From assembly GCA_905480125.1 (NCBI GenBank), contig CAJQPE010000006.1:20045-84044 (forward strand): a DNA stretch of 64,000 bases. Direction: 5' to 3'. A program made the position numbers and the translations under genes. Source of the DNA: an uncultured Flavobacteriales bacterium (lineage in GTDB: Bacteria > Bacteroidota > Bacteroidia > Flavobacteriales_G > NORP312). A model generated the notes under the pieces. It searched no databases and was not told the origin of the DNA. It worked only from the letters and a program-made list of their open reading frames with translations. Positions 1-64,000 of this stretch are shown piece by piece. The stretch's first letter is position 1; every line of letters starts with the position of its first letter.

Positions 1-1232
1 GCCGGATTTTCTGTCCTAGGATTGTCTGACGTGAACACAACTTTTGTTGCCAATTCACAAGCTATACCAGCCATTTTGGGGCGTTTATCAGCATCTCTAT
101 CCCCACCACATCCAACAACTGCAATAACTTGCTCGTTTCCTGTGCGGATATCATTAATCGTTTTTAGAACATTCTTTAAGGCATCGGGAGTATGTGCATA
201 GTCCACAATTCCGGTGATGTTATTTTCGGTTTTGAAATACTCGAAGCGACCCTCAACAGAAACCAACTTACTTAAAGAAGTTAGTGCATCCATTTTATCC
301 TCTCCTAACAAAATAGAAACTGCGTAAATAGTCAATAAATTGTAGGCGTTAAATGAACCTATAAGCTTGGTCCAAACTTCATTATTATCGATACTTAAAA
401 CCAAACCATCGAATTGATTTTCAATGATGCGGCATTTAAAGTCTGCCATTGTTTTTAAAGCATAGGTGCTCTTCTTAGCCCTGCAATTTTGAACCATTAC
501 GTTTCCATGCACATCGTCTAGATTAATTAAAGCGAAAGCATCTTCATTTAAGTCATCAAAAAACGCCTTCTTGGCATTAATGTAACCATCAAATGTTTTG
601 TGATAGTCTAGGTGATCATGCGTAATATTTGTAAATACGGCCCCATCAAAATTCAACCCAGCAATTCTATGTTGATCAATCGAATGACTGCTAACTTCCA
701 TGAAACAATAGGTACAACCTTTGCCGACCATCTCACGCAAAAGCGCATTTAGCTGCAAAGCATCTGGCGTGGTATGACTAGCAGGGATTTCCTCATTGCC
801 AATTAGATTTCGAACCGTCGAAAGTAAACCAACCTTATAACCTAATGATTTGAACAAATCATACAATAATGTTGCTGTGGTTGTTTTCCCGTTAGTACCT
901 GTAACGCCAACTAACTTAATTTCTTCTGATGGATTCTCATAAAAGTTAGATGCTATAAATCCCAAAGCTCTACTACAATTTTCAACTTTTACATAAGTTA
1001 TTTTACTATTTAAATTTCGTGGTAACTTTTCACAAACTATTGCAACAGAACCAACTTCTATCGCTTGATTAATAAAATTATGACCGTCAACTTGTGTCCC
1101 AGGAACTGCCACAAATAGACTTAGCTTGGTTATAGCTCTAGAATCAAAACAAATTTTTTCAATAGCTACATTCGTAGAACCGACGACCTCGTCAATGCCT
1201 GCTTTATATAATATGTCTTTTAATAACTTCAT
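1..1232 (-). CDS. murE: UDP-MurNAc-tripeptide synthetase MurE (partial, C-terminus outside window)
   Basis: This ligase adds the third residue of the peptidoglycan stem peptide to UDP-MurNAc-L-Ala-D-Glu in the cytoplasm. It is absent from the ORF track because it runs off the window. My translation starts MKLLKDILYKAG and shows the Mur ligase P-loop GTNGKTTT near residue 112, the central-domain motif THDHLDYH near residue 203, and DNPRTENP near residue 400. In the family, DNPR marks the meso-diaminopimelate-adding type. About 410 residues are visible, so perhaps 80 are missing. The ATG overlaps the ftsI stop by one base (TAATG), which implies translational coupling in the dcw operon. Confidence 0.95.
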   Translation of the reverse strand, partial: MKLLKDILYKAGIDEVVGSTNVAIEKICFDSRAITKLSLFVAVPGTQVDGHNFINQAIEVGSVAIVCEKLPRNLNSKITYVKVENCSRALGFIASNFYENPSEEIKLVGVTGTNGKTTTATLLYDLFKSLGYKVGLLSTVRNLIGNEEIPASHTTPDALQLNALLREMVGKGCTYCFMEVSSHSIDQHRIAGLNFDGAVFTNITHDHLDYHKTFDGYINAKKAFFDDLNEDAFALINLDDVHGNVMVQNCRAKKSTYALKTMADFKCRIIENQFDGLVLSIDNNEVWTKLIGSFNAYNLLTIYAVSILLGEDKMDALTSLSKLVSVEGRFEYFKTENNITGIVDYAHTPDALKNVLKTINDIRTGNEQVIAVVGCGGDRDADKRPKMAGIACELATKVVFTSDNPRTENP

Positions 1233-3343
1233 TAAGACAATTCGAGCGTTATTTGATCTCCAATTTCAACACGTAATCCTGGTTTTATTGACTGATATTT
1301 TATTGTTCCCTTTCCATTTATATTTACACCAAGTCCGGCATTTTCTAAAACAAAAACGGCATCTGTAACAGCCATTCCAACAACATTTGGCACCAACCCT
1401 TTAACCACCTTTCTAACTTGAATTTCTACCGACTTAACACCCGTTTTAGTAATTGCCCATTGATTATCTATTGACTGCACATCAGTTGGCACAGCTAGCT
1501 TCTTGAAGACCTTAACTAAATCCTTTTGATTTCCGTTTTTAGAAACAGGTATTGTGTTATTTGCCATCAATTCTTGTTGTTGCAATTCCTCATGAATTTC
1601 AACACTATTAGCATAAACTTTATCCGCAATTTCTTTGAATATTGGTCCAGCAACTAAGTTTCCGTAATACACGTTGTTAGATGGGGCATTTACCACTACG
1701 ATACAAGAATATTTTGGCGCTTCAGAAGGAAAATAGCCCACAAAAGATGCCTGATGACTTACCTTAGAATCATATTTATAACCATATTTATCGTTAGCAA
1801 TTTGAACTGTACCTGTTTTCCCTGCGATTTTAAAATGTGCGTTCTTCAAGTTTCTTGCTGTACCATTTTCTACAACCTCTTCAAGAAGCGGTTTTATCTT
1901 ATTGATAGTAGACCTTGAACAAATCGACTCATTAATTACTTGTGTTTTAATCTTTCGAATAGTCTTTCCCCGAACCTGAACTTCATTTACAAATTTCGGC
2001 TGCACCATTCTACCATCATTAGCTATGGCATTATAAAAAGTTAGGATTTGAAGCGGTGTCATCTGCACTTCGTAACCAATCGACATCCAGGGCAGTGTTA
2101 CCCCGGACCAAGATTTATCCTTGGTACTTTTAATCAATGGCTCACCCTCTCCTGCTATTTCAACACCAAGAGATTGCTGAAGATTCATTTTATATAATCT
2201 ATCCACAAAAGCCTGTGGGTTTTTAGAGTAAGCATCATTAATAACTTTAGATATTCCGATATTAGATGACACAACCAAAGCTTCACCAAACGTCATTTTT
2301 CCATGACCACCAAACTTAGAATCTGTCATTACCTGATCATAGAAATTGTAACGTCCGTTACCAGTATCTACACTATCAGTGACATTAACGAGACCTTCTT
2401 CAAGAGCAGCGATTACCGAAGCTAGCTTAAAAGTAGAGCCGGGCTCAGTACTTTCTCCTATGGCGTAATTATATTGTTCGTAATAATCTCCATCTTTTCC
2501 TCGAGATAAATTAGCAATAGCTTTTATATCGCCAGTCGAAACTTCCATCATCACTACGCAACCATGGTCAGCATTATGCAGTTCCAGTTGCTCCAATAAT
2601 GCACGCTGCGCAACATCCTGTATGTTTACATCAATTGTGGTAACAATATCACTGCCGTCTTCTGGCTCTATTTCATTATCAGCATTAAGAGGCATCCAAA
2701 CACCACCGCCAATTTTTTGCATCAACCTCTTACCTTCAACACCTTTTAGCTCTGTGCGATAAGCACCCTCTAGGCCAACAGGCTTTAAACCATCTCTATC
2801 ATATCCTATCGTTCGCGCTGCTAATTGTCTGAATGGCTTTTGACGTTTATTCTGTTGCATAAAAATAAAACCGCCTTTATACCGTCCTCTTTTAAAAATT
2901 GGGAACTCACGCATCTTCTTTAATTGCGTATACCTTACATTTCTCTTGATCAAATGATACCGTGCACCATTTTCTTTAGCACCTATTAAATCCCGCTTGT
3001 ATTCTGTAGCAGTTTTATCAGCAAACAACATTGAAAGGCTTATGCAGAGTGAATCGATATTTTTATCCCACACCACATCCTTAAGTGCATCGCAATTAGG
3101 GTCAAAACGAACTTCATAAATTGGAATAGAAGTAGCTAGTAAACTACCATCTTCGGCATAGATATTTCCGCGAACAGCCTCAATGTCTTTTAGCTTAGTA
3201 GTGGTGTTTTCAGCCTTAGATATCCATTTGTCGCCCTCAACAAATTGAATATAGACAATTCTCCCCACAATAGCCGCCCCGAAAAGACACATAAAGAAGT
3301 ACACTAAGTATACACGCCACAATATGTCTTTCTTTTCTTCCAT
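1232..3343 (-). CDS. ftsI: Penicillin-binding protein, FtsI/PBP3-like transpeptidase with C-terminal PASTA domain
   Basis: This is the septal peptidoglycan transpeptidase of the divisome, anchored in the inner membrane. It has one N-terminal membrane segment (about residues 11-32) and a dimerisation domain. The penicillin-binding transpeptidase domain carries STFK at 303-306 (nucleophile Ser303), SSN at 359-361 and KTGT at 509-512. A single PASTA domain follows from about residue 650 to the end. At 703 residues with one PASTA repeat it resembles the Bacteroidota and Firmicutes SpoVD-type proteins. It lies between ftsL-like (5-base gap) and murE (1-base overlap), the classic dcw order. All three active-site motifs are intact. 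Confidence 0.95.
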   Translation of the reverse strand: MEEKKDILWRVYLVYFFMCLFGAAIVGRIVYIQFVEGDKWISKAENTTTKLKDIEAVRGNIYAEDGSLLATSIPIYEVRFDPNCDALKDVVWDKNIDSLCISLSMLFADKTATEYKRDLIGAKENGARYHLIKRNVRYTQLKKMREFPIFKRGRYKGGFIFMQQNKRQKPFRQLAARTIGYDRDGLKPVGLEGAYRTELKGVEGKRLMQKIGGGVWMPLNADNEIEPEDGSDIVTTIDVNIQDVAQRALLEQLELHNADHGCVVMMEVSTGDIKAIANLSRGKDGDYYEQYNYAIGESTEPGSTFKLASVIAALEEGLVNVTDSVDTGNGRYNFYDQVMTDSKFGGHGKMTFGEALVVSSNIGISKVINDAYSKNPQAFVDRLYKMNLQQSLGVEIAGEGEPLIKSTKDKSWSGVTLPWMSIGYEVQMTPLQILTFYNAIANDGRMVQPKFVNEVQVRGKTIRKIKTQVINESICSRSTINKIKPLLEEVVENGTARNLKNAHFKIAGKTGTVQIANDKYGYKYDSKVSHQASFVGYFPSEAPKYSCIVVVNAPSNNVYYGNLVAGPIFKEIADKVYANSVEIHEELQQQELMANNTIPVSKNGNQKDLVKVFKKLAVPTDVQSIDNQWAITKTGVKSVEIQVRKVVKGLVPNVVGMAVTDAVFVLENAGLGVNINGKGTIKYQSIKPGLRVEIGDQITLELS

Positions 3344-3348
3344 TGCTC

Positions 3349-3741
3349 TTACTCGACTTCTAAAAATTCTCTGGATTTAACAACAATTTTTTTAGGTGGA
3401 GTATAAGACTCTTTCAAGCCTAGTTCTCTTTCTTCAACAATTCCAGCAATTTTGGATTGTTTACTGATATACATCAAATCTGATTTCGTTGTGATATATT
3501 CTGAGCGCATCTCCTTCAGCTCTATAGAGGAGTTATTAATATCCCTAACGGCACTTTCGGCCCAATACCCATTCACGATATAAACTAATGCAATGAGTGA
3601 CAAAAACATCAAGTAAGGCAAATGAACTACGAACTCCTCTCGAGCCAAAGCATTTCCATTAACAAGCCCAACCAAAGACTTAAAGAAATTCTGCTTCTTA
3701 CCTTTTTTTGTTCTCGATTTATTTTTTACTACTCTCATCAT
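3349..3741 (-). CDS. ftsL: FtsL-like cell division protein
   Basis: This is a small bitopic membrane protein of 130 residues. A basic cytoplasmic N-terminus (KNKSRTKKGKK) is followed by one membrane segment at about residues 43-62 and a periplasmic region that looks coiled-coil. That topology and its position between rsmH and ftsI match FtsL, which bridges FtsB/FtsQ and the FtsWI synthase. Sequence conservation in this family is poor, so the call rests on position and architecture. Its ATG overlaps the rsmH stop as ATGA, indicating coupling. Confidence 0.75.
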   Translation of the reverse strand: MMRVVKNKSRTKKGKKQNFFKSLVGLVNGNALAREEFVVHLPYLMFLSLIALVYIVNGYWAESAVRDINNSSIELKEMRSEYITTKSDLMYISKQSKIAGIVEERELGLKESYTPPKKIVVKSREFLEVE

Positions 3742-4643
3742 AGCTTTTCTGCTATTCTTAGTTTTGCGCTGCGAGCGCGATTATTTACTTTCAACTCCTC
3801 ATTCGAAGGAGTAATTACCTTATTATTTATTGCTTTAAATGGCTTTATAACATTTCCGAAAAAGTCTTGCTCAATCATTCCTTTAAAATTCCCCGACTTG
3901 ATGAAGTTTTTTACCAACCTGTCTTCCAAAGAATGGTATGACATTATCACCAACCTTCCGCCTGGCTTTAACACTTCGGCACTTTGCTTTAAAAAATCTT
4001 GCAAAACATTCATCTCGTCATTCACTTCAATACGCAATGCTTGAAAAACCTGCGCTAAATACTGAGATGGCTTCCTCTTATCAATGCAATCAGCAATCAT
4101 TTCTTTAAACTGAAACACTGACTTAATATTCTCAGAAGACCTTGCGCTCAAGATGGTTGAAACTAAACGACCCAAACTCCTTATCTCTCCGTAAGTGCGA
4201 AATATTCGATACAAATCATCTTCCGAATACTCATTCAAGATTATTGATGCCGTCAACTTCGACCTCTGATCCATGCGCATATCCAAATCAGCATCAAACC
4301 GAATTGAAAAACCTCTATCTGGAATATCAAACTGATGAGAAGAAACACCTAAATCTCCAAGAACACCGTTAACTTTGTTACAACCCAACAAACGCAAATT
4401 GTTTTTCAAGTATTTAAAGTTTTGCGGAACTAAATTGAATTTATTGTCTTCTGGGACATTCTTTAGCGCATCAGCATCTTGATCAAAAGCAATCAAACGC
4501 CCCGAAACTAGTTTTTCGAGAATCGCTCGAGAATGACCTCCACCTCCAAAAGTTACATCAACATAGATTCCAGAAGGATCAATCAACAAACCATTTAAAC
4601 AATCATGTAAAAGAACGGGTAAATGATATTCTCTGCTACTCAT
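3738..4643 (-). CDS. rsmH: 16S rRNA (cytosine-1402 N4) methyltransferase RsmH (MraW)
   Basis: The enzyme uses S-adenosylmethionine to methylate C1402 of 16S rRNA. The SAM-binding loop VDVTFGGGGHS and the family motif SYHSLEDRLVK are both present. The ORF track opens at a GTG at 4661 (reading M-MFHLEM), but I prefer the ATG at 4643. It gives MSSREYHLPVLLHDCLNG, which matches the usual family N-terminus, and a product of 301 residues. With that start the gene overlaps the end of mraZ by 8 bases. It sits second in the mraZ-rsmH-ftsL-ftsI-murE operon. Confidence 0.93.
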   Translation of the reverse strand: MSSREYHLPVLLHDCLNGLLIDPSGIYVDVTFGGGGHSRAILEKLVSGRLIAFDQDADALKNVPEDNKFNLVPQNFKYLKNNLRLLGCNKVNGVLGDLGVSSHQFDIPDRGFSIRFDADLDMRMDQRSKLTASIILNEYSEDDLYRIFRTYGEIRSLGRLVSTILSARSSENIKSVFQFKEMIADCIDKRKPSQYLAQVFQALRIEVNDEMNVLQDFLKQSAEVLKPGGRLVIMSYHSLEDRLVKNFIKSGNFKGMIEQDFFGNVIKPFKAINNKVITPSNEELKVNNRARSAKLRIAEKL

Positions 4644-5097
4644 CTCCAAATGAAACATCACCCATAACCTCCTCTGCTAAAGCTTCGATATCTATATCTT
4701 CACTCATCGCATTGGTGCGTTTGGATTTATTCCAAATCTCGATAACACCCCCACTGCCAACCACAGCAACTTCCTTAGCAATTTCTGCGCTTGAAGCTAA
4801 TGGCTTCGGCACTAAAAAGCGACCGACACCATCAAGAGAAACTGGAGTCGCACCGCCCATGACACGCCTAACAAAATCATCATTCTTCTTAATCAAGCGA
4901 TTCAATCTTCGAAGACCATGATTTAATTTCTCCCACTCGCCAATCGGATACACAACAAGACAATCAGCATGGAGGTTCCGATTCACTACAAAACCTTTTT
5001 CAGCCTCTGTACCTAGCTGCTTTTTTAAGCCAGCAGGAAACATGAATCGCCCTTTGCTATCAATCTTACAGTCGTATTCGCCCAGTAGGTTTATCAT
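4636..5097 (-). CDS. mraZ: Division/cell wall cluster transcriptional regulator MraZ
   Basis: This is a DNA-binding repressor of the dcw cluster. It has two SpoVT/AbrB-like repeats, each marked by the D-x3-R-x3-P signature: DSKGRFMFP near residue 14 and DGVGRFLVP near residue 90. The length of 153 residues is normal. It is the first gene of the operon. Three direct 10-bp repeats lie 44-73 bases upstream of its ATG and fit the known arrangement of MraZ boxes, so autoregulation is likely. Confidence 0.95.
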   Translation of the reverse strand: MINLLGEYDCKIDSKGRFMFPAGLKKQLGTEAEKGFVVNRNLHADCLVVYPIGEWEKLNHGLRRLNRLIKKNDDFVRRVMGGATPVSLDGVGRFLVPKPLASSAEIAKEVAVVGSGGVIEIWNKSKRTNAMSEDIDIEALAEEVMGDVSFGDE

Positions 5098-5140
5098 TCA
5101 CTAATAATTGAGGGTAAAAGTAGAAAGAATATGACACAAT

Positions 5141-5170
5141 TTACCACTGTTTACCACTTTATACCACTTT
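5141..5170 (-). promoter_or_regulatory. Putative MraZ operator: three tandem 10-bp repeats
   Basis: The plus strand reads TTACCACTGT TTACCACTTT ATACCACTTT. On the mraZ coding strand this is three copies of AAAGTGGTAA-like units with an exact 10-base period. Known MraZ boxes are direct repeats of a short G-rich core at roughly one helical turn, upstream of mraZ. Position, period and GTGG core agree with that. I infer autorepression; binding has not been shown. Confidence 0.7.
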
Positions 5171-5356
5171 TGTTGAAAACTTTTTAACGAATGATGATTT
5201 TAAAGGTTTCAGAAAAACCAATAAAACGAGTGGCAGCAGGGAATTGATCGTTTAAATAAGCAATAGAAAAAAGTGGGAGTTATTAACTTCGTTTTAAACA
5301 TGTACCTGTTCAAAGTCAGTTCCCCTTAATGGGTGTTTTCATAATACTTTTTTAAC

Positions 5357-5364
5357 TAAATTTG
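5357..5364 (+). promoter_or_regulatory. Bacteroidota -7 element TAAATTTG upstream of the alpha/beta hydrolase
   Basis: This is an exact match to TAnnTTTG, 20 bases before the ATG at 5385. No clear -33 TTTG was found at the usual distance, so this is a half-supported promoter. Confidence 0.45.
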
Positions 5365-5384
5365 GCGCACCTGTTAGTTAGTCA

Positions 5385-6146
5385 ATGGAATTAAAAATCA
5401 AAGAAGAAGGAGGGTTTAAATACTTAGAGAAGGGCACAGGACCAGTGATTGTCGTTCTTCATGGTTTGTTTGGTGCGCTAAGTAACTTCAAAGATGTTGT
5501 TGAACATTTCTGCTCAAGCTATACGGTTGTTATTCCGATGATGCCGATTTATGAGCTTCCAGTAATTAACACAAATGTTAAAAATTTAACCAAATTCATC
5601 CATGATTTTATTGAATTTAAAGGGTATGAAAAAGTGAACCTACTTGGTAATTCCTTAGGCGGTCATGTTGGTCTAGTATACACTACGAAGCACTTAAGTT
5701 CAGTAAACTCATTGACCCTTACAGGTAGTTCTGGATTATATGAAAATGCTATGGGCGGATCTTTCCCAAGAAGAGAAGATTACGATTATATTAAGGAGAA
5801 AGTTGGCCTAACATTTTTTGATCCAAAACATGCCACTAAAGAATTAGTTGATGAATGTTATGAAATTGTTAATGACAGAGCAAGTGCGTTGCGAACATTA
5901 GCTCTCGCTAAATCCGCAATAAGGCACAATGTAGCTAAAGATTTACCTGCGTTAAATATTCCAGTCTGCTTAATTTGGGGAAAAAATGACACAATTACTC
6001 CGCCTGAAGTAGCTGAAGAATTTAAAGAACTTCTGCCAAAAGCAGATTTATTTTGGATAGACGAATGTGGTCATGCACCGATGATGGAGCAGCCGCAGGA
6101 GTTCAATACTTTATATAGTACCTGGCTAAATAAACAACACCCTTAA
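5385..6146 (+). CDS. Alpha/beta hydrolase fold protein
   Basis: A predicted cytoplasmic serine hydrolase of 253 residues with no signal peptide. The oxyanion region VVLHGLFGALSNF is near residue 23 and the nucleophile elbow GNSLGG has Ser90. The acid residue lies in WGKNDTITP and the catalytic histidine in ECGHAPMMEQP. The substrate cannot be read from sequence; the family includes esterases, C-C hydrolases and epoxide hydrolases. It is followed 40 bases downstream by engB on the same strand, and I recall this hydrolase-engB neighbourhood next to mraZ and gldBC in other Flavobacteriia. Confidence 0.85.
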   Translation: MELKIKEEGGFKYLEKGTGPVIVVLHGLFGALSNFKDVVEHFCSSYTVVIPMMPIYELPVINTNVKNLTKFIHDFIEFKGYEKVNLLGNSLGGHVGLVYTTKHLSSVNSLTLTGSSGLYENAMGGSFPRREDYDYIKEKVGLTFFDPKHATKELVDECYEIVNDRASALRTLALAKSAIRHNVAKDLPALNIPVCLIWGKNDTITPPEVAEEFKELLPKADLFWIDECGHAPMMEQPQEFNTLYSTWLNKQHP

Positions 6147-6186
6147 TCCATTACTATCTTCTTGCCTTTTTATATAGGATGTTCAA

Positions 6187-6792
6187 ATGAAAATAACCAC
6201 CGCCACATTTCTAAAAAGCAGTGCAGAGGCTGACAAATGTCCAAAACCAGACAAACCCGAATACGCTTTTATAGGAAGGTCTAACGTTGGGAAATCTTCA
6301 TTAATCAACATGATGACCAACAAAAAGGCGTTGGCCAAAATTTCTAGCCGGCCTGGAAAAACGCAACTTATTAATCACTTTACGATTAATGAAAAATGGT
6401 TTATGGTTGACCTACCGGGATACGGTTTTGCGAAAGTCTCAAAAAAAGATAAAGACAAATGGGTTGGTTTCACAAACACCTATCTGCTGGGCAGAATAAA
6501 CTTAATGAGTCTATTTGTATTAATTGATTCAAGACACTCTCCACAAAAAATAGATTTAGAATTTATGGAGTGGTTAGCCGTTAACCAAATTTCATTTGCC
6601 ATTGTTTTTACAAAAATAGATAAGTTGACAGATAATAACTTCGGTAAAAATATGGAGGTTTATAAAACCCGTTTACTGCAAGACTGGGAAATATTACCTA
6701 AAACATTTTACACCTCTTCTTCTCACAGAATTGGAGCGGAAGAAATTCTAAACTATATTGAAGAAACTAACAGCTTGTTTCAACTACCTTAA
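6187..6792 (+). CDS. engB: Ribosome biogenesis GTPase EngB (YsxC/YihA)
   Basis: An essential GTPase acting in large ribosomal subunit assembly. All G motifs are visible: G1 GRSNVGKSS (residues 30-38), the switch region with SRPGKTQ, G3 DLPGYG, G4 TKIDK and G5-like TSSS. The length of 201 residues is typical. Its stop codon region overlaps the convergent CHU_C gene by 9 bases. Confidence 0.95.
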   Translation: MKITTATFLKSSAEADKCPKPDKPEYAFIGRSNVGKSSLINMMTNKKALAKISSRPGKTQLINHFTINEKWFMVDLPGYGFAKVSKKDKDKWVGFTNTYLLGRINLMSLFVLIDSRHSPQKIDLEFMEWLAVNQISFAIVFTKIDKLTDNNFGKNMEVYKTRLLQDWEILPKTFYTSSSHRIGAEEILNYIEETNSLFQLP

Positions 6793-8583
6793 CAGGGTAA
6801 CATGACCATTGCGACTATAATCTTCACCCGAAACACCTGAAGCGGTTAGCACATAAAAATATGTTCCCGCAGCACATGGTTGCCCGCCAAACGTATAACC
6901 AGACCACTCGCCTTTGGAATGCGTAGTTTCAAATATTAACTCTCCCCATCTATTATATATCTGTAAATCATATTGATCAACACCTGCATTAGCGGCAACA
7001 AATACATCATTTAATCCATCACCATTAGGTGAGAATACGATTGGCAGAATAAGACCTTCATCAATAGTTACCTCATTGTAAACAGTATCTACACAACCGT
7101 TTTCATCAGAAGCTATCAACATAACCGTATAAGTGCCTATTTCATCATATTCATGCCTAGGATTTTGAGAAGATGAAATGTTTTCATCACCAAAATCCCA
7201 CTCCCAAGCGAAGGAAGAAGAGCTAGCATCAGTGAAATCAACGATATCGAGTTGAGGATTATTTACTGCCGAAGTAAATGCCGCTATGGGACCTTGAAAT
7301 ACATTAACAGAAATCGAATTAGATGGCAGAGAAACACATCCGTTTGGATATGTTTCAGTCGCATAAACTTCTCCTTCAATATTTCCCCAAATGATTTCCA
7401 TTTCATCTGTACCCTGCAATTGAGGATTTAATATGGCATCTGAAGCATTTACAAACCAATCAAAATTACCAGAATTCGAATTATTTGAAGTTAATGAATA
7501 GCTTGATGATTGAGAAGCACAAGCATCTGACAAACCCGATAAGATCGGTCCTTCAGGAGATTTTTTACCAAGAGCAAAAGGAAATTCACTAAAATTAATC
7601 CAATTAGAAATTGAAAGCGATTCAAAATTTCCAGTATTAGATGCTGTCGAGTTACCGGCCTTATTCCATAAGATTGCTTCAGGCGTACCCCAAATTCCTA
7701 TCGCATCAAAAGCACCATCAATTGCTTTATAAAACATAGTAAGGTTAATCGCAGAACTACCTGCTGTTCTGTGTATCTCATGATAATAGATAGGGTTAAT
7801 TTCACACATGGAATCTGATAAATTTAAAACATCGTAGCTATCTGTAGACGCTGAATTGTTTACAAGTCGCGCAGCAAATGCATTAACTCCTGGCACAGTT
7901 ATTTCAATCTCTATGGGTCTATATCTAAAGTTATTTAAAGATGATCCCAAGGGGAAGTAATACTTGCCGACTTGCTCGGTTTGCCACCACAATGAACCAG
8001 TGGATAAACTACTAACATACCCTGTGTCCAATGTGTTTATATTATTTGTCACCGCTGATGTGTCCGGATTTAATACATACATTGTAAAGCTATCGGTAGC
8101 TAATTCCCTATCATTGAGAGATAAATTTGAATTTATAAATACGTCAATTGTTTGAGTTTTTACTCCTGTACCTAATAATGTTAAATTATTAAAAATTGTT
8201 AATTGATCTCCAGTTATTAACTGATCAGACCCTGTTAATTCAATAGTACTTGCCTGAGCAATAAAAGTTCCATTATTGATCCAGTCACCTTCTAAATGTG
8301 TTACGCCACTCCCAATGTAAACGGCTGAATTACCTGCGTCATCAATTAATAAATCCCCATTGTTTATGCTATTGGATATGGTAACATCTCCATTATTGTC
8401 AAAAAAAGAAGTATTTACACCGAGGATACCGCTTCCATTAAGCTCAACATTACCATTTATTTGCATAATAGCTCCCGGCATAACAGAAACTGCAGCGTTA
8501 TTGTAAAATGTGACTTGCGCGAATAAACAAGTGCTAGCTGCACTGATGAATATAATAGAGATAAATTGCTTTAAAAACTGCAT
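6784..8583 (-). CDS. Secreted protein with PKD-like domain and CHU_C (type B) T9SS sorting domain
   Basis: A predicted surface or secreted protein of 599 residues. The track ORF starts upstream, but the ATG at 8583 gives MQFLKQFISIIFISAAS..FAQ, a good signal peptide. The middle is beta-rich with no recognised enzyme motif. A PKD-like fold (WEWDFGDE, GTYTVMLIA) lies around residues 430-510. The last 85 residues match the gliding-motility/CHU_C C-terminal domain (FSPNGDGLNDVF, YNRWGELIF, AGTYFYVLTA), a type B signal for T9SS export. No PorP/SprF gene adjoins it. It separates engB from the gldC/gldB pair. Confidence 0.88.
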   Translation of the reverse strand: MQFLKQFISIIFISAASTCLFAQVTFYNNAAVSVMPGAIMQINGNVELNGSGILGVNTSFFDNNGDVTISNSINNGDLLIDDAGNSAVYIGSGVTHLEGDWINNGTFIAQASTIELTGSDQLITGDQLTIFNNLTLLGTGVKTQTIDVFINSNLSLNDRELATDSFTMYVLNPDTSAVTNNINTLDTGYVSSLSTGSLWWQTEQVGKYYFPLGSSLNNFRYRPIEIEITVPGVNAFAARLVNNSASTDSYDVLNLSDSMCEINPIYYHEIHRTAGSSAINLTMFYKAIDGAFDAIGIWGTPEAILWNKAGNSTASNTGNFESLSISNWINFSEFPFALGKKSPEGPILSGLSDACASQSSSYSLTSNNSNSGNFDWFVNASDAILNPQLQGTDEMEIIWGNIEGEVYATETYPNGCVSLPSNSISVNVFQGPIAAFTSAVNNPQLDIVDFTDASSSSFAWEWDFGDENISSSQNPRHEYDEIGTYTVMLIASDENGCVDTVYNEVTIDEGLILPIVFSPNGDGLNDVFVAANAGVDQYDLQIYNRWGELIFETTHSKGEWSGYTFGGQPCAAGTYFYVLTASGVSGEDYSRNGHVTLLR

Positions 8584-8596
8584 TTTGTCAACGAAA

Positions 8597-8604
8597 CAAA
8601 TATA
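8597..8604 (-). promoter_or_regulatory. -7 element TATATTTG for the CHU_C protein gene
   Basis: An exact TAnnTTTG match on the minus strand, 13 bases before the chosen ATG at 8583. It supports that start over the longer track ORF. Inverted arms AACGAAAC and GTTTCGTT flank it. Confidence 0.45.
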
Positions 8605-8646
8605 CGAAATTGACACAATTTAGTTTCGTTATTTATCGATCTGTAT

Positions 8647-8985
8647 TTAATCTGACACAGGCCCAACTAAGCCCATTTTTTCAGCAAAAGCCGTCCCAAA
8701 TTCTTTCATTTCTTTAGCCATATCGTTTTCATTTGTTGCTCTTTCAAAAGTATCAGCCATTGTCATTATCGACTGATGAAAGAATTTCTTCATGTCATCA
8801 ACAGTCATTTCTTTGGTCCACAAATCTATACGCAACGTATTATTTTCCTTTTCGTCCCAAAGCGAAACTAGCATAGCTTTACAAGAGCTTTCCTCTCCCA
8901 CATCTGATGCCGACCAATCTATTTTTTCTGGAACCTGATTCTCATCAAGCTTAACCTTAAAATTTATATCTGATGATTTACCCAT
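8647..8985 (-). CDS. gldC: Gliding motility protein GldC
   Basis: A small soluble protein of 112 residues in the gliding machinery of Bacteroidota. The track ORF starts at 9036, but MGKSSDINFKVKLDENQVP at 8985 fits the GldC family start and sits right after the gldB stop (TAA-T-ATG). No catalytic motif is present. GldC is known to enhance gliding; its mechanism is unclear. The gldB-gldC pair is conserved in gliding flavobacteria. Confidence 0.9.
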   Translation of the reverse strand: MGKSSDINFKVKLDENQVPEKIDWSASDVGEESSCKAMLVSLWDEKENNTLRIDLWTKEMTVDDMKKFFHQSIMTMADTFERATNENDMAKEMKEFGTAFAEKMGLVGPVSD

Positions 8986-8986
8986 A

Positions 8987-10000
8987 TTATGATTTTGGTT
9001 TATATCCCGACTCACGAAGAATTGCTTGCGCATCATTCATTTCCATTAAATTTGCTAATGAAACTTTGGGATGTTTATTCATATAAGATCTTATTATTTG
9101 CCAGCCCAGCCATACGCCAGTTCGCGCTGGCGAAACTTTGTCGAAACCTCTCGTAAATGGACCTTCTCCAGTAAACTGAATAATGTCAGATTGATTCTTT
9201 GAAAACAACAACTTATTTTGGACTAAATGCGACCACAAACTAAATTCATAATGATCGCACCAAAGTAACTGCTCTGAGGAAAACCCAATTTTTATCGTAT
9301 CACTTTTTGCTGGATAAAAAGCGTCCATCAAGTACATGATTTTACCTTCATAAATCATTTTCGACAGCAAATCTTTTTCTTTACTTTCATTTGAAAATTC
9401 GCTGATCGACCAACCTTTTAGAGCATCAACGACTAAATGATCTTTTGTCATAATATTTGATTTATACTTAGGAACCCCTAGTGCTGGGTAATAATCACAG
9501 TTGGCGCCTAGATACATATCTAAGCCTAAACCCAAGGTACTATCCATTGCAATAATTGCATAATTAAACCCGGAGATAAAAGTTATAATCTTTGGAACAA
9601 TCTTTCTAGGAAAATGATAATTATAGTACTTGAAAGCGATTTTTAGTTCCCCTTCTATCTCTTTAGTTTCACTAAACTCGTCAAATGTTCTCTGGTGCAA
9701 CTCCCTAATGTTTGCATCCTCCAAAAACCCTACGAGATTACTCGCCACAACTTCAGGATTTGGACCCCCCGTATTAATTACTGAATTAACATATTGCTCA
9801 AAAAACAAACCATACTTACCGTGTAACTTTTCCACTTCTGGCAGCATATTTGAGCGGTTGGCCGCTTCTAGTTCTTTATCAAACCGATCAAAAGAAATAC
9901 TAACATCAATTTCTGAAACGTTAACATCAAGCCTATCGCTATCGCACGTAATTAATAACAATGAGATGAGGATAAATACGATTAACTTTAAAAAACGCAT
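8987..10000 (-). CDS. gldB: Gliding motility lipoprotein GldB
   Basis: A 337-residue lipoprotein required for gliding in flavobacteria and found even in non-gliding relatives. The N-terminus MRFLKLIVFILISLLLITC is a lipoprotein signal peptide with the lipobox Cys at position 19. The rest is a soluble domain, with stretches such as FSRDKFDKEL-like FDRFDKELEA and the C-terminal SPARTGVWLGWQI that I associate with GldB. It forms a two-gene operon with gldC, whose ATG lies one base past the gldB stop. Confidence 0.9.
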   Translation of the reverse strand: MRFLKLIVFILISLLLITCDSDRLDVNVSEIDVSISFDRFDKELEAANRSNMLPEVEKLHGKYGLFFEQYVNSVINTGGPNPEVVASNLVGFLEDANIRELHQRTFDEFSETKEIEGELKIAFKYYNYHFPRKIVPKIITFISGFNYAIIAMDSTLGLGLDMYLGANCDYYPALGVPKYKSNIMTKDHLVVDALKGWSISEFSNESKEKDLLSKMIYEGKIMYLMDAFYPAKSDTIKIGFSSEQLLWCDHYEFSLWSHLVQNKLLFSKNQSDIIQFTGEGPFTRGFDKVSPARTGVWLGWQIIRSYMNKHPKVSLANLMEMNDAQAILRESGYKPKS

Positions 10001-10028
10001 GCTTGAATTTTGAGTACTATTGAATGTT

Positions 10029-10036
10029 CAAATGTA
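10029..10036 (-). promoter_or_regulatory. -33/-7 promoter (TTTG-N17-TACATTTG) for gldB-gldC
   Basis: TACATTTG on the minus strand matches TAnnTTTG exactly. A TTTG lies 17 bases upstream of it. The element is 28 bases from the gldB ATG, giving a leader of about 23 bases. Confidence 0.5.
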
Positions 10037-10067
10037 TTAATAGCATAAACCAACAAATTATATTGGT

Positions 10068-10871
10068 ATGAAAATTATAAACAAAGTACTATTTACAACC
10101 GCCACCATATTATTAATGGCTATTATATCTAATGCACAAGAAGTAAAAAAAGTAGCTATTGGAATATACGGAACAGGGAATACATCATGGCTAAAACCTG
10201 ATATTGATGGCAAATATGGACACGCTAGAAAAGGTATCGGTTTGGGTTATAGCGCTGGAGTTGCATTCGACTTAGCACTTTTCGGAAGCAACAACTACGC
10301 ATTTGTTACAGGGGCCGGGGTACTTTACCATTCAGGTAAGATTGAATACCCCGATGTTTATTCACCAGCTGATACGGTTCATTACACCGGAACAAGCACA
10401 TCTAAATACAAGCTAAGCTATATAGATATTCCAATAATGCTAAAACTGAAAACCAATGAAATTGGCTATCTAACCTATTATGGTGAAGTAGGTTCTAGCA
10501 TTGGAATCAAATACAAAGCAAGACAAGATAATGAGTTTACATACATCGATGAATTCGGTACTCAAGTAACTACGACAACTGAAGATAGCGACATGGGATC
10601 GTCTGCATATTTATTTAGATTTCCACTTGTAATTGGCGCTGGCGTGGAATATAACTTATCGGGAAATACCTATATACTAGTTGGCTTGACGTACAATAAT
10701 GGCTTTACGAATACCTTTGCTTGGGGAAAAAACAACCCCAAAATATATGAGTATGACGACAGTAATGCGTCCATAGTTTTAGACGAAAATGGCGTACCAA
10801 AGACTGTTGATGAACCCAGTAGAAAAGCGATTTCTAACTTTGTAGGATTAAAGGTTGGAATCAAGTTTTAA
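10068..10871 (+). CDS. Outer-membrane beta-barrel protein (porin/PorT-like family)
   Basis: A 267-residue protein with the signal peptide MKIINKVLFTTATILLMAIISNAQ. Alternating hydrophobic strands follow (AFVTGAGVLYHSG, FPLVIGAGVEYNLSG, FVGLKVGIKF), and the chain ends in an aromatic residue after alternating hydrophobics, as outer-membrane barrels do. This is the common Bacteroidota outer-membrane beta-barrel family. It has no specific function that I can name. It lies divergent from gldB and 27 bases before nadE. Confidence 0.75.
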   Translation: MKIINKVLFTTATILLMAIISNAQEVKKVAIGIYGTGNTSWLKPDIDGKYGHARKGIGLGYSAGVAFDLALFGSNNYAFVTGAGVLYHSGKIEYPDVYSPADTVHYTGTSTSKYKLSYIDIPIMLKLKTNEIGYLTYYGEVGSSIGIKYKARQDNEFTYIDEFGTQVTTTTEDSDMGSSAYLFRFPLVIGAGVEYNLSGNTYILVGLTYNNGFTNTFAWGKNNPKIYEYDDSNASIVLDENGVPKTVDEPSRKAISNFVGLKVGIKF

Positions 10872-10898
10872 CGATTAATAAAGAGTAACTAAAGTTAC

Positions 10899-11675
10899 AT
10901 GGAGCAGCAAAAAATAATTGCACATATTGTTAATTGGCTAAACGATTACAGCAATAAATCACATACCCATGGTTTTGTGATTGGTGTTTCTGGTGGTGTA
11001 GATTCTGCTGTTACCTCCACGCTATGCGCAATGACTGGCAAACCCGTTATATGCATAAATATGCCCATACACCAGGCCGAATCGCAGTTGCAACGATCTA
11101 TTGAACATATTAATTGGTTGAATAGTAATTTCGACAACATTACCGAAAAAACAGTTGACCTCACTAACAATTTCGAAAACTGGAAAACAACTTTACCATT
11201 AGAGATACAAGATGACTTAACCATGGCAAACCTAAGGGCAAGAATTCGAATGTCAACGCTCTATGCATTCGCTGGAAACGACGGAAAATTGGTCGCAGGT
11301 ACTGGAAATAAAGTAGAAGATTTTGGAGTAGGTTTTTTTACTAAATACGGTGATGGTGGTGTTGACCTAAGCCCAATTGCTGACCTCAACAAGACTGAAG
11401 TTTTTGCCCTAGCAAAAGATTTAGGAATTATCGAATCCATTCAAACTGCTGAACCAACAGATGGACTTTTTGGCGATGACCGATCAGATGAAGATCAAAT
11501 TGGCGCATCCTACCCAGAATTAGAATGGGCTATGGGATACAAAGAAAATACAGTTTCATTAACAGATCGAGAAGCCGAGGTACTTGCAATCTACAAAAAG
11601 CTAAACATGATTAACTCACACAAAATGATTCCTATACCAGTTTGTATAGTGCCAAAGGCACTTCGAATCAAATAA
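10899..11675 (+). CDS. nadE: NAD synthetase, ammonia-dependent
   Basis: Converts nicotinic acid adenine dinucleotide to NAD+ using ATP and ammonia. The PP-loop SGGVDSAV is at residues 31-38 and the family segment GTGNKVEDFGVGFFTKYGDG is present. There is no N-terminal glutaminase (CN hydrolase) domain, and 258 residues is the short form, so free ammonia is the likely nitrogen donor. nadE near gldBC and engB is, to my recollection, a conserved flavobacterial neighbourhood. It is convergent with korB, and the two overlap by 8 bases. Confidence 0.95.
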   Translation: MEQQKIIAHIVNWLNDYSNKSHTHGFVIGVSGGVDSAVTSTLCAMTGKPVICINMPIHQAESQLQRSIEHINWLNSNFDNITEKTVDLTNNFENWKTTLPLEIQDDLTMANLRARIRMSTLYAFAGNDGKLVAGTGNKVEDFGVGFFTKYGDGGVDLSPIADLNKTEVFALAKDLGIIESIQTAEPTDGLFGDDRSDEDQIGASYPELEWAMGYKENTVSLTDREAEVLAIYKKLNMINSHKMIPIPVCIVPKALRIK

Positions 11676-12705
11676 CCTCCCAGGTATTAGCTCCTGCAAG
11701 AAGCGAATTCAAATCACCTTCTCCTTTAATTTTTATAGCCTGATTAATTTGAATGGCAACGTCTTCTTCATAAACGGAACGGCTCTCTTTATAAAACACC
11801 CCAAACGGCCTAGGTAAAGTCATTTCCGCTGATGGGGTATCGAAAAACCGAGTTAAGATACCTGCCTTTACCTGATCCGATTCGTCATGAACCCAAAGAT
11901 CATCTGGGGAAATACTTTCATCTAAAGCAACAACTACCGGCTTAAACCCGTCTAATTTAATTCCTAAATCTCCGTTGTCACCGAAGATTAATGGCTGACC
12001 ATGCTTAAGCTGCAGTGTTGTATTTCCTTTAGTTGCTTTCTCTGTAAAGGTGAAAAAAGCACCATCATTAAATACATTACAATTCTGGTAAATTTCAACC
12101 ATCGAAGTCCCTAAATGATTGTTTGCTTCTGCTAGAATTGCTCTTAAATGTTTTGGGTCACGATCCATCGAGCGAGCAATAAATGTTGAGTCTGCTCCCA
12201 AGCACAACGCCAACGGATTAAAAGAGTGATCTAACGAACCCATTGGGGAAGACTTCGTAATCGTTCCTTTTGGAGAAGCTGGAGAATATTGACCCTTGGT
12301 TAATCCGTAAATTTCATTATTAAAAAGTAAAATATTTACATTCAAGTTTCTTCTTAATAAATGTATCAAATGGTTTCCTCCAATAGATAGTGCATCTCCA
12401 TCTCCAGTAACAATCCAAGTATTTAAATCGGGACGCGCGGTTTTTAATCCACTTGCTAATGCAGTTGCTCTGCCATGCAAACTATGAACACCGTATGTAT
12501 TCATGTAATATGGGAATCTAGATGAGCAACCGATGCCCGAAACAAAAACAGTATCTTCTCGTTTTACGCCAATATCTGCAAGGGTACTTTGCACTTGCTT
12601 AAGTATAGAATAATCTCCACAACCTGGGCACCATTTTACTTCTTGATCTGACGCGAAGTCTTTTCCAGATAATTTTACTTCCGGATTTTCCATTTCTATG
12701 CTCAT
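11668..12705 (-). CDS. korB: 2-oxoacid:ferredoxin oxidoreductase, beta subunit (probably KorB)
   Basis: The thiamine-diphosphate-binding subunit of a 2-oxoacid:ferredoxin oxidoreductase. The N-terminal WCPGCGDYSILK and the ThDP motif GDGDALSIGGNHL with NN about 25 residues on are clear. At 345 residues it matches the KorB type that pairs with a fused gamma-alpha subunit. The likely substrate is 2-oxoglutarate, but pyruvate cannot be excluded from sequence. Its ATG overlaps the korA stop by one base (TAATG). Confidence 0.9.
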   Translation of the reverse strand: MSIEMENPEVKLSGKDFASDQEVKWCPGCGDYSILKQVQSTLADIGVKREDTVFVSGIGCSSRFPYYMNTYGVHSLHGRATALASGLKTARPDLNTWIVTGDGDALSIGGNHLIHLLRRNLNVNILLFNNEIYGLTKGQYSPASPKGTITKSSPMGSLDHSFNPLALCLGADSTFIARSMDRDPKHLRAILAEANNHLGTSMVEIYQNCNVFNDGAFFTFTEKATKGNTTLQLKHGQPLIFGDNGDLGIKLDGFKPVVVALDESISPDDLWVHDESDQVKAGILTRFFDTPSAEMTLPRPFGVFYKESRSVYEEDVAIQINQAIKIKGEGDLNSLLAGANTWEVI

Positions 12706-14549
12706 TACCCTAAAATTTCAAGAACTTTTTCTTTTATCTCTTGCGAGCTAAAAGGTATTCCCATTATCTTATTGAACGGGATTGCATCCACTAAATATTT
12801 ATCTCTAATAAGTTTAACAAACTGGCCGTCATTTATTTCCGGAACAAGCACTTTATCAAACCTAGAAATAAGATCTCTTAAGTTCTTAGGAAGCGGATTT
12901 AAATAGCGCACATGGGCCTGTGAAACTTCCACCCCATCTTTTACTAACTCAGTTACCGCAGTTTTACTTGCACCAAATGTTGAACCCCATCCTAGCACTA
13001 ATACTTTACCTGAATTCTCCCCAATTTCGATATTCTGATCCGGAATAGTGTCCGAAATATTAACTACTTTTTTTGCCCTTAATTTAACCATTAATTCATG
13101 GTTCGCAGGGTCATAAGAGACGTTCCCTGTTTCATTTTCTTTTTCTAAACCACCTATTCGGTGCTCTAATCCTTTTACGCCAGGGATTGCCCAATCCCGC
13201 ACTAGTTTATCGTTCCGAACATAAGGTCTGTATTTTTCATCATCTCCTTCAGCAGAAAGTTTTTTGACCTTTATCGGCACTAAATCTGTAGATACAGGAA
13301 ATTTCCATGGTTCTGAACCATTAGCTATATATCCATCCGAGAGAAAAAAGACAGGAGTCATGTGTTCAATAGCAATTCTTGCAGCTTCATATATTACATC
13401 AAAGCAATCGGAAGGTGTGCACGGTGCAACCACCGGAATTGGTGCTTCACCATTTCTTCCATATAATGCCTGCATTAAGTCAGATTGCTCAGTCTTTGTC
13501 GGCAAGCCTGTTGAAGGACCTCCTCTTTGCACGTTTATGACGACCAATGGCAATTCTAATATAGCAGCATAACCTAGGGCCTCTCCTTTTAATGCAATAC
13601 CAGGGCCAGAAGAAGTGGTGACTCCTAAATGCCCGCCAAATGATGCTCCAATTGCAGCGCAAATAGCCGCAATTTCATCCTCTGCTTGATATGTCTTAAC
13701 CCCAAAATTCTTATGTTTCGCTAGTTCGTGTAAGATATCTGATGCTGGAGTTATGGGATACGAGCCATAAAATAAATCTAGGTTAGCTTTTCTTACAGCT
13801 GCAATTAAACCAATTGCTGTAGCCTGATTGCCCATAATATTGCGATAGACTCCTTTTGAAAGAGGTGCTGGCTTTACTTCGTAACGCGAAGTGAATATTT
13901 CGCTGGTATCGCCAAAATAGTAGCCTGCCGTTAGTACTTTAGTGTTGGCATCGATTAAATCTTGTTTTCCTTTAAACTTAACCTTGAAAAAATCGAGTGT
14001 TGTGTCTAGTTTTCGATTATACATCCAATACAAAACACCAAGCACAAACATATTCTTACTTCTATCAATGTGTTTTACAGTCATGCCAGTATCAGCCAAA
14101 CATGCACGTGTAAGTTTTGTAACATCCATTTCGAGAACGCGATACTTACCAAGCGAACTATCAGTTAACGGATTTTCATCATTTAAAAATCCAGCAAGCC
14201 GCAAATTCTTTTTGTCAAACCCAGATAGGTTTACGATTATCGTTCCTCCGATTTTAAGCTTAAGAAGACTTGCCTTAAGAGCAGCAGCGTTCATTGCTAC
14301 CAATACATCTGCATTATCTCCTGGTGTAAAGACGTCAACACTTCCAAAGTTTAATTGAAATCCTGAAACACCAGCAATCGTTCCTTGCGGTGCACGAATC
14401 TCTGCCGGAAAGTCTGGAAAAGTGCTAACATCATTTCCAAACAATGCATTGGTGTTTGTAAACTGCGACCCCGTTAACTGCATGCCATCACCAGAGTCAC
14501 CTGCAAACAGAATGGTTACTGTCTTTTTCTCTTCTTTGGTCTCAACCAT
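12705..14549 (-). CDS. korA: 2-oxoacid:ferredoxin oxidoreductase, fused gamma-alpha subunit (probably KorA)
   Basis: Subunit of the ferredoxin-linked 2-oxoacid oxidoreductase, which makes acyl-CoA and reduced ferredoxin. The first 200 residues are the gamma domain (GDSGDGMQLTGSQF near residue 16). The rest is the alpha domain (GSYPITPASDI, GVTTSSGPGIALKGE). At 614 residues it has the usual fused length. It is co-transcribed with korB in the order alpha then beta. In aerobic Bacteroidota the enzyme can serve the TCA cycle in place of 2-oxoglutarate dehydrogenase. No ferredoxin gene is adjacent. Confidence 0.9.
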   Translation of the reverse strand: MVETKEEKKTVTILFAGDSGDGMQLTGSQFTNTNALFGNDVSTFPDFPAEIRAPQGTIAGVSGFQLNFGSVDVFTPGDNADVLVAMNAAALKASLLKLKIGGTIIVNLSGFDKKNLRLAGFLNDENPLTDSSLGKYRVLEMDVTKLTRACLADTGMTVKHIDRSKNMFVLGVLYWMYNRKLDTTLDFFKVKFKGKQDLIDANTKVLTAGYYFGDTSEIFTSRYEVKPAPLSKGVYRNIMGNQATAIGLIAAVRKANLDLFYGSYPITPASDILHELAKHKNFGVKTYQAEDEIAAICAAIGASFGGHLGVTTSSGPGIALKGEALGYAAILELPLVVINVQRGGPSTGLPTKTEQSDLMQALYGRNGEAPIPVVAPCTPSDCFDVIYEAARIAIEHMTPVFFLSDGYIANGSEPWKFPVSTDLVPIKVKKLSAEGDDEKYRPYVRNDKLVRDWAIPGVKGLEHRIGGLEKENETGNVSYDPANHELMVKLRAKKVVNISDTIPDQNIEIGENSGKVLVLGWGSTFGASKTAVTELVKDGVEVSQAHVRYLNPLPKNLRDLISRFDKVLVPEINDGQFVKLIRDKYLVDAIPFNKIMGIPFSSQEIKEKVLEILG

Positions 14550-14568
14550 AAAAAACTTATTGGTACGG

Positions 14569-14576
14569 CAAAATTA
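14569..14576 (-). promoter_or_regulatory. -7 element TAATTTTG for korAB
   Basis: An exact TAnnTTTG match on the minus strand, 19 bases before the korA ATG. No convincing -33 was found. Confidence 0.42.
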
Positions 14577-14639
14577 CTTGATTTTATGTTCTGAAAGCAG
14601 TTGAGAGAAAGTTTTATTCAAAAAGAAACAAACTTATAT

Positions 14640-14888
14640 TTACTTAACAATTAAAACACTTTTTATACTTGGTATAGCCTTTAATATAGAGTCCTCAACA
14701 CCAGCTTTAAATGTAGAATTTTGCATTGTACAATCAGTACATGCACCAGTGAACTGCACTTTAACGATCATTTCATTAGTTAATTCGACCAAGTGAATAT
14801 CGCCTCCATCCTCATTTAAAAATGGGCGAATTTGGCCTAAGGCTTGCTCTATTTTTTGTTCAATTATAAGTTTCTCAGCGGCTGCCAT
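14640..14888 (-). CDS. NifU-family Fe-S cluster scaffold (NifU C-terminal domain)
   Basis: An 82-residue protein consisting only of the NifU C-terminal (Nfu) domain. The cluster-binding CxxC is visible as ACTDCTM, preceded by the family segment LNEDGGDIHLVEL. It probably carries or transfers a [4Fe-4S] cluster. It lies 17 bases after the Mrp/NBP35-type ATPase, so the two probably work together in cluster delivery. Confidence 0.9.
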   Translation of the reverse strand: MAAAEKLIIEQKIEQALGQIRPFLNEDGGDIHLVELTNEMIVKVQFTGACTDCTMQNSTFKAGVEDSILKAIPSIKSVLIVK

Positions 14889-14892
14889 GAAA

Positions 14893-14900
14893 CAAATGTA
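14893..14900 (-). promoter_or_regulatory. Possible internal -7 element TACATTTG before the NifU-like gene
   Basis: An exact TAnnTTTG in the 17-base gap after mrp, 4 bases from the NifU-like ATG. If used, the transcript would be leaderless. It may be chance. Confidence 0.25.
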
Positions 14901-14905
14901 AAGAA

Positions 14906-15985
14906 TTATGCTTTGGCAATTTCTTGAATTTTAGAGTACTTTAAGAAATTGTCCGTCAATTCTTTAAATGCTAATGCTTGCGGCGTGGTTTCTTGCATAA
15001 TTGACGGGCGACCAATATCTCCTGACTCTCGAATACTTTGCACAATAGGAATTTGACCCAAACAAGGAAGTTTTAGCTCTTCTGCCAAAAGCTTTGCACC
15101 TTCTTCTCCAAAAATAAAGTACTTATTGTCTGGCAATTCTGCAGGTGTGAAATATGACATATTTTCAACTATTCCCAGCACAGGGACTTTAATTCCGTCC
15201 ATTTTAAACATAGCTACACCCTTCCGAGCATCTGCTAACGCAACAACTTGCGGAGTGCTTACAACAATCGCTCCTGTTAATGGTAAAGCCTGAACTAAAG
15301 ACAAATGAATATCTCCCGTTCCAGGAGGCAAATCAATTAACATGTAGTCTAATTCTCCCCACTCCACATCATTAATCATTTGATTTAATGCTTTTGAAGC
15401 CATTGGCCCTCTCCAAGCTACAGCTTGATTAGAGTCCGCGAAAAAACCAATAGAAAGAATCTTAACGCCATGTCCTTCAACAGGGGTCATTTTGTTATTT
15501 GTTTCTCCTTTAGCAACACCAGGCTTTTCTTGAGCAACATCAAACATTATTGGAATTGATGGGCCATAAATATCAGCATCGATAATTCCAACTTTAAACC
15601 CTTTTTTTACTAAGCCAACCGCAAGATTTGCTGTAATAGTAGATTTACCTACTCCTCCCTTTCCACTAGCAATGGCAACAATGTTTTTCACTTGCGGCAG
15701 AACCGTTCTATTCTCTTTGAGTTTATCTTGAGTTGGAGGCATTGCTGCGACATGAATTTTCACTTCTATCTCTTCTCCTAAAAAACGATTTAGCTGATGC
15801 ATACAGGCCTCTTCCATTCGTTTACGATTGTGCATCGCTGGATTGCTTACATTTAAAATAAAAGAAATTTTGTTACCCGAAACGGCAAGTTCTGTGACCA
15901 AATTTAATGCTATGACGTCCTTCTTTAGATCTGGCTCGATTACATAGCTTAAGGCTTTTTTTACTGTATCTCTATTTATCTCCAT
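14906..15985 (-). CDS. Mrp/NBP35-family iron-sulfur cluster carrier ATPase
   Basis: A 359-residue ATPase that binds and transfers Fe-S clusters in the cytoplasm. An N-terminal MIP18/DUF59 domain (about 1-85) is followed by a P-loop NTPase of the deviant Walker type, GKGGVGKST starting at residue 108, with DADIYGPS and DLPPGTGD. The position where many Mrp proteins have a CxxC after ENMSYF reads ENMSYFTPAELPDN, so that cysteine pair is missing; I recall this as usual in Bacteroidota. It lies 1 base after the alkyltransferase-like gene and before the NifU-like gene. Confidence 0.92.
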   Translation of the reverse strand: MEINRDTVKKALSYVIEPDLKKDVIALNLVTELAVSGNKISFILNVSNPAMHNRKRMEEACMHQLNRFLGEEIEVKIHVAAMPPTQDKLKENRTVLPQVKNIVAIASGKGGVGKSTITANLAVGLVKKGFKVGIIDADIYGPSIPIMFDVAQEKPGVAKGETNNKMTPVEGHGVKILSIGFFADSNQAVAWRGPMASKALNQMINDVEWGELDYMLIDLPPGTGDIHLSLVQALPLTGAIVVSTPQVVALADARKGVAMFKMDGIKVPVLGIVENMSYFTPAELPDNKYFIFGEEGAKLLAEELKLPCLGQIPIVQSIRESGDIGRPSIMQETTPQALAFKELTDNFLKYSKIQEIAKA

Positions 15986-15986
15986 T

Positions 15987-16334
15987 TTATTCGATTGTTA
16001 ATTCCTGCATCGGGTCCCAAAAGTGACTGGCAAAATTAACGATTTGATTGTCTATAACAGCAATTCCTTCAGCTTCTAATTTTCTTTGCATAGCGAATGG
16101 GTCTTCGAAATGTTCTTTTCCTGTTAACAACCCAGCTCTATTTACTACTCTGTGTGCAGGAACTTCTGATTTGCCGTGTGCTGCATTCATTGCCCAACCT
16201 ACCATTCTTGAGGAACGCACTGCGCCTAAATATTTGGCAATAGAACCATAAGAAGTTACTTTACCCTCTGGAATCAGTTTTACAACCTCGTACACATCGA
16301 GAAAAAAATTACGACTCTTATCTGAAATATTCAT
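15987..16334 (-). CDS. Alkyltransferase-like protein (MGMT-fold DNA-binding domain, no active-site Cys)
   Basis: A 115-residue protein with the C-terminal DNA-binding fold of O6-methylguanine-DNA methyltransferase (IPEGKVTSYGSIAKYLG, SSRMVGWAM). In the active enzyme the motif is PCHR; here residues 59-62 are PAHR, so the alkyl-accepting Cys is Ala60. Known alkyltransferase-like (ATL) proteins with such a change bind O6-alkylguanine and hand it to nucleotide excision repair. The gene lies 3 bases after trmB and 1 base before mrp, so it is probably transcribed with them. Confidence 0.88.
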   Translation of the reverse strand: MNISDKSRNFFLDVYEVVKLIPEGKVTSYGSIAKYLGAVRSSRMVGWAMNAAHGKSEVPAHRVVNRAGLLTGKEHFEDPFAMQRKLEAEGIAVIDNQIVNFASHFWDPMQELTIE

Positions 16335-16337
16335 ACG

Positions 16338-17030
16338 CTAATTCATCTGAAATTTAAGATACGTTATCTTAAAACCCTTCTCTGAAAACAACGTTTCGTA
16401 ATGCGTTTTTATTCCTAATATTTCTTGGGTATCAGTATCATACTCAGAAATTTTACCAGCATATAAATCAGCAGAAGCATCAATCAATTTATATTTTCGG
16501 TCTCTTATGACTTGCAACGTATATTCATGCAGCATTGCGCTATCAGTTTTTAAATGCACTACTCCTCCATGTTTTAAAAATTTTAAATATCTATCCAAAA
16601 ACAAAGGGGAAGTCAATCTCTTTTTTACTCTCCTCGTTAAAGGCTGTGGGTCGGGAAATGTTATCCAAATTTCATCTATCTCGTCCTTATCAAAAAATGA
16701 TTCAATACATTCGATTCTAGTCCGCAAAAAAGCAACGTTATTCATCTCTTGCTCAAGTGCATACTTTGAACCAATATACATTCGGGCCCCTTTTATGTCA
16801 ATAGCGATAAAGTTCTTATCTGGAAATTTTTCACCCATACCAACTGTATACTCACCTTTTCCGCAACCTAGCTCTAATACAATTGGGTTGTCATTTTTAA
16901 AGTAATCTTTTCTCCAATTACCCTTTAAGTGATAATCTCGCGTTTTTACGTTTTCTATATCTGGCTCAAACACGTTAGCGAATGACTTCATTTCTGCGAA
17001 ACGTTCTAGCTTATTTTTATTACTTCCCAT
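16338..17030 (-). CDS. trmB: tRNA (guanine-N7-)-methyltransferase TrmB
   Basis: Methylates G46 of tRNA using SAM. The SAM motif VLELGCGKGEYTVGMG and the family motif WITFPDPQP are present. The track ORF starts at 17135 with an unlikely 35-residue hydrophobic leader. I use the ATG at 17030 (MGSNKNKLERFAEM), which also sits 9 bases after a TAnnTTTG element. The product is 230 residues, a normal length. It is first in an operon with the ATL, mrp and NifU-like genes. Confidence 0.92.
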   Translation of the reverse strand: MGSNKNKLERFAEMKSFANVFEPDIENVKTRDYHLKGNWRKDYFKNDNPIVLELGCGKGEYTVGMGEKFPDKNFIAIDIKGARMYIGSKYALEQEMNNVAFLRTRIECIESFFDKDEIDEIWITFPDPQPLTRRVKKRLTSPLFLDRYLKFLKHGGVVHLKTDSAMLHEYTLQVIRDRKYKLIDASADLYAGKISEYDTDTQEILGIKTHYETLFSEKGFKITYLKFQMN

Positions 17031-17039
17031 ATCTAAGTG

Positions 17040-17047
17040 CAAAGGTA
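17040..17047 (-). promoter_or_regulatory. -7 element TACCTTTG for the trmB operon
   Basis: An exact TAnnTTTG on the minus strand with TTTG 22 bases upstream. It ends 9 bases before the trmB ATG, implying a very short leader. Confidence 0.4.
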
Positions 17048-17127
17048 AAAGTTCAAAGAGAATAATTATCAAAGCAAGGTTCCCTTTCTTCACTAACGTT
17101 AAGAACGGAATGACTAATTTCGTAATA

Positions 17128-18186
17128 ATGAGCAAAAAAAAAATATTTATTAGCCCATTAGATTGGGGACTTGGTCACGCGACAAGATGCGTGCCTATAA
17201 TTAAAATTCTAAGAGACTTAAACTGTGACGTAATTATCGGTTCTGATGGCCCTCAATTAGACCTATTGCGGAAGGAATTCCCAACGGTTCCTTACCTTAA
17301 ATTTCCTGGATACAAAATTGACTACCCAAAAAATGGTGGCATGACTTGGCATATGATTAAATCGTTCAGAAAACTTGTGGGAAAAATCATGATTGAGAAC
17401 CAATACATAGGTGAAATAAACGAAATGCATAAGCTAGACGGCATTATTTCAGATAATAGATACGGGTTGTATAACACTGAAATACCAAGCGCCTTCATCA
17501 CACACCAATTGAACATTCAAGCACCTATTGGCCAGTTTCTGCTTAAACAGATTAACAACAAATTCATCAACAAACACAATGAATGTTGGGTGCCAGACAT
17601 TCAGGGCAAGGGAAACTTAAGTGGAAAATTATCGCAAAAGAATCCACCAGAAAACGTAAAATATATTGGTCCAATTTCGCGATTAGATCCTTACAGCATT
17701 AGTAAGAAAAAATACGAAGTACTTGTTATTATTTCTGGTCCAGAACCTCAACGAACTCTATTCCAAAATTTGATTATTCCGCAGCTAAAGCAACTCAACA
17801 AATCTGCAATGGTCGTTCTAGGGCAACCGGATAAAACCATTAACAAAACAGAAGGTAATATTGAAATTCGTTCTCATTTAGATTCCAAGCAAATGGCGGA
17901 AGCGATTAATGCTGCAGACGTTATCGTGTCCCGCCCAGGATACTCAACTATAATGGATTTATCGCAATTTGAAAAGAAAGCCATGTTTATACCAACACCT
18001 GGACAAACAGAGCAGGAATACCTTGCAAAATACCACCGAGGGAAAGGACATACTTCCTGGCAAAAACAAAAAGATTTAAACCTGAAAAGTGGATTGGAAA
18101 TGGCTGGAAATTATAAAGGAATTCCGCAGGTTAATAAAACAAACACTTTGGAACAAACCATAAGAGCATTTGTTAATTCTTTATAA
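17128..18186 (+). CDS. Glycosyltransferase family 28-like (MurG fold) protein
   Basis: A 352-residue protein from MSKKKIFISPLDWGLGHATR. The track also allows a start six codons earlier. The N-terminal GLGHATRCVPI loop and the C-terminal ADVIVSRPGYSTIMDLSQFEKK have the layout of the nucleotide-sugar site of MurG-like GT-B enzymes. It is too divergent for a donor or acceptor to be named, and it is not MurG itself, which would be expected in the dcw cluster. It is convergent with the GSCFA gene, and their stops share TTATAA. Confidence 0.75.
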   Translation: MSKKKIFISPLDWGLGHATRCVPIIKILRDLNCDVIIGSDGPQLDLLRKEFPTVPYLKFPGYKIDYPKNGGMTWHMIKSFRKLVGKIMIENQYIGEINEMHKLDGIISDNRYGLYNTEIPSAFITHQLNIQAPIGQFLLKQINNKFINKHNECWVPDIQGKGNLSGKLSQKNPPENVKYIGPISRLDPYSISKKKYEVLVIISGPEPQRTLFQNLIIPQLKQLNKSAMVVLGQPDKTINKTEGNIEIRSHLDSKQMAEAINAADVIVSRPGYSTIMDLSQFEKKAMFIPTPGQTEQEYLAKYHRGKGHTSWQKQKDLNLKSGLEMAGNYKGIPQVNKTNTLEQTIRAFVNSL

Positions 18187-19131
18187 CTCTAAATGCGGGA
18201 GAATTTCTTTTACTAAAAGAACCTCTTTAGCTATCACCTCCTTGAAATTTTGATATTCTGTTGAATCTTCGTTGAATGGCCGATGCGCAATAGAACTTCT
18301 AAGTTTATCCATGCGTAACATTAAGTCTAAGCACGATTCATCAATTGCGAAATTTTTGAACTTCTCCCAGATATAATTTACTGCCTGCTTATTAGGATGC
18401 AACATATCTTCTTTATAGAAACGATAATCACGTAAATCGTCTAACATGATTTCATAAGCAGGAAAGTAATTTAAATTGTCATATTGCTCAACCAACGACT
18501 GTATCGCGAGATGAAGTAACGACTTACTTCTTTGGTTTTCGATAACCCCATCTTTCCAATGGCGAATTGGGCTAATCGTGAAGATAAATTGAACGCTCGA
18601 AGTTGAACGCTCAAAGTTTTTTATTAATTGTTTAAACTTCTTCTCAATCTCATCAATTGACAAAAGTCTTTTTCGAAATTGTGTATTAGGTACTTTATGG
18701 CAATTAGCAACCAAATTATCTGTTTCTATATGTTCGTATACCCAAGCTGAACCGAACGTGATTATCAAACAGCTCACTTGTTCCACAAAATCAGCAGAAC
18801 TATTCAATACTTCATTGTGCTTTTTTAGACACTCCTCTTTAGTTAACCCAGCTAAATCGCCATGAGTTTCGAAACAAAACCAACGGCCTTGATTAAAATG
18901 AATATCCTTTTCTTCGAATAATCTTTTATCCAAACAGCGTTGTAATAAATTAGCAATCGAAATAGGATTGAATACAACGCCAAAAGGATTGGATATAGAA
19001 TTAAAACCAAAGTAACGAAACTTCGTCCCTATATTTTCGGAAAAGCATGACCCAATCAGCAGCACGTTATCTTCAAAAAACAATTGTTGTTTAAGTGTAT
19101 TTGGGATTACCTCCGTTCTAAATTCTGGCAT
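18181..19131 (-). CDS. GSCFA domain protein
   Basis: A 316-residue protein named for its motif, seen here as LLIGSCFSENIGTKFRYFGF. A second conserved stretch is FTISPIRHWKDGVIENQRSK, and a DMLHPN motif follows. These residues (Ser of GSC, Asp-His of DMLHPN) resemble the SGNH/GDSL esterase arrangement, so a hydrolase acting on an acyl or carbohydrate substrate is possible but unproven. There is no signal peptide. The gene is common in Bacteroidota with no settled role. Confidence 0.85.
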   Translation of the reverse strand: MPEFRTEVIPNTLKQQLFFEDNVLLIGSCFSENIGTKFRYFGFNSISNPFGVVFNPISIANLLQRCLDKRLFEEKDIHFNQGRWFCFETHGDLAGLTKEECLKKHNEVLNSSADFVEQVSCLIITFGSAWVYEHIETDNLVANCHKVPNTQFRKRLLSIDEIEKKFKQLIKNFERSTSSVQFIFTISPIRHWKDGVIENQRSKSLLHLAIQSLVEQYDNLNYFPAYEIMLDDLRDYRFYKEDMLHPNKQAVNYIWEKFKNFAIDESCLDLMLRMDKLRSSIAHRPFNEDSTEYQNFKEVIAKEVLLVKEILPHLEL

Positions 19132-19137
19132 TTTAAC

Positions 19138-19145
19138 TAACTTTG
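19138..19145 (+). promoter_or_regulatory. -7 element TAACTTTG for the DksA-like gene
   Basis: An exact TAnnTTTG ending 9 bases before the ATG at 19155, in the 23-base gap between divergent genes. No -33 partner was identified. Confidence 0.4.
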
Positions 19146-19154
19146 TAAGTACAA

Positions 19155-19487
19155 ATGAACGAAAAAGAAAAAAAGGAATTCAAAGAAAAATTAAACGAGG
19201 TGTTCGAGCAGACAAAAAGTAGGATTGCAGACCTTAAAGAATTAACCAAACCAATTGCCCCAGAAAATGCTATTGGTAGAATTAGTAGAATGGATGCCAT
19301 TAATAATAAGAGCGTTAATGAAGCTGCATTAAGAGTGGCGGAAGCAAAAATGAGCAATCTAAAAGTTGCTTTCGATAAAGTTGACGCTGAAGGTTTTGGA
19401 AATTGCATACGATGCAAACAATCAATACCAATGGGTAGGTTAATGCTAATGCCTGGCAGCACTAAATGTGTGAGGTGTGCAAGTTGA
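19155..19487 (+). CDS. TraR/DksA-type C4 zinc-finger protein
   Basis: A 110-residue protein. An N-terminal helical, probably coiled-coil part (about 1-80, rich in Lys and Glu) precedes a four-cysteine zinc finger: CIRC then CVRC with 21 residues between. This is the DksA/TraR layout; DksA binds the RNA polymerase secondary channel and modulates initiation. The acidic coiled-coil tip of true DksA is not evident, so the regulatory role is inferred. A 179-base stretch without a convincing gene follows. Confidence 0.8.
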   Translation: MNEKEKKEFKEKLNEVFEQTKSRIADLKELTKPIAPENAIGRISRMDAINNKSVNEAALRVAEAKMSNLKVAFDKVDAEGFGNCIRCKQSIPMGRLMLMPGSTKCVRCAS

Positions 19488-19666
19488 AAATTGGTTAGTA
19501 GTTCTCAGTATTTGGCTTTCAGCAATCCCAAGACTCCACGCAGAAAACAGAACAGAAGAATCTTTTATCTCCAGATTATCAGTCCCTGCAAAACTATATA
19601 CCTCCATAAATTTCATCTCCCAACTCTTAATTATATACCTTTTACCACAACCTAATTTAAGCGTAA

Positions 19667-20626
19667 TTGAGAAAAAATAAAATAATCTTCATCGACTCTG
19701 TTCATCCAATTTTGAGAGAACGACTAACCCAAATGGGGTTTAAGTGTTTGGATTATACTGGCAATTCACGGCAAGAAATATTGAGTGTAATTAGCACATT
19801 TACTGGTGCTGTGATCCGCAGTAAGTTTAAGATTGATAAAGAGATTTTAGACCGAGCTGTTAACCTGAAATTTATTGCCCGGTCAGGTGCTGGCTTGGAG
19901 AATATTGATTTAGAATATTCGAAGAAAAAAGGAGTTACTATTTACAATTCCCCCGAAGGAAATAGAACCGCAGTTGGGGAGCAAGCTGTTGGCATGTTGC
20001 TTAGCTTATTCAATAATCTTAATAATGCGGATGCTGAAGTTCGAAAAGGAATTTGGGACAGAGAAGGAAACCGGGGCCATGAACTAGCCGGCAAAACTGT
20101 CGGTATAATCGGATACGGGAATATGGGGTCTGCATTTGCTCAACGTCTGCAAGGATTCGAATGCAACATTATCGCTTACGATAAATACAAATCTGATTTT
20201 GGCATCAAATTGGTGACAGAAGTTTCAATGGAAACGCTTTTCAAAAAAGCTGATGTACTTAGTTTACATACTCCGTTAACGGATGAAACAAAGCACCTGA
20301 TTAATGATGAATTTATTAGAAGTTTCGAAAAGAATATTTACATCATTAACACTGCAAGAGGGCAGTCTTTAAATACTTCTGATTTAGTAGATGGACTTAA
20401 ATCTGGGAAAATTTTAGGCGCTTGTTTAGATGTTTTGGAGTATGAAAAAACTTCTTTTGAGAATCTAGAAACGACTAAATTACCGGCACCCTTTCAATAC
20501 CTAATTAACTCTAAAAAAGTGATTTTATCTCCTCACATTGCTGGGTGGACGCAAGAATCTTATGTTAAGCTGTCTACTTTTTTAGCCGACAAAATTGAAA
20601 AAGATCTGCCTAATTATACTAGTTAA
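19667..20626 (+). CDS. D-isomer-specific 2-hydroxyacid dehydrogenase (phosphoglycerate dehydrogenase-like)
   Basis: A 319-residue NAD-dependent dehydrogenase. The Rossmann motif GIIGYGNMGSAFA is present, with the catalytic Arg in NTARGQS, Glu in the CLDVLEYE region and His in LSPHIAGW. There is no C-terminal ACT domain, so this is the short form. It could be a 3-phosphoglycerate dehydrogenase or another 2-hydroxyacid enzyme. A TAA lies immediately upstream in frame, so the TTG at 19667 is the first possible start and is followed by Lys-rich RKNK. It is convergent with lysC, sharing TTAA. Confidence 0.88.
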   Translation: MRKNKIIFIDSVHPILRERLTQMGFKCLDYTGNSRQEILSVISTFTGAVIRSKFKIDKEILDRAVNLKFIARSGAGLENIDLEYSKKKGVTIYNSPEGNRTAVGEQAVGMLLSLFNNLNNADAEVRKGIWDREGNRGHELAGKTVGIIGYGNMGSAFAQRLQGFECNIIAYDKYKSDFGIKLVTEVSMETLFKKADVLSLHTPLTDETKHLINDEFIRSFEKNIYIINTARGQSLNTSDLVDGLKSGKILGACLDVLEYEKTSFENLETTKLPAPFQYLINSKKVILSPHIAGWTQESYVKLSTFLADKIEKDLPNYTS

Positions 20627-21909
20627 ACTTCTGCCTTGCCCAAGTCTTTCATTACAAATCGAGCAGTATGTCTACTTTTTTGCTCGACCAGAATCTCCTT
20701 ACCTTTAGTTACTCTTTCAATTGTTTTCGAATTGTAATGTCTTATTGTAACCAGCTCTAAGCCATTGTTTAGCCAAACTTTATAATCTTTCTTTAGCTCT
20801 TCGAGTAAGCCAAGTGTTTTCTGCTCATCATTATCAACTGTTACGGATAAGTTAATCGCAGAATTTTGCATTAAATTCATCGTTACCTTATGCTTAGAGA
20901 ATACGCCAAATATATCTTGCATATTGCCTTCTACAATGAACGAAAAATCTTTCGGAGAAAGTGAAATCAACAGCTGATCCATCTTAAAAATAAAGGATGG
21001 AATTAAGCTATCTTCTGTGGTTTCCTCATCTATTAATGTTCCCTCTGTTGTATAATCCAAAAACGATTTTACGTGAAGAGGAATAGATTTATTCTGAAGC
21101 GGCTTAATCGTTTTCGGATGAATAACTGTAGCGCCATAATAGGCCAGCTCTATTGCTTCTCTATATGAAATGTGATTCAATTTCTCAGTACTATCAAACC
21201 ACTTTGGATCGGCATTCAGCATTCCAGGAACATCTTTCCAAATAGTCATTTCAGTAGCACCTAATCCATGTGCTAAAATACCTGCACTATAATCAGAACC
21301 TTCTCTACCAAGAGTAGTTGTGAAATTTTCTGAAGTGCAGCCAATAAACCCTTGGGTAATTGCTATTCCTGAGTTGTTTTCAAAGTGCTTTCCTATTGTA
21401 TGCTGCGTATTCAGAATTGTTTCGTCCCAATACACGTTTCCTTCTCGGTATGTATTATCTGTTTTGATAATATCACGAACATCAAACCATTTACTTTTTA
21501 CGCCATTATCGTTAAGGTAAGCCGACACAATTTTTGTTGAAGCCAGCTCACCGATTGATACAATTTGATCGTACTCAAAATCGTACGTTCCAGTTGCTGC
21601 ATCTTCTATTGCCCATTCTATCTCAACAAATAAATTATTTATTTCATTGTAAATTGAATGATCTGCTTCTGGAAAAAGCTCACCTAAAATTTCTTTATGG
21701 AATCTTTTTAACTCTTCAAATTCTCTGTCAAGGTTTTCATCGTTTTCATAATAGCATTTTGTGATTCGCTCAAGCGCATTTGTTGTTTTACCCATTGCAG
21801 ATACAACAACGCAAATTTTCTCATCAGCAAAATTCTTTAAAATCTTCGCAACATTTCTTACCGCTTCCGGGTCTTTTACGGATGCACCTCCAAACTTAAA
21901 AACTCTCAT
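20623..21909 (-). CDS. lysC: Aspartate kinase (monofunctional)
   Basis: Phosphorylates aspartate, the first step toward lysine, threonine and methionine. The kinase domain opens with KFGGASV at residues 5-11 and contains TLGREGSDYSA. Two ACT-like regulatory segments fill the last 140 residues (LLISLSPKDFSFI, NLMQNSAINLSVTVD), pointing to feedback control. At 428 residues no homoserine dehydrogenase is fused. It starts 1 base after the acetyltransferase gene, so the two are co-transcribed. Confidence 0.92.
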   Translation of the reverse strand: MRVFKFGGASVKDPEAVRNVAKILKNFADEKICVVVSAMGKTTNALERITKCYYENDENLDREFEELKRFHKEILGELFPEADHSIYNEINNLFVEIEWAIEDAATGTYDFEYDQIVSIGELASTKIVSAYLNDNGVKSKWFDVRDIIKTDNTYREGNVYWDETILNTQHTIGKHFENNSGIAITQGFIGCTSENFTTTLGREGSDYSAGILAHGLGATEMTIWKDVPGMLNADPKWFDSTEKLNHISYREAIELAYYGATVIHPKTIKPLQNKSIPLHVKSFLDYTTEGTLIDEETTEDSLIPSFIFKMDQLLISLSPKDFSFIVEGNMQDIFGVFSKHKVTMNLMQNSAINLSVTVDNDEQKTLGLLEELKKDYKVWLNNGLELVTIRHYNSKTIERVTKGKEILVEQKSRHTARFVMKDLGKAEV

Positions 21910-21910
21910 A

Positions 21911-22372
21911 TCAAAACTCTTGTAATTGCGCCTCTGTCAATTTGCAATTAATCCATTCATAACCTAATTCTGATTTGTACTTCTTATAAAACTCGATTGC
22001 TGGTTCATTCCAATCTATAACTTGCCATTCGAATCGTTTAACCTTTTGGCTTTTACACTTATCGATTAGTTCCTCAAACAATTTTGAACCAATTCCTTTC
22101 CTTCTGTAGTTTTGTTTAACCACCAAATCTTCAAGGTAGATGGTTTTACCTTTCCAAGTAGAGTATCGATAATAATAAAAAGCCATACCTATTATCTCTC
22201 GGTCATTTTCTGCTACAATACAATCAAATAATTTGTTGTTCCCGAAACCATCAGCTTGCAATTGCTCAACTGTAACTTCTACCTCGTTTGAGGCCTTCTC
22301 ATAGTCTGCCAATTCTTGAATAAGATGCAGAACCCCAAGCATATCCTTAATTTTAGCTTTCCTAATAACCAT
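21911..22372 (-). CDS. GNAT-family N-acetyltransferase
   Basis: A 153-residue acetyl-CoA-dependent transferase. The acetyl-CoA loop is RRKGIGSKLFEEL, after strand IYLEDLVVKQNYR, and the tail has WNEPAIEFYKKY. This resembles the diamine/thialysine acetyltransferase branch of GNAT enzymes, but the substrate is not certain. It is first in a two-gene operon with lysC. Confidence 0.88.
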   Translation of the reverse strand: MVIRKAKIKDMLGVLHLIQELADYEKASNEVEVTVEQLQADGFGNNKLFDCIVAENDREIIGMAFYYYRYSTWKGKTIYLEDLVVKQNYRRKGIGSKLFEELIDKCKSQKVKRFEWQVIDWNEPAIEFYKKYKSELGYEWINCKLTEAQLQEF

Positions 22373-22376
22373 ACTT

Positions 22377-22384
22377 CAAAAGTA
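22377..22384 (-). promoter_or_regulatory. -33/-7 promoter (TTG-N21-TACTTTTG) for the GNAT-lysC operon
   Basis: An exact TAnnTTTG with TTG 21 bases upstream. It ends 4 bases before the ATG, so the mRNA would be essentially leaderless. Confidence 0.45.
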
Positions 22385-22443
22385 TCTATTTTACCTATGA
22401 AGCTTCAACCTAAAAGTCGATATTTGCGTAAAAATATCAACAC

Positions 22444-23451
22444 ATGAACAAGCTCACCACTCTCGGCCAATTTTTAATTGAACGACAAAAAGATTTTCCT
22501 TACGCTAAAGGAGAATTGTCAAGACTGCTTAGCGCTATTAGACTTGCTGCTAAAATTGTAAATAGAGAAGTTAATAAAGCTGGATTGGTTGATATACTCG
22601 GTGCTGTAGGCACTGAAAATATTCAAGGTGAAGATCAACAAAAATTAGATGTTTATGCTGACAACCAATTCATGAAATCTATGGAGTTACGCGGTGAAGT
22701 GTGCGGAGTAGCTTCAGAAGAGCAAGATTCATTCGTTGTCTTCGATAATGATAGATCAAATAACGCTAGTTACGTTATTATGATTGACCCTTTAGATGGC
22801 TCTTCTAACATTGATGTAAACGTAACCGTGGGGACTATATTTTCGATATACAAAAGAAAAACACCGATTGGTAAATCTGTAACACTTGATGATTTCTTAC
22901 AACCCGGAACAGAGCAGGTAGCAGCAGGATATGTTGTTTATGGATCGTCAACAATGATTGTTTTTTCAACAGGAAAAGGGGTGAACGGATTTACACTCGA
23001 CCCTTCTATTGGAACATTCCATTTATCTCATCCGGACTTAAAAATTCCGGATAACGGGAAAATCTACTCTATCAATGAGGGCAACTATGCACACTTTGAA
23101 GATGGAATAAAGAAATATTTAAAATTTTGCCAAGAGATTGACGTGCCAACAAACAGACCTTATACTTCTCGATATATAGGGTCATTGGTTGCTGATTTTC
23201 ATAGAAATTTGCTTAAAGGTGGAATTTATTTGTATCCTGGAACGTCTATTAAACCTGATGGAAAATTAAGGCTGCTCTACGAATGTAACCCAATTGCATT
23301 TCTAGCTGAACAAGCTGGTGGAAAAGCTACTACTGGTACCCAACGAATTTTAGATATCATTCCTACGGAATTACACCAAAGAGTTCCTTTTATTGTAGGT
23401 AATACAGCCATGGTTGAAAAAGTTGAAGAATTTATTTTAGCAAATTCATAA
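22444..23451 (+). CDS. fbp: Fructose-1,6-bisphosphatase, class I
   Basis: Gluconeogenic enzyme that hydrolyses fructose 1,6-bisphosphate. The metal and phosphate site motif [10 protein letters not shown] is present, with GTIFSIYKR after it and the sugar-phosphate region GGIYLYPG. The length of 335 residues is that of class I enzymes. A weak hairpin follows the stop. Confidence 0.95.
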
Positions 23452-23459
23452 AAGCCAAC

Positions 23460-23494
23460 CCGGTTGCTGCATTCAATAAACCGGTAATTTATTT
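23460..23494 (+). terminator. Possible weak terminator after fbp
   Basis: Arms CCGGTT and AACCGG (6 bp) enclose a 13-base loop and are followed by a T-rich but interrupted run (TAATTTATTTT). The stem is short. Confidence 0.35.
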
Positions 23495-23495
23495 T

Positions 23496-23503
23496 TACAT
23501 TTG
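23496..23503 (+). promoter_or_regulatory. -7 element TACATTTG for the fibre-like gene
   Basis: An exact TAnnTTTG ending 20 bases before the ATG at 23524, just past the weak fbp terminator. It would drive the whole 23.5-32.4 kb module. Confidence 0.45.
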
Positions 23504-23523
23504 AGAGCATTAAATTTCAATCT

Positions 23524-26500
23524 ATGAAACAGATCTTATTATTACTATTTATTTTAGTGGGTTTTAGTTGCTTAGCGCAAACACCAGAAGGAATCAACTA
23601 TCAAGCTATTGCCAGAGATAATAGTGGTGCAGAATACGTAAATACTACTCTTTCAGTTAAGTTTAGCATCAGCTCTGATGCTATAGGCGCAACAATTATT
23701 TTCACCGAAACGCACAACACTGTAGCTACGAATGATTTTGGTTTGTTCAATTTAGTTTTAGGAAATGTAAGCACTGCTGATTTTACCAATATTGACTGGA
23801 GCAACGCACCTCTTTATTTAATTGTTGAAGCCGATTTTGGGTCTGGATTTGAGCAAATGGGTAATCCCACTCCTATTGTAGCTGTACCATACGCATTATA
23901 TGCAAAAAATGTAGAAAATATTGATGATGCAGATGCAGACTCAACCAATGAGATACAAGTATTAAGTATTTCAAATGACACCATCTTTTTATCGAACGGT
24001 GGGTTTGTTCAACTGCCAGCATCAGCAAGTAGCTTATGGAATACAAATGCACAAGGAATTGATTATAGCTTAGGTAATGTTGGTATTGGAGTTTCTAACC
24101 CAGTTGTAGAGTTGGATGTCGCAGGAGAAACACAATCTAACGATGTTAGAGTCTTAAATGATTTTTACTATAACAATAATCCAGATTCTAATTATGTGTT
24201 AATGGATGATGGTGCTGGTACCGGGCATGCTATATGGCAACATCCAGATTCTTTAGGTATATCTGGTGGTGCCTTTGTTTCAAATGGAACAGAAACAGTT
24301 CTAAATAACATTGGGGATAATGTGGGGATAGGTACAAATAATCCAAATGGAGCATTACAAGTTAATGGTGTAATATCTGCTCAAAATTATGGTATTGCTG
24401 CAAAAGTTAAAGTTAAAAATGCCGGGGGTTCAGAAGGTGCTGAAACTTCTATTGGTGCTGCAACAATTATAGGTTCATATAATTTTGATGCTTGGGACCC
24501 TAGTTTTGGAGCATACAGAAGTTCTAGTAAGATAATAGGAACTACAACTACAGCTCATGGTCCTGGAGATACTCCAAGTAGAATGAGGTTTTTAACCACC
24601 CCCCAAGGAAGTACTGCCGCTGTTGAACGTTTAACCATAAATGATGATGGTAACGTAGGTATAGGAACCTCCACCCCTAATGCAAAGCTTGAAGTTTCGG
24701 AAGATATTATTGTTAATCAAATTACTATTGGTAAAGGTAGTGGAAGCATCACTAGCAACACTGCGAACGGATATCAAGCCCTTTCCATCAACACCACGGG
24801 GCAATGGAACACTGCGAACGGACATCTAGCCCTTTCCTCTAACACCTCAGGGTATTCAAACACTGCCCTTGGTAATGAAGCCCTTTCCGCGAATAGTACG
24901 GGGATATGGAACACCGCGGTTGGTGATTATGCCCTTGGGGGCAACGACACTGGAGAGAGAAATACCGCGGTTGGAGAATACGCACTTCAGGCCAGCAATG
25001 GAAATAACAACACCGCGCTTGGGCACCAGGCCCTTGTAGCTAACACTTCTGGAGATGCTAATATTGCCCTTGGGAATTACGCCTTAAATAACAATCTTTT
25101 GGGAATTAACAACACTTCTGTTGGGTTTGAGGCAGGGTATAGTGCCGCAGGCAGTAATAACCTATTTTTAGGTTACCGAGCGGGGTATAACGAAACCGGA
25201 AGTAATAAATTATATATAGAATCTGATAGTTCTTCTACTCCATTAATTTATGGTGAATTTGATAATGATATACTTAGAGTAAATGGCACATTACAAGTTG
25301 GGGATCCAACTGGTTCAGGCTATGCACTACCTACTATCGATGGTTTAAACGGTGACGTATTAACAACAGACGCTTCTGGCAACGTAACTTGGCAGCCTCC
25401 TAGCGGAGGAGGTATTGATGCAGACGGAGATCTTTGGCCTGCAGGAATGGATGCTGATGATTCAGACTTTAACGTTAAATTTCCAAGTCAAATTAATGAC
25501 TTAAACAACGATACAAAAATTCAGTTGGAAGAATCGGCTAATGAAAACATTATTCGATTTGATCTTGCAGGTACTGAAAAATGGGCAATGCACGGCAGCC
25601 GTTTAGAACCCATGAATACCGGACATTCTTTATTTATTGGACAAGGTGCTGGAGCCAATGATGACCTAACAAATAGATATAATGTACTCATTGGCGATAG
25701 TGCTGGGTATAATAATGTGATTGGTGCAGTAAACACTGCTATTGGATCGCGTTCTTTGTACGAGAACATAAATGGAGCATATAATACTGCAACTGGATTT
25801 CGCTCACTTAGTCATAATACAGAAAGTAATAATACTGCACATGGCGCTGTTTCTTTATATAAAAATATCGATGGTTTCGAGAATACCGTACAAGGTGTTG
25901 CTGCAATGTTTGAAAACACAAGTGGCAGCCAAAACACTGCTATGGGTTATTACTCTTTGTATAATAATACAAGTGGTACTAATAACACTGCTATTGGTTA
26001 CCAAGCCGGAATAAGTTCTATAGGAAATTTTAACATCTACTTAGGCTATCAAGCAGGGTATAACGAAACCGGAAGTAATAAATTATATATAGAATCTGAT
26101 AGTTCTTCTGCTCCATTAATTTATGGTGAATTTGATAATGATATACTTAGAGTTAATGGAACAGTTCAGATAAACGACCCCACCCAGACGGGTTACGTTT
26201 TACCACCTTTACGTGGTACAGCTGGACAAGTTCTCGAAACTGATGGTTTGGGAAATACCTCCTGGCAAACGCCTACGGCTGCCCCCGCCTCTTGGGAGCT
26301 TTCTGGTAATGCTGGAACCTCTACTGGAACCGATTTTATTGGCACCACAGATGCGCAGGATTTGGATATTCGAACAAACGATATTATTCACCATCGATTT
26401 ACCCAAAAAGGGCAGTTGGAGTTTCTAAACACAGGAAACTCAGTTTTTATTGGCAAAAATGCAGGTGCTAATGATGATTTAACAAACCATGAAAACGTAT

Positions 26501-27531
26501 ATATTGGGGGATTTGCGGGAAATGGAAATACAACTGGATACTCCAATGTTGCTGTTGGATTTGAAGCACTTAGAGATGTTTCGGGTCAATATGCTAACGT
26601 TGCTGTTGGATACCGGGCTCTTGCACTTACAACGAGCGGATCACAAAATGTTGCTGTGGGTACATTTGCCATTGAAAAAGGTACTGGAAGTCATAATTCT
26701 GCTTTTGGACATGGCGTGCTTAATAACAATACCAGCGGCTCACAAAACACTATAGTTGGGCATCAAGCTATGGGTAGTAACGAAGATGGGAGTTCTAACT
26801 CTGCGCTGGGGGCAGATGCTCTAAGCCAAAACATAACAGGTGAGAGTAATGTTGCTGTTGGATATGAAGCCGGTAATGCGAATATCTCCGGGAATAACAA
26901 CATTTTTATCGGGCGAGGTAGTAATGCGTCAGCTGGTAATTTAACTAATGCCAGCGCTATTGGATTCAACGTAACGGTGAGTGCAAGTAATAGCATGGTA
27001 TTAGGTAACGGAGTTAACGTAGGGATTGGGACATCTAATCCAACGGAAAAATTAGAAGTTATTGGTAACGTTACTGCAAACAGCTACCAATATAACAGCA
27101 CGCAAACGCGTGTATTTCATATAAATCCAGCAACATTAAGTCACCACTCTAGCGGAGCAACGGTTGATGGGAACAACTGGGGGGGAATTAAATTTACCGC
27201 AACATTAACAAACCGAGAAGAACTCTATTGCCCACTCCATCTGCCAGATGGAGCTGTTGTTACGGCTATAGATGTTACAGTTATTGATAATTCTCCGGGA
27301 TATTTTGTAGCATGGTTAGTACAATATCAACCTAACACTGGTCAAATCATGCAAACAACTACTCAATCAGTTAACTCAGCAGTGGAGCAAGTTATTTCAT
27401 CATCCGGCACTTCAACTATAGACAATAGTGCTAAGAGTTATATGATAGCCATCCGTGCTGAACCTGGTCTGACAAACGACGCTCATATTCAAGACATTCA
27501 AGTTACCTATACCGTAAATGAAGCTCGATAA
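23524..27531 (+). CDS. Large secreted repeat (fibre-like) protein with trimeric-adhesin-like head repeats
   Basis: A 1335-residue protein with the signal peptide MKQILLLLFILVGFSCLAQ. The next 120 residues (TPEGINYQAIARD, VPYALYAKN) are the N-terminal domain common to Bacteroidota fibre-like proteins. Four NVGIG-x3-P motifs follow. Three blocks of about 17-residue repeats of the form NTAxGxxALxxNTSG resemble YadA-like head or phage-fibre beta-rolls. Two blocks end in the same element, AGYNETGSNKLYIESDSSS. A globular domain of about 150 residues closes the protein. I see no T9SS sorting tail and no S74-type chaperone, so how it is surface-retained is unclear. Ligand binding is inference. Confidence 0.8.
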   Translation: MKQILLLLFILVGFSCLAQTPEGINYQAIARDNSGAEYVNTTLSVKFSISSDAIGATIIFTETHNTVATNDFGLFNLVLGNVSTADFTNIDWSNAPLYLIVEADFGSGFEQMGNPTPIVAVPYALYAKNVENIDDADADSTNEIQVLSISNDTIFLSNGGFVQLPASASSLWNTNAQGIDYSLGNVGIGVSNPVVELDVAGETQSNDVRVLNDFYYNNNPDSNYVLMDDGAGTGHAIWQHPDSLGISGGAFVSNGTETVLNNIGDNVGIGTNNPNGALQVNGVISAQNYGIAAKVKVKNAGGSEGAETSIGAATIIGSYNFDAWDPSFGAYRSSSKIIGTTTTAHGPGDTPSRMRFLTTPQGSTAAVERLTINDDGNVGIGTSTPNAKLEVSEDIIVNQITIGKGSGSITSNTANGYQALSINTTGQWNTANGHLALSSNTSGYSNTALGNEALSANSTGIWNTAVGDYALGGNDTGERNTAVGEYALQASNGNNNTALGHQALVANTSGDANIALGNYALNNNLLGINNTSVGFEAGYSAAGSNNLFLGYRAGYNETGSNKLYIESDSSSTPLIYGEFDNDILRVNGTLQVGDPTGSGYALPTIDGLNGDVLTTDASGNVTWQPPSGGGIDADGDLWPAGMDADDSDFNVKFPSQINDLNNDTKIQLEESANENIIRFDLAGTEKWAMHGSRLEPMNTGHSLFIGQGAGANDDLTNRYNVLIGDSAGYNNVIGAVNTAIGSRSLYENINGAYNTATGFRSLSHNTESNNTAHGAVSLYKNIDGFENTVQGVAAMFENTSGSQNTAMGYYSLYNNTSGTNNTAIGYQAGISSIGNFNIYLGYQAGYNETGSNKLYIESDSSSAPLIYGEFDNDILRVNGTVQINDPTQTGYVLPPLRGTAGQVLETDGLGNTSWQTPTAAPASWELSGNAGTSTGTDFIGTTDAQDLDIRTNDIIHHRFTQKGQLEFLNTGNSVFIGKNAGANDDLTNHENVYIGGFAGNGNTTGYSNVAVGFEALRDVSGQYANVAVGYRALALTTSGSQNVAVGTFAIEKGTGSHNSAFGHGVLNNNTSGSQNTIVGHQAMGSNEDGSSNSALGADALSQNITGESNVAVGYEAGNANISGNNNIFIGRGSNASAGNLTNASAIGFNVTVSASNSMVLGNGVNVGIGTSNPTEKLEVIGNVTANSYQYNSTQTRVFHINPATLSHHSSGATVDGNNWGGIKFTATLTNREELYCPLHLPDGAVVTAIDVTVIDNSPGYFVAWLVQYQPNTGQIMQTTTQSVNSAVEQVISSSGTSTIDNSAKSYMIAIRAEPGLTNDAHIQDIQVTYTVNEAR
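25183..25280 (+). repeat. Near-identical 98-bp direct repeat, copy 1
   Basis: It begins GGGTATAACGAAACCGG and matches copy 2 with one mismatch (A/G within TCTTCTRCTCC). The copies are 873 bases apart, a multiple of three, inside the fibre-like gene. It encodes GYNETGSNKLYIESDSSS and the following LIYGEFDNDILR. Confidence 0.93.
26056..26153 (+). repeat. Near-identical 98-bp direct repeat, copy 2
   Basis: Second copy of the repeat at 25183. The near-identity at DNA level, against much greater divergence on both sides, suggests recent duplication or gene conversion. Recombination between the copies would remove 291 codons in frame. Confidence 0.93.
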
Positions 27532-27542
27532 TCCATAAACAT

Positions 27543-28292
27543 CTGTTAATCAAAGAACTAGTCCTACATATCATTTTTTGTCTGTTAGCTTACTTTAGCT
27601 TATCCCAAAACACTCTATCACCAACTGTTGTAGCAAGTGCTGGCAACGAAGCTGCCGGTGGGGCAAGTGGTAATTCGTTTCAATATACTTTGGGTGAGAC
27701 TTTTGTTACCACACAAATAGGCACTGCAAACTCTTTTACGCAAGGGTTTCATCAGTCGTTCAATTCTGTAGTTCAAGTTATACCTTTAAAAATTGTGTTT
27801 AGCACACAAGATGCAAGCTGCACATCTTTATCTGATGGATTTATTGGTGTTGACACATTAACTGGCTGCACTCCTAGCTATATAATAACATTAAACGGCG
27901 AAGAAACGGATAGTCTTCATTTCACAAACTTAGAAGCTGGCAGCTACGATTTTTCTGTTTCAACTGATGATGGCTGCTTATTTGACACAACCATTACACT
28001 AATTAACCTTGGCGAAAATTGCGGTTTAACCTTTTACAACGCAATTTCCCCAAATGGAAATGGCCAAAATGATACATGGGTGATTAACTTGATTGAGGCG
28101 AATCCTGATAATTCGGTGCAGATTTTCAATCGCTGGGGTTCATTAGTTTGGAATGCAAATGGATATGATAATACAAACATCGTTTGGGCAGGAAATTCAA
28201 ACGCTGGCAATCCCCTGCCCGATGGAACTTACTATTATGTTGTAACAGCCAGTGAAGAAAACCATACTGGGTTTGTAGAAATAACACGTTAA
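27543..28292 (+). CDS. Small secreted protein with SprB-like repeat and CHU_C (type B) T9SS sorting domain; start codon abnormal
   Basis: The track shows only 27690-28292 from a TTG, but the same frame is open from 27522 and encodes a clear signal peptide (LVLHIIFCLLAYFSLSQ) followed by VVASAGNEAAGG, a typical start of such proteins. No ATG, GTG or TTG lies in frame upstream of 27690. I place the start at CTG 27543 (249 residues), the best in-frame option. An ATG at 27518 is one frame off and would need a +1 shift. After the N-terminal domain come an SprB-repeat-like segment (SCTSLSDGFIGVD, LEAGSYDFSVST) and a CHU_C domain (ISPNGNGQNDTWV, FNRWGSLVW, DGTYYYVVTA). The PorP/SprF gene starts 2 bases after its stop. 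Confidence 0.75.
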   Translation: MLIKELVLHIIFCLLAYFSLSQNTLSPTVVASAGNEAAGGASGNSFQYTLGETFVTTQIGTANSFTQGFHQSFNSVVQVIPLKIVFSTQDASCTSLSDGFIGVDTLTGCTPSYIITLNGEETDSLHFTNLEAGSYDFSVSTDDGCLFDTTITLINLGENCGLTFYNAISPNGNGQNDTWVINLIEANPDNSVQIFNRWGSLVWNANGYDNTNIVWAGNSNAGNPLPDGTYYYVVTASEENHTGFVEITR

Positions 28293-28293
28293 T

Positions 28294-29208
28294 TTGAAAA
28301 AAGTACTTATCATATTATGCCTGCTTGTCTCTGTTGTTTCCTTCGCTCAACAAGATTTTCAGAACAGTCAGTACATGTTCAATCTATTTTCAATAAACCC
28401 TGCCTATGCAGGAAGTAATGATGTATTGTCTGTTAACGTTTCACACAGAAGTCAATTTGTTGGTTTCGAAGGTGCACCTAACACGCAACAGTTTTCAATT
28501 CACGCACCAGTAACGAAGAAGAAAATTGGCTTAGGCCTAGAGATTACCAACGATGTTATTGGCCCTAGAAAAGTACTGGGTGTGCATACTGCTTATGCTT
28601 ACCGAGTAAAAATTGGACCCGGTCAGCTTGGTTTTGGATTAAAAGCCGGCATTTATAATTACACGTACAATTGGGATATCCTCAATTACCAAGACAATAC
28701 AGAAGACTTAATAGGAACAGGAACGGAATCAAAACTAGTACCAAACTTCAATTTTGGAATGTACTATCACGATAGAATTAATTACGCAGGTATTGAATTA
28801 GCTCATCTAAATAGCCCCAGTATCTACAGTAATGATAGCATTACCGATGTTCAAGCAAAACTATCTTCCCATGTCTCTGCCTTTGCTGGAAGAGCTTTCG
28901 AACTGAATAACAAATTGGTACTAAAACCCTCTTTCTTAGTTCGATTTGCCAAAAACGCACCTGGATATGCCGATGTAAATGTTAGCGTTTTATATAACAG
29001 AAGGTTTTGGTTAGGTGCTTCATATAGAACAAATAAAGCCCTAATTTTTATAGCGCAAGTTTACATCAACCCTAAGCTAAAGCTTGGTTATTCTTATGAC
29101 CTTTTATTAAACAAATTATCAACATATCAGGCGGGATCTCACGAATTATATCTAGGGTTTGATATAGATTTCAATAAATCAACTGCATTATCGCCAAGAT
29201 ATTTTTAA
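28294..29208 (+). CDS. PorP/SprF family type IX secretion outer-membrane protein
   Basis: A 304-residue outer-membrane protein with the signal peptide KKVLIILCLLVSVVSFAQ. It has the family hallmark NSQYMFNLFSINPAYAGS directly after cleavage, then a barrel of alternating strands. PorP/SprF proteins assist export or anchoring of type B (CHU_C) cargo and are usually encoded next to it, as here. The start is TTG at 28294, chosen because it gives a complete signal peptide 1 base past the previous stop. It abuts the OmpA gene with no gap. Confidence 0.92.
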   Translation: MKKVLIILCLLVSVVSFAQQDFQNSQYMFNLFSINPAYAGSNDVLSVNVSHRSQFVGFEGAPNTQQFSIHAPVTKKKIGLGLEITNDVIGPRKVLGVHTAYAYRVKIGPGQLGFGLKAGIYNYTYNWDILNYQDNTEDLIGTGTESKLVPNFNFGMYYHDRINYAGIELAHLNSPSIYSNDSITDVQAKLSSHVSAFAGRAFELNNKLVLKPSFLVRFAKNAPGYADVNVSVLYNRRFWLGASYRTNKALIFIAQVYINPKLKLGYSYDLLLNKLSTYQAGSHELYLGFDIDFNKSTALSPRYF

Positions 29209-32200
29209 ATGATGAGGGGGGCTAGTTTTTGTTTATTATTTCTTGCTTTTTTAACTGCCGTTGGACAGCAAAAAAAAGGAGACAAGCTCTTCGAAAAAAA
29301 ACTATACCAAAAAGCCGCAGAAGCATATATTGAAGAAATTGAAACAAACCCCAGTAACATTGCTGTATACCAGAACCTGGGAGAAACCTATGCTGCACTC
29401 CGAGACTATCCTAAAGCGGAAGAAGCCTATAAAAAAGCTCTGAATTCTGATAAATTAGGAAATGAAAAATACATTAACTACGCATTTTCCCTAATTAAAA
29501 TGGGGAGATACAATAATGCTAAACAGCAATTTAAACAATATAACTCAATAGTTAACGATAGCTTACAACATAACGAATATGTAGAATTGTGTGATTCGCT
29601 AATGGCTTGGAGCACTAGAAATCAAAAATATTCCATAAAAACAATTACTGGTATAAATACTTCGGGGTCAGAATTTGCGCCAACTCCTCATAAAAAAGGC
29701 ATACTCTATGCCGCCAATGGCAAAACAGATTGGGTAAACTATGTTTCGGATAAAGCTACCCGAAATAACTACCTAGATATTCACCTAGCAATAAAAGGAG
29801 CTGACAACTGGACTTTTTCCGAACAAGATTTACTTTCTCCTCGCCTTTCCACTACTCTACATGATGGCCCGGCAACCATAGATAATAGCGAACAAAAAAT
29901 ATATTTTACACGGTTATTCCGAACACCAAAAAAAGAAGTACTGCACATTTTTGTTGCCGAAATGAATGCCGATAAAATTCAAAAGACACAACCTTTTGAG
30001 CATAATTCAAATGAATATTCAGTCATTCATCCAGCATTTAGTGATAATAACCAACTACTATTTTTTGCAAGTAACCAACCTACCGTGAACAAAGGTGGTT
30101 TTGATATTTACTACTGCCAAAAAAAAACAGATGGAAGCTGGGCAAATCCCAAACCAATAGAAGGAGCAGTTAATTCTATTGGAAATGAACTTTTTCCGTA
30201 TTACAGTAATGGGGTACTCTACTTTTCATCGGATGGGCATTATGGATATGGTGGATTAGATCTATTTTCTTCAAAATCAGCTGACAACTATGACATTGTT
30301 ACCAACTTACACGCGCCAATTAACTCGCACGATGATGATTTTTCTATCATGTTCATAGATGATGAAAAAGGATATTTTGCATCTGACCGACCAGGAGGAA
30401 AAGGATTAGATGACATATACGGATTTGAAGCAATTGCTAGCCTAGAAAAACAACAACTGAAAACCATTTCGGGGGTATTTGAATTCAATAAACTTCCACA
30501 GGCTGGAGCTTTAATTGCCCTTTATGATGAAAATGGAGTGGAAATTATGCGATTGATTACTAACGAAAATGGATTTTATAGCTTCTCAAACCTGGAACCT
30601 GACAAGTCATATTCTATTAGGCCTATTGAAGATAATGATTATGGCGAAATTTATATTATAGATGAAGATAAGAAAAAAGTAATGTTACTTGACAAAAACG
30701 CAAGCTTCCATTTTGAGAATCTTAGCTCGGAACGAGAAAACGGCATCACGTTCATCGAAATTAACGATCCTACAATTGTTGCCAAAAAGATAAGTGGGTA
30801 TGTTTTTAAGAAAGTTAAAGGTGATTATGGAACGAGTTTAGCTGTATTCGTTTATGATGAATTGGGAAATATAATTGCCAAAACCAATACCGATAAAAAT
30901 GGTGTCTTTAGCTTCGAAACATTAAACCGAGAGCAACAATACATTGTAAAAATTGACGAGAGTGATGTTGAACTGCAAATAGAAATTGAAAGTATTTCTA
31001 AAGCTGTTAATGAAGATTTAGTTAGCATGAATGGGGTCTTCGTGCACAACAAATTACCATTGGCAGGAGAAGCAATGGCGCTTTTTAATGAAGAAGGAGT
31101 CGAAATGTTCCGGACAACCACAGATAAAAATGGTCGATTTAAATTCAGAAGTATAGCACCAGATAATAAATATAGCATTCACCCTATCAACGATATTGAA
31201 GATAGTGACCTTTTTATGACCAATGAAATTGGTCATAAAACACATTTATTGATGAAGTCTGCAGTATTCCGTTTTACAACGTTAAAATCGCAAAATATTA
31301 ACGGAATGCAATCTATAATCATAAATGATCCCGAAATGATTGCCAACCCTATCAAAGGCTATATTTATAGAACTATGAAAGGAGATTACAACGGCCAAAT
31401 GAACATCATTGTATATGATGATGCCGGAAATCTAGTTACCAGCACTACAACAAATAAACAAGGTGAATTTAATTTTGAATCGCTTGGCAAGCGAATTACT
31501 TACTTAATCCAAATTGATGAAAGTGATGGCGACTTGGTTATGGAAATAAACGGAATGCAAAAACTGGTAGAATACGGATTCACCATGCTATCTCCAGAAG
31601 AAATAGCTGAAATTATTCCAATTGATCTTGAAGACGGCTCTTTTATCTCTAAACCTTTTGGCGGATATGTTTTTCAAAAAATAAAAGGGGATTACTCCGG
31701 TCGCACTGAAATACTGGCATATGATGATCAAGGAAAAATAATCGCTAGAACCTACACAGATGAAAATGGAAATTTCACCTTCCAAAATCTTCCACCTCAA
31801 AACACTTACCTGTTTAAAGTTTTATTAGAAGATACTGATATACAATTAGGGTTTATAGATACAGAAACGCAGGAAGTTTCTCAAGTAGCTATGAATAAAA
31901 ACGGGGAATTTAATTATAAACGATTAACTAATATGCAAGAGACAATAGACATAATAAATGAAAAGGGGGTTGTTATTAAAGTCAAAAATAATGAGTTGTT
32001 TTCCAATTCTAAAATTTATTATGATTACGATAAATCGTCTTTATCCAGTCAAGCAAAAACTGAACTAGATAAACTAGTCACCATTAGTCAACAAAACCCA
32101 CATATTCTTTTTGCCCTTGGTTCGCATACAGATTCACAAGGTGAGGAACGCTACAATCTACTGTTATCTGAAAGAAGAGCAAAATCTGCGTTAGATTACC

Positions 32201-32364
32201 TCTTACAAAAAGGAGTTCAAAAATCGCAGATAAGTTTTATTGGATATGGTGAAAGTGACCCAATAATTGATGATGAAAAAATTGGTTCACTAAGCTCTGC
32301 ACTAGAGAAAGAAGCTGCACATGCTAAAAACCGCAGAACAGATATAAAAATTACTGTCAAATAA
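29209..32364 (+). CDS. PorE-like TPR / PD40 / OmpA peptidoglycan-associated protein with five regulatory-like repeats
   Basis: A 1051-residue periplasmic or outer-membrane protein with the signal peptide MMRGASFCLLFLAFLTAVGQ. TPR repeats occupy about 22-120 and WD40-like PD40 repeats (HPAFSDNNQLLFFASN, YFASDRPGGKGLDDIYGF) about 150-405. Five carboxypeptidase-regulatory-like modules span about 420-890 in the pattern A-B-A-B-B. The OmpA domain (GSHTDSQGEERYNLLLSERRA) covers the last 120 residues. PorE of the T9SS has TPR, WD40, one such module and OmpA, so this is an enlarged relative. It probably tethers the secretion or adhesin complex to peptidoglycan. Confidence 0.88.
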   Translation: MMRGASFCLLFLAFLTAVGQQKKGDKLFEKKLYQKAAEAYIEEIETNPSNIAVYQNLGETYAALRDYPKAEEAYKKALNSDKLGNEKYINYAFSLIKMGRYNNAKQQFKQYNSIVNDSLQHNEYVELCDSLMAWSTRNQKYSIKTITGINTSGSEFAPTPHKKGILYAANGKTDWVNYVSDKATRNNYLDIHLAIKGADNWTFSEQDLLSPRLSTTLHDGPATIDNSEQKIYFTRLFRTPKKEVLHIFVAEMNADKIQKTQPFEHNSNEYSVIHPAFSDNNQLLFFASNQPTVNKGGFDIYYCQKKTDGSWANPKPIEGAVNSIGNELFPYYSNGVLYFSSDGHYGYGGLDLFSSKSADNYDIVTNLHAPINSHDDDFSIMFIDDEKGYFASDRPGGKGLDDIYGFEAIASLEKQQLKTISGVFEFNKLPQAGALIALYDENGVEIMRLITNENGFYSFSNLEPDKSYSIRPIEDNDYGEIYIIDEDKKKVMLLDKNASFHFENLSSERENGITFIEINDPTIVAKKISGYVFKKVKGDYGTSLAVFVYDELGNIIAKTNTDKNGVFSFETLNREQQYIVKIDESDVELQIEIESISKAVNEDLVSMNGVFVHNKLPLAGEAMALFNEEGVEMFRTTTDKNGRFKFRSIAPDNKYSIHPINDIEDSDLFMTNEIGHKTHLLMKSAVFRFTTLKSQNINGMQSIIINDPEMIANPIKGYIYRTMKGDYNGQMNIIVYDDAGNLVTSTTTNKQGEFNFESLGKRITYLIQIDESDGDLVMEINGMQKLVEYGFTMLSPEEIAEIIPIDLEDGSFISKPFGGYVFQKIKGDYSGRTEILAYDDQGKIIARTYTDENGNFTFQNLPPQNTYLFKVLLEDTDIQLGFIDTETQEVSQVAMNKNGEFNYKRLTNMQETIDIINEKGVVIKVKNNELFSNSKIYYDYDKSSLSSQAKTELDKLVTISQQNPHILFALGSHTDSQGEERYNLLLSERRAKSALDYLLQKGVQKSQISFIGYGESDPIIDDEKIGSLSSALEKEAAHAKNRRTDIKITVK

Positions 32365-32411
32365 GGAATATTCCAACCACTTTTTCATTCCTTTGAATTT
32401 CATTTGAAACC

Positions 32412-35400
32412 ATGACCCTCAGAGAACTCATAGAGCAGTATTGTACCGATAGCAAAACGCTTCAGGTTACAGAAATGCTTAATAACCAGGATTCTAGAAC
32501 TCATTTAAGAGGATTATTGGGTGCAGCAGAGGGGACCATTGCCGCTTCGATCGTGCGTAAAACACATGACAATCATATTTTTATTCTCGAAGAAAAGGAG
32601 AGGGCCGCCTACTTTCTAAATGATGTCCAAACTTTGCTCGGTAAAGACAAAGTGTTGTTCTTTCCAAAATCTTATAAATTTCCGTACGCTGAAGAAAAAA
32701 CAGATAACGCCAATGTACTTCAACGTGCAGAAGTTCTGAGTAAAATGGAGAAAGGAAACCGAAGCATTATCGTGACCTATCCATCTGCAATAGCTGAAAA
32801 TGTAATCACCAAAAAGCTTCTTAAAAAGAATACACTAACCGTTAAAATTGGTGATAATTTATCCATTGATTTCATCAATGAACTGCTTAACGAGTTCAAT
32901 TTTGAGCGTGTAGATTTCGTATATGAACCAGGGCAGTTTTCAATACGCGGAGGTATTCTAGACATATTTTCATTCTCCCATGACCATCCATACAGAGTAG
33001 AATTTTTTGGCGATGATGTAGATTCTATTAGAACCTTCGATCCAACCAATCAGCTTTCAATTAAGACGTACCAGCGTATTTCCATTGTTCCCAATGTACA
33101 AGACCAATTACTTAGAGAAAGTAGGGAATCTTTTTTGCAATTTATGCCGAACAACTCTACGGTATGGATGAAGGATTATCAAATAACAGTAGACAGATTA
33201 GATAAAGAAATTCAAAAAGCTACTGCTTCTTATGAAAAATTAGAAGCTCAAACAGCACACCTTAAACCTGACGAACTATTTACCACTAAAGAGCTTTTTA
33301 ATCAGCTTTTAGGTAAGTTTCCGTTGATTGAATTTGGCTCAAAAAATTACTTCAGTTCAACACTTGAAATTGAATATAATTTATCGCCTCAACCCTCATT
33401 CAATAAGAAATTCGATTTACTCATCGAAAACTTAAATGCGAATACTTCTGCGGGTTTCGAAAACTTCGTTTTCGCAAACAATACTAAACAAATTGAGCGG
33501 TTATATAACATCTTTGAAGACATTGGTGGTAAAGTAAACTTTTATCCTATCAATGCTTCCATTCATGAAGGGTTCATAGATAATGATTTAAAAATTGCCT
33601 GCTACACAGACCATCAAATATTTGAGCGTTATCATAGATTTAGATTAAAAGAAGGTTTTAAAAAGAACGAACAGGCTTTAACTGTTAAGGAACTAACTCA
33701 GCTGATACCAGGCGATTATGTAACCCATATTGACCATGGTGTTGGCAAATATGAGGGTTTAGAGAAAATTGACGTTAATGGTAAGCCGCAAGAAGCCTTA
33801 AGATTAACATACAAGGGCGGTGATTTACTCTATGTTAGTATTCATTCTTTACACCGAATTGCAAAGTATTCAGGCAAGGAAGGCACTGAGCCTTCAATGC
33901 ATAAAATAGGATCTAAAACCTGGAAAGCCAATAAAGCAAAAACGAAAACAAGAGTTAAAGAAATCGCATTTAACCTCATCACGTTATACGCTAAACGTAA
34001 ATCACAGAAAGGATTTGCTTTTGCTCCTGATAATTATTTGCAAAATGAGTTGGAGGCATCATTTATCTATGAGGATACTCCTGATCAGGAAAAGTCAACT
34101 ATAGCAATAAAAAAAGATATGGAGTCGGAATCGCCCATGGACCGTTTGATTTGTGGTGATGTTGGATTCGGCAAAACAGAATTGGCAATACGGGCTGCAT
34201 TTAAAGCAGTATGCGACAGTAAACAGGTTGCTATTTTAGTTCCCACTACTATCTTAGCGTGGCAGCATTTTAAGACTTTCACAGAAAGATTAGAAGGTTT
34301 CCCATGCACCATAGATTATATTAATCGATTCAAATCAACGAAGGCTAATAAAGAAACTATTACCAATTTAAAAAAAGGTAAACTAGATATCATTATTGGA
34401 ACGCATCGACTACTCAGCAAGGAAACTAAATTTAATGATTTGGGATTGCTTATTATTGACGAAGAACAAAAGTTTGGAGTTGGGGCTAAAGACAAACTGA
34501 AAACCTTTAAAGCCAACGTAGATACCCTAACTTTAACCGCAACACCTATTCCTAGGACATTGCAATTCTCGTTAATGGGAGCTAGAGATTTGTCTATAAT
34601 AAAAACGGCCCCGCCTAACAGACAACCAGTGCAAACAGAGTTGCACGGATTAAACGAAGAAACAATTCGAGATGCAATTAGCTACGAAGTATCTCGTGGT
34701 GGCCAGGTGTTTTTTGTTCACAACCGGGTTGAAAACATAAAAGATGTTGCTGGAATGATTAATCGTCTATTACCAGATATCAAAGTTGGTATTGGCCATG
34801 GAAAAATGGATGGCGATAACCTGGAATCGATAATGATGGCCTTTATAGAAGGTGAATATGATGTTCTGGTTTCTACCACAATTATTGAAGCTGGTTTGGA
34901 TATTCCAAACGCAAATACCATAATTATTAACAACGCTCAAAACTTTGGATTAAGTGATTTACATCAAATGCGAGGGAGAGTTGGGCGGTCGAACAAAAAA
35001 GCATTCTGTCTCCTACTCACTCCTCCTATGATTTCGGTTAGCTCTGAAGCTCAAAAAAGATTAAAAGCGATAGAACAATTCTCTGACTTAGGCAGTGGTT
35101 TTAGCATTGCCATGCGTGATTTAGACATTCGTGGAGCGGGAAACTTATTAGGTGCCGACCAGAGCGGTTTTATTTCTGATATAGGGTTAGAAACCTTTAA
35201 GAAAATATTAGACGAAGCTGTTCACGAATTAAAACAAAACGAGTTCAAGGAACTTTTTAAAGAAGAGGAAGGAAACGTCTTTATTAAAGACTGCCAAATT
35301 GATACTGATCTAGAAATTCTACTCCCCGATGATTACGTGAATCAAATTGCTGAAAGACTTCAACTCTATAGAGAACTTGACGATATCGAAAACGAAGAAG

Positions 35401-35759
35401 AGCTGAAAATATTCGAAGAGGGTCTGATAGATCGATTTGGGGAAATCCCTCAACCAACCCTTGATTTATTCGACACGCTGCGGCTTAGATGGATGGCAAA
35501 AGAAATCGGTTTCGAAAAACTGATTATCAAGAATACGAAGATGATTGGCTATTTTGTATCGAATGCCCAATCCGACTATTACAGCTCACCTACTTTTGGC
35601 AACATTATTAAGTTCGTTCAACAGAACCCTAGAGTGGGACAACTAAAAGAACGAAACGAAAAGCTTACCATGGTCTTCGAAAGTGTTGAAACCGTTAGTA
35701 AAGCCCTTCAAACGCTTGAGCCTCTGAGTAATGAAATTGCTCTTGTAGAAAAGTCGTAA
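32412..35759 (+). CDS. mfd: Transcription-repair coupling factor Mfd
   Basis: An ATP-dependent DNA translocase that removes RNA polymerase stalled at lesions and recruits UvrA. The UvrB-like N-terminal region is followed by a CarD-like polymerase-interaction domain near residue 432 (GDYVTHIDHGVGKYEGL). The helicase domains carry GDVGFGKTE near residue 582, the DEEQ box IIDEEQKFG, TATPIPRTLQ and the QMRGRVGRS motif. A TRCF C-terminal domain follows. At 1115 residues it is complete. The ATG lies 47 bases after the PorE-like gene. Confidence 0.96.
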   Translation: MTLRELIEQYCTDSKTLQVTEMLNNQDSRTHLRGLLGAAEGTIAASIVRKTHDNHIFILEEKERAAYFLNDVQTLLGKDKVLFFPKSYKFPYAEEKTDNANVLQRAEVLSKMEKGNRSIIVTYPSAIAENVITKKLLKKNTLTVKIGDNLSIDFINELLNEFNFERVDFVYEPGQFSIRGGILDIFSFSHDHPYRVEFFGDDVDSIRTFDPTNQLSIKTYQRISIVPNVQDQLLRESRESFLQFMPNNSTVWMKDYQITVDRLDKEIQKATASYEKLEAQTAHLKPDELFTTKELFNQLLGKFPLIEFGSKNYFSSTLEIEYNLSPQPSFNKKFDLLIENLNANTSAGFENFVFANNTKQIERLYNIFEDIGGKVNFYPINASIHEGFIDNDLKIACYTDHQIFERYHRFRLKEGFKKNEQALTVKELTQLIPGDYVTHIDHGVGKYEGLEKIDVNGKPQEALRLTYKGGDLLYVSIHSLHRIAKYSGKEGTEPSMHKIGSKTWKANKAKTKTRVKEIAFNLITLYAKRKSQKGFAFAPDNYLQNELEASFIYEDTPDQEKSTIAIKKDMESESPMDRLICGDVGFGKTELAIRAAFKAVCDSKQVAILVPTTILAWQHFKTFTERLEGFPCTIDYINRFKSTKANKETITNLKKGKLDIIIGTHRLLSKETKFNDLGLLIIDEEQKFGVGAKDKLKTFKANVDTLTLTATPIPRTLQFSLMGARDLSIIKTAPPNRQPVQTELHGLNEETIRDAISYEVSRGGQVFFVHNRVENIKDVAGMINRLLPDIKVGIGHGKMDGDNLESIMMAFIEGEYDVLVSTTIIEAGLDIPNANTIIINNAQNFGLSDLHQMRGRVGRSNKKAFCLLLTPPMISVSSEAQKRLKAIEQFSDLGSGFSIAMRDLDIRGAGNLLGADQSGFISDIGLETFKKILDEAVHELKQNEFKELFKEEEGNVFIKDCQIDTDLEILLPDDYVNQIAERLQLYRELDDIENEEELKIFEEGLIDRFGEIPQPTLDLFDTLRLRWMAKEIGFEKLIIKNTKMIGYFVSNAQSDYYSSPTFGNIIKFVQQNPRVGQLKERNEKLTMVFESVETVSKALQTLEPLSNEIALVEKS

Positions 35760-35768
35760 TTTTACAAT

Positions 35769-36356
35769 ATGACTTTAAAGAACATTGTCTTTATTGTATT
35801 CACAATTTGTACGTTTTCGTACACCTCTTGCAAAAAAGGTTGCACTGATGAAAAAGCAATTAATTACGATTCCTCAGCTAAAAGGGATGACGGCTCTTGT
35901 ATTGAAGAAATTTGTGGCTGTATGGATCATGCCGCAAAAAACTTCAACGTGGATGCTAATTGCGAATTAAATTCCGTTTGCCAATACCTCGTAGACACCT
36001 TAATTGGATCTTATACTGGCTATTATGTGTATTGGGGTCCTTTCACTCAAGGAGACACTGTCAACGTAAATTTCATAATAGACAAAGACGCCAATAACTT
36101 TTTAAAATGGTCTACTAGTGGAACCTACTTTCATCAACTAGATTCCGATTGCGAAACGGGCAGCGCTAGCCAAGCAAGTAATACGTATACATTTTCTCAA
36201 GGAAACGCTAACGGCCAAATCAGTAATCCATGTGAGTACGTTTTACAAGAGTATGAATTCGCTTACATAAATGCCGATTCTGCATTATTTAAAAGCAGTG
36301 AAATTGACTTTACGGGAGATGTAAACATTTATCACTTTTACCTCGCTAAAGAATGA
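35769..36356 (+). CDS. Predicted lipoprotein with GCxDxxAxNYxxxAxxDDGSC motif
   Basis: A 195-residue predicted lipoprotein. The signal peptide ends in the lipobox YTSC (Cys near residue 21). The mature start has GCTDEKAINYDSSAKRDDGSC-type spacing (GCTDEKAINYD, DDGSC) and a second, partial copy (GCMDHAAKNFNVDANC). This Cys-rich motif recurs in many secreted Bacteroidota proteins, with no function that I can name. The remaining 130 residues look beta-rich. It follows mfd by 9 bases. Confidence 0.75.
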   Translation: MTLKNIVFIVFTICTFSYTSCKKGCTDEKAINYDSSAKRDDGSCIEEICGCMDHAAKNFNVDANCELNSVCQYLVDTLIGSYTGYYVYWGPFTQGDTVNVNFIIDKDANNFLKWSTSGTYFHQLDSDCETGSASQASNTYTFSQGNANGQISNPCEYVLQEYEFAYINADSALFKSSEIDFTGDVNIYHFYLAKE

Positions 36357-36393
36357 GCAAGCTAGAAGAGATTCATCATGCTTATTTTAGTTC

Positions 36394-37200
36394 ATGACCG
36401 TTAGAAACCAACTTTCCGCTTTTCTGAATACCCCTTCCCTTTTTTTAGATGATAAAATATCGGCATACAAGCCCTTTCATACTTCTAAGAAAGCGACTGC
36501 ACAACCACCCGATAGTGAAAACTACGTTTTCGGGAAAAGGATGGAGGAGTTCCTTGAATTTTACTTCGAACAATCTAACCAATATCGGGTTCTAGCTAAG
36601 AGCCTTCAAATAAATAAGGAAAAAATAACGATTGGTGAGTTAGACTTTATTATAGAAGATAATACCCAACAAAAACTGATACATATAGAATTGGTCAGTA
36701 AATTCTATTTATACGATCCAGCTATACATGAAGAACTAAACAGGTGGATTGGTCCTAACAAAAAAGATAGTCTTATTCAAAAGCTAGATAAATTACAGAA
36801 AAAACAGCTCCCGCTATTATTTAATCCTTGCACCAAAGTTGAATTGCAAAAATTTGAGATTGAACCAAAAACTGTTGAGCAACAGCTTTGCTTCAAGGCA
36901 CAGCTATATATCCCTTATCAGTTCGAAACCAAATTAATTAAGCCAATCGTAAATATAGATTGTATTGCCGGATTTTGGATCAGGCCTGAGCAACTTCACC
37001 GCTCTGAATTCCAAGATGCTAAATTTAATATCCCAATAAAAAATGATTGGTACTGCAGGCCCAATAAAGAAGCTGAATGGGAAGAATTATCCTCCATTTC
37101 AACTAAATTAGATAAACTGCATAAAATGAAAAAATCTCCGTTAGTCTGGGTAAATAAATCTGGCTCCATCTTTGAGAAGTGCTTCATAGTTTGGTGGTAA
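36394..37200 (+). CDS. DUF1853 family protein
   Basis: A 268-residue soluble protein recognised as DUF1853 from its N-terminal layout and the core GELDFIIED followed by IHIELVSKFYLYD. That E-L-D then E-x-S-K spacing resembles the PD-(D/E)xK nuclease fold, so a nucleic-acid role is possible; it is not established. The gene lies between the lipoprotein and the M48 peptidase on the same strand with short gaps. Confidence 0.7.
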   Translation: MTVRNQLSAFLNTPSLFLDDKISAYKPFHTSKKATAQPPDSENYVFGKRMEEFLEFYFEQSNQYRVLAKSLQINKEKITIGELDFIIEDNTQQKLIHIELVSKFYLYDPAIHEELNRWIGPNKKDSLIQKLDKLQKKQLPLLFNPCTKVELQKFEIEPKTVEQQLCFKAQLYIPYQFETKLIKPIVNIDCIAGFWIRPEQLHRSEFQDAKFNIPIKNDWYCRPNKEAEWEELSSISTKLDKLHKMKKSPLVWVNKSGSIFEKCFIVWW

Positions 37201-37210
37201 TTATTTAGTT

Positions 37211-39151
37211 TTGAATCATAAATTTAAGCTCTTGCTAAAACATATTTTCATTTTCTTAATTGCAATCCTTTCTGTTTCGAACTCTATTGCTCAAAATTAT
37301 TATCAGCCTTATCAGCTGCCTGATTCTATGCCCGATGCGTACCTTATAGATGAGGATAGTTTAAAAGAGGTAATGCTTAATCGAATTCCTGAAAAGTATC
37401 AAAACTCGATTTACGCAGAAGCAATAGATGATTATACAGGCTTGCAAGCTGAAATGGTTACCGGGTTTTTAACTAGTGGAAACATATACTTAAACTGGCC
37501 AGAAATTGAAAACTACGTTAACGATATTATTAAAGAAACACTCCCGGCAGACTTAATTGAAAAACATCATTTTAGAGCATATGTAACAAGAGACCCCTCT
37601 ATCAACGCTTTTGTTATGAATGACGGAGCTATATTCGTGAATATAGGCTTACTAGCAAAAATAGAAAGCGAAGCAGCATTGGCATTTGTTATTGGCCATG
37701 AAGTTTCTCACCATCTTAATCACGATGTTATTGATCGATTCGTAAAAGACCATGAAAACAGGGATAAATACGAAACCGATAAGAGCTTACTTGGTTCTAT
37801 CGTAGGTTCTGTTGTCGCACAAAACAGGACTAACTCATACAGTAGAGGTCAAGAAAGTGATGCTGATCAATTAGGGTTGAAATTGATAAAAGATACTAAA
37901 TATGACCTCGTGAAGGGTGTGGAGGTGATGAAACAATTCGAGGAGCTTGATAAAAAATATAAATTAAGAAGAGGAGGATTTTTTAACGGATTTCTGGTTG
38001 GATCTACTCACCCAAATTCTGAAGATAGATACAAATCGTTAAAACGAAGAATAAGAAAACAAAATGGCACCAGTTCATTCTTAGTTAGTGAAGATCAATT
38101 TCATCAAATACAACAAATTGCGCTTTACGAATCACTTGAAAGCCTGCTGCGTGTTCATCAGATGTACGAATGTTTCGAATTATCATTTAAGTTGTGGCTA
38201 TCAGACCAAGAAAATTCAATGTATAGATATTACTTAATGGAATCGTTACGAAAAATGTTCTACACCAATTCCTATCAAATGCACCAACCCATATTCCAAA
38301 ACGAGTACCGCGGGCGCTATCGTCAAAAAAGAAAAGAGCTCGATTTCGAATACCAAATTCGAATTGCCAAACAAGTAAAAAATATAGTTTCTAAAGCTCT
38401 TTCTATAGACAAAACGGAAGTTGAAGCAATTGAAGTCCCCATATGGGAAGAAGATACATTGGGGCTTATAACTTATAATCACTTATTTAATTTAGTCTCA
38501 AAATCGGATGAATTAGGCAACTATCCTGAGTGCTATTTAACAAAAGGTCTAAAGAAATATGTTGAAGGCTCAGAATATGAAGAATATTTAGAGAGATACA
38601 TAGAGTTTCCTAATGCTAAGTACGCCCAAGTTGCTAATTCTATTCTTGATTCTGTAGCTGTTTCAATTCCTATAAAAAGCATAGTAATGTTAACGAGCTA
38701 CCAAGATCCTGAGGAGACTGATACCTTGTATAAAATTTACAAGGAGGATATTGATTCTGCTTTAATGACCAATTTCCCTAATCTCATATACAGAGGCATT
38801 GATGATGATGATATGTTCACTTTTAGACAAACCGTTGCGCTATCAAGTTTAATGGAATTTATGAATTCTGTTGGAAATTCAAGTAGTGGAACATTTAATG
38901 CTTGGATCTATAATCCCGAATATTTAGACTTTTACTCAGAATTAGATATCGATAAACTTCATTTTCTACAAGTAAAAGTTGCAGACCAAGAAGGCGAGCG
39001 AATTAACCATATAGTTTTAAAAACAATCGACCTTAAACCAGATAAAAATCAAAGTACCTCCGTTTCTAAGCGGAAAGAAAATACAGGCTACGTTGCCATT
39101 GAAGAAATGCTAAAAGAGTCTATTGAGTTGAATACTAGGTACTTTGACTAA
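37211..39151 (+). CDS. M48 family zinc metallopeptidase, exported
   Basis: A 646-residue protein with a signal peptide (KHIFIFLIAILSVSNSIAQ), hence periplasmic or surface. The zinc site HEVSH is at residues 163-167, and the third ligand lies in RGQESDADQLG. M48 enzymes of this BepA-like kind take part in outer-membrane protein quality control. A helical C-terminal part of about 350 residues has no domain I recognise. The start is a TTG at 37211, 10 bases after the DUF1853 stop; no better start gives the signal peptide. It is convergent with clpX, with a 6-base gap. Confidence 0.85.
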   Translation: MNHKFKLLLKHIFIFLIAILSVSNSIAQNYYQPYQLPDSMPDAYLIDEDSLKEVMLNRIPEKYQNSIYAEAIDDYTGLQAEMVTGFLTSGNIYLNWPEIENYVNDIIKETLPADLIEKHHFRAYVTRDPSINAFVMNDGAIFVNIGLLAKIESEAALAFVIGHEVSHHLNHDVIDRFVKDHENRDKYETDKSLLGSIVGSVVAQNRTNSYSRGQESDADQLGLKLIKDTKYDLVKGVEVMKQFEELDKKYKLRRGGFFNGFLVGSTHPNSEDRYKSLKRRIRKQNGTSSFLVSEDQFHQIQQIALYESLESLLRVHQMYECFELSFKLWLSDQENSMYRYYLMESLRKMFYTNSYQMHQPIFQNEYRGRYRQKRKELDFEYQIRIAKQVKNIVSKALSIDKTEVEAIEVPIWEEDTLGLITYNHLFNLVSKSDELGNYPECYLTKGLKKYVEGSEYEEYLERYIEFPNAKYAQVANSILDSVAVSIPIKSIVMLTSYQDPEETDTLYKIYKEDIDSALMTNFPNLIYRGIDDDDMFTFRQTVALSSLMEFMNSVGNSSSGTFNAWIYNPEYLDFYSELDIDKLHFLQVKVADQEGERINHIVLKTIDLKPDKNQSTSVSKRKENTGYVAIEEMLKESIELNTRYFD

Positions 39152-39157
39152 AAGAAG

Positions 39158-40390
39158 CTATGCCGCTTTCATCTTGGTTATAGCAGCCTTATTCAACTTG
39201 CTTTTTGCATAACTATAAGTCACTTTAAACTCCTTAACATCTTTTTCTGAAGGTAATTCGAACATAGCGTCCACCATAATAGCTTCACAGATCGAGCGTA
39301 ATCCCCTAGCACCTAATTTAAATTCTAGAGCTTTCTCAACAATATGATCTAGTACCTTTTTATCGAAAGTAAGTTTGATGCCTTCCATCTCAAATAACTT
39401 AACATATTGCTTAACTAAAGAGTTTTTTGGTTCTGTTAAAATTCGTCTTAGAGCATCTCCATCTAGGGGGTTCAAATAAGTGAGAACAGGAAAACGACCA
39501 ATTAGTTCAGGTATCAATCCAAATGATTTTAAATCTTGTGGAGAAACGTACTGCAGCATATTGTCTTTATCGAATTGGTCTGATTTTTTACTTGCGCTGT
39601 ATCCAACAGCATGCGTGTTCACACGCTTTCCAATTACTGGAACAATACCATCAAAAGCACCGCCACAAATAAACAATATATCTTTCGTGTTAACTTGTAC
39701 AAGTTTTTGTTCCGGGTGCTTTCTACCTCCCTGGGGTGGAACACCAACCGTAGTGCCTTCGAGTAACTTCAGCATAGCTTGCTGAACTCCCTCGCCAGAT
39801 ACATCTCGAGTAATTGAAGGGTTATCACTCTTACGCGCAATTTTATCAATTTCGTCAATAAAAACGATCCCTCGCTCGGCAGCATTCACATCATAATCTG
39901 CAGATTGCAACAAACGAGATAAGATACTTTCAACATCCTCACCTACATAACCTGCTTCTGTTATTACGGTAGCATCAGCAATACAGAAAGGAACATTCAG
40001 TATTTTAGCAATGGTTTTGGCTAGAAGAGTTTTACCCGTCCCAGTTTCTCCCACCATAACAACATTAGATTTTTCAATCTCTATTTCATCTTCGTCAACT
40101 TTTTGTGTGACTCTTTTATAGTGGTTGTAAACAGCTACTGATAATGTTTTTTTGGCCTCCTCTTGACCTATTATGTATTCATCAAGATGGCGCTTAAAAT
40201 CAATTGGCTTCAGAAGATTTATATTTGAAGTCAACTCTTCGTTAACTTTTTCAGACATTTCTTCTTTTACGATTGACTTTGCTTGTTCAACACAATTGTC
40301 ACAAATATGACCTGTGATACCGGCAATAAGAACTTCAGTCTCGCGCTTATCACGACCACAAAATGAGCATTTAACGTTTTCTTGTTCCAT
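39158..40390 (-). CDS. clpX: ATP-dependent Clp protease ATP-binding subunit ClpX
   Basis: A AAA+ unfoldase that feeds substrates to ClpP. The N-terminal zinc-binding domain uses Cys 8, 11, 30 and 33. Walker A is GETGTGKT (115-122), Walker B is [11 protein letters not shown], and sensor motifs such as [10 protein letters not shown] are present. At 410 residues it is full length. It is last in the tig-clpP-clpX order. Confidence 0.97.
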
Positions 40391-40442
40391 AACAGAATTT
40401 TAGCGAGTATGCTTTTATGGGAAAATTAGAAAAAGGTTGCAA

Positions 40443-41123
40443 TTATTTTTTACGATCTCTAATCAAAACTTCGTCAACCATACCGTAAGCTTTAGCTTCA
40501 GCAGCAGTCATCCAAAAATCACGATCACTATCAGCCCAAACTTTATCATAAGTCTGACCAGAATGCTCCGCAATTATATCATACAATTCCTTCTTTAGTT
40601 TTTGAATTTCTTTTGCTGTAATCTCTATATCAGAGGCTTGTCCTTGTGCACCACCTAAAGGCTGATGTATCATCACTCTAGAATGTTTTAATGCTGTTCT
40701 TTTACCCTTTTCACCAGCACACATTAATACCGCTCCCATTGAAGCTGCCATCCCTGTGCAGATTGTAGCAACATCAGGCTTAATGTATTGCATAGTATCG
40801 TACATACCTAAACCAGCATAAACCGAACCACCAGGGCTGTTGATATAAATCTGAATATCCTTATCAGCATCAGCCGATTCCAAAAACAATAATTGACCTT
40901 GAATTATATTTGAAACATGATCATCAATACCTGTACCTAAAAAGATAATTCTATCCATCATCAATCGAGAGAAAATATCCATAGAAGCAACGTTCATTTG
41001 ACGTTCTTCAATAATTGTTGGCGAGATATAGCTATTTAAAACAGAAGTATATTTTGCTAATGAAGTGCTACTAATGCCTAAGTGTTTAGTCGCGTATTTA
41101 TTGAATTCGTTTTGATCGAACAT
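40443..41123 (-). CDS. clpP: ATP-dependent Clp protease proteolytic subunit ClpP
   Basis: The serine protease core of the Clp machine. The nucleophile Ser128 lies in [10 protein letters not shown] and the catalytic His153 in VMIHQPLGG. The product of 226 residues has an N-terminal stretch of about 40 residues before the usual core, likely including a propeptide. It starts 6 bases after the tig stop. Confidence 0.96.
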
Positions 41124-41129
41124 CGTCTT

Positions 41130-42524
41130 TTATAAATTTAAGTTGTTTTTCAAGGTAGATAAAAATCCTTTTTCTTTCTTCTCGGTTGCTAATTTAACAA
41201 ATTCGTCATAAGTAACTTCTTTATTTTTTAGCTTGAATGTATTCTCAAAAAGCTCCATCATTTTAACATCGTAAAGCATTTCGTAAATACGTTGAGCTTC
41301 TTCTTTGTTTTGCAAAACTCGTGTAGCTGTATCCTCCAACTCACTATCTGCGATTTCCATTTGGCCATATTGAACCATTTGCTGACGAACTAGGTCTTTG
41401 GTATAATTCATTACCTCTTCATTCTCAACTTTGATGTTATTTTCTTTGAAAATCTTGTTTTGTATTAACTGCCATCGCAAACCTTTTGCGTAGTCCTCAT
41501 ACTCCGTATCTAATTGATCCTGAGTCAATTTTTCGTTAACGGCTAGAAGCCATCTTTTCAAAAATGTATCCGGTAACTTAAGTTTTGCTTTATCAAGAAG
41601 AGTTTCGGTAATATCATACTTCAACTTTCTTTTTGCGTCAGTCTCTAACTGTTTTGAAATTTCTCCAGATATTTTTTCTTCAAGCTCTTTCTCAGATTTA
41701 ACTGTATCCTTACCAAATGCTTTATCAAATAGTTCTTGATCCAAAACTGCAGGTTCTACCCTGTAAATCAATTTCACCTCAAACTCGAATTTAGATTTGA
41801 TATCATCTACTTCTGCCTTATCAACATTAAGCATTGCAGCAGTATCAGCACCACCTTTACTTACTTTGTGCGGATCAACGGTAATCTTATCTCCAATTTT
41901 TTTACCAAGTAATGTCTTCGCAACTTTAGCATCCTCAATATATTCCAAAGCAATTGTAGATGTATGATAAATTCCACCAGCTTTGATTTCTCCTTTGTCG
42001 TCAAGCTCTCTAAATTCTCCTTGAATCATATCTATACCAGCCGTTTCGTCAACGTTAGAAACTTTGCCGTATCGCTTTTGAATATCCGCAATATTTTTTT
42101 CAACCAATTTTTGATCAACACCAATTTTATATAAATCGAATTTGCTTTTTTCTGAAATCTTAACATCAAACTTTGGTGATAACCCTAAATCGTATATAAA
42201 TTCAAACGATGTGTCTTTATCCAAATCAAGATTCATCGAATCTTCTTTTGGTAAAGGATTTCCAAGAATCTCTAAATTATTTTCTTTTATGTAATTGTAA
42301 ACTGAATCTGCAGCTGTTTTGTTTAATTCTTCAGCCAAAACAGATTTACGGTACATTTTGTTAATCATTCCCATAGGAACCATTCCAGGTCTAAAACCAG
42401 GCACTTTTGCTTGCTTTCGGTAACTTTTTAGTGTGTTGCTAACCTTCTCTTTGTAGTCCGCTTCAGTTAAATTCACCTTAACTACTGCGTTTAAATCATC
42501 AATATTTTCTTGCGTAATATCCAT
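41130..42524 (-). CDS. tig: Trigger factor, ribosome-associated chaperone and prolyl isomerase
   Basis: Binds nascent chains at the ribosome exit. The ribosome-binding signature is visible as KVPGFRPGMVPMGMI near residue 38. The central FKBP-like region is weak, as I expect for Bacteroidota, and a long helical C-terminal domain follows. At 464 residues it is slightly longer than the Escherichia coli protein. The tig-clpP-clpX order is the standard bacterial arrangement. Confidence 0.93.
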   Translation of the reverse strand: MDITQENIDDLNAVVKVNLTEADYKEKVSNTLKSYRKQAKVPGFRPGMVPMGMINKMYRKSVLAEELNKTAADSVYNYIKENNLEILGNPLPKEDSMNLDLDKDTSFEFIYDLGLSPKFDVKISEKSKFDLYKIGVDQKLVEKNIADIQKRYGKVSNVDETAGIDMIQGEFRELDDKGEIKAGGIYHTSTIALEYIEDAKVAKTLLGKKIGDKITVDPHKVSKGGADTAAMLNVDKAEVDDIKSKFEFEVKLIYRVEPAVLDQELFDKAFGKDTVKSEKELEEKISGEISKQLETDAKRKLKYDITETLLDKAKLKLPDTFLKRWLLAVNEKLTQDQLDTEYEDYAKGLRWQLIQNKIFKENNIKVENEEVMNYTKDLVRQQMVQYGQMEIADSELEDTATRVLQNKEEAQRIYEMLYDVKMMELFENTFKLKNKEVTYDEFVKLATEKKEKGFLSTLKNNLNL

Positions 42525-42564
42525 AATAATTGTTTCGAACGATTCTTGATTTTTCTAGCGAGTG

Positions 42565-42572
42565 CAAATATA
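42565..42572 (-). promoter_or_regulatory. -7 element TATATTTG for tig-clpP-clpX
   Basis: An exact TAnnTTTG on the minus strand, 40 bases before the tig ATG. No clear -33 was found. Confidence 0.45.
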
Positions 42573-42624
42573 CTGAGAACTTCTTTAATTTCGGTCTTAT
42601 TATATCAGATATTCATGCGCTAAC

Positions 42625-43788
42625 TTATTCAGGCAAAAAGCCCACTAAGTCAATTACTTTCAAAAATGGTCCGCGTTTTACATTGGTTAAGATAATAACA
42701 GTCTGCTCCCTTTCTATCCTACGAATAAAATATGCTCTAAAGCCTTTCCACCATCCATTATGGTATACTATTTTTTCCTTTGTTTTTGGCAGCTCTAGCA
42801 TTCTAAATCCAAAGCCATAATTTACATTGTTTAAGTGTTTTTTTGATTTACTTCTTCCAATGAATGCTAACTCAAGTGTTTCCTGTTTTAGTAACTTTTC
42901 CGAATACAAAGCTTGGTCAAACTTCAACAAGTCATAAACATTTGTATAAATTCCTTTATCCCCCTCACAGCCGTTAAGGTAAATATTAATCGCTTCCCTA
43001 AAATTGGACTCGTACCCTTTAACAGGATTAATTAATTCTGCATCATTCTCTCTAAAATATGAACGTGTGCTTTCCATTTCCAATGGCATGAAAATCTTCT
43101 CCGAAATAAAGTCGTGGTATTTTAGCCCTGTTACTCTCTCGATAATTGTAGCCAGCAAAACATAATTAGTATTGGCGTAGTAAAACTTTTTTCCTGGTGT
43201 TTTTGCCAAGTCAGGTTCAATGTTTTTGATAATCTGAACTACATCTTCGTTTGAAATCGAACAATCTTTATCTGGCCAAATATTAGCAGGATTATCGCAA
43301 AAATGAGTGTATTTGCTTAAACCGGAAGTGTGAGAAAGTAAATTCGAAATTTTTATATTATAGTTATCATAAGGCAGCTCTGGAATGTACTTTGTTATAG
43401 AGTCATCTATATTGATAAGCCCTTGTTCGTGCAACATCAAAATTGCTACTGCTGTAAATGTTTTGGTTACAGAAGCTATTTGAAACGTACTTTCTAGCGA
43501 AACATTTGGCCAGTTTTTATTCTTTTTATAACCGTAAGATTTTGCAAAAATCACTTTTCCCTTTTCAGCGAATAATACATTGCCATAAAACTGTGTCTTT
43601 TTGTTTCGCTTAGAAAAATACTTGTCTATTTCAATGGCAGATTTCTTATATATTTTTTTCCGATACGCAACACTATCAGATTGCTGAATAATTACCTCTG
43701 CAGGTTTTGCTCTAGATCCACATCTTGTTAACAGCGTAAATAGTAACAATACAAAAAAACAACTTCCTAGTTTCCTCACAATTTCCAA
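42625..43788 (-). CDS. Serine beta-lactamase-fold lipoprotein (class C / PBP4b-like hydrolase)
   Basis: A 387-residue predicted lipoprotein (lipobox LTRC, Cys near residue 23). The penicillin-recognising motifs are SVTK (106-109), YAN (204-206) and HNG in VYHNGWWKG, plus the HTSGL segment. This fold includes class C beta-lactamases, esterases and D-amino-acid peptidases, so substrate and any drug resistance cannot be inferred. The track start is a TTG; a GTG three codons in is equally possible. It is not co-linear with a partner gene. Confidence 0.85.
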   Translation of the reverse strand: MEIVRKLGSCFFVLLLFTLLTRCGSRAKPAEVIIQQSDSVAYRKKIYKKSAIEIDKYFSKRNKKTQFYGNVLFAEKGKVIFAKSYGYKKNKNWPNVSLESTFQIASVTKTFTAVAILMLHEQGLINIDDSITKYIPELPYDNYNIKISNLLSHTSGLSKYTHFCDNPANIWPDKDCSISNEDVVQIIKNIEPDLAKTPGKKFYYANTNYVLLATIIERVTGLKYHDFISEKIFMPLEMESTRSYFRENDAELINPVKGYESNFREAINIYLNGCEGDKGIYTNVYDLLKFDQALYSEKLLKQETLELAFIGRSKSKKHLNNVNYGFGFRMLELPKTKEKIVYHNGWWKGFRAYFIRRIEREQTVIILTNVKRGPFLKVIDLVGFLPE

Positions 43789-43841
43789 GCTACGATGATA
43801 GCAAAAAGAAAATAAATTAATAGTATCTATTTCTATACCTG

Positions 43842-43849
43842 CAAAAATA
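43842..43849 (-). promoter_or_regulatory. -7 element TATTTTTG for the beta-lactamase-fold gene
   Basis: An exact TAnnTTTG on the minus strand, 53 bases before the start at 43788. Confidence 0.35.
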
Positions 43850-43878
43850 TTTTCTTTTGAAGATGTTCCAAGTATTCT

Positions 43879-44790
43879 TTAATCTGCAAAACTTATTTTT
43901 CCACTAGATAAAAATTGCTGGTCTGATATTAAGTGATAAAAATAGGTGCCCGTCAAGTTTAATGAATTAGTAATTTCAAAATAATCACTGCTTGTCTGGT
44001 AACTATAAACAGTCTGACCCAAGGCATTAAATATTATTAACTCTGATTGAACGCCATTAGTTCTTTCAAATTTAAAATTACCGCTCCGTACTATTGGATG
44101 CGGATAAATGGAAATATAATATTCATGAAGTGGTTCGCTTCCTATTTCACTGAACAGAGAACATTCATTATTAAAATAACTTTGGTCGTTATCTTTTTCA
44201 TATATCTTCAAACAAGGGCACATATTATAATCATCATGCATATAATTTAATCCATAATTTGTTCCAATACCTTCAATAAATGTAAGTTTTTGATTTCCTC
44301 CTGGTAAAACATAATTTGTTCTCACATGCTTTCTTCCAGATACATCATAAACGGAATCAACAATTGCAACAGTGCTATCACCAAAAGACTTATATATGAT
44401 GAAAGTTTCATTAATATTCAATGATAAATCCATTATTAAGAATTCAATAGTATCCAATCCTTCAAAAGTTTCAATTGTTCCTAAAAACCAGGCTTTTCCA
44501 CTCCGCGTATCTTCCTTGGACAAGCCATTACTTCTATCAACAGTAGTGGCCATACTATAATCAATTGAATTATTTATAACCGTGCCTGCTTTTTTATAGG
44601 GAATTCCGCTAACCACAGTGTCTTGTATTATTATTTGCTCTCTTGTAACCCTTTGGTCTAAATTACAGAAATGGGTTGTCCATTTAGTAGAGTCGTTACC
44701 ATATATCGAGCTATAAGATTGAGCTACTGAAGTTAATGGGGCTAGGCTTAGTAGAAAAATAGAAGGTATTAATATATTTTTTGTTTTCAT
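43879..44790 (-). CDS. Secreted protein with type A T9SS sorting domain
   Basis: A 303-residue protein with the signal peptide KTKNILIPSIFLLSLAPLTSVAQ. The last 75 residues form a Por secretion tail: ISIYPHPI, then LIIFNALGQTVYS and LTGTYFYHLIS. In the family the first motif is usually YPNP; here it is YPHP. The central 200 residues have no domain I recognise, so the cargo function is unknown. The end of the track ORF leaves ample AT-rich sequence upstream. Confidence 0.85.
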   Translation of the reverse strand: MKTKNILIPSIFLLSLAPLTSVAQSYSSIYGNDSTKWTTHFCNLDQRVTREQIIIQDTVVSGIPYKKAGTVINNSIDYSMATTVDRSNGLSKEDTRSGKAWFLGTIETFEGLDTIEFLIMDLSLNINETFIIYKSFGDSTVAIVDSVYDVSGRKHVRTNYVLPGGNQKLTFIEGIGTNYGLNYMHDDYNMCPCLKIYEKDNDQSYFNNECSLFSEIGSEPLHEYYISIYPHPIVRSGNFKFERTNGVQSELIIFNALGQTVYSYQTSSDYFEITNSLNLTGTYFYHLISDQQFLSSGKISFAD

Positions 44791-45233
44791 AATATTTTAT
44801 TTTTTGATTACTACATTAATATATACGTAAGTGAATAGAAAAAAGGGACATCACTTATTCTTGTTCATGGGTTTACACATTATTAGTTCCCGCTTTTTAT
44901 AAAATATGACAGTTTTTTCTATAATAATTTGAACAAACTGTAGACATAATTGCACTATCGCATTTTTTTAGATGAAAAATTATCCAAATCCATTAGATAA
45001 TGGTTGTTTCAAATTAATTCATATAATCAAACTCCTAAATGACTGACTATCGATAAAAATTAACCGACAAATTATTTTTAGTTACAAACAGCAACTGCTC
45101 GTGTTGTTTATTTAGAATATAATTTTGATATCTATGTATTTAAAGTGATTTAGCAATATTATATTCTGATATGCGTTCGATTACTGAGTATAAATCAAAT
45201 ACATGATTAAACATCTACTTACAATAAGTATTA
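44791..45233. other. AT-rich intergenic region between divergent genes
   Basis: 443 bases with no convincing ORF or RNA gene. It contains the palindrome CCATTAGATAATGG at 44990-45003 (6-bp arms, 2-base centre) and a TAATTTTG at 45120. It must hold promoters for the type A cargo gene (leftward) and the NlpC/P60 gene (rightward). Confidence 0.6.
45120..45127 (+). promoter_or_regulatory. Possible -7 element TAATTTTG upstream of the NlpC/P60 operon
   Basis: An exact TAnnTTTG with TTG 13 bases upstream, an unusually short spacing, and a 106-base leader to the ATG. Weak support. Confidence 0.28.
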
Positions 45234-46190
45234 ATGAAAAAAGGAATCTACATATTACTTGTAGGGTTACTATGCAACATAACAGTAACAGCCCAAAGTT
45301 TACCAAAAGAAAATGGTAGGCTTAAAAAGTTATATGATAAGAATCCAGACAAAGCAATACAAAAAGCTCAAAAACTTTCTAGCAAGAAAAAAAATCTAGA
45401 CTTAGCATACTACTATCTTACAATATCATATCTAAAAAAGTATTCAGTTAAAAACAGCAGTTCTTTCTTGTCTTCTTCGCTGCGGTATTACAAAAAATAT
45501 ACAAACCTCAACAATCAAAGAATATCATTCGAAACAGATAAACTAAATCAGCTAAAATTTGCCCAGCAAACTCTAATAAAATCCAAATACGATAAAAAAA
45601 GATATAGCTCGGCTCTAAAGGAATCTAAAAAATACGAAGAACTATTTGGACTTGAAAGTGATTTGCACCAAGAGCTATTAATAATAGCTGCTGAGCAAAA
45701 AAAAGAGGCTAAATATACCCGTTCACCTGAAAAAAAATTAAACAAAACAAAGATAACCAATGTTCTAAATGCTTCAAAATTAATCGCTGATGCAGAAGCT
45801 TTAATTGGTACGCGATATAAATATGGTGGAGAATCAACCTCTGGTCTAGATTGTAGTGGTTTTACTCGATACGTATATCAAAAGGAAGGTGTAAGCATAC
45901 CGCATAGCGCTCGACTTCAATCACAATTGGGAACATTAATCAGAAAAGAAGATTGCAAACCTGGCGATTTAATATTCTTTGGATCTGTAACAAATAACAG
46001 ATATAATTTTCAACATGTTGGGATGATTTATTCTAACGATAACGGAAAATTAAAGATGATACACTGCCCTAATAGCGGTGTTTGTATAGAAGGAGAAGGC
46101 GAGCCAAGCTATGATATGTATTGGGAAAAACGCTTTCTCTTTATTAAACGACTTTCTTCAAATGATTTATTAACCACTAAAAACCTCTAA
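45234..46190 (+). CDS. NlpC/P60 cell-wall hydrolase, exported
   Basis: A 318-residue protein with the signal peptide MKKGIYILLVGLLCNITVTAQ. Residues 25-170 are Lys-rich and helical with no known domain. The C-terminal NlpC/P60 cysteine peptidase has Cys207 (LDCSGF), His261 (FQHVGMI) and His277 (MIHCPN). Such enzymes cut peptidoglycan stem peptides. It lies 3 bases before a large lipoprotein gene, suggesting an operon acting at the envelope. Confidence 0.88.
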   Translation: MKKGIYILLVGLLCNITVTAQSLPKENGRLKKLYDKNPDKAIQKAQKLSSKKKNLDLAYYYLTISYLKKYSVKNSSSFLSSSLRYYKKYTNLNNQRISFETDKLNQLKFAQQTLIKSKYDKKRYSSALKESKKYEELFGLESDLHQELLIIAAEQKKEAKYTRSPEKKLNKTKITNVLNASKLIADAEALIGTRYKYGGESTSGLDCSGFTRYVYQKEGVSIPHSARLQSQLGTLIRKEDCKPGDLIFFGSVTNNRYNFQHVGMIYSNDNGKLKMIHCPNSGVCIEGEGEPSYDMYWEKRFLFIKRLSSNDLLTTKNL

Positions 46191-46193
46191 GCC

Positions 46194-47645
46194 ATGCTAA
46201 AGAACAAATTTTTCTACATCGGACTAACTATAGTAACAGCTATTGTTATACTATTATTAAAGAACTGTGGAACATCAGCCGCACCAATTGAATTACCTCA
46301 GACGAATACTCGAAGCTACATAGATCCTCCGTTTGCAAACATTTCAACCCCAAAAGAGGTCTTTAATTTAAATGCTTCAAAAGGTGGTGAGTTTAAATAC
46401 GGAACAACTAAAATTACGGTGCCCGAATGCGCATTTATTGACAAGGATGGCAATCTGGTTAAGGGTAAAGTTAAGCTAGCTTACAGAGAAGTTAACGACC
46501 CTATTTCTATACTAACAAGTGGTGTGCCAATGGAAACAGCAGAAGGTTCTAATCAATATTTAGAGAGCGCTGGAATGATGGAAATTGTTGCATGGAAAGG
46601 AAATGAACCATTATTTGTAAACCCAGATTGCAGAATCTCTCTTAATATGCAATCATCATATCCTGATAATAACTACAACCTATACAGCTTAGATACGGCA
46701 AACAGAAAATGGGTAGAAACTAAAAGTAACCTGCCTGCAGAACAGCTAAAAAAGAAAGTTGAATATACAACTCAAGCACCAGTATATAAAGAACCAAATT
46801 ATGGAGTATTAGCAGCTAAAGAAGGTATCATTATGCCGGTAAAGCCTATAGTTAAAAATAAAGAGCTGTTTCAGTTTAAATTCAAAACAGACTTTAGTCA
46901 ATACCCTGAATTAAATATATATAATGGCGTTCAATGGGAGTTTGTTGGTAAAAAAGATGGTGAAAACCCTGCTAAAAACCGTTGGGTAACAACTGCAACT
47001 TGGAACGAAATGGAAATAGTTAAACGCAAAAAAAATGGGGTTTACAAACTTAGATTAGCTACCGGAGACAAAATTTTTGAGACAACAGTAAAACCCGTAT
47101 TTGATGCTAATGATATGGAATATGCTGAATATGTTTTTAACCAGACGTATGACAAATACAAAACATTTGTAGACAACAAAAAAGAAGAAGCCCGACAATG
47201 GAGATTAAAACAAGAACGGTTAGCCAAAGAAAGAGCACAAAGTGAAAAAGTATACGAGCTTACTGGTAAATTTTCAAGAGAGTTTGAAGTACAAAGTTTT
47301 GGGTGGATAAACTGTGACAGGTTTTGGAATGCTCCATCACAAACCATAATAGCTTCTTTTACAGATGCTTCTGGTAAAAATTTGATCGTAAACAAAGTAT
47401 ACTTGGTAATGGACTCTGTAAATTCAGTTATTACATTTAGCAAAGGAGGTTTTGATGAATTTCAATTCGATCCAAAAAGCAAAAATTCTCTGATTGTTAT
47501 AGATTCCTTGGCACAAGCTTATGTAATAGGCAATGGTGAATTCGAACGAATTAATTCTGTCGCAAAAAAACATCAATTTCAAGTGGATAATCCCGTAAAA
47601 ATTGAATCTGAGTCGGATATTAGAAAGTTATTAAAAAACGTATAG
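46194..47645 (+). CDS. Predicted lipoprotein of unknown function
   Basis: A 483-residue protein with a hydrophobic N-terminus and a lipobox-like LLLKNC (Cys near residue 25). The region at 50-140 (KGGEFKYGTTKITVPECAF, KLAYREVNDP) looks like a beta-sandwich. Its PxxAFxDxxGxxVxGxVxLxYREVxDP pattern resembles domains seen in other Bacteroidota secreted proteins. An Arg/Lys/Glu-rich helical segment lies near residue 330. I cannot assign a function. It sits between the NlpC/P60 hydrolase and a small lipoprotein with gaps of 3 and 4 bases. Confidence 0.75.
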   Translation: MLKNKFFYIGLTIVTAIVILLLKNCGTSAAPIELPQTNTRSYIDPPFANISTPKEVFNLNASKGGEFKYGTTKITVPECAFIDKDGNLVKGKVKLAYREVNDPISILTSGVPMETAEGSNQYLESAGMMEIVAWKGNEPLFVNPDCRISLNMQSSYPDNNYNLYSLDTANRKWVETKSNLPAEQLKKKVEYTTQAPVYKEPNYGVLAAKEGIIMPVKPIVKNKELFQFKFKTDFSQYPELNIYNGVQWEFVGKKDGENPAKNRWVTTATWNEMEIVKRKKNGVYKLRLATGDKIFETTVKPVFDANDMEYAEYVFNQTYDKYKTFVDNKKEEARQWRLKQERLAKERAQSEKVYELTGKFSREFEVQSFGWINCDRFWNAPSQTIIASFTDASGKNLIVNKVYLVMDSVNSVITFSKGGFDEFQFDPKSKNSLIVIDSLAQAYVIGNGEFERINSVAKKHQFQVDNPVKIESESDIRKLLKNV

Positions 47646-47649
47646 CCTT

Positions 47650-47880
47650 ATGAAAAATCTAGAAAACATAACTTTATTACCCCTGATAATATTTGTACTT
47701 TTATACTGTTCTGCATGCAGTTATAAGTGCAATGGAACTTGGGCACAAAAAAAAAGTTTTGACAACAATTGGAAAAGCGCTCAAAAAGTAGTTTTAAACC
47801 CTAAAAAGAAGATTGATCAAAGTAAATCAAAATCAGTACGGATATTTAAGAAAGAAAAATGCGCTTTTACATCTTATTAA
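47650..47880 (+). CDS. Small predicted lipoprotein
   Basis: A 76-residue protein: a hydrophobic N-terminus ending LLYCSAC with Cys near residue 23, then a Lys-rich tail with three further Cys residues. It starts 4 bases after the larger lipoprotein, with ATG and intact frame, so it is probably the last gene of the NlpC/P60 operon. No family is recognised. Confidence 0.55.
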   Translation: MKNLENITLLPLIIFVLLYCSACSYKCNGTWAQKKSFDNNWKSAQKVVLNPKKKIDQSKSKSVRIFKKEKCAFTSY

Positions 47881-47931
47881 TAATCAATCAAATTTTAATA
47901 ACTCTCAGCAAAATAAAAAAGGTTTAGAGCA

Positions 47932-47976
47932 TAAAAAAACCGGAAGTTCTCGAAGCAAGTCGAAAAAATCCGGTTT
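47932..47976 (-). terminator. Rho-independent terminator of tRNA-Leu
   Basis: On the minus strand an 8-bp stem AAACCGGA / TCCGGTTT, with a 24-base loop, runs straight into a T run. It begins 2 bases after the tRNA 3' end. Confidence 0.75.
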
Positions 47977-47978
47977 AG

Positions 47979-48060
47979 TACGGATGGAGAGACTCGAACT
48001 CTCACACCTCGCGGCACTAGATCCTAAGTCTAGCGTGTCTACCAATTCCACCACATCCGC
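47979..48060 (-). tRNA. tRNA-Leu (anticodon UAG)
   Basis: The minus strand folds as a type II tRNA. The acceptor is GCGGATG / CATCCGT with discriminator A. The D arm contains GGAATTGGTAGAC. The anticodon arm is CTAGA-CTTAGGA-TCTAG with anticodon TAG. The variable arm is long, and the T arm is GAGAG-TTCGAGT-CTCTC. The first pair is G1-U72, and CCA is not encoded. No other tRNA is adjacent. Confidence 0.95.
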
Positions 48061-48144
48061 ATATTTAATGAACTATCCCCCGAAAAGGGTGCGCAAAGAT
48101 ATTAAAGTTTATTAACATTGAAACTTATGAACCTTTAAATTATC

Positions 48145-48152
48145 TAAATTTG
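48145..48152 (+). promoter_or_regulatory. -7 element TAAATTTG for the flavin reductase-like gene
   Basis: An exact TAnnTTTG with ATTG 24 bases upstream, ending 19 bases before the ATG at 48172. Confidence 0.45.
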
Positions 48153-48171
48153 TAGACCCTAAAAAGGCATT

Positions 48172-49065
48172 ATGTTAACGGTAGACCCTAAAGAAATTCC
48201 AATTCAGAAATTACATCAGTATCTGTTAGGTTCTGTTGGTCCGAGACCTATCGCTTTTGTAAGTACAATTAGCAAAAATGGAGAGCGAAATTTAAGCCCA
48301 TTTAGTTTCTTTAATGTGTTTAGCGCTAACCCTCCTATTGCTATTTTTTCTCCAGCAAGGAGTGGAAGAACAAACACGACAAAGGACACTTATAAAAACG
48401 TAAAAGAAATTGCAGAATGTGTAATTAACGTCGTTAATCATGATATAGTTACCCAAATGTCTTTAACTAGTTCACCCTATTCACCTGATATTGATGAATT
48501 TGTAAAGGGTGGGTTTACGGCTTTGAAATCTGAAACCGTAGCTCCTTTCCGAGTAAAAGAATCGCCAGTTCAACTAGAGTGCAGAGTAAATGAAGTGGTG
48601 GAGCTTGGTTCAGAAGGTGGAGCCGGAAACCTAATTATTTGCGAAATAACTTGTATTCATATCTCGGATTCTATATTAGATGAAAACGAAATGATAGACC
48701 AACATAAAATTGATCTCGTAGCTCGAATGGGAGGGAATTGGTACTGTAGGGCTGATAAAAATTCTATGTTCGAAATTTCTAAACCATTGACTACATGCGG
48801 TATCGGATTTGACCAAATTCCAGTTGCAATTAAGAACAGTGCTATCCTTACAGGAAATAATTTAGGGCAACTCGGAAACGTTGAAAAATTGCCTAACGAA
48901 ACTGATGTTAACGAATATAAACTTATTGAGCTTAGCGAATTATTTCAAGAATTTGAAGATAATCAGCCTAAGCTAGAAACGGAGCTTCACAAATTAGCAA
49001 AAATTTTATTAGACAACAATCAGGTTGAAGAGGCCTGGAAAACATTATTAACTTTTAACGATTAA
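48172..49065 (+). CDS. Flavin reductase-like (FMN-binding split barrel) protein
   Basis: A 297-residue protein whose first 200 residues match the flavin reductase/DIM6 split-barrel family: GSVGPRPIAFVSTISKNG, NLSPFSFFNVFSANPP and a central CRVNEVVELG. The family binds FMN and includes NAD(P)H:flavin reductases and enzymes of unknown reaction. The last 90 residues form an extra helical tail. The small DUF3127 gene follows after 11 bases. Confidence 0.85.
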   Translation: MLTVDPKEIPIQKLHQYLLGSVGPRPIAFVSTISKNGERNLSPFSFFNVFSANPPIAIFSPARSGRTNTTKDTYKNVKEIAECVINVVNHDIVTQMSLTSSPYSPDIDEFVKGGFTALKSETVAPFRVKESPVQLECRVNEVVELGSEGGAGNLIICEITCIHISDSILDENEMIDQHKIDLVARMGGNWYCRADKNSMFEISKPLTTCGIGFDQIPVAIKNSAILTGNNLGQLGNVEKLPNETDVNEYKLIELSELFQEFEDNQPKLETELHKLAKILLDNNQVEEAWKTLLTFND

Positions 49066-49076
49066 AACAAACAAAA

Positions 49077-49448
49077 ATGAGCTTAGCAGTAACAGGAAAA
49101 ATCACAAAAATATTACCCTTAGAAAGCGGAACCAGTAAAGCAGGAAAAGAATGGAAAAAACAAGGATTTGTAATTGACACTGGTGCTCAATTCAATCCAG
49201 AAGTATGTTTTAGCCTTTTTGGTGATGATAAAATTGCAGCTTTGACGAGCTTCTCTGAAGGCCAAGATGTTGAAGTTTCTTTCAATATCTCATCTAGAGA
49301 ATATAACGGAAAATACTATCATAATATCGATGCTTGGAGAATTAACGCTACTGGTGCTGGACAAGCTCCTCAAGATACTGCTCCAAATTTTGCAGATGTT
49401 CCAGCAGCAGCTCCCCAAGCAGAAGCAGCAGATGATTTACCTTTCTAG
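49077..49448 (+). CDS. DUF3127 protein, SSB-like OB fold with acidic C-terminal tip
   Basis: A 123-residue protein. The first 95 residues (VTGKITKILPLE, EWKKQGFVIDTG, YYHNIDAWRI) fit the DUF3127 family, predicted to adopt an OB fold like single-stranded DNA-binding protein. A low-complexity Ala/Pro/Gln linker follows, and it ends DDLPF. SSB proteins end in a similar DDDIPF tip that recruits repair enzymes. DNA binding is therefore a reasonable inference. Confidence 0.8.
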   Translation: MSLAVTGKITKILPLESGTSKAGKEWKKQGFVIDTGAQFNPEVCFSLFGDDKIAALTSFSEGQDVEVSFNISSREYNGKYYHNIDAWRINATGAGQAPQDTAPNFADVPAAAPQAEAADDLPF

Positions 49449-49454
49449 TTTTAA

Positions 49455-50813
49455 ATGAACGCTTCTGAGCGATTCATAAAAACTCTTAAAACTATACTTC
49501 CCGCACCATTTACTATTGCTGTGGGACTAACGGCTATCACTTATTGGATAGCCGTTTTTGTTTCTGATACTAATGAAAGTTTTATTCCTCATGCGATTTC
49601 AGTTCTCGAATATTGGGAAGAAGGAATTTGGAATAAAGGCTTATTAGTTTTTGCTCTGCAAATGATGCTCATGCTTGTATTAGGACATGTATTAGCCCTG
49701 GCTAAGCCGGTTGACGTTCTTATTTCTAAAGCAACCATATTTTGCAACAGCACAGCCAATGCGGCAGCTATTGTTACGTTTCTAACGGTAATAGTTAGTC
49801 TATTTAACTGGGGGCTTGGACTAATTTTTGGAGCAATATTTGCAAGAAAAGTTGCCGAACACGCTGTGAAAAATCACTTCAAATTAAACTACCCAATTGT
49901 TGGTGCTGCTGGTTATTCTGGTCTCATGGTCTGGCATGGAGGTTTATCTGGCTCCGCACCAATAAAAGTTGCTGAATCAGGCCATTTTCTGGAAGATCAA
50001 GTTGGAGTGATATCTCATGGAGAAACGGTGTTTTCTGCGATGAACATTATAATAAGCTGTGTTCTAATTATCGTTCTGCCTTTGGCGATGTACCTGCTAG
50101 GCAAGAGAACGAAAGAAGAAAAAGTGGTGCTATTTGAGAATCATTTTGTTTCCAACAATAAAACCAAGGAATCTATTGAAGGTGCTGAAAGATTGGACCA
50201 TTCAAGGATTTTAGCATACATATTCGGGACAATTATATTAGGGTTATCGCTTTATAAAGCATTTCTCAAACCTGATGAAATTTCACTTAAAATAATAACC
50301 CCCAACTACATCAATTTTGCACTACTAGGGTTGGCAATAATACTGCACGGTAGTTTTTATAAATTCTTAAACGCTATTGATTCTGCCATTAGCGGTGCTT
50401 CTGGTATTTTGATTCAGTTTCCTCTTTACTTCGGTATAATGGGAATAATGAGTAATTCTGGATTGGTAGAGCAATTCTCAGCATTTTTCGTCCAACACTC
50501 TACAGAAGTTACTTTTCCTATTTATACTTTTTTTAGCGCTGGCATCGTAAATATTTTTGTCCCTAGCGGAGGTGGACAATGGGCAGTGCAAGGACCAATA
50601 ATTGTAAATGCTGCAAATGAACTAGGAGTTTCACTGTCTAAAAGCATCATGGCTTTAGCCTACGGAGATCAGCTAACTAATATGCTTCAGCCATTTTGGG
50701 CTTTGCCTCTACTTGGCATTACGGGTTTGAAAGCCAAACAAATTCTTCCGTATACCTTGTTCCTGATGGTGATTGGAATGGTGATTTTTATTGGGGGATT
50801 ACTGATTTTTTAA
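49455..50813 (+). CDS. Short-chain fatty acid transporter (AtoE family)
   Basis: A 452-residue polytopic inner-membrane protein with about ten hydrophobic segments. Family features include GAAGYSGLMVWHGGLSGSAP and FVPSGGGQWAVQGP. AtoE-type permeases carry short-chain fatty acids such as acetoacetate or butyrate, so uptake of an organic acid is likely. It begins 6 bases after the DUF3127 stop. Its stop shares TTAA with the convergent cysQ. Confidence 0.88.
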   Translation: MNASERFIKTLKTILPAPFTIAVGLTAITYWIAVFVSDTNESFIPHAISVLEYWEEGIWNKGLLVFALQMMLMLVLGHVLALAKPVDVLISKATIFCNSTANAAAIVTFLTVIVSLFNWGLGLIFGAIFARKVAEHAVKNHFKLNYPIVGAAGYSGLMVWHGGLSGSAPIKVAESGHFLEDQVGVISHGETVFSAMNIIISCVLIIVLPLAMYLLGKRTKEEKVVLFENHFVSNNKTKESIEGAERLDHSRILAYIFGTIILGLSLYKAFLKPDEISLKIITPNYINFALLGLAIILHGSFYKFLNAIDSAISGASGILIQFPLYFGIMGIMSNSGLVEQFSAFFVQHSTEVTFPIYTFFSAGIVNIFVPSGGGQWAVQGPIIVNAANELGVSLSKSIMALAYGDQLTNMLQPFWALPLLGITGLKAKQILPYTLFLMVIGMVIFIGGLLIF

Positions 50814-51625
50814 CGAACGATAAACCAATTATTCAACAACTCCTCTCTGTTGTATAACATTGTTTTACCAGTTTTATAATCAATAATATCCTTACCTGCT
50901 GCAACAGCGATTCCTTGACCAGCTGCAGTATCCCACTCCATCGTTGGTGCAAAACGCGGATACACATTAGCCACCCCTTCAGCAACCAAACAAATTTTAA
51001 GCGAAGAACCCATCGAAACAACTTCGATTTCTCCATGCTCCTTCTTCAATTCTTCAACAAAATCTTCTGTTTCAGGTGACATATGGGAACGACTACCAAC
51101 CACTTTAAACGTTCCATTATTCTCTTTTGGAAGCTCCATAGCCCCCTCTTTAAGTAAATCGAAACTTAGAAAGTTTAACACAGAGCTTTCAACTTTAAAA
51201 TCTTCGATTTTAAAAGCTCCTTCTCCAACTAATCCAAAATACAACCAGTCTTTTACTGGCACATAAATCACTCCACCTATAGCCTTCTGGTTATGAATTA
51301 GGGCAATATTAACAGTAAACTCGCCATTACGTTTTACAAATTCTTTTGTTCCATCTAATGGATCCACTGTCCAAGAATACTCCCAGTCTTTGCGCTTAGC
51401 GTAAGGAATTTGTGACCCCTCCTCGCTTAATATCGGCAACTCTGTTGTCTCTAAAAAAGACACAATAACATCATGCCCTTTTTGGTCTGCTAAAGTTAAT
51501 GGAGACTTATCATCCTTTTGCGAAACAGCAAAGTCCGAATCGTACACATTAAGAATTTCTTCTCCAGCCTTCAGTGATGCCGCAATAGCCACATTCATCA
51601 ATTCAATTAATTCTTGTCTTGTCAT
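50810..51625 (-). CDS. cysQ: 3'(2'),5'-bisphosphate nucleotidase CysQ
   Basis: Hydrolyses 3'-phosphoadenosine 5'-phosphate (PAP), the by-product of PAPS use, to AMP. The inositol-monophosphatase-fold metal site is seen as EEGSQIPY and DPLDGTKEFVKRNGEF, with WDTAAGQGI near the C-terminus. At 271 residues it is typical. It lies on the strand opposite cysCDN, 4 kb away, consistent with PAPS turnover. Its ATG overlaps the DUF2061 stop by one base. Confidence 0.92.
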   Translation of the reverse strand: MTRQELIELMNVAIAASLKAGEEILNVYDSDFAVSQKDDKSPLTLADQKGHDVIVSFLETTELPILSEEGSQIPYAKRKDWEYSWTVDPLDGTKEFVKRNGEFTVNIALIHNQKAIGGVIYVPVKDWLYFGLVGEGAFKIEDFKVESSVLNFLSFDLLKEGAMELPKENNGTFKVVGSRSHMSPETEDFVEELKKEHGEIEVVSMGSSLKICLVAEGVANVYPRFAPTMEWDTAAGQGIAVAAGKDIIDYKTGKTMLYNREELLNNWFIVR

Positions 51626-52074
51626 TAGCTTGCTTTTCTTTCATGCTCTACTCCGAAGTTTAATCTATACCAAGCTCTTTCGTGACCATAGTATATCGCC
51701 ATCTTGATTAACGCTTCTGCTAGCATAAGACCAGTAGCTTTTTCAGCAGCACCCGCATCGTCCTTAAAAATAAATAGTGTTATCACAAAGGTTGTTAGTG
51801 AAGCAATTACTCGCCAAGTAATGGCCTTCGCAAAATGTCTTTTTTTAGAAATGACGTTCACTACAGCATTAATTCGATACCATAAACGCTCATGCCCATA
51901 ATAAAACAACATCTTTACAACGGATTCTATCATTGCTACTCCTAGGGCTTTCTCACTTGCGTTAGGATCACCCTTAAAAAAAAGTAAAGCCAATAAAAAA
52001 GTAGTGATGGATGCAATAATCCGCCAACTAATAGTTTTGGCAATATGCCTCTTATATGATATGCTTGGTGACAT
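51625..52074 (-). CDS. Tandem DUF2061 membrane protein
   Basis: A 149-residue membrane protein made of two copies of DUF2061, beginning KRHIAKTISWRIIASITTF and KRHFAKAITWRVIASLTTF. Each copy has two hydrophobic helices and ends GHER(L/A)WYR. The family often sits beside sulfate-assimilation genes, and here it directly precedes cysQ. Its role is unknown. Confidence 0.85.
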   Translation of the reverse strand: MSPSISYKRHIAKTISWRIIASITTFLLALLFFKGDPNASEKALGVAMIESVVKMLFYYGHERLWYRINAVVNVISKKRHFAKAITWRVIASLTTFVITLFIFKDDAGAAEKATGLMLAEALIKMAIYYGHERAWYRLNFGVEHERKAS

Positions 52075-52100
52075 GAGTAAAAACTATTTAATCAAAATAC

Positions 52101-53048
52101 CTAATACTTTGAAGAAGAGCCCCCAATATTCTCTATTGGGTGCCACGTTGTTTTGGTTTCTTGGTGATCAGAAATGAAATAGGGCGATTGACCTTCTTCT
52201 GAATTCCATTCTACTTTCGAATAATCCAGTATCCGTTTTACGTTATCGGCCGCATTTACCTGAATCGTTTTTAAATGTTCAGCATTCGAACCAGCATAAA
52301 TGAAAGAATTTACATCCATATGTGTTGACATATGCTTATGCAGCTCGTCTTCTTTTCCAGTAATAATATTTACAACTCCCCCTGGAACATCTGAGGAATT
52401 AATTACTTCAGCAAAAGAAATTGCGCAAAGAGCGTGAGTCTCAGAAGCTAGAGCAATAATAGAATTTCCTCCTGCAATTACAGGTGCAATTATAGAAACT
52501 AAGCCTAACAATCCAGTCGATTCTGAAGTAATAGCAGCCACAACTCCCGTTGCCTCTGGCACAGAAAAATTAAAATGTGCAGATGCAACAGGATTAATAG
52601 AACTAAAAATCTGTGTGTACTTATCGCACCATCCGGCATAATAAATCAACCTATCTATGGAAAGATCTACTTCCTGCTCTGCTGATAATTTGGAGGAACC
52701 CATTTGCATTAATTCATCAACAAACTGCGCTCTTCTGCCCTCCAACATTTCGCCAATTCGATACAAAATCTGACTACGATTAAATGCAGCTCTTTCTGCC
52801 CAAGGACCAGAAGCTCCACGAGCTGCAACAACAGCATTCCTATAATCCTTTCTAGAAGATAAACACATATTTGCCAGCAGATTACCAGATGAATCCTTTA
52901 GCTCATAATATCGTCCCGATTCCGTTCTAGGAAACTTTCCACCAATATAAATCTTGTACGTTTTCAAAACCAATAATCTATTTGTTTTTGCAACTCCATT
53001 AATATTCTCCAAAACTTTTACGTTTTTCTTTGTAACTGTTTTTGCCAT
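52101..53048 (-). CDS. Truncated, catalytically dead aldehyde dehydrogenase-fold protein (ALDH16-like second half)
   Basis: A 315-residue protein that follows the N-terminal part of the ALDH fold (KIYIGGKFPRTESGRYYE, YYAGWCDKY, APVIAGGNSIIALASE, DVPGGVVNIITG). It stops where a normal ALDH would carry its catalytic domain. The Asn of WNFP is absent (the equivalent reads TSESTGL), and there is no catalytic Cys or ELGGK. The frame is intact and 1 base from the active ALDH, so it is retained and not decaying. The ALDH16 family consists of an active ALDH fused to just such an inactive, shortened copy; 490 plus 315 residues equals that size. Confidence 0.8.
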   Translation of the reverse strand: MAKTVTKKNVKVLENINGVAKTNRLLVLKTYKIYIGGKFPRTESGRYYELKDSSGNLLANMCLSSRKDYRNAVVAARGASGPWAERAAFNRSQILYRIGEMLEGRRAQFVDELMQMGSSKLSAEQEVDLSIDRLIYYAGWCDKYTQIFSSINPVASAHFNFSVPEATGVVAAITSESTGLLGLVSIIAPVIAGGNSIIALASETHALCAISFAEVINSSDVPGGVVNIITGKEDELHKHMSTHMDVNSFIYAGSNAEHLKTIQVNAADNVKRILDYSKVEWNSEEGQSPYFISDHQETKTTWHPIENIGGSSSKY

Positions 53049-53049
53049 C

Positions 53050-54522
53050 TTAGTTCAAGTTTAAATATGCAGATAATCCATGCAAACCTCCTTCTCTGCC
53101 AAATCCACTTTCTTTATAGCCACCGAATGGAGATGTTGGGTCAAATTTATTATATGTATTTGCCCAAACAACTCCTGCTCTCATTTTAGTAGTCATATTA
53201 AATATTTTAGCGCCTTTATCTGTCCAAATTCCTGCCGACAAGCCATATGGTGTGTTGTTCGCTTTAGCAATAACTTCATCGACAGTTCTAAATGTTTGAA
53301 CTGCTAAAACAGGCCCAAAAATTTCTTCTTGAGTTATTCTACTCGATTGTGAAACATTTGTAAACAACGTCGGTGGACACCAATTTCCTTTTTGAGGCAG
53401 CTTACAAGCCGGCTGATAAAATTCAGCACCTTCTTGTTGTCCTATTTTGATGTACTTATTGATTATATCCAATTGTTCTTTCGAATTTATCGCACCAATA
53501 TCTGTGTTCTTATCCATCGGGTCACCAACGATAAGTGTATTCATTCTATCCTTTAATTTTCTAATTACCTCTTCATAAACCGATTCTTGAACAAAAAGTC
53601 GTGAGCCTGCACAACATACATGCCCCTGGTTGAAATAGATTCCGTTTACTATACCTTCAACCGCTTGATTAATTGAAGCATCTTCGAAAATAATATTCGC
53701 GGCTTTTCCTCCTAATTCTAGTGTGCATTTCTTATTGGTACCCGCAATAGCTCTTTGAATAATTTTTCCAACACCCGTTGATCCAGTAAATGCTACTTTA
53801 TTTACATCGGGGTGATTTACAATTGCTGCACCTGTATCTCCAAAACCAGTGACAATATTCACAACACCATCTGGCAATCCAGAGTCTTTAATCAACTCCG
53901 CCAATTTCAAAGCTGTTAGAGAAGTTGTTTCAGCAGGTTTCAAAACTACAGTGTTTCCTGCTGCTAATGCTGGTGCGATTTTCCATGCAGCCATCAATAA
54001 AGGAAAATTCCAAGGTATTATTTGACCTGCAACACCTAACGATGTTGGTCTTTTATTCGGAAATGCATATTCCAATTTATCCGCCCAACCAGCATAATAA
54101 AAAAAATGATTTGCAGCTAATGGAACATCAACATCACGAGATTCTCTAATCGTTTTACCGCCATCGAGTGATTCAATTACGGAAAACTCACGTGCACGCT
54201 CCTGAATTAATCTTGCTATTCTGAAAATATATTTTCCTCTTTCCTTTCCAGATAATTTCGACCACACTTCACTATATGCTTTTCTTGCCGCCCTAACTGC
54301 TTTATCAACATCTTTTGCGTTACCCAACGCTATACTTGATAGCTTTTCACTATTAGCAGGATTAATCGTATCGAAATACTTCCCGTTACTTGGTTTAACA
54401 AATTTCCCTCCAATAAATTGATTGTATTGTGGTTTAATCTTAATATGTCCTTTACTTTCTGGTGCTGGTGCATATGCCCAGCCAGAATTCAAATCTACCT
54501 CTATTTGTTTCTTTTTTGCCAT
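53050..54522 (-). CDS. NAD(P)+-dependent aldehyde dehydrogenase
   Basis: A 490-residue enzyme with all key residues: Asn172 in PWNFP, Lys195 in VLKPAE, Glu269 in LELGGK and the nucleophile Cys303 in HVCCAGSR. The NAD-binding GSTGVGK is also present. It lies 3 bases after deoC, so it may oxidise acetaldehyde released by deoxyribose-phosphate aldolase. That substrate is an inference from context. The dead partner follows 1 base later. Confidence 0.92.
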   Translation of the reverse strand: MAKKKQIEVDLNSGWAYAPAPESKGHIKIKPQYNQFIGGKFVKPSNGKYFDTINPANSEKLSSIALGNAKDVDKAVRAARKAYSEVWSKLSGKERGKYIFRIARLIQERAREFSVIESLDGGKTIRESRDVDVPLAANHFFYYAGWADKLEYAFPNKRPTSLGVAGQIIPWNFPLLMAAWKIAPALAAGNTVVLKPAETTSLTALKLAELIKDSGLPDGVVNIVTGFGDTGAAIVNHPDVNKVAFTGSTGVGKIIQRAIAGTNKKCTLELGGKAANIIFEDASINQAVEGIVNGIYFNQGHVCCAGSRLFVQESVYEEVIRKLKDRMNTLIVGDPMDKNTDIGAINSKEQLDIINKYIKIGQQEGAEFYQPACKLPQKGNWCPPTLFTNVSQSSRITQEEIFGPVLAVQTFRTVDEVIAKANNTPYGLSAGIWTDKGAKIFNMTTKMRAGVVWANTYNKFDPTSPFGGYKESGFGREGGLHGLSAYLNLN

Positions 54523-54525
54523 CCC

Positions 54526-55446
54526 TTAATCTATTGAAAAATAATCTGCCGATTGGTAGGCACCAGTTTCCTGTTTCACCAACTGCATTAGTACGTCATT
54601 TGCTAAACTACTTGCTCCGAATCTAAACCACTCATTTGTAAGCCATGCATCACCCAATGTTTCTCTCACCATTACTAGATAATGTAACGCCAATTTGGCT
54701 TTTGAAATTCCACCAGCAGGCTTCATTCCAATCATTATTCCCGTTTTGTAATAATAATCCTTTATGGCTTCTAACATTACCAATGTTACGGGCATTGTAG
54801 CTGCAACTGAAATTTTACCAGTAGATGTTTTTATAAAGTCTGCCCCAGCATACATCGCTATATCACTTGCCCTTCTTACTTTATCAAGTGTCCCTAATTC
54901 TCCAGTTTCAAGTATAACTTTCAATCTAGCCTTACCACAAGCCTCTTTTATCGCTGCTATTTCATCAAAAACAAAATTGTAATCGCCCGTATGAAACCTT
55001 CCACGAGAAATAACCATATCAATTTCATCTGCACCTTGATCTACTGCAAATTTGGTGTCACCAATTTTCACTTCCATTGGCGCTTGGCCAGAAGGGAAAG
55101 CTGTAGATACCGAAGCAACCTTAACGCCTGAACCAATAAGTTCAGCTTTCGCTAAGCTCACCATAGATGGATACACGCATACAGCAGCTGTAGAGGGTAA
55201 ATCAGGTATTGAATCATGCAGATGTTGTGCTTTATAGCACATTTGCTTAACCTTGCCAGGGGTATCCTTACCTTCTAAGGTTGTAAGGTCAATCATGTTT
55301 AACACCTTTTTCAGTCCAACAACTTTCGTTTCACTCTTAATGCTTCTTGTTTGAAACCTAGCTGTTCTTTCTTCAATACCAACTTGATCAACAGCTGGTG
55401 AAAACTTAAAGTCTGGTAATAAATCCTTGCTTTTTATTCTAATCAT
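54526..55446 (-). CDS. deoC: Deoxyribose-phosphate aldolase DeoC
   Basis: Splits 2-deoxyribose 5-phosphate into acetaldehyde and glyceraldehyde 3-phosphate in deoxynucleoside breakdown. The Schiff-base lysine lies in GADFIKTSTGK and a second conserved lysine in GMKPAGGISK. At 306 residues it is about 45 longer than the Escherichia coli enzyme, mostly at the N-terminus. It is first in the deoC-ALDH-dead ALDH operon. It lies divergent from cysC. Confidence 0.93.
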   Translation of the reverse strand: MIRIKSKDLLPDFKFSPAVDQVGIEERTARFQTRSIKSETKVVGLKKVLNMIDLTTLEGKDTPGKVKQMCYKAQHLHDSIPDLPSTAAVCVYPSMVSLAKAELIGSGVKVASVSTAFPSGQAPMEVKIGDTKFAVDQGADEIDMVISRGRFHTGDYNFVFDEIAAIKEACGKARLKVILETGELGTLDKVRRASDIAMYAGADFIKTSTGKISVAATMPVTLVMLEAIKDYYYKTGIMIGMKPAGGISKAKLALHYLVMVRETLGDAWLTNEWFRFGASSLANDVLMQLVKQETGAYQSADYFSID

Positions 55447-55468
55447 TTATTTAACAAATTAGCCCTAT

Positions 55469-55476
55469 CAAAAATA
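55469..55476 (-). promoter_or_regulatory. -7 element TATTTTTG for the deoC operon
   Basis: An exact TAnnTTTG on the minus strand, 22 bases before the deoC ATG. Confidence 0.4.
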
Positions 55477-55477
55477 T

Positions 55478-55519
55478 AACTATTCTTTTTAACAGTATGG
55501 ATTCTATTGAAGAATAGTT
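55478..55519. repeat. Perfect 10-bp inverted repeat between divergent deoC and cysC promoters
   Basis: AACTATTCTT and AAGAATAGTT are exact reverse complements, separated by 22 bases. The pair lies between the two predicted -7 elements, close to where the -33 region of deoC would be. This suggests an operator or an RNA hairpin; the regulator is unknown. Confidence 0.6.
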
Positions 55520-55541
55520 AATCATTTAGCTTTCAAATTAA

Positions 55542-55549
55542 TACTTTTG
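55542..55549 (+). promoter_or_regulatory. -7 element TACTTTTG for cysC-cysD-cysN
   Basis: An exact TAnnTTTG ending 7 bases before the cysC ATG, implying a very short leader. Confidence 0.42.
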
Positions 55550-55556
55550 CTGAATT

Positions 55557-56162
55557 ATGAAAGATGAAGGAAATAACATATTTTCTGTTTTCGATGAATT
55601 ACTTCAACGAAGTAATAAAGAAAAGGCTCTTAACCAATTCTCAAAAGTGATATGGATGACCGGACTTTCTGGTTCAGGCAAGACGTCAATTGCTTTAGGA
55701 TTAGAGCATAAACTTCATACAAATGGTTATCTAACTCAAATTCTAGATGGTGATAATATTCGTACTGGAATAAATAAAAATTTGGGATTTTCAGATGAAG
55801 ACAGAACGGAAAATATCAGAAGAATTGCAGAAGTTTCAAAACTTTTCTTGAACTGCGGAGTTATTGCGATTAACTGTTTCGTTAGTCCCACGATTGAGAT
55901 TCGAAAACTAGCTCAACAAATAATCGGTAGAAACGATTTTATTGAAGTATTTATCAATACGCCCTTGGAGGTTTGCGAGCGAAGGGATCCAAAAGGATTA
56001 TACAAAAAGGCTAGGAATGGAGAAATCAAAGATTTTACAGGCGTTTCTGCGCCATTTGAAAAACCAACTTCACCAAACATAGAGATAACAACGGAAGGAA
56101 AATCGATCGAAGATTGTGTGAACGCACTATATTCGGAAATTCTAATTTTGATCAAAAAATAA
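55557..56162 (+). CDS. cysC: Adenylylsulfate (APS) kinase CysC
   Basis: Phosphorylates APS to PAPS. The P-loop GLSGSGKTS begins at residue 36, followed by DGDNIR and the APS-site NLGFSDEDRTENIRR. The tail has FTGVSAPFE, typical of the family. At 201 residues it is a free-standing kinase, not fused to CysN. It starts the cysC-cysD-cysN operon, with cysD 4 bases downstream. Confidence 0.95.
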   Translation: MKDEGNNIFSVFDELLQRSNKEKALNQFSKVIWMTGLSGSGKTSIALGLEHKLHTNGYLTQILDGDNIRTGINKNLGFSDEDRTENIRRIAEVSKLFLNCGVIAINCFVSPTIEIRKLAQQIIGRNDFIEVFINTPLEVCERRDPKGLYKKARNGEIKDFTGVSAPFEKPTSPNIEITTEGKSIEDCVNALYSEILILIKK

Positions 56163-56166
56163 GGGC

Positions 56167-57072
56167 ATGCAATCGTACAATTTATCACATCTAAAAGAGC
56201 TCGAGGCTGAAAGCATCTATGTAATCAGAGAAGTTGCTGCACAATTTGAAAAACCGGCATTATTGTTTTCAGGTGGAAAAGATAGTATTGTCTGTTTTCA
56301 TTTAGCTAGAAAGGCATTTTTTCCGGCTAAAGTCCCTTTTCCTCTAGTGCACGTTGATACTGGTCATAACTTCCAAGAAACTATTGAGTTCAGAGATAAA
56401 TTGGTTGAAAAATATAGTGCAAACTTAATTGTTGGTTCAGTACAACAAAGTATCGACGAAGGCAAATCCATTGAAGAAAAAGGCTTCAACGCAAGTAGAA
56501 ATGGATTGCAAACAGCTACTTTATTGGAAACTATAGAAAATAATAAGTTCGATGCCTGCATGGGCGGTGCTAGAAGAGACGAAGAGAAAGCTCGCGCGAA
56601 AGAACGATTTTTCAGCCATAGAGATGATTTTGGTCAATGGGACCCGAAAAATCAGCGTCCAGAAATTTGGAATATCTTTAACGGGAAGAAGAACTTTGGC
56701 GAAACATTCAGAATATTTCCAATTAGCAACTGGACAGAAATGGATATTTGGCAGTATATTCTCCAAGAAAAAATTGAATTACCTTCCATCTATTTTGCGC
56801 ATCAACGAGAGGTCTTTACTAGAGACGAAGTGATTTATGGAAAAACCAATTTCATTAACATGAAACCAGATGAAACTACGGAAATGAAACAAGTTCGATT
56901 TAGAACAATTGGTGATGCATCGTGCACTGGAGCAGTAGAATCTTCTGCTGATTCATTGGAGAAAATTATTGAAGAGGTTGCTGCTACACGCACAACTGAA
57001 CGAGGCACGCGTGCTGACGACAAGAGGTCTGAGGCTGCAATGGAAGATCGAAAAAAACAAGGATACTTTTAA
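56167..57072 (+). CDS. cysD: Sulfate adenylyltransferase subunit 2 CysD
   Basis: The catalytic subunit of ATP sulfurylase, which makes APS from sulfate and ATP. The PP-loop SGGKDS is at residues 35-40, with ACMGGARRDEEKARAKER and FPISNWTEMDIW downstream. The length of 301 residues is usual. It works as a heterodimer with the GTPase CysN, encoded 10 bases downstream. Confidence 0.96.
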   Translation: MQSYNLSHLKELEAESIYVIREVAAQFEKPALLFSGGKDSIVCFHLARKAFFPAKVPFPLVHVDTGHNFQETIEFRDKLVEKYSANLIVGSVQQSIDEGKSIEEKGFNASRNGLQTATLLETIENNKFDACMGGARRDEEKARAKERFFSHRDDFGQWDPKNQRPEIWNIFNGKKNFGETFRIFPISNWTEMDIWQYILQEKIELPSIYFAHQREVFTRDEVIYGKTNFINMKPDETTEMKQVRFRTIGDASCTGAVESSADSLEKIIEEVAATRTTERGTRADDKRSEAAMEDRKKQGYF

Positions 57073-57082
57073 TTATAGAACT

Positions 57083-58348
57083 ATGTCAGAAGAAGGATAT
57101 TTAGATATGGAACTGCTTCGCTTCTCAACTGCCGGGAGCGTTGATGATGGAAAAAGTACACTTATTGGAAGGTTGCTATATGATAGTAAATCCATTTTCC
57201 AAGATCAAATGGAGGCTATCGAAGAAGCCAGCAAAAGAAAAGGGGAAGAAAATGTAAATCTTGCATTGTTAACTGACGGTTTGCGATCTGAGAGAGAGCA
57301 AGGAATTACAATTGACGTTGCTTATCGATATTTCGCAACACCTAAACGTAAATTCATTATTGCTGATACTCCTGGTCACATTCAGTATACTCGAAATATG
57401 GTTACAGGTTCAAGCACTGCCAACCTTGCGATAATATTGGTTGATGCTAGGCATGGGGTTGTAGAACAAACGAAGCGACATTCATTTATTGCTTCCCTTC
57501 TCCAAATTCCACATATTGTTTATTGCATAAACAAAATGGACTTAGTCGACTATAAAGAGGAAGCTTACGATAAAGTTAGAGCAGAGCTCGAAGCATTTAG
57601 TTCTAAACTTGACACTAAAGATGTTCGTTTTATTCCGTTAAGCGCTTTATTAGGAGACAATGTTGTTGATAGAAGTTCGCAAATGGACTGGTATGGTGGG
57701 CCGACTCTTATGTATTTATTAGAAACTATTCATATAGGAAGTGATCACAATCATGTTGATAGAAGGTTTCCTATTCAACATGTGATTCGACCTCAGACTA
57801 AAGAATATCATGATTATAGAGGTTATGCTGGTAGAATTGCTGGTGGTGTGTTTAAGCCTGGTGATGATGTAATGGTGCTGCCTAGTGGATTTTCATCTAA
57901 GATAAAAAGCATTGACACATTAGATGGGCAATTGGAAGAAGCTTTTGCACCCATGAGTGTTACAATGACCCTTGAAGATGACATCGATATTAGTAGAGGT
58001 GATATGCTTGTTAGGGAGACTAATGCACCGGAAGCGACTCAAGATATCGACATAATGCTTTGTTGGATGAACAAAAATCCTCTTTTACCTAATGGAAAAT
58101 ATGCAGTAAAGCATACATCTAAAGATGTTAGGTGTATCGTAAAAGAAATTCAATACAAAGTTGACGTGAATACGCTTCACCGAGTTGACGATAATAAGGA
58201 AATTAACATGAACGATATTGCTAGAGTTAAGTTGAGAACAACTGCTCCCCTGTTTATAGATAAATACAATCGGAATAGGATGACCGGAAGTTTAATTCTG
58301 ATAGACGAAGCAACTAATGAAACTGTTGCCGCGGGGATGATTATTTAA
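57083..58348 (+). CDS. cysN: Sulfate adenylyltransferase subunit 1 (GTPase) CysN
   Basis: A GTPase that drives the CysD reaction. The track ORF starts at 56969 inside cysD; I use the ATG at 57083 (MSEEGYLDMELLRFSTAG), giving 421 residues. The G motifs are GSVDDGKST, DTPGHIQYTRNM and NKMDLVD. The C-terminal EF-Tu-like beta-barrels are complete. There is no fused APS kinase, consistent with the separate cysC. No cysH, cysIJ or sulfotransferase is in the window, so whether PAPS feeds reduction or sulfation cannot be told. Confidence 0.95.
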   Translation: MSEEGYLDMELLRFSTAGSVDDGKSTLIGRLLYDSKSIFQDQMEAIEEASKRKGEENVNLALLTDGLRSEREQGITIDVAYRYFATPKRKFIIADTPGHIQYTRNMVTGSSTANLAIILVDARHGVVEQTKRHSFIASLLQIPHIVYCINKMDLVDYKEEAYDKVRAELEAFSSKLDTKDVRFIPLSALLGDNVVDRSSQMDWYGGPTLMYLLETIHIGSDHNHVDRRFPIQHVIRPQTKEYHDYRGYAGRIAGGVFKPGDDVMVLPSGFSSKIKSIDTLDGQLEEAFAPMSVTMTLEDDIDISRGDMLVRETNAPEATQDIDIMLCWMNKNPLLPNGKYAVKHTSKDVRCIVKEIQYKVDVNTLHRVDDNKEINMNDIARVKLRTTAPLFIDKYNRNRMTGSLILIDEATNETVAAGMII

Positions 58349-58424
58349 CGACATTTAGGGTGAAAAATCGTAAAAAATCCTGATTTTATCTGGAAGATTT
58401 TATATTTATAAGTTACTGTATTTT

Positions 58425-59090
58425 TTATTTCAGTGTAAATCGAATTGGCAAGTTGTAAGATACTGGAACAGTTTTCCCTCTTTGTTTCCCAGGTTTCCAT
58501 TTTGGCATATTTTTAACAACTCTCATCGCCTCTTCATCACATCCTCCGCCAATTCCTCTTAGAACTTTAACGTCCTTAATAGTTCCGTCAATCCAAACAA
58601 CAAAATTCACATATACCATACCCTTAATTCCTGCATCTTTTGCCATCGCAGGGTATTTGATGTTTTTTCCTAAAAATCTAAAAAGCTCTTCTTCACCTCC
58701 AGGAAAACCAGGCATATCCTCTACAACGGTAAAAATCTCCTGCTCAGCCTCAACCTCTTCAACAATTTCAACGATTTCTACTTCTGTATCTTCGTCGATT
58801 TCAGTTTCTTCGATTTCTATATCCTCTACCTCTTCGTCATCTTCAACTATCTCAATTTCGACTGCTGCTGGCGGTGGTGGTGGTGGTGGTACAATTTCTT
58901 GTTGTGTAATTGGAATCATTTCTTCCTCTTCTTGATCGTAATCAAAATCACCAAACATCGCTTGAACCATATCATAATCTTTCCATTGAACGATGATGCA
59001 GAAACTAGATAAAGCAACTACTAAACCAACCATAAAAAGTAGTGTCTTTTTTTGCTCGATATTAGCTTCTGGGTTTTTCTTTAATTCCAT
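58425..59090 (-). CDS. tonB: Energy transducer TonB
   Basis: A 221-residue inner-membrane protein that couples the proton gradient to outer-membrane receptors. One membrane helix lies at about residues 16-36. A Pro run (PPPPPPP) and an unusually acidic Glu/Asp/Val/Ile repeat (about 75-125) span the periplasm. The C-terminal TonB domain is at 140-221 (YPAMAKDAGIKGMVYV, GGGCDEEAMRVVKNMPKW, NLPIRFTL). Most TonB linkers are Pro/Lys-rich; this one is acidic after the Pro run. A decayed paralogue lies just upstream. Confidence 0.93.
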   Translation of the reverse strand: MELKKNPEANIEQKKTLLFMVGLVVALSSFCIIVQWKDYDMVQAMFGDFDYDQEEEEMIPITQQEIVPPPPPPPAAVEIEIVEDDEEVEDIEIEETEIDEDTEVEIVEIVEEVEAEQEIFTVVEDMPGFPGGEEELFRFLGKNIKYPAMAKDAGIKGMVYVNFVVWIDGTIKDVKVLRGIGGGCDEEAMRVVKNMPKWKPGKQRGKTVPVSYNLPIRFTLK

Positions 59091-59119
59091 AAGTTTTAAT
59101 TTGCCTGCTAATTTACAAC

Positions 59120-59410
59120 TTATTCTGATTTTACTTGCTTCAAAGTAAATTTTATAGGTACGCTATACCTAACAGCTACAGGAATACCATTATTTTTTCT
59201 CGAACACCAATCCTCCATTGATTTTATAACACGTAAAGCTTCTTCTGTGTATCCGCCTCCAAAACTTCTTAGGACTTTAATATCTTTCATTTTACCCTTT
59301 TTACTAATTGTAAACTAAATGTTTACAGTTCCTTCTATGCCATTATTTTTTGCCATTCGCGGTTAATCGATTTAATTGGATATGCACTTAAACATTTCCT
59401 TTTCGATTTT
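59120..59410 (-). pseudogene. Decayed tonB paralogue (C-terminal domain remnant)
   Basis: One reading frame of about 97 codons aligns along its length with the TonB C-terminal domain without indels: PRMAKNNGIEGTVNI, then KMKDIKVLRSFGGGYTEEALRVIK and RYSVPIKFTLK before the TAA at 59120. Three in-frame stops break it, TAA at 59372-59374, TAA at 59363-59365 and TAG at 59315-59317. One falls where the intact copy has the Tyr of KYP. No start or membrane helix is found upstream before the VanZ gene. This is a recent pseudogene fragment of a tandem duplicate; it may still hold the tonB promoter. Confidence 0.85.
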
Positions 59411-59426
59411 TTTGTTTCTATAGTAT

Positions 59427-59801
59427 TTAGTTTTTAAGGTTTCCATATACTAATCTGAAACTTAAAACACCTGCCAATGCGCCAATACTATTAGCAAACA
59501 TATCCAAGAGTTCGATACTCCGAGAAACAAATATCGTGCCTTGAAGCAATTCAACAAAAACTCCATAAAAAACACTTATGATCACTGCAATTAAGACACA
59601 ATTAAACCGCAGGCTTGAGACCCAAATTTGCTTCTTAAATGAAACAATAAGCATATGAGAAAGCAATAAATACAGAACAAAGTGAACCGCCTTATCAATC
59701 CCATTAATGGAAGAATCTGGCAAATTATCGCTTGGCAAACTACTTAAAAGTAATATCAGCAAAGCCCAACCAAATGGCGGAATATAGTGACGAAGGGACA
59801 C
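59427..59801 (-). CDS. VanZ-like family membrane protein
   Basis: A 124-residue protein with three or four hydrophobic segments. It has the VanZ-type layout: GIDKAVHFVLYLLLSHML, then VFYGVFVELLQG with a conserved Glu, then LDMFANSIGALAGV with Asp and Asn. Function is unknown outside teicoplanin-resistance VanZ, and no resistance is implied. The start is GTG at 59801. It lies 19 bases after gcvH. Confidence 0.82.
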   Translation of the reverse strand: MSLRHYIPPFGWALLILLLSSLPSDNLPDSSINGIDKAVHFVLYLLLSHMLIVSFKKQIWVSSLRFNCVLIAVIISVFYGVFVELLQGTIFVSRSIELLDMFANSIGALAGVLSFRLVYGNLKN

Positions 59802-59820
59802 TTATTTTTAAGAAAAAGAA

Positions 59821-60201
59821 TTATGCTCCTACGTGCTCCTTGTACTGATCAGCGGTCATCAGCGAGTCTAACTCACTTGTGTCAGACATTTTAATCTTAA
59901 TCATCCAACCTTCACCGTATGCGTCTTGGTTAACAGTTTCTGGTGAAGATTCTAACGCTTCATTAAAAGCCGTAACCGTTCCTGACAAAGGCATAAATAA
60001 ATCTGAAACCGTTTTTACAGCTTCTACTGTTCCAAAGACTTCTTCTTTAGTTAATTCTTCCCCTTCAGTTTCAATCTCAACAAAAACAATATCTCCCAAT
60101 TCGCCCTGCGCAAAATCAGTAATTCCAACAGTTGCATATTCTCCTTCAACCTTAATCCACTCATGGTCTTCTGTATATTTTAACTCTTGAGGTATGTTCA
60201 T
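59821..60201 (-). CDS. gcvH: Glycine cleavage system H protein
   Basis: The lipoyl carrier of the glycine cleavage system. The lipoylated residue is Lys63 in TVEAVKTVSDL, with the family start YTEDHEWIKVEG and GITDFAQGELGDIV. The length of 126 residues is typical. It sits downstream of sprA, an association I recall from other flavobacteria, and not beside other gcv genes. Confidence 0.96.
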   Translation of the reverse strand: MNIPQELKYTEDHEWIKVEGEYATVGITDFAQGELGDIVFVEIETEGEELTKEEVFGTVEAVKTVSDLFMPLSGTVTAFNEALESSPETVNQDAYGEGWMIKIKMSDTSELDSLMTADQYKEHVGA

Positions 60202-60217
60202 GGTTCTTGATTTTAGG

Positions 60218-60225
60218 CAAATATA
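60218..60225 (-). promoter_or_regulatory. -7 element TATATTTG for gcvH
   Basis: An exact TAnnTTTG on the minus strand, 16 bases before the gcvH ATG, in the 61-base gap after sprA. Confidence 0.42.
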
Positions 60226-60262
60226 TAATGAAGTTATCTAAAGTAGAAGTTATAAGCCAAAT

Positions 60263-63200
60263 TTATCCTGCAAGAGTAAACAAGATGCTCACTCCAAAAT
60301 TTAAATCCCAACGTTTAAACGTTGTAGATGTCTTCGGTATATTCATTCCGTAATCGGCAAAAGCTCTTAAACGAAGTGCTTTACTCAGATTGTAATCACC
60401 CGTTACTTTTATTGATATAATATCTTGACCACTAGTTGTCTGCTGACTTTCCTCGATCACTTTTCTAATAATTGTTTCGTTTCTTCTATACGACAAATCG
60501 GCTCTTAATTTAAGAGGGCTAATTACATCCGTACCTTCACGAAGTTGAAATGGCAATTTTACTTTGTCAATAATATAGCCCATACCAAGAACGTATTCCA
60601 TTCCTTTCTGTTCTGTAATTTGTGTGTTCGCTATATTAAGAGAAAGCGTTCTGTCTTTTCGAATCTCGAACTTACCTTGAAAACTATTTTGAAAAGTCAT
60701 ATCAACATTGATAAGCGGGCTAAACTTCTCTGATATCGTTATGGTATTCAATACCAACTTAGATTCATAGTTTGCACTTTGATCCAGCATTTGCTCAACA
60801 TCCATTCTATCACGATCTCGATCGTAATCCAAATTAGTAGAATAACCGCTTACGCTGTAAGATGATTTGTAAGAATGATTCAACGATATTTTACGAACAT
60901 ATTTTTTCAAAAACTTAATTTTAGATAAGCCATTATATCGAATACTCCAGTTTGGAATTGGCAAATACTTAGAGTTTTTATAACCAACTGCGGCAGGGTC
61001 TAGTGATACATTTTCAGGGCTTGTTCCTGTATAAGCTGCCAAGAAAGCGGGCACCAAGACTTCTTTTGATGTTGCTCCATAGCCTTGCCTATATCCTTGA
61101 CCCAGAGAATCGTTTTCATGCGGCAGGCCATCATTAGAAGAAATACCATCCATATCATCTAACCGCTGTGAAATGGTAACTCTATTTTGTAAAAATTGAT
61201 CGAAGATGGCAGAATTATTTGAGCCAAACCCATCAATAAAAGCTGTTTGAATTGTAATTATTGACGAGCTATAACTACCCATTTCGGTTGGGCTTTCTGT
61301 CAACCATTGATTCGCATAAACACCTGAATCACCTTGATACCTATAGTATTCAGTTTTATTTAACGAATTGGTCATATTAGCTGTTAACTCAATTCGTAAA
61401 TCTTTAATTGGTTCAACACTAGCTCGAATGCTCAAATTCTCACTAAATGTTCTCGAAAACTGAGTATTAATTGAGTCATTCTTTTTTAGCCAATCATTCA
61501 TCATCGCCCAATGAGCATAGTGATTAGTATCACTATTACCCCAATCGTCTTGCTGTCCGAAAAGAAAACCGTAACCGGGTGCTCCAAAATCATCCATCCC
61601 TAACACACTAGTTTCACCATTATAACCTGGCAATAAGGTTCCTCTATTTCGGGAATAGGTACCATTCACATTTCTGATACTCATAAGAGTTCGCGCTGCA
61701 TAGTCGAGGGGTGTTTTCTGATTCTTTTTATTTTTATCTTTTTTCTTTTTTTCTTTATCTTCCTCTTTTTTTCCTTTAGCGCTTTTACTAGATCGTGAAT
61801 TCGTTCTGCTAGATTTTCGGAATTTGTTATTCACCTTTTTTAAATATCCCACCTTATTATATAAAGTAACCACATTAAATGTAGCATTTAGATTATATGT
61901 TTGAGAATTCTGAATTGTATTCCCAAATCCTTTAGCCGCGAATGCTTCTCTTGTCCATATGTAGCTAGTTGAATACCTTGCTGTCGAGTTAATCCAATTT
62001 GTTAAAGGAAATTTACTGAACGGAATAGTGTAATTAATATTGGTGTTATGTCTATAATCTAAATTCTCACCGCCACTAAAAACACTAGTCATAACAGAAT
62101 CTTTAAAATTCTCGTAATCTTGCTGCACAATCGCATTATCAGAATTTCTATTAATCTCCCTTATGTTCTGGGCATCTTCTTCTATGAGAGAATTAGCCCC
62201 TGCAGTAAAATCAAGCTTTAGTGCTTTCGATAAATCATACTTAAAACTATAACTCCGAGACCAGTTAAAATTCTTGTTATAAAAAGGATCTATATCTGCC
62301 CTTATCCCGGGGTTGACGTTTCTAATTACCCGCTCGTTATACATCCGATTAACGTCTGTTCTAAACCCTATTTGTTTTGGTCCTGGGTAAAAATTAAAAT
62401 CTTTTATTATCCGTAAATATTTAGATTTCCTTAAAAACTTGACCTTATTAAACGGCTTAATATTTTTAGGACTCGCGTTGAAATTATAGTTTAACCCGCC
62501 GCGATAATTTTTTATCAAATCCTGCTCTAATTCAAAATTATGATGATTTTCTTCAGTATAAGCATAGGTTCCAGTCCAGTTTGAGATGTCATAGAATCTA
62601 GTTTTTCGATCACTACCTTTCGCCTTTTCTTTTCTTATATTGGTGAAATTTAGACTTTTTCTTGTTGTAATATCCCTGGTGATTTTCCTCAATTCTTGTT
62701 TAGCAAACAGGGCGTCAGCTTTTGGCAAACCAGATGTCACTGCATTTTCGTATAATGAAGTCGGAACATCTTCAGCCAATGGAGAAAATTCAGGTGTACT
62801 CTCAATAACTGAAAAGCCAACGTACATTGGTAATCTAATTCCTATTTTTTCTGGAATAAATTTTCCAAGCTGGATTGTAGATGATACATCAAGCGTTTTC
62901 AACGTTTCTTTTTGTCGTTCGTTAACTTTTTGCTCAACAGTACCAAATCCTTTAGTTCTAATACTACCCGAAGCGGATATGTTTGCCAAGTCTGCAAAGT
63001 TAGCAGATACCCTGCCGATTGCTGCCCAACCACCATTATCGTCAAATTCTGTTAATCGTAACTCATTTACCCATATCGTTGCGCATTTTGGTAAGCCATC
63101 GTCAGGATCTGGGTTTGATTGTCTGTTTGGGTTTCTAACACCAATCATAATTGTGGTAACTTCAGCTAGGTTAGGATTTCCGGAAATATATATTTGCGCA

Positions 63201-64000
63201 CCACTGCTTAATGTTGAGTCATAAACTATTTGTGCATTAGCATGTTTCCCATCGAGAATTGCCTGATTCCGTATAAGCTTGATGCCCCATAAATCTTCAA
63301 AATTAATATCTACATTATTTGAAGGTGGCCAAACTTTTTCTTGATCACTTTGAGAAGTTCCCAAATACCTAGCTGGCTCAGTAACGGCTAACGGAATTTC
63401 ATATTCGTAATAGTTTTGGTCAAAATCTGTACCTAAACGGACAAATAGTTTCAAATCTCCATCTTCTAATGTGCCATCCTGCAAAAGTTCTGCGTGAGAA
63501 AACATACGCAAACGCTTATAACGCCTTAGGTCCATCTCGATATTCTTATAAGCAGAATAGGCACTGCCGTCTTCAAGGTTACATACCTCAAGAGTCATCG
63601 ATTGTTCGTTAGCTCTAGTCTGCTGTTGGGCACCATAAGTAAGCTCCCTTAAAATCCCAGGCGGTAAAATATAATTAACAGGTGTTTTTTCAGAATTTTC
63701 TTCAATATTCAAGGCGCCAATATTAAAATCTTGAGCAGATTCTTCATTTAGTTCTTCACCACCTGAATAAATTGTTTCGGTATACTTTCTCCATTGTCCT
63801 CGAGTTAATTGGAGCTGAGCAAACCGAAGATAAACTGGTTTATCGAATCCAGTCATATACATACGTATAAAACGCATAGAACGAAAGTCTGAAATACCAC
63901 CAACGGCTTTCTCAAATTCGGCCATTGGTATTTTGAATTGATACCATTTAACTGATCTCTCCCCATCAGAAGTTGTTGCCTTAGCTTCTAAAATATTATT
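60263..64000 (-). CDS. sprA: T9SS translocon / gliding protein SprA (Sov), partial, N-terminus outside window
   Basis: The giant outer-membrane beta-barrel through which T9SS cargo leaves the cell. 1245 residues, about the C-terminal half, are visible. The track starts at an internal Met (63925), but the frame stays open to the window edge (NILEAKATTSDGERSVKW). Recognisable segments are FRSMRFIRMYMTGFDKPVYLRFA-type sequence, IWVNELRLTEFDDNGGWA, and many amphipathic strands ending in FGVSILFTLAG. A Lys/Glu/Asp-rich loop (KKEEDKEKKKKDKNKK) interrupts the barrel near 61720-61800. With GldB and GldC it shows that this organism has the gliding/T9SS machinery. Confidence 0.93.
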   Translation of the reverse strand, partial: NNILEAKATTSDGERSVKWYQFKIPMAEFEKAVGGISDFRSMRFIRMYMTGFDKPVYLRFAQLQLTRGQWRKYTETIYSGGEELNEESAQDFNIGALNIEENSEKTPVNYILPPGILRELTYGAQQQTRANEQSMTLEVCNLEDGSAYSAYKNIEMDLRRYKRLRMFSHAELLQDGTLEDGDLKLFVRLGTDFDQNYYEYEIPLAVTEPARYLGTSQSDQEKVWPPSNNVDINFEDLWGIKLIRNQAILDGKHANAQIVYDSTLSSGAQIYISGNPNLAEVTTIMIGVRNPNRQSNPDPDDGLPKCATIWVNELRLTEFDDNGGWAAIGRVSANFADLANISASGSIRTKGFGTVEQKVNERQKETLKTLDVSSTIQLGKFIPEKIGIRLPMYVGFSVIESTPEFSPLAEDVPTSLYENAVTSGLPKADALFAKQELRKITRDITTRKSLNFTNIRKEKAKGSDRKTRFYDISNWTGTYAYTEENHHNFELEQDLIKNYRGGLNYNFNASPKNIKPFNKVKFLRKSKYLRIIKDFNFYPGPKQIGFRTDVNRMYNERVIRNVNPGIRADIDPFYNKNFNWSRSYSFKYDLSKALKLDFTAGANSLIEEDAQNIREINRNSDNAIVQQDYENFKDSVMTSVFSGGENLDYRHNTNINYTIPFSKFPLTNWINSTARYSTSYIWTREAFAAKGFGNTIQNSQTYNLNATFNVVTLYNKVGYLKKVNNKFRKSSRTNSRSSKSAKGKKEEDKEKKKKDKNKKNQKTPLDYAARTLMSIRNVNGTYSRNRGTLLPGYNGETSVLGMDDFGAPGYGFLFGQQDDWGNSDTNHYAHWAMMNDWLKKNDSINTQFSRTFSENLSIRASVEPIKDLRIELTANMTNSLNKTEYYRYQGDSGVYANQWLTESPTEMGSYSSSIITIQTAFIDGFGSNNSAIFDQFLQNRVTISQRLDDMDGISSNDGLPHENDSLGQGYRQGYGATSKEVLVPAFLAAYTGTSPENVSLDPAAVGYKNSKYLPIPNWSIRYNGLSKIKFLKKYVRKISLNHSYKSSYSVSGYSTNLDYDRDRDRMDVEQMLDQSANYESKLVLNTITISEKFSPLINVDMTFQNSFQGKFEIRKDRTLSLNIANTQITEQKGMEYVLGMGYIIDKVKLPFQLREGTDVISPLKLRADLSYRRNETIIRKVIEESQQTTSGQDIISIKVTGDYNLSKALRLRAFADYGMNIPKTSTTFKRWDLNFGVSILFTLAG

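Follow-up and report, generated by a model that had tools for sequence, protein, structure and literature searches.

A CHU_C-domain gene whose most likely translation start is an AUC codon behind a fibre gene stop in an uncultured Flavobacteriales bacterium

Where does translation begin in a gene whose signal peptide is encoded upstream of every canonical start codon in its frame? The question is raised by a gene for a CHU_C / T9SS type B sorting-domain protein in a stretch of 64,000 nucleotides (the window), part of contig 6 in the 2.6-Mb draft genome (G000) of an uncultured Flavobacteriales bacterium. Its frame is open from 27522, following a TGA at 27519 to 27521, and closes with the TAA at 28290 to 28292. 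Upstream of the first canonical start, a TTG at 27690 to 27692, there is no ATG, GTG or TTG, and it is here that the signal peptide LLIKELVLHIIFCLLAYFSLSQ and the first part of the mature protein are encoded. The preliminary description of this DNA had reported this layout, as well as an ATG at 27518 lying in another frame, and both observations hold: the ATG opens a mini-ORF (ATG AAG CTC GAT AAT CCA TAA, plus strand, 27518 to 27538) that ends at the TAA at 27536 to 27538. The TTG at 27690 is very likely a false start, as its use would remove the signal peptide, and the out-of-frame mini-ORF, which has no counterpart in the sister species discussed below, is probably due to chance. At its C terminus the protein carries a CHU_C / T9SS type B sorting domain (Pfam CHU_C, 1.1e-25 to 1.2e-25; TIGR04131, 1.6e-15). 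With this domain, an adjoining PorP/SprF gene and the N-terminal signal peptide, judged by its pattern and by comparison with 143 signal peptides of the same genome, it has the features of a T9SS type B substrate.

The gene appears to be the intact second member of a tightly packed operon on the plus strand, in the order fibre, CHU_C, PorP/SprF and OmpA-like. The upstream gene (23524 to 27531, stop TAA at 27529 to 27531) is an ORF for a fibre-like surface protein of 1335 amino acids with the signal peptide MKQILLLLFILVGFSCLAQ, which gave only a sub-threshold match to NF053851 Bdello_MAT_N (29 bits, cut-off 60). Downstream lies a PorP/SprF family outer-membrane protein (28294 to 29208; PF11751, 2.3e-70; TIGR03519, 6.2e-81), whose TTG start at 28294 stands 1 nt past the CHU_C stop in both species. 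An OmpA-like protein with TPR and PD40 repeats follows, starting directly past the PorP stop (29209 to 32364; Pfam OmpA, 1.7e-16), and its scores against NF053607 and PorE-family models fell under their cut-offs. Each of the three genomes of the genus considered here (G000, G001 and G002) holds about 12 to 16 PorP/SprF-like matches, and several of those genes that we examined stand directly behind CHU_C-type genes.

The same operon is found in a sister species of the genus (G001), whose CHU_C protein is 88% identical. This was the only close relative in a scan of the genome contig collection, giving two close alleles in all; none was found in the viral contig collection, and the third genome of the genus (G002) holds no close copy of the gene. 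The start region could thus be compared in a close relative, as the preliminary description had proposed. In the sister the TAA of the fibre gene is followed directly by GTT ATC AAA AAG CTA ATT TTA CAT ATT, and the CHU_C frame runs for 48 codons without a canonical start. DNA identity between the two species is about 52% at 27541 to 27600, rises to 80-93% up to 27840 and reaches about 98% from there to the end of the gene. Because the 5' end is so divergent while most of the gene is nearly identical, the two 5' alleles are, on this comparison, old and independent. Synonymous sites in the first 20 codons are saturated (11.2/12.7), yet about one residue in two is the same there; over the whole gene dN/dS is 0.28, and the frame is intact across 247 codons in both species. 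Judged from these substitutions, the signal peptide has been preserved as protein through a long divergence, with neither allele having a canonical start.

A near-cognate codon, ATC, is conserved at the expected position in the two alleles compared. This ATC (window 27549 to 27551; sister L002:1522), followed by AAA, is the most upstream codon that they share, and all earlier positions differ. A start here would give a protein of 247 amino acids (27549 to 28292) whose 20-residue signal peptide is (M)KELVLHIIFCLLAYFSLSQ (27549 to 27608), homologous to (M)KKLILHIAFCFIGFDVFSQ in the sister. The index from start to Q would be 19, within the mode of 18-23 among 143 signal-peptide genes of the genome, where the commonest second residue is K. 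We also scored upstream context with a matrix built from the 20 bases before the starts of these 143 genes, with the CHU_C gene left out. The matrix shows a peak of A around -10 to -12, and the A-rich context of genome starts fits what is known of Flavobacteria, in which starts are chosen without Shine-Dalgarno pairing and with the help of upstream adenines (PMC6847099). The ATC at 27549 scores 3.15 bits, ranking first of 27 in-frame codons, at the 98th percentile of the background and the 72nd of true starts. The sister ATC, at 3.28, is the best near-cognate codon of its frame, with the non-near-cognate AAG and GCC scoring higher. Conservation and context are the reasons for preferring ATC over other near-cognate codons, and AUC at 27549 is, from the sequence comparison, the most likely translation start.

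Two other near-cognate codons in the window would give a longer signal peptide. CTG is a common near-cognate codon, and from the CTG at 27543 to 27545 the length of the signal peptide (index 21) would fit; the ATA at 27528 to 27530 overlaps the fibre stop by four bases as ATAA, which resembles ATGA, the commonest coupled arrangement (PMC10666635). Neither is present in the sister, however, where the position aligned with the CTG is the TAA stop of the fibre gene itself. Their contexts score -0.06 bits (CTG) and -0.32 bits (ATA) against 3.15 for the ATC, and a signal peptide beginning at the ATA would be longer than all but a few of the 143 in the genome. A start at one of these codons is unlikely, though not negligible. 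Of the options listed in the preliminary description, a rare start with coupling to the stop of the fibre gene is the one left standing, most likely at the ATC and not at the CTG.

Explanations that do not involve a near-cognate start fare worse. The gene could have lost its start by frameshift or as a pseudogene and be silent or on its way out, and it does lack a canonical start that its distant homologues have. We think this improbable, as the intact frame and low dN/dS in both species, a signal peptide retained through saturated synonymous change and an intact downstream operon all speak against decay. Deletion of a normal start by a sequencing or assembly error could be suspected, since neither genome is finished (112 contigs and about 270 contigs), but two independent errors would be required, because the diverged allele has no canonical start either; such an artifact is very improbable indeed. 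The sister allele is deeply diverged in this region, has a different fibre end and no equivalent of the ATG at 27518, and still has no canonical start, which contradicts the frameshift, phase variation and sequencing indel considered in the preliminary description; no single-base error that would bring back an ATG frame was seen, and to judge by this comparison one is excluded. That neither of two diverged alleles has a canonical start likewise argues against a frameshift of recent origin and against phase variation at a simple repeat. As remote as an assembly error is ribosomal frameshifting or stop readthrough into the CHU_C frame, from the fibre gene or from the ATG at 27518. Fibre and CHU_C do share one frame in the sister with a single TAA between them, and a +1 shift from the ATG would enter the frame in the window. 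Yet each species would need its own mechanism, readthrough in one and a change of frame in the other, the ATG is missing in the sister, and a fusion protein with an internal signal peptide would make little sense.

We consider it reasonably probable, though well short of assured, that the whole explanation is an intact CHU_C gene with an AUC start behind the fibre stop, aided by reinitiation and giving low output. We infer that the four genes would be transcribed as an operon and that the AUC at 27549 would be read as fMet by initiator tRNA, probably with the aid of ribosomes fresh from termination at the fibre stop. The product would carry a Sec signal peptide of 20 residues at its N terminus and a T9SS type B signal at its C terminus, and the weak start would keep it scarce relative to the products of its neighbors. 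Against this reading stands the great weakness of near-cognate starts in E. coli, where ATT works at about 0.3% of ATG (quoted in PMC10666635). The short distance from the fibre stop to the ATC, 3 nt in the sister and 17 nt in the window, suggests coupling, which makes translational linkage of CHU_C to the fibre plausible. Reinitiation in E. coli falls steeply by about 14-20 nt, and the gap in the window is near the limit measured in E. coli and Haloferax (PMC10666635), so that coupling there may be weak. Folding of the RNA across the fibre/CHU_C junction was unremarkable (z 1.05 and -0.68).

How rare would such a start be in this genome? We scanned 1.93 Mb (73%) of it, comprising 1425 gene calls and 228 signal-peptide genes with a canonical start. 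Five frames in the scanned part have a signal-peptide pattern before their first canonical start, and CHU_C is the only clear signal-peptide gene among them, which makes its layout more than a product of chance; the other four were judged false or of another kind. One of these four is a candidate AUC-start glycosyltransferase (contig 94 of G000, L137:13834-14952, minus strand), whose frame opens at an ATC (context score 3.64) 5 nt past the TAA of the preceding gene and has no canonical start ahead of its conserved GG motif. No orthologue was found in the genomes of the order that were searched. A scan for other genes with late canonical starts returned mostly broken frames or ordinary ATG starts. 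Frames that lack a proper start and look broken or fragmentary were seen at L050 (about 2558, minus strand), L113 (about 3943, minus strand), L052 (about 15613) and L062 (about 2046, minus strand), and by eye these are SusC-like, CotH-like, a glycosyltransferase and M48-like. Against an AUC start we count the homologues: in all 37 distant homologues examined, some of them read by eye where the signal-peptide pattern had missed them, the signal peptide is preceded by a canonical start. The closest CHU_C paralogue in the same genome starts with ATG. A search of the literature on AUC or ATC start codons returned mainly mitochondrial genomes and a few bacterial or archaeal papers.

Among the closest known likenesses, and present in this genome, is infC, the gene for IF3, which is autoregulated in other bacteria. 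The infC genes (L144, L145 and L146) lack a canonical start as well, with ATT in G000 and G001 and ATA in G002, and are a case of a near-cognate AUH start kept in evolution. They retain a Shine-Dalgarno AGGAGG upstream, whereas CHU_C is a surface protein without one. The infC motif stands in a phylum otherwise without Shine-Dalgarno sequences. Since the infC ATT and the glycosyltransferase ATC occur in the same genome as CHU_C, we count them as support for an AUC start.

Outside this lineage, sigR of Streptomyces resembles CHU_C in having a non-canonical start in a translationally coupled operon, where its GTC start is repressed by IF3, lowering one product relative to its neighbor (PMC5472188). 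The start codon there is GUC and not AUC, and the product is a regulator and not a secreted protein. In E. coli, high IF3 lowers both non-canonical initiation and reinitiation (PMC2268962). By analogy with infC and sigR, IF3 might control CHU_C as well, and we offer this as a hypothesis only, while for sigR the effect is shown. With its proposed start 3-17 nt past the preceding stop, CHU_C resembles gene pairs coupled by termination and reinitiation (PMC10666635, PMC2268962), but in most known pairs the genes overlap by 1 or 4 nt and use ATG, GTG or TTG, and the 17 nt of the window is long by comparison. In its signal peptide, C-terminal domain and adjoining PorP/SprF gene, CHU_C matches other pairs of T9SS type B substrate and PorP/SprF protein, and differs from the homologues examined in its start codon.

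The two species are otherwise similar, but their fibre tips are wholly different and the first codons of CHU_C very diverged (window 26150-27600 against sister L031 5390-5915). Over this stretch the two DNA sequences are unrelated or can barely be aligned, and similarity returns only inside CHU_C. The sister tip carries a Peptidase_S74 chaperone domain, and the last 153 residues of the window fibre matched no Pfam family. A donor of the window tip was sought in its own genome and in the sister, and none was found. Fibre tips have probably been exchanged between species, to judge from this boundary, up to and into the next gene.

The CHU_C gene draws attention to this region of apparent exchange. 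That the lineage keeps a small class of genes with AUC or other near-cognate starts behind upstream stops, whose expression would be low, tuned by IF3 and tied to the upstream gene, is a doubtful extension. If the AUC start is true, a gene caller that admits only ATG, GTG and TTG would place the CHU_C start at 27690, depriving a secreted surface protein of its signal peptide, and other such genes may go unnoticed elsewhere. Two species would then have kept an AUC start in a phylum in which ribosomes initiate without depending on Shine-Dalgarno pairing, and the gene would offer a useful test of start codon choice by these ribosomes.
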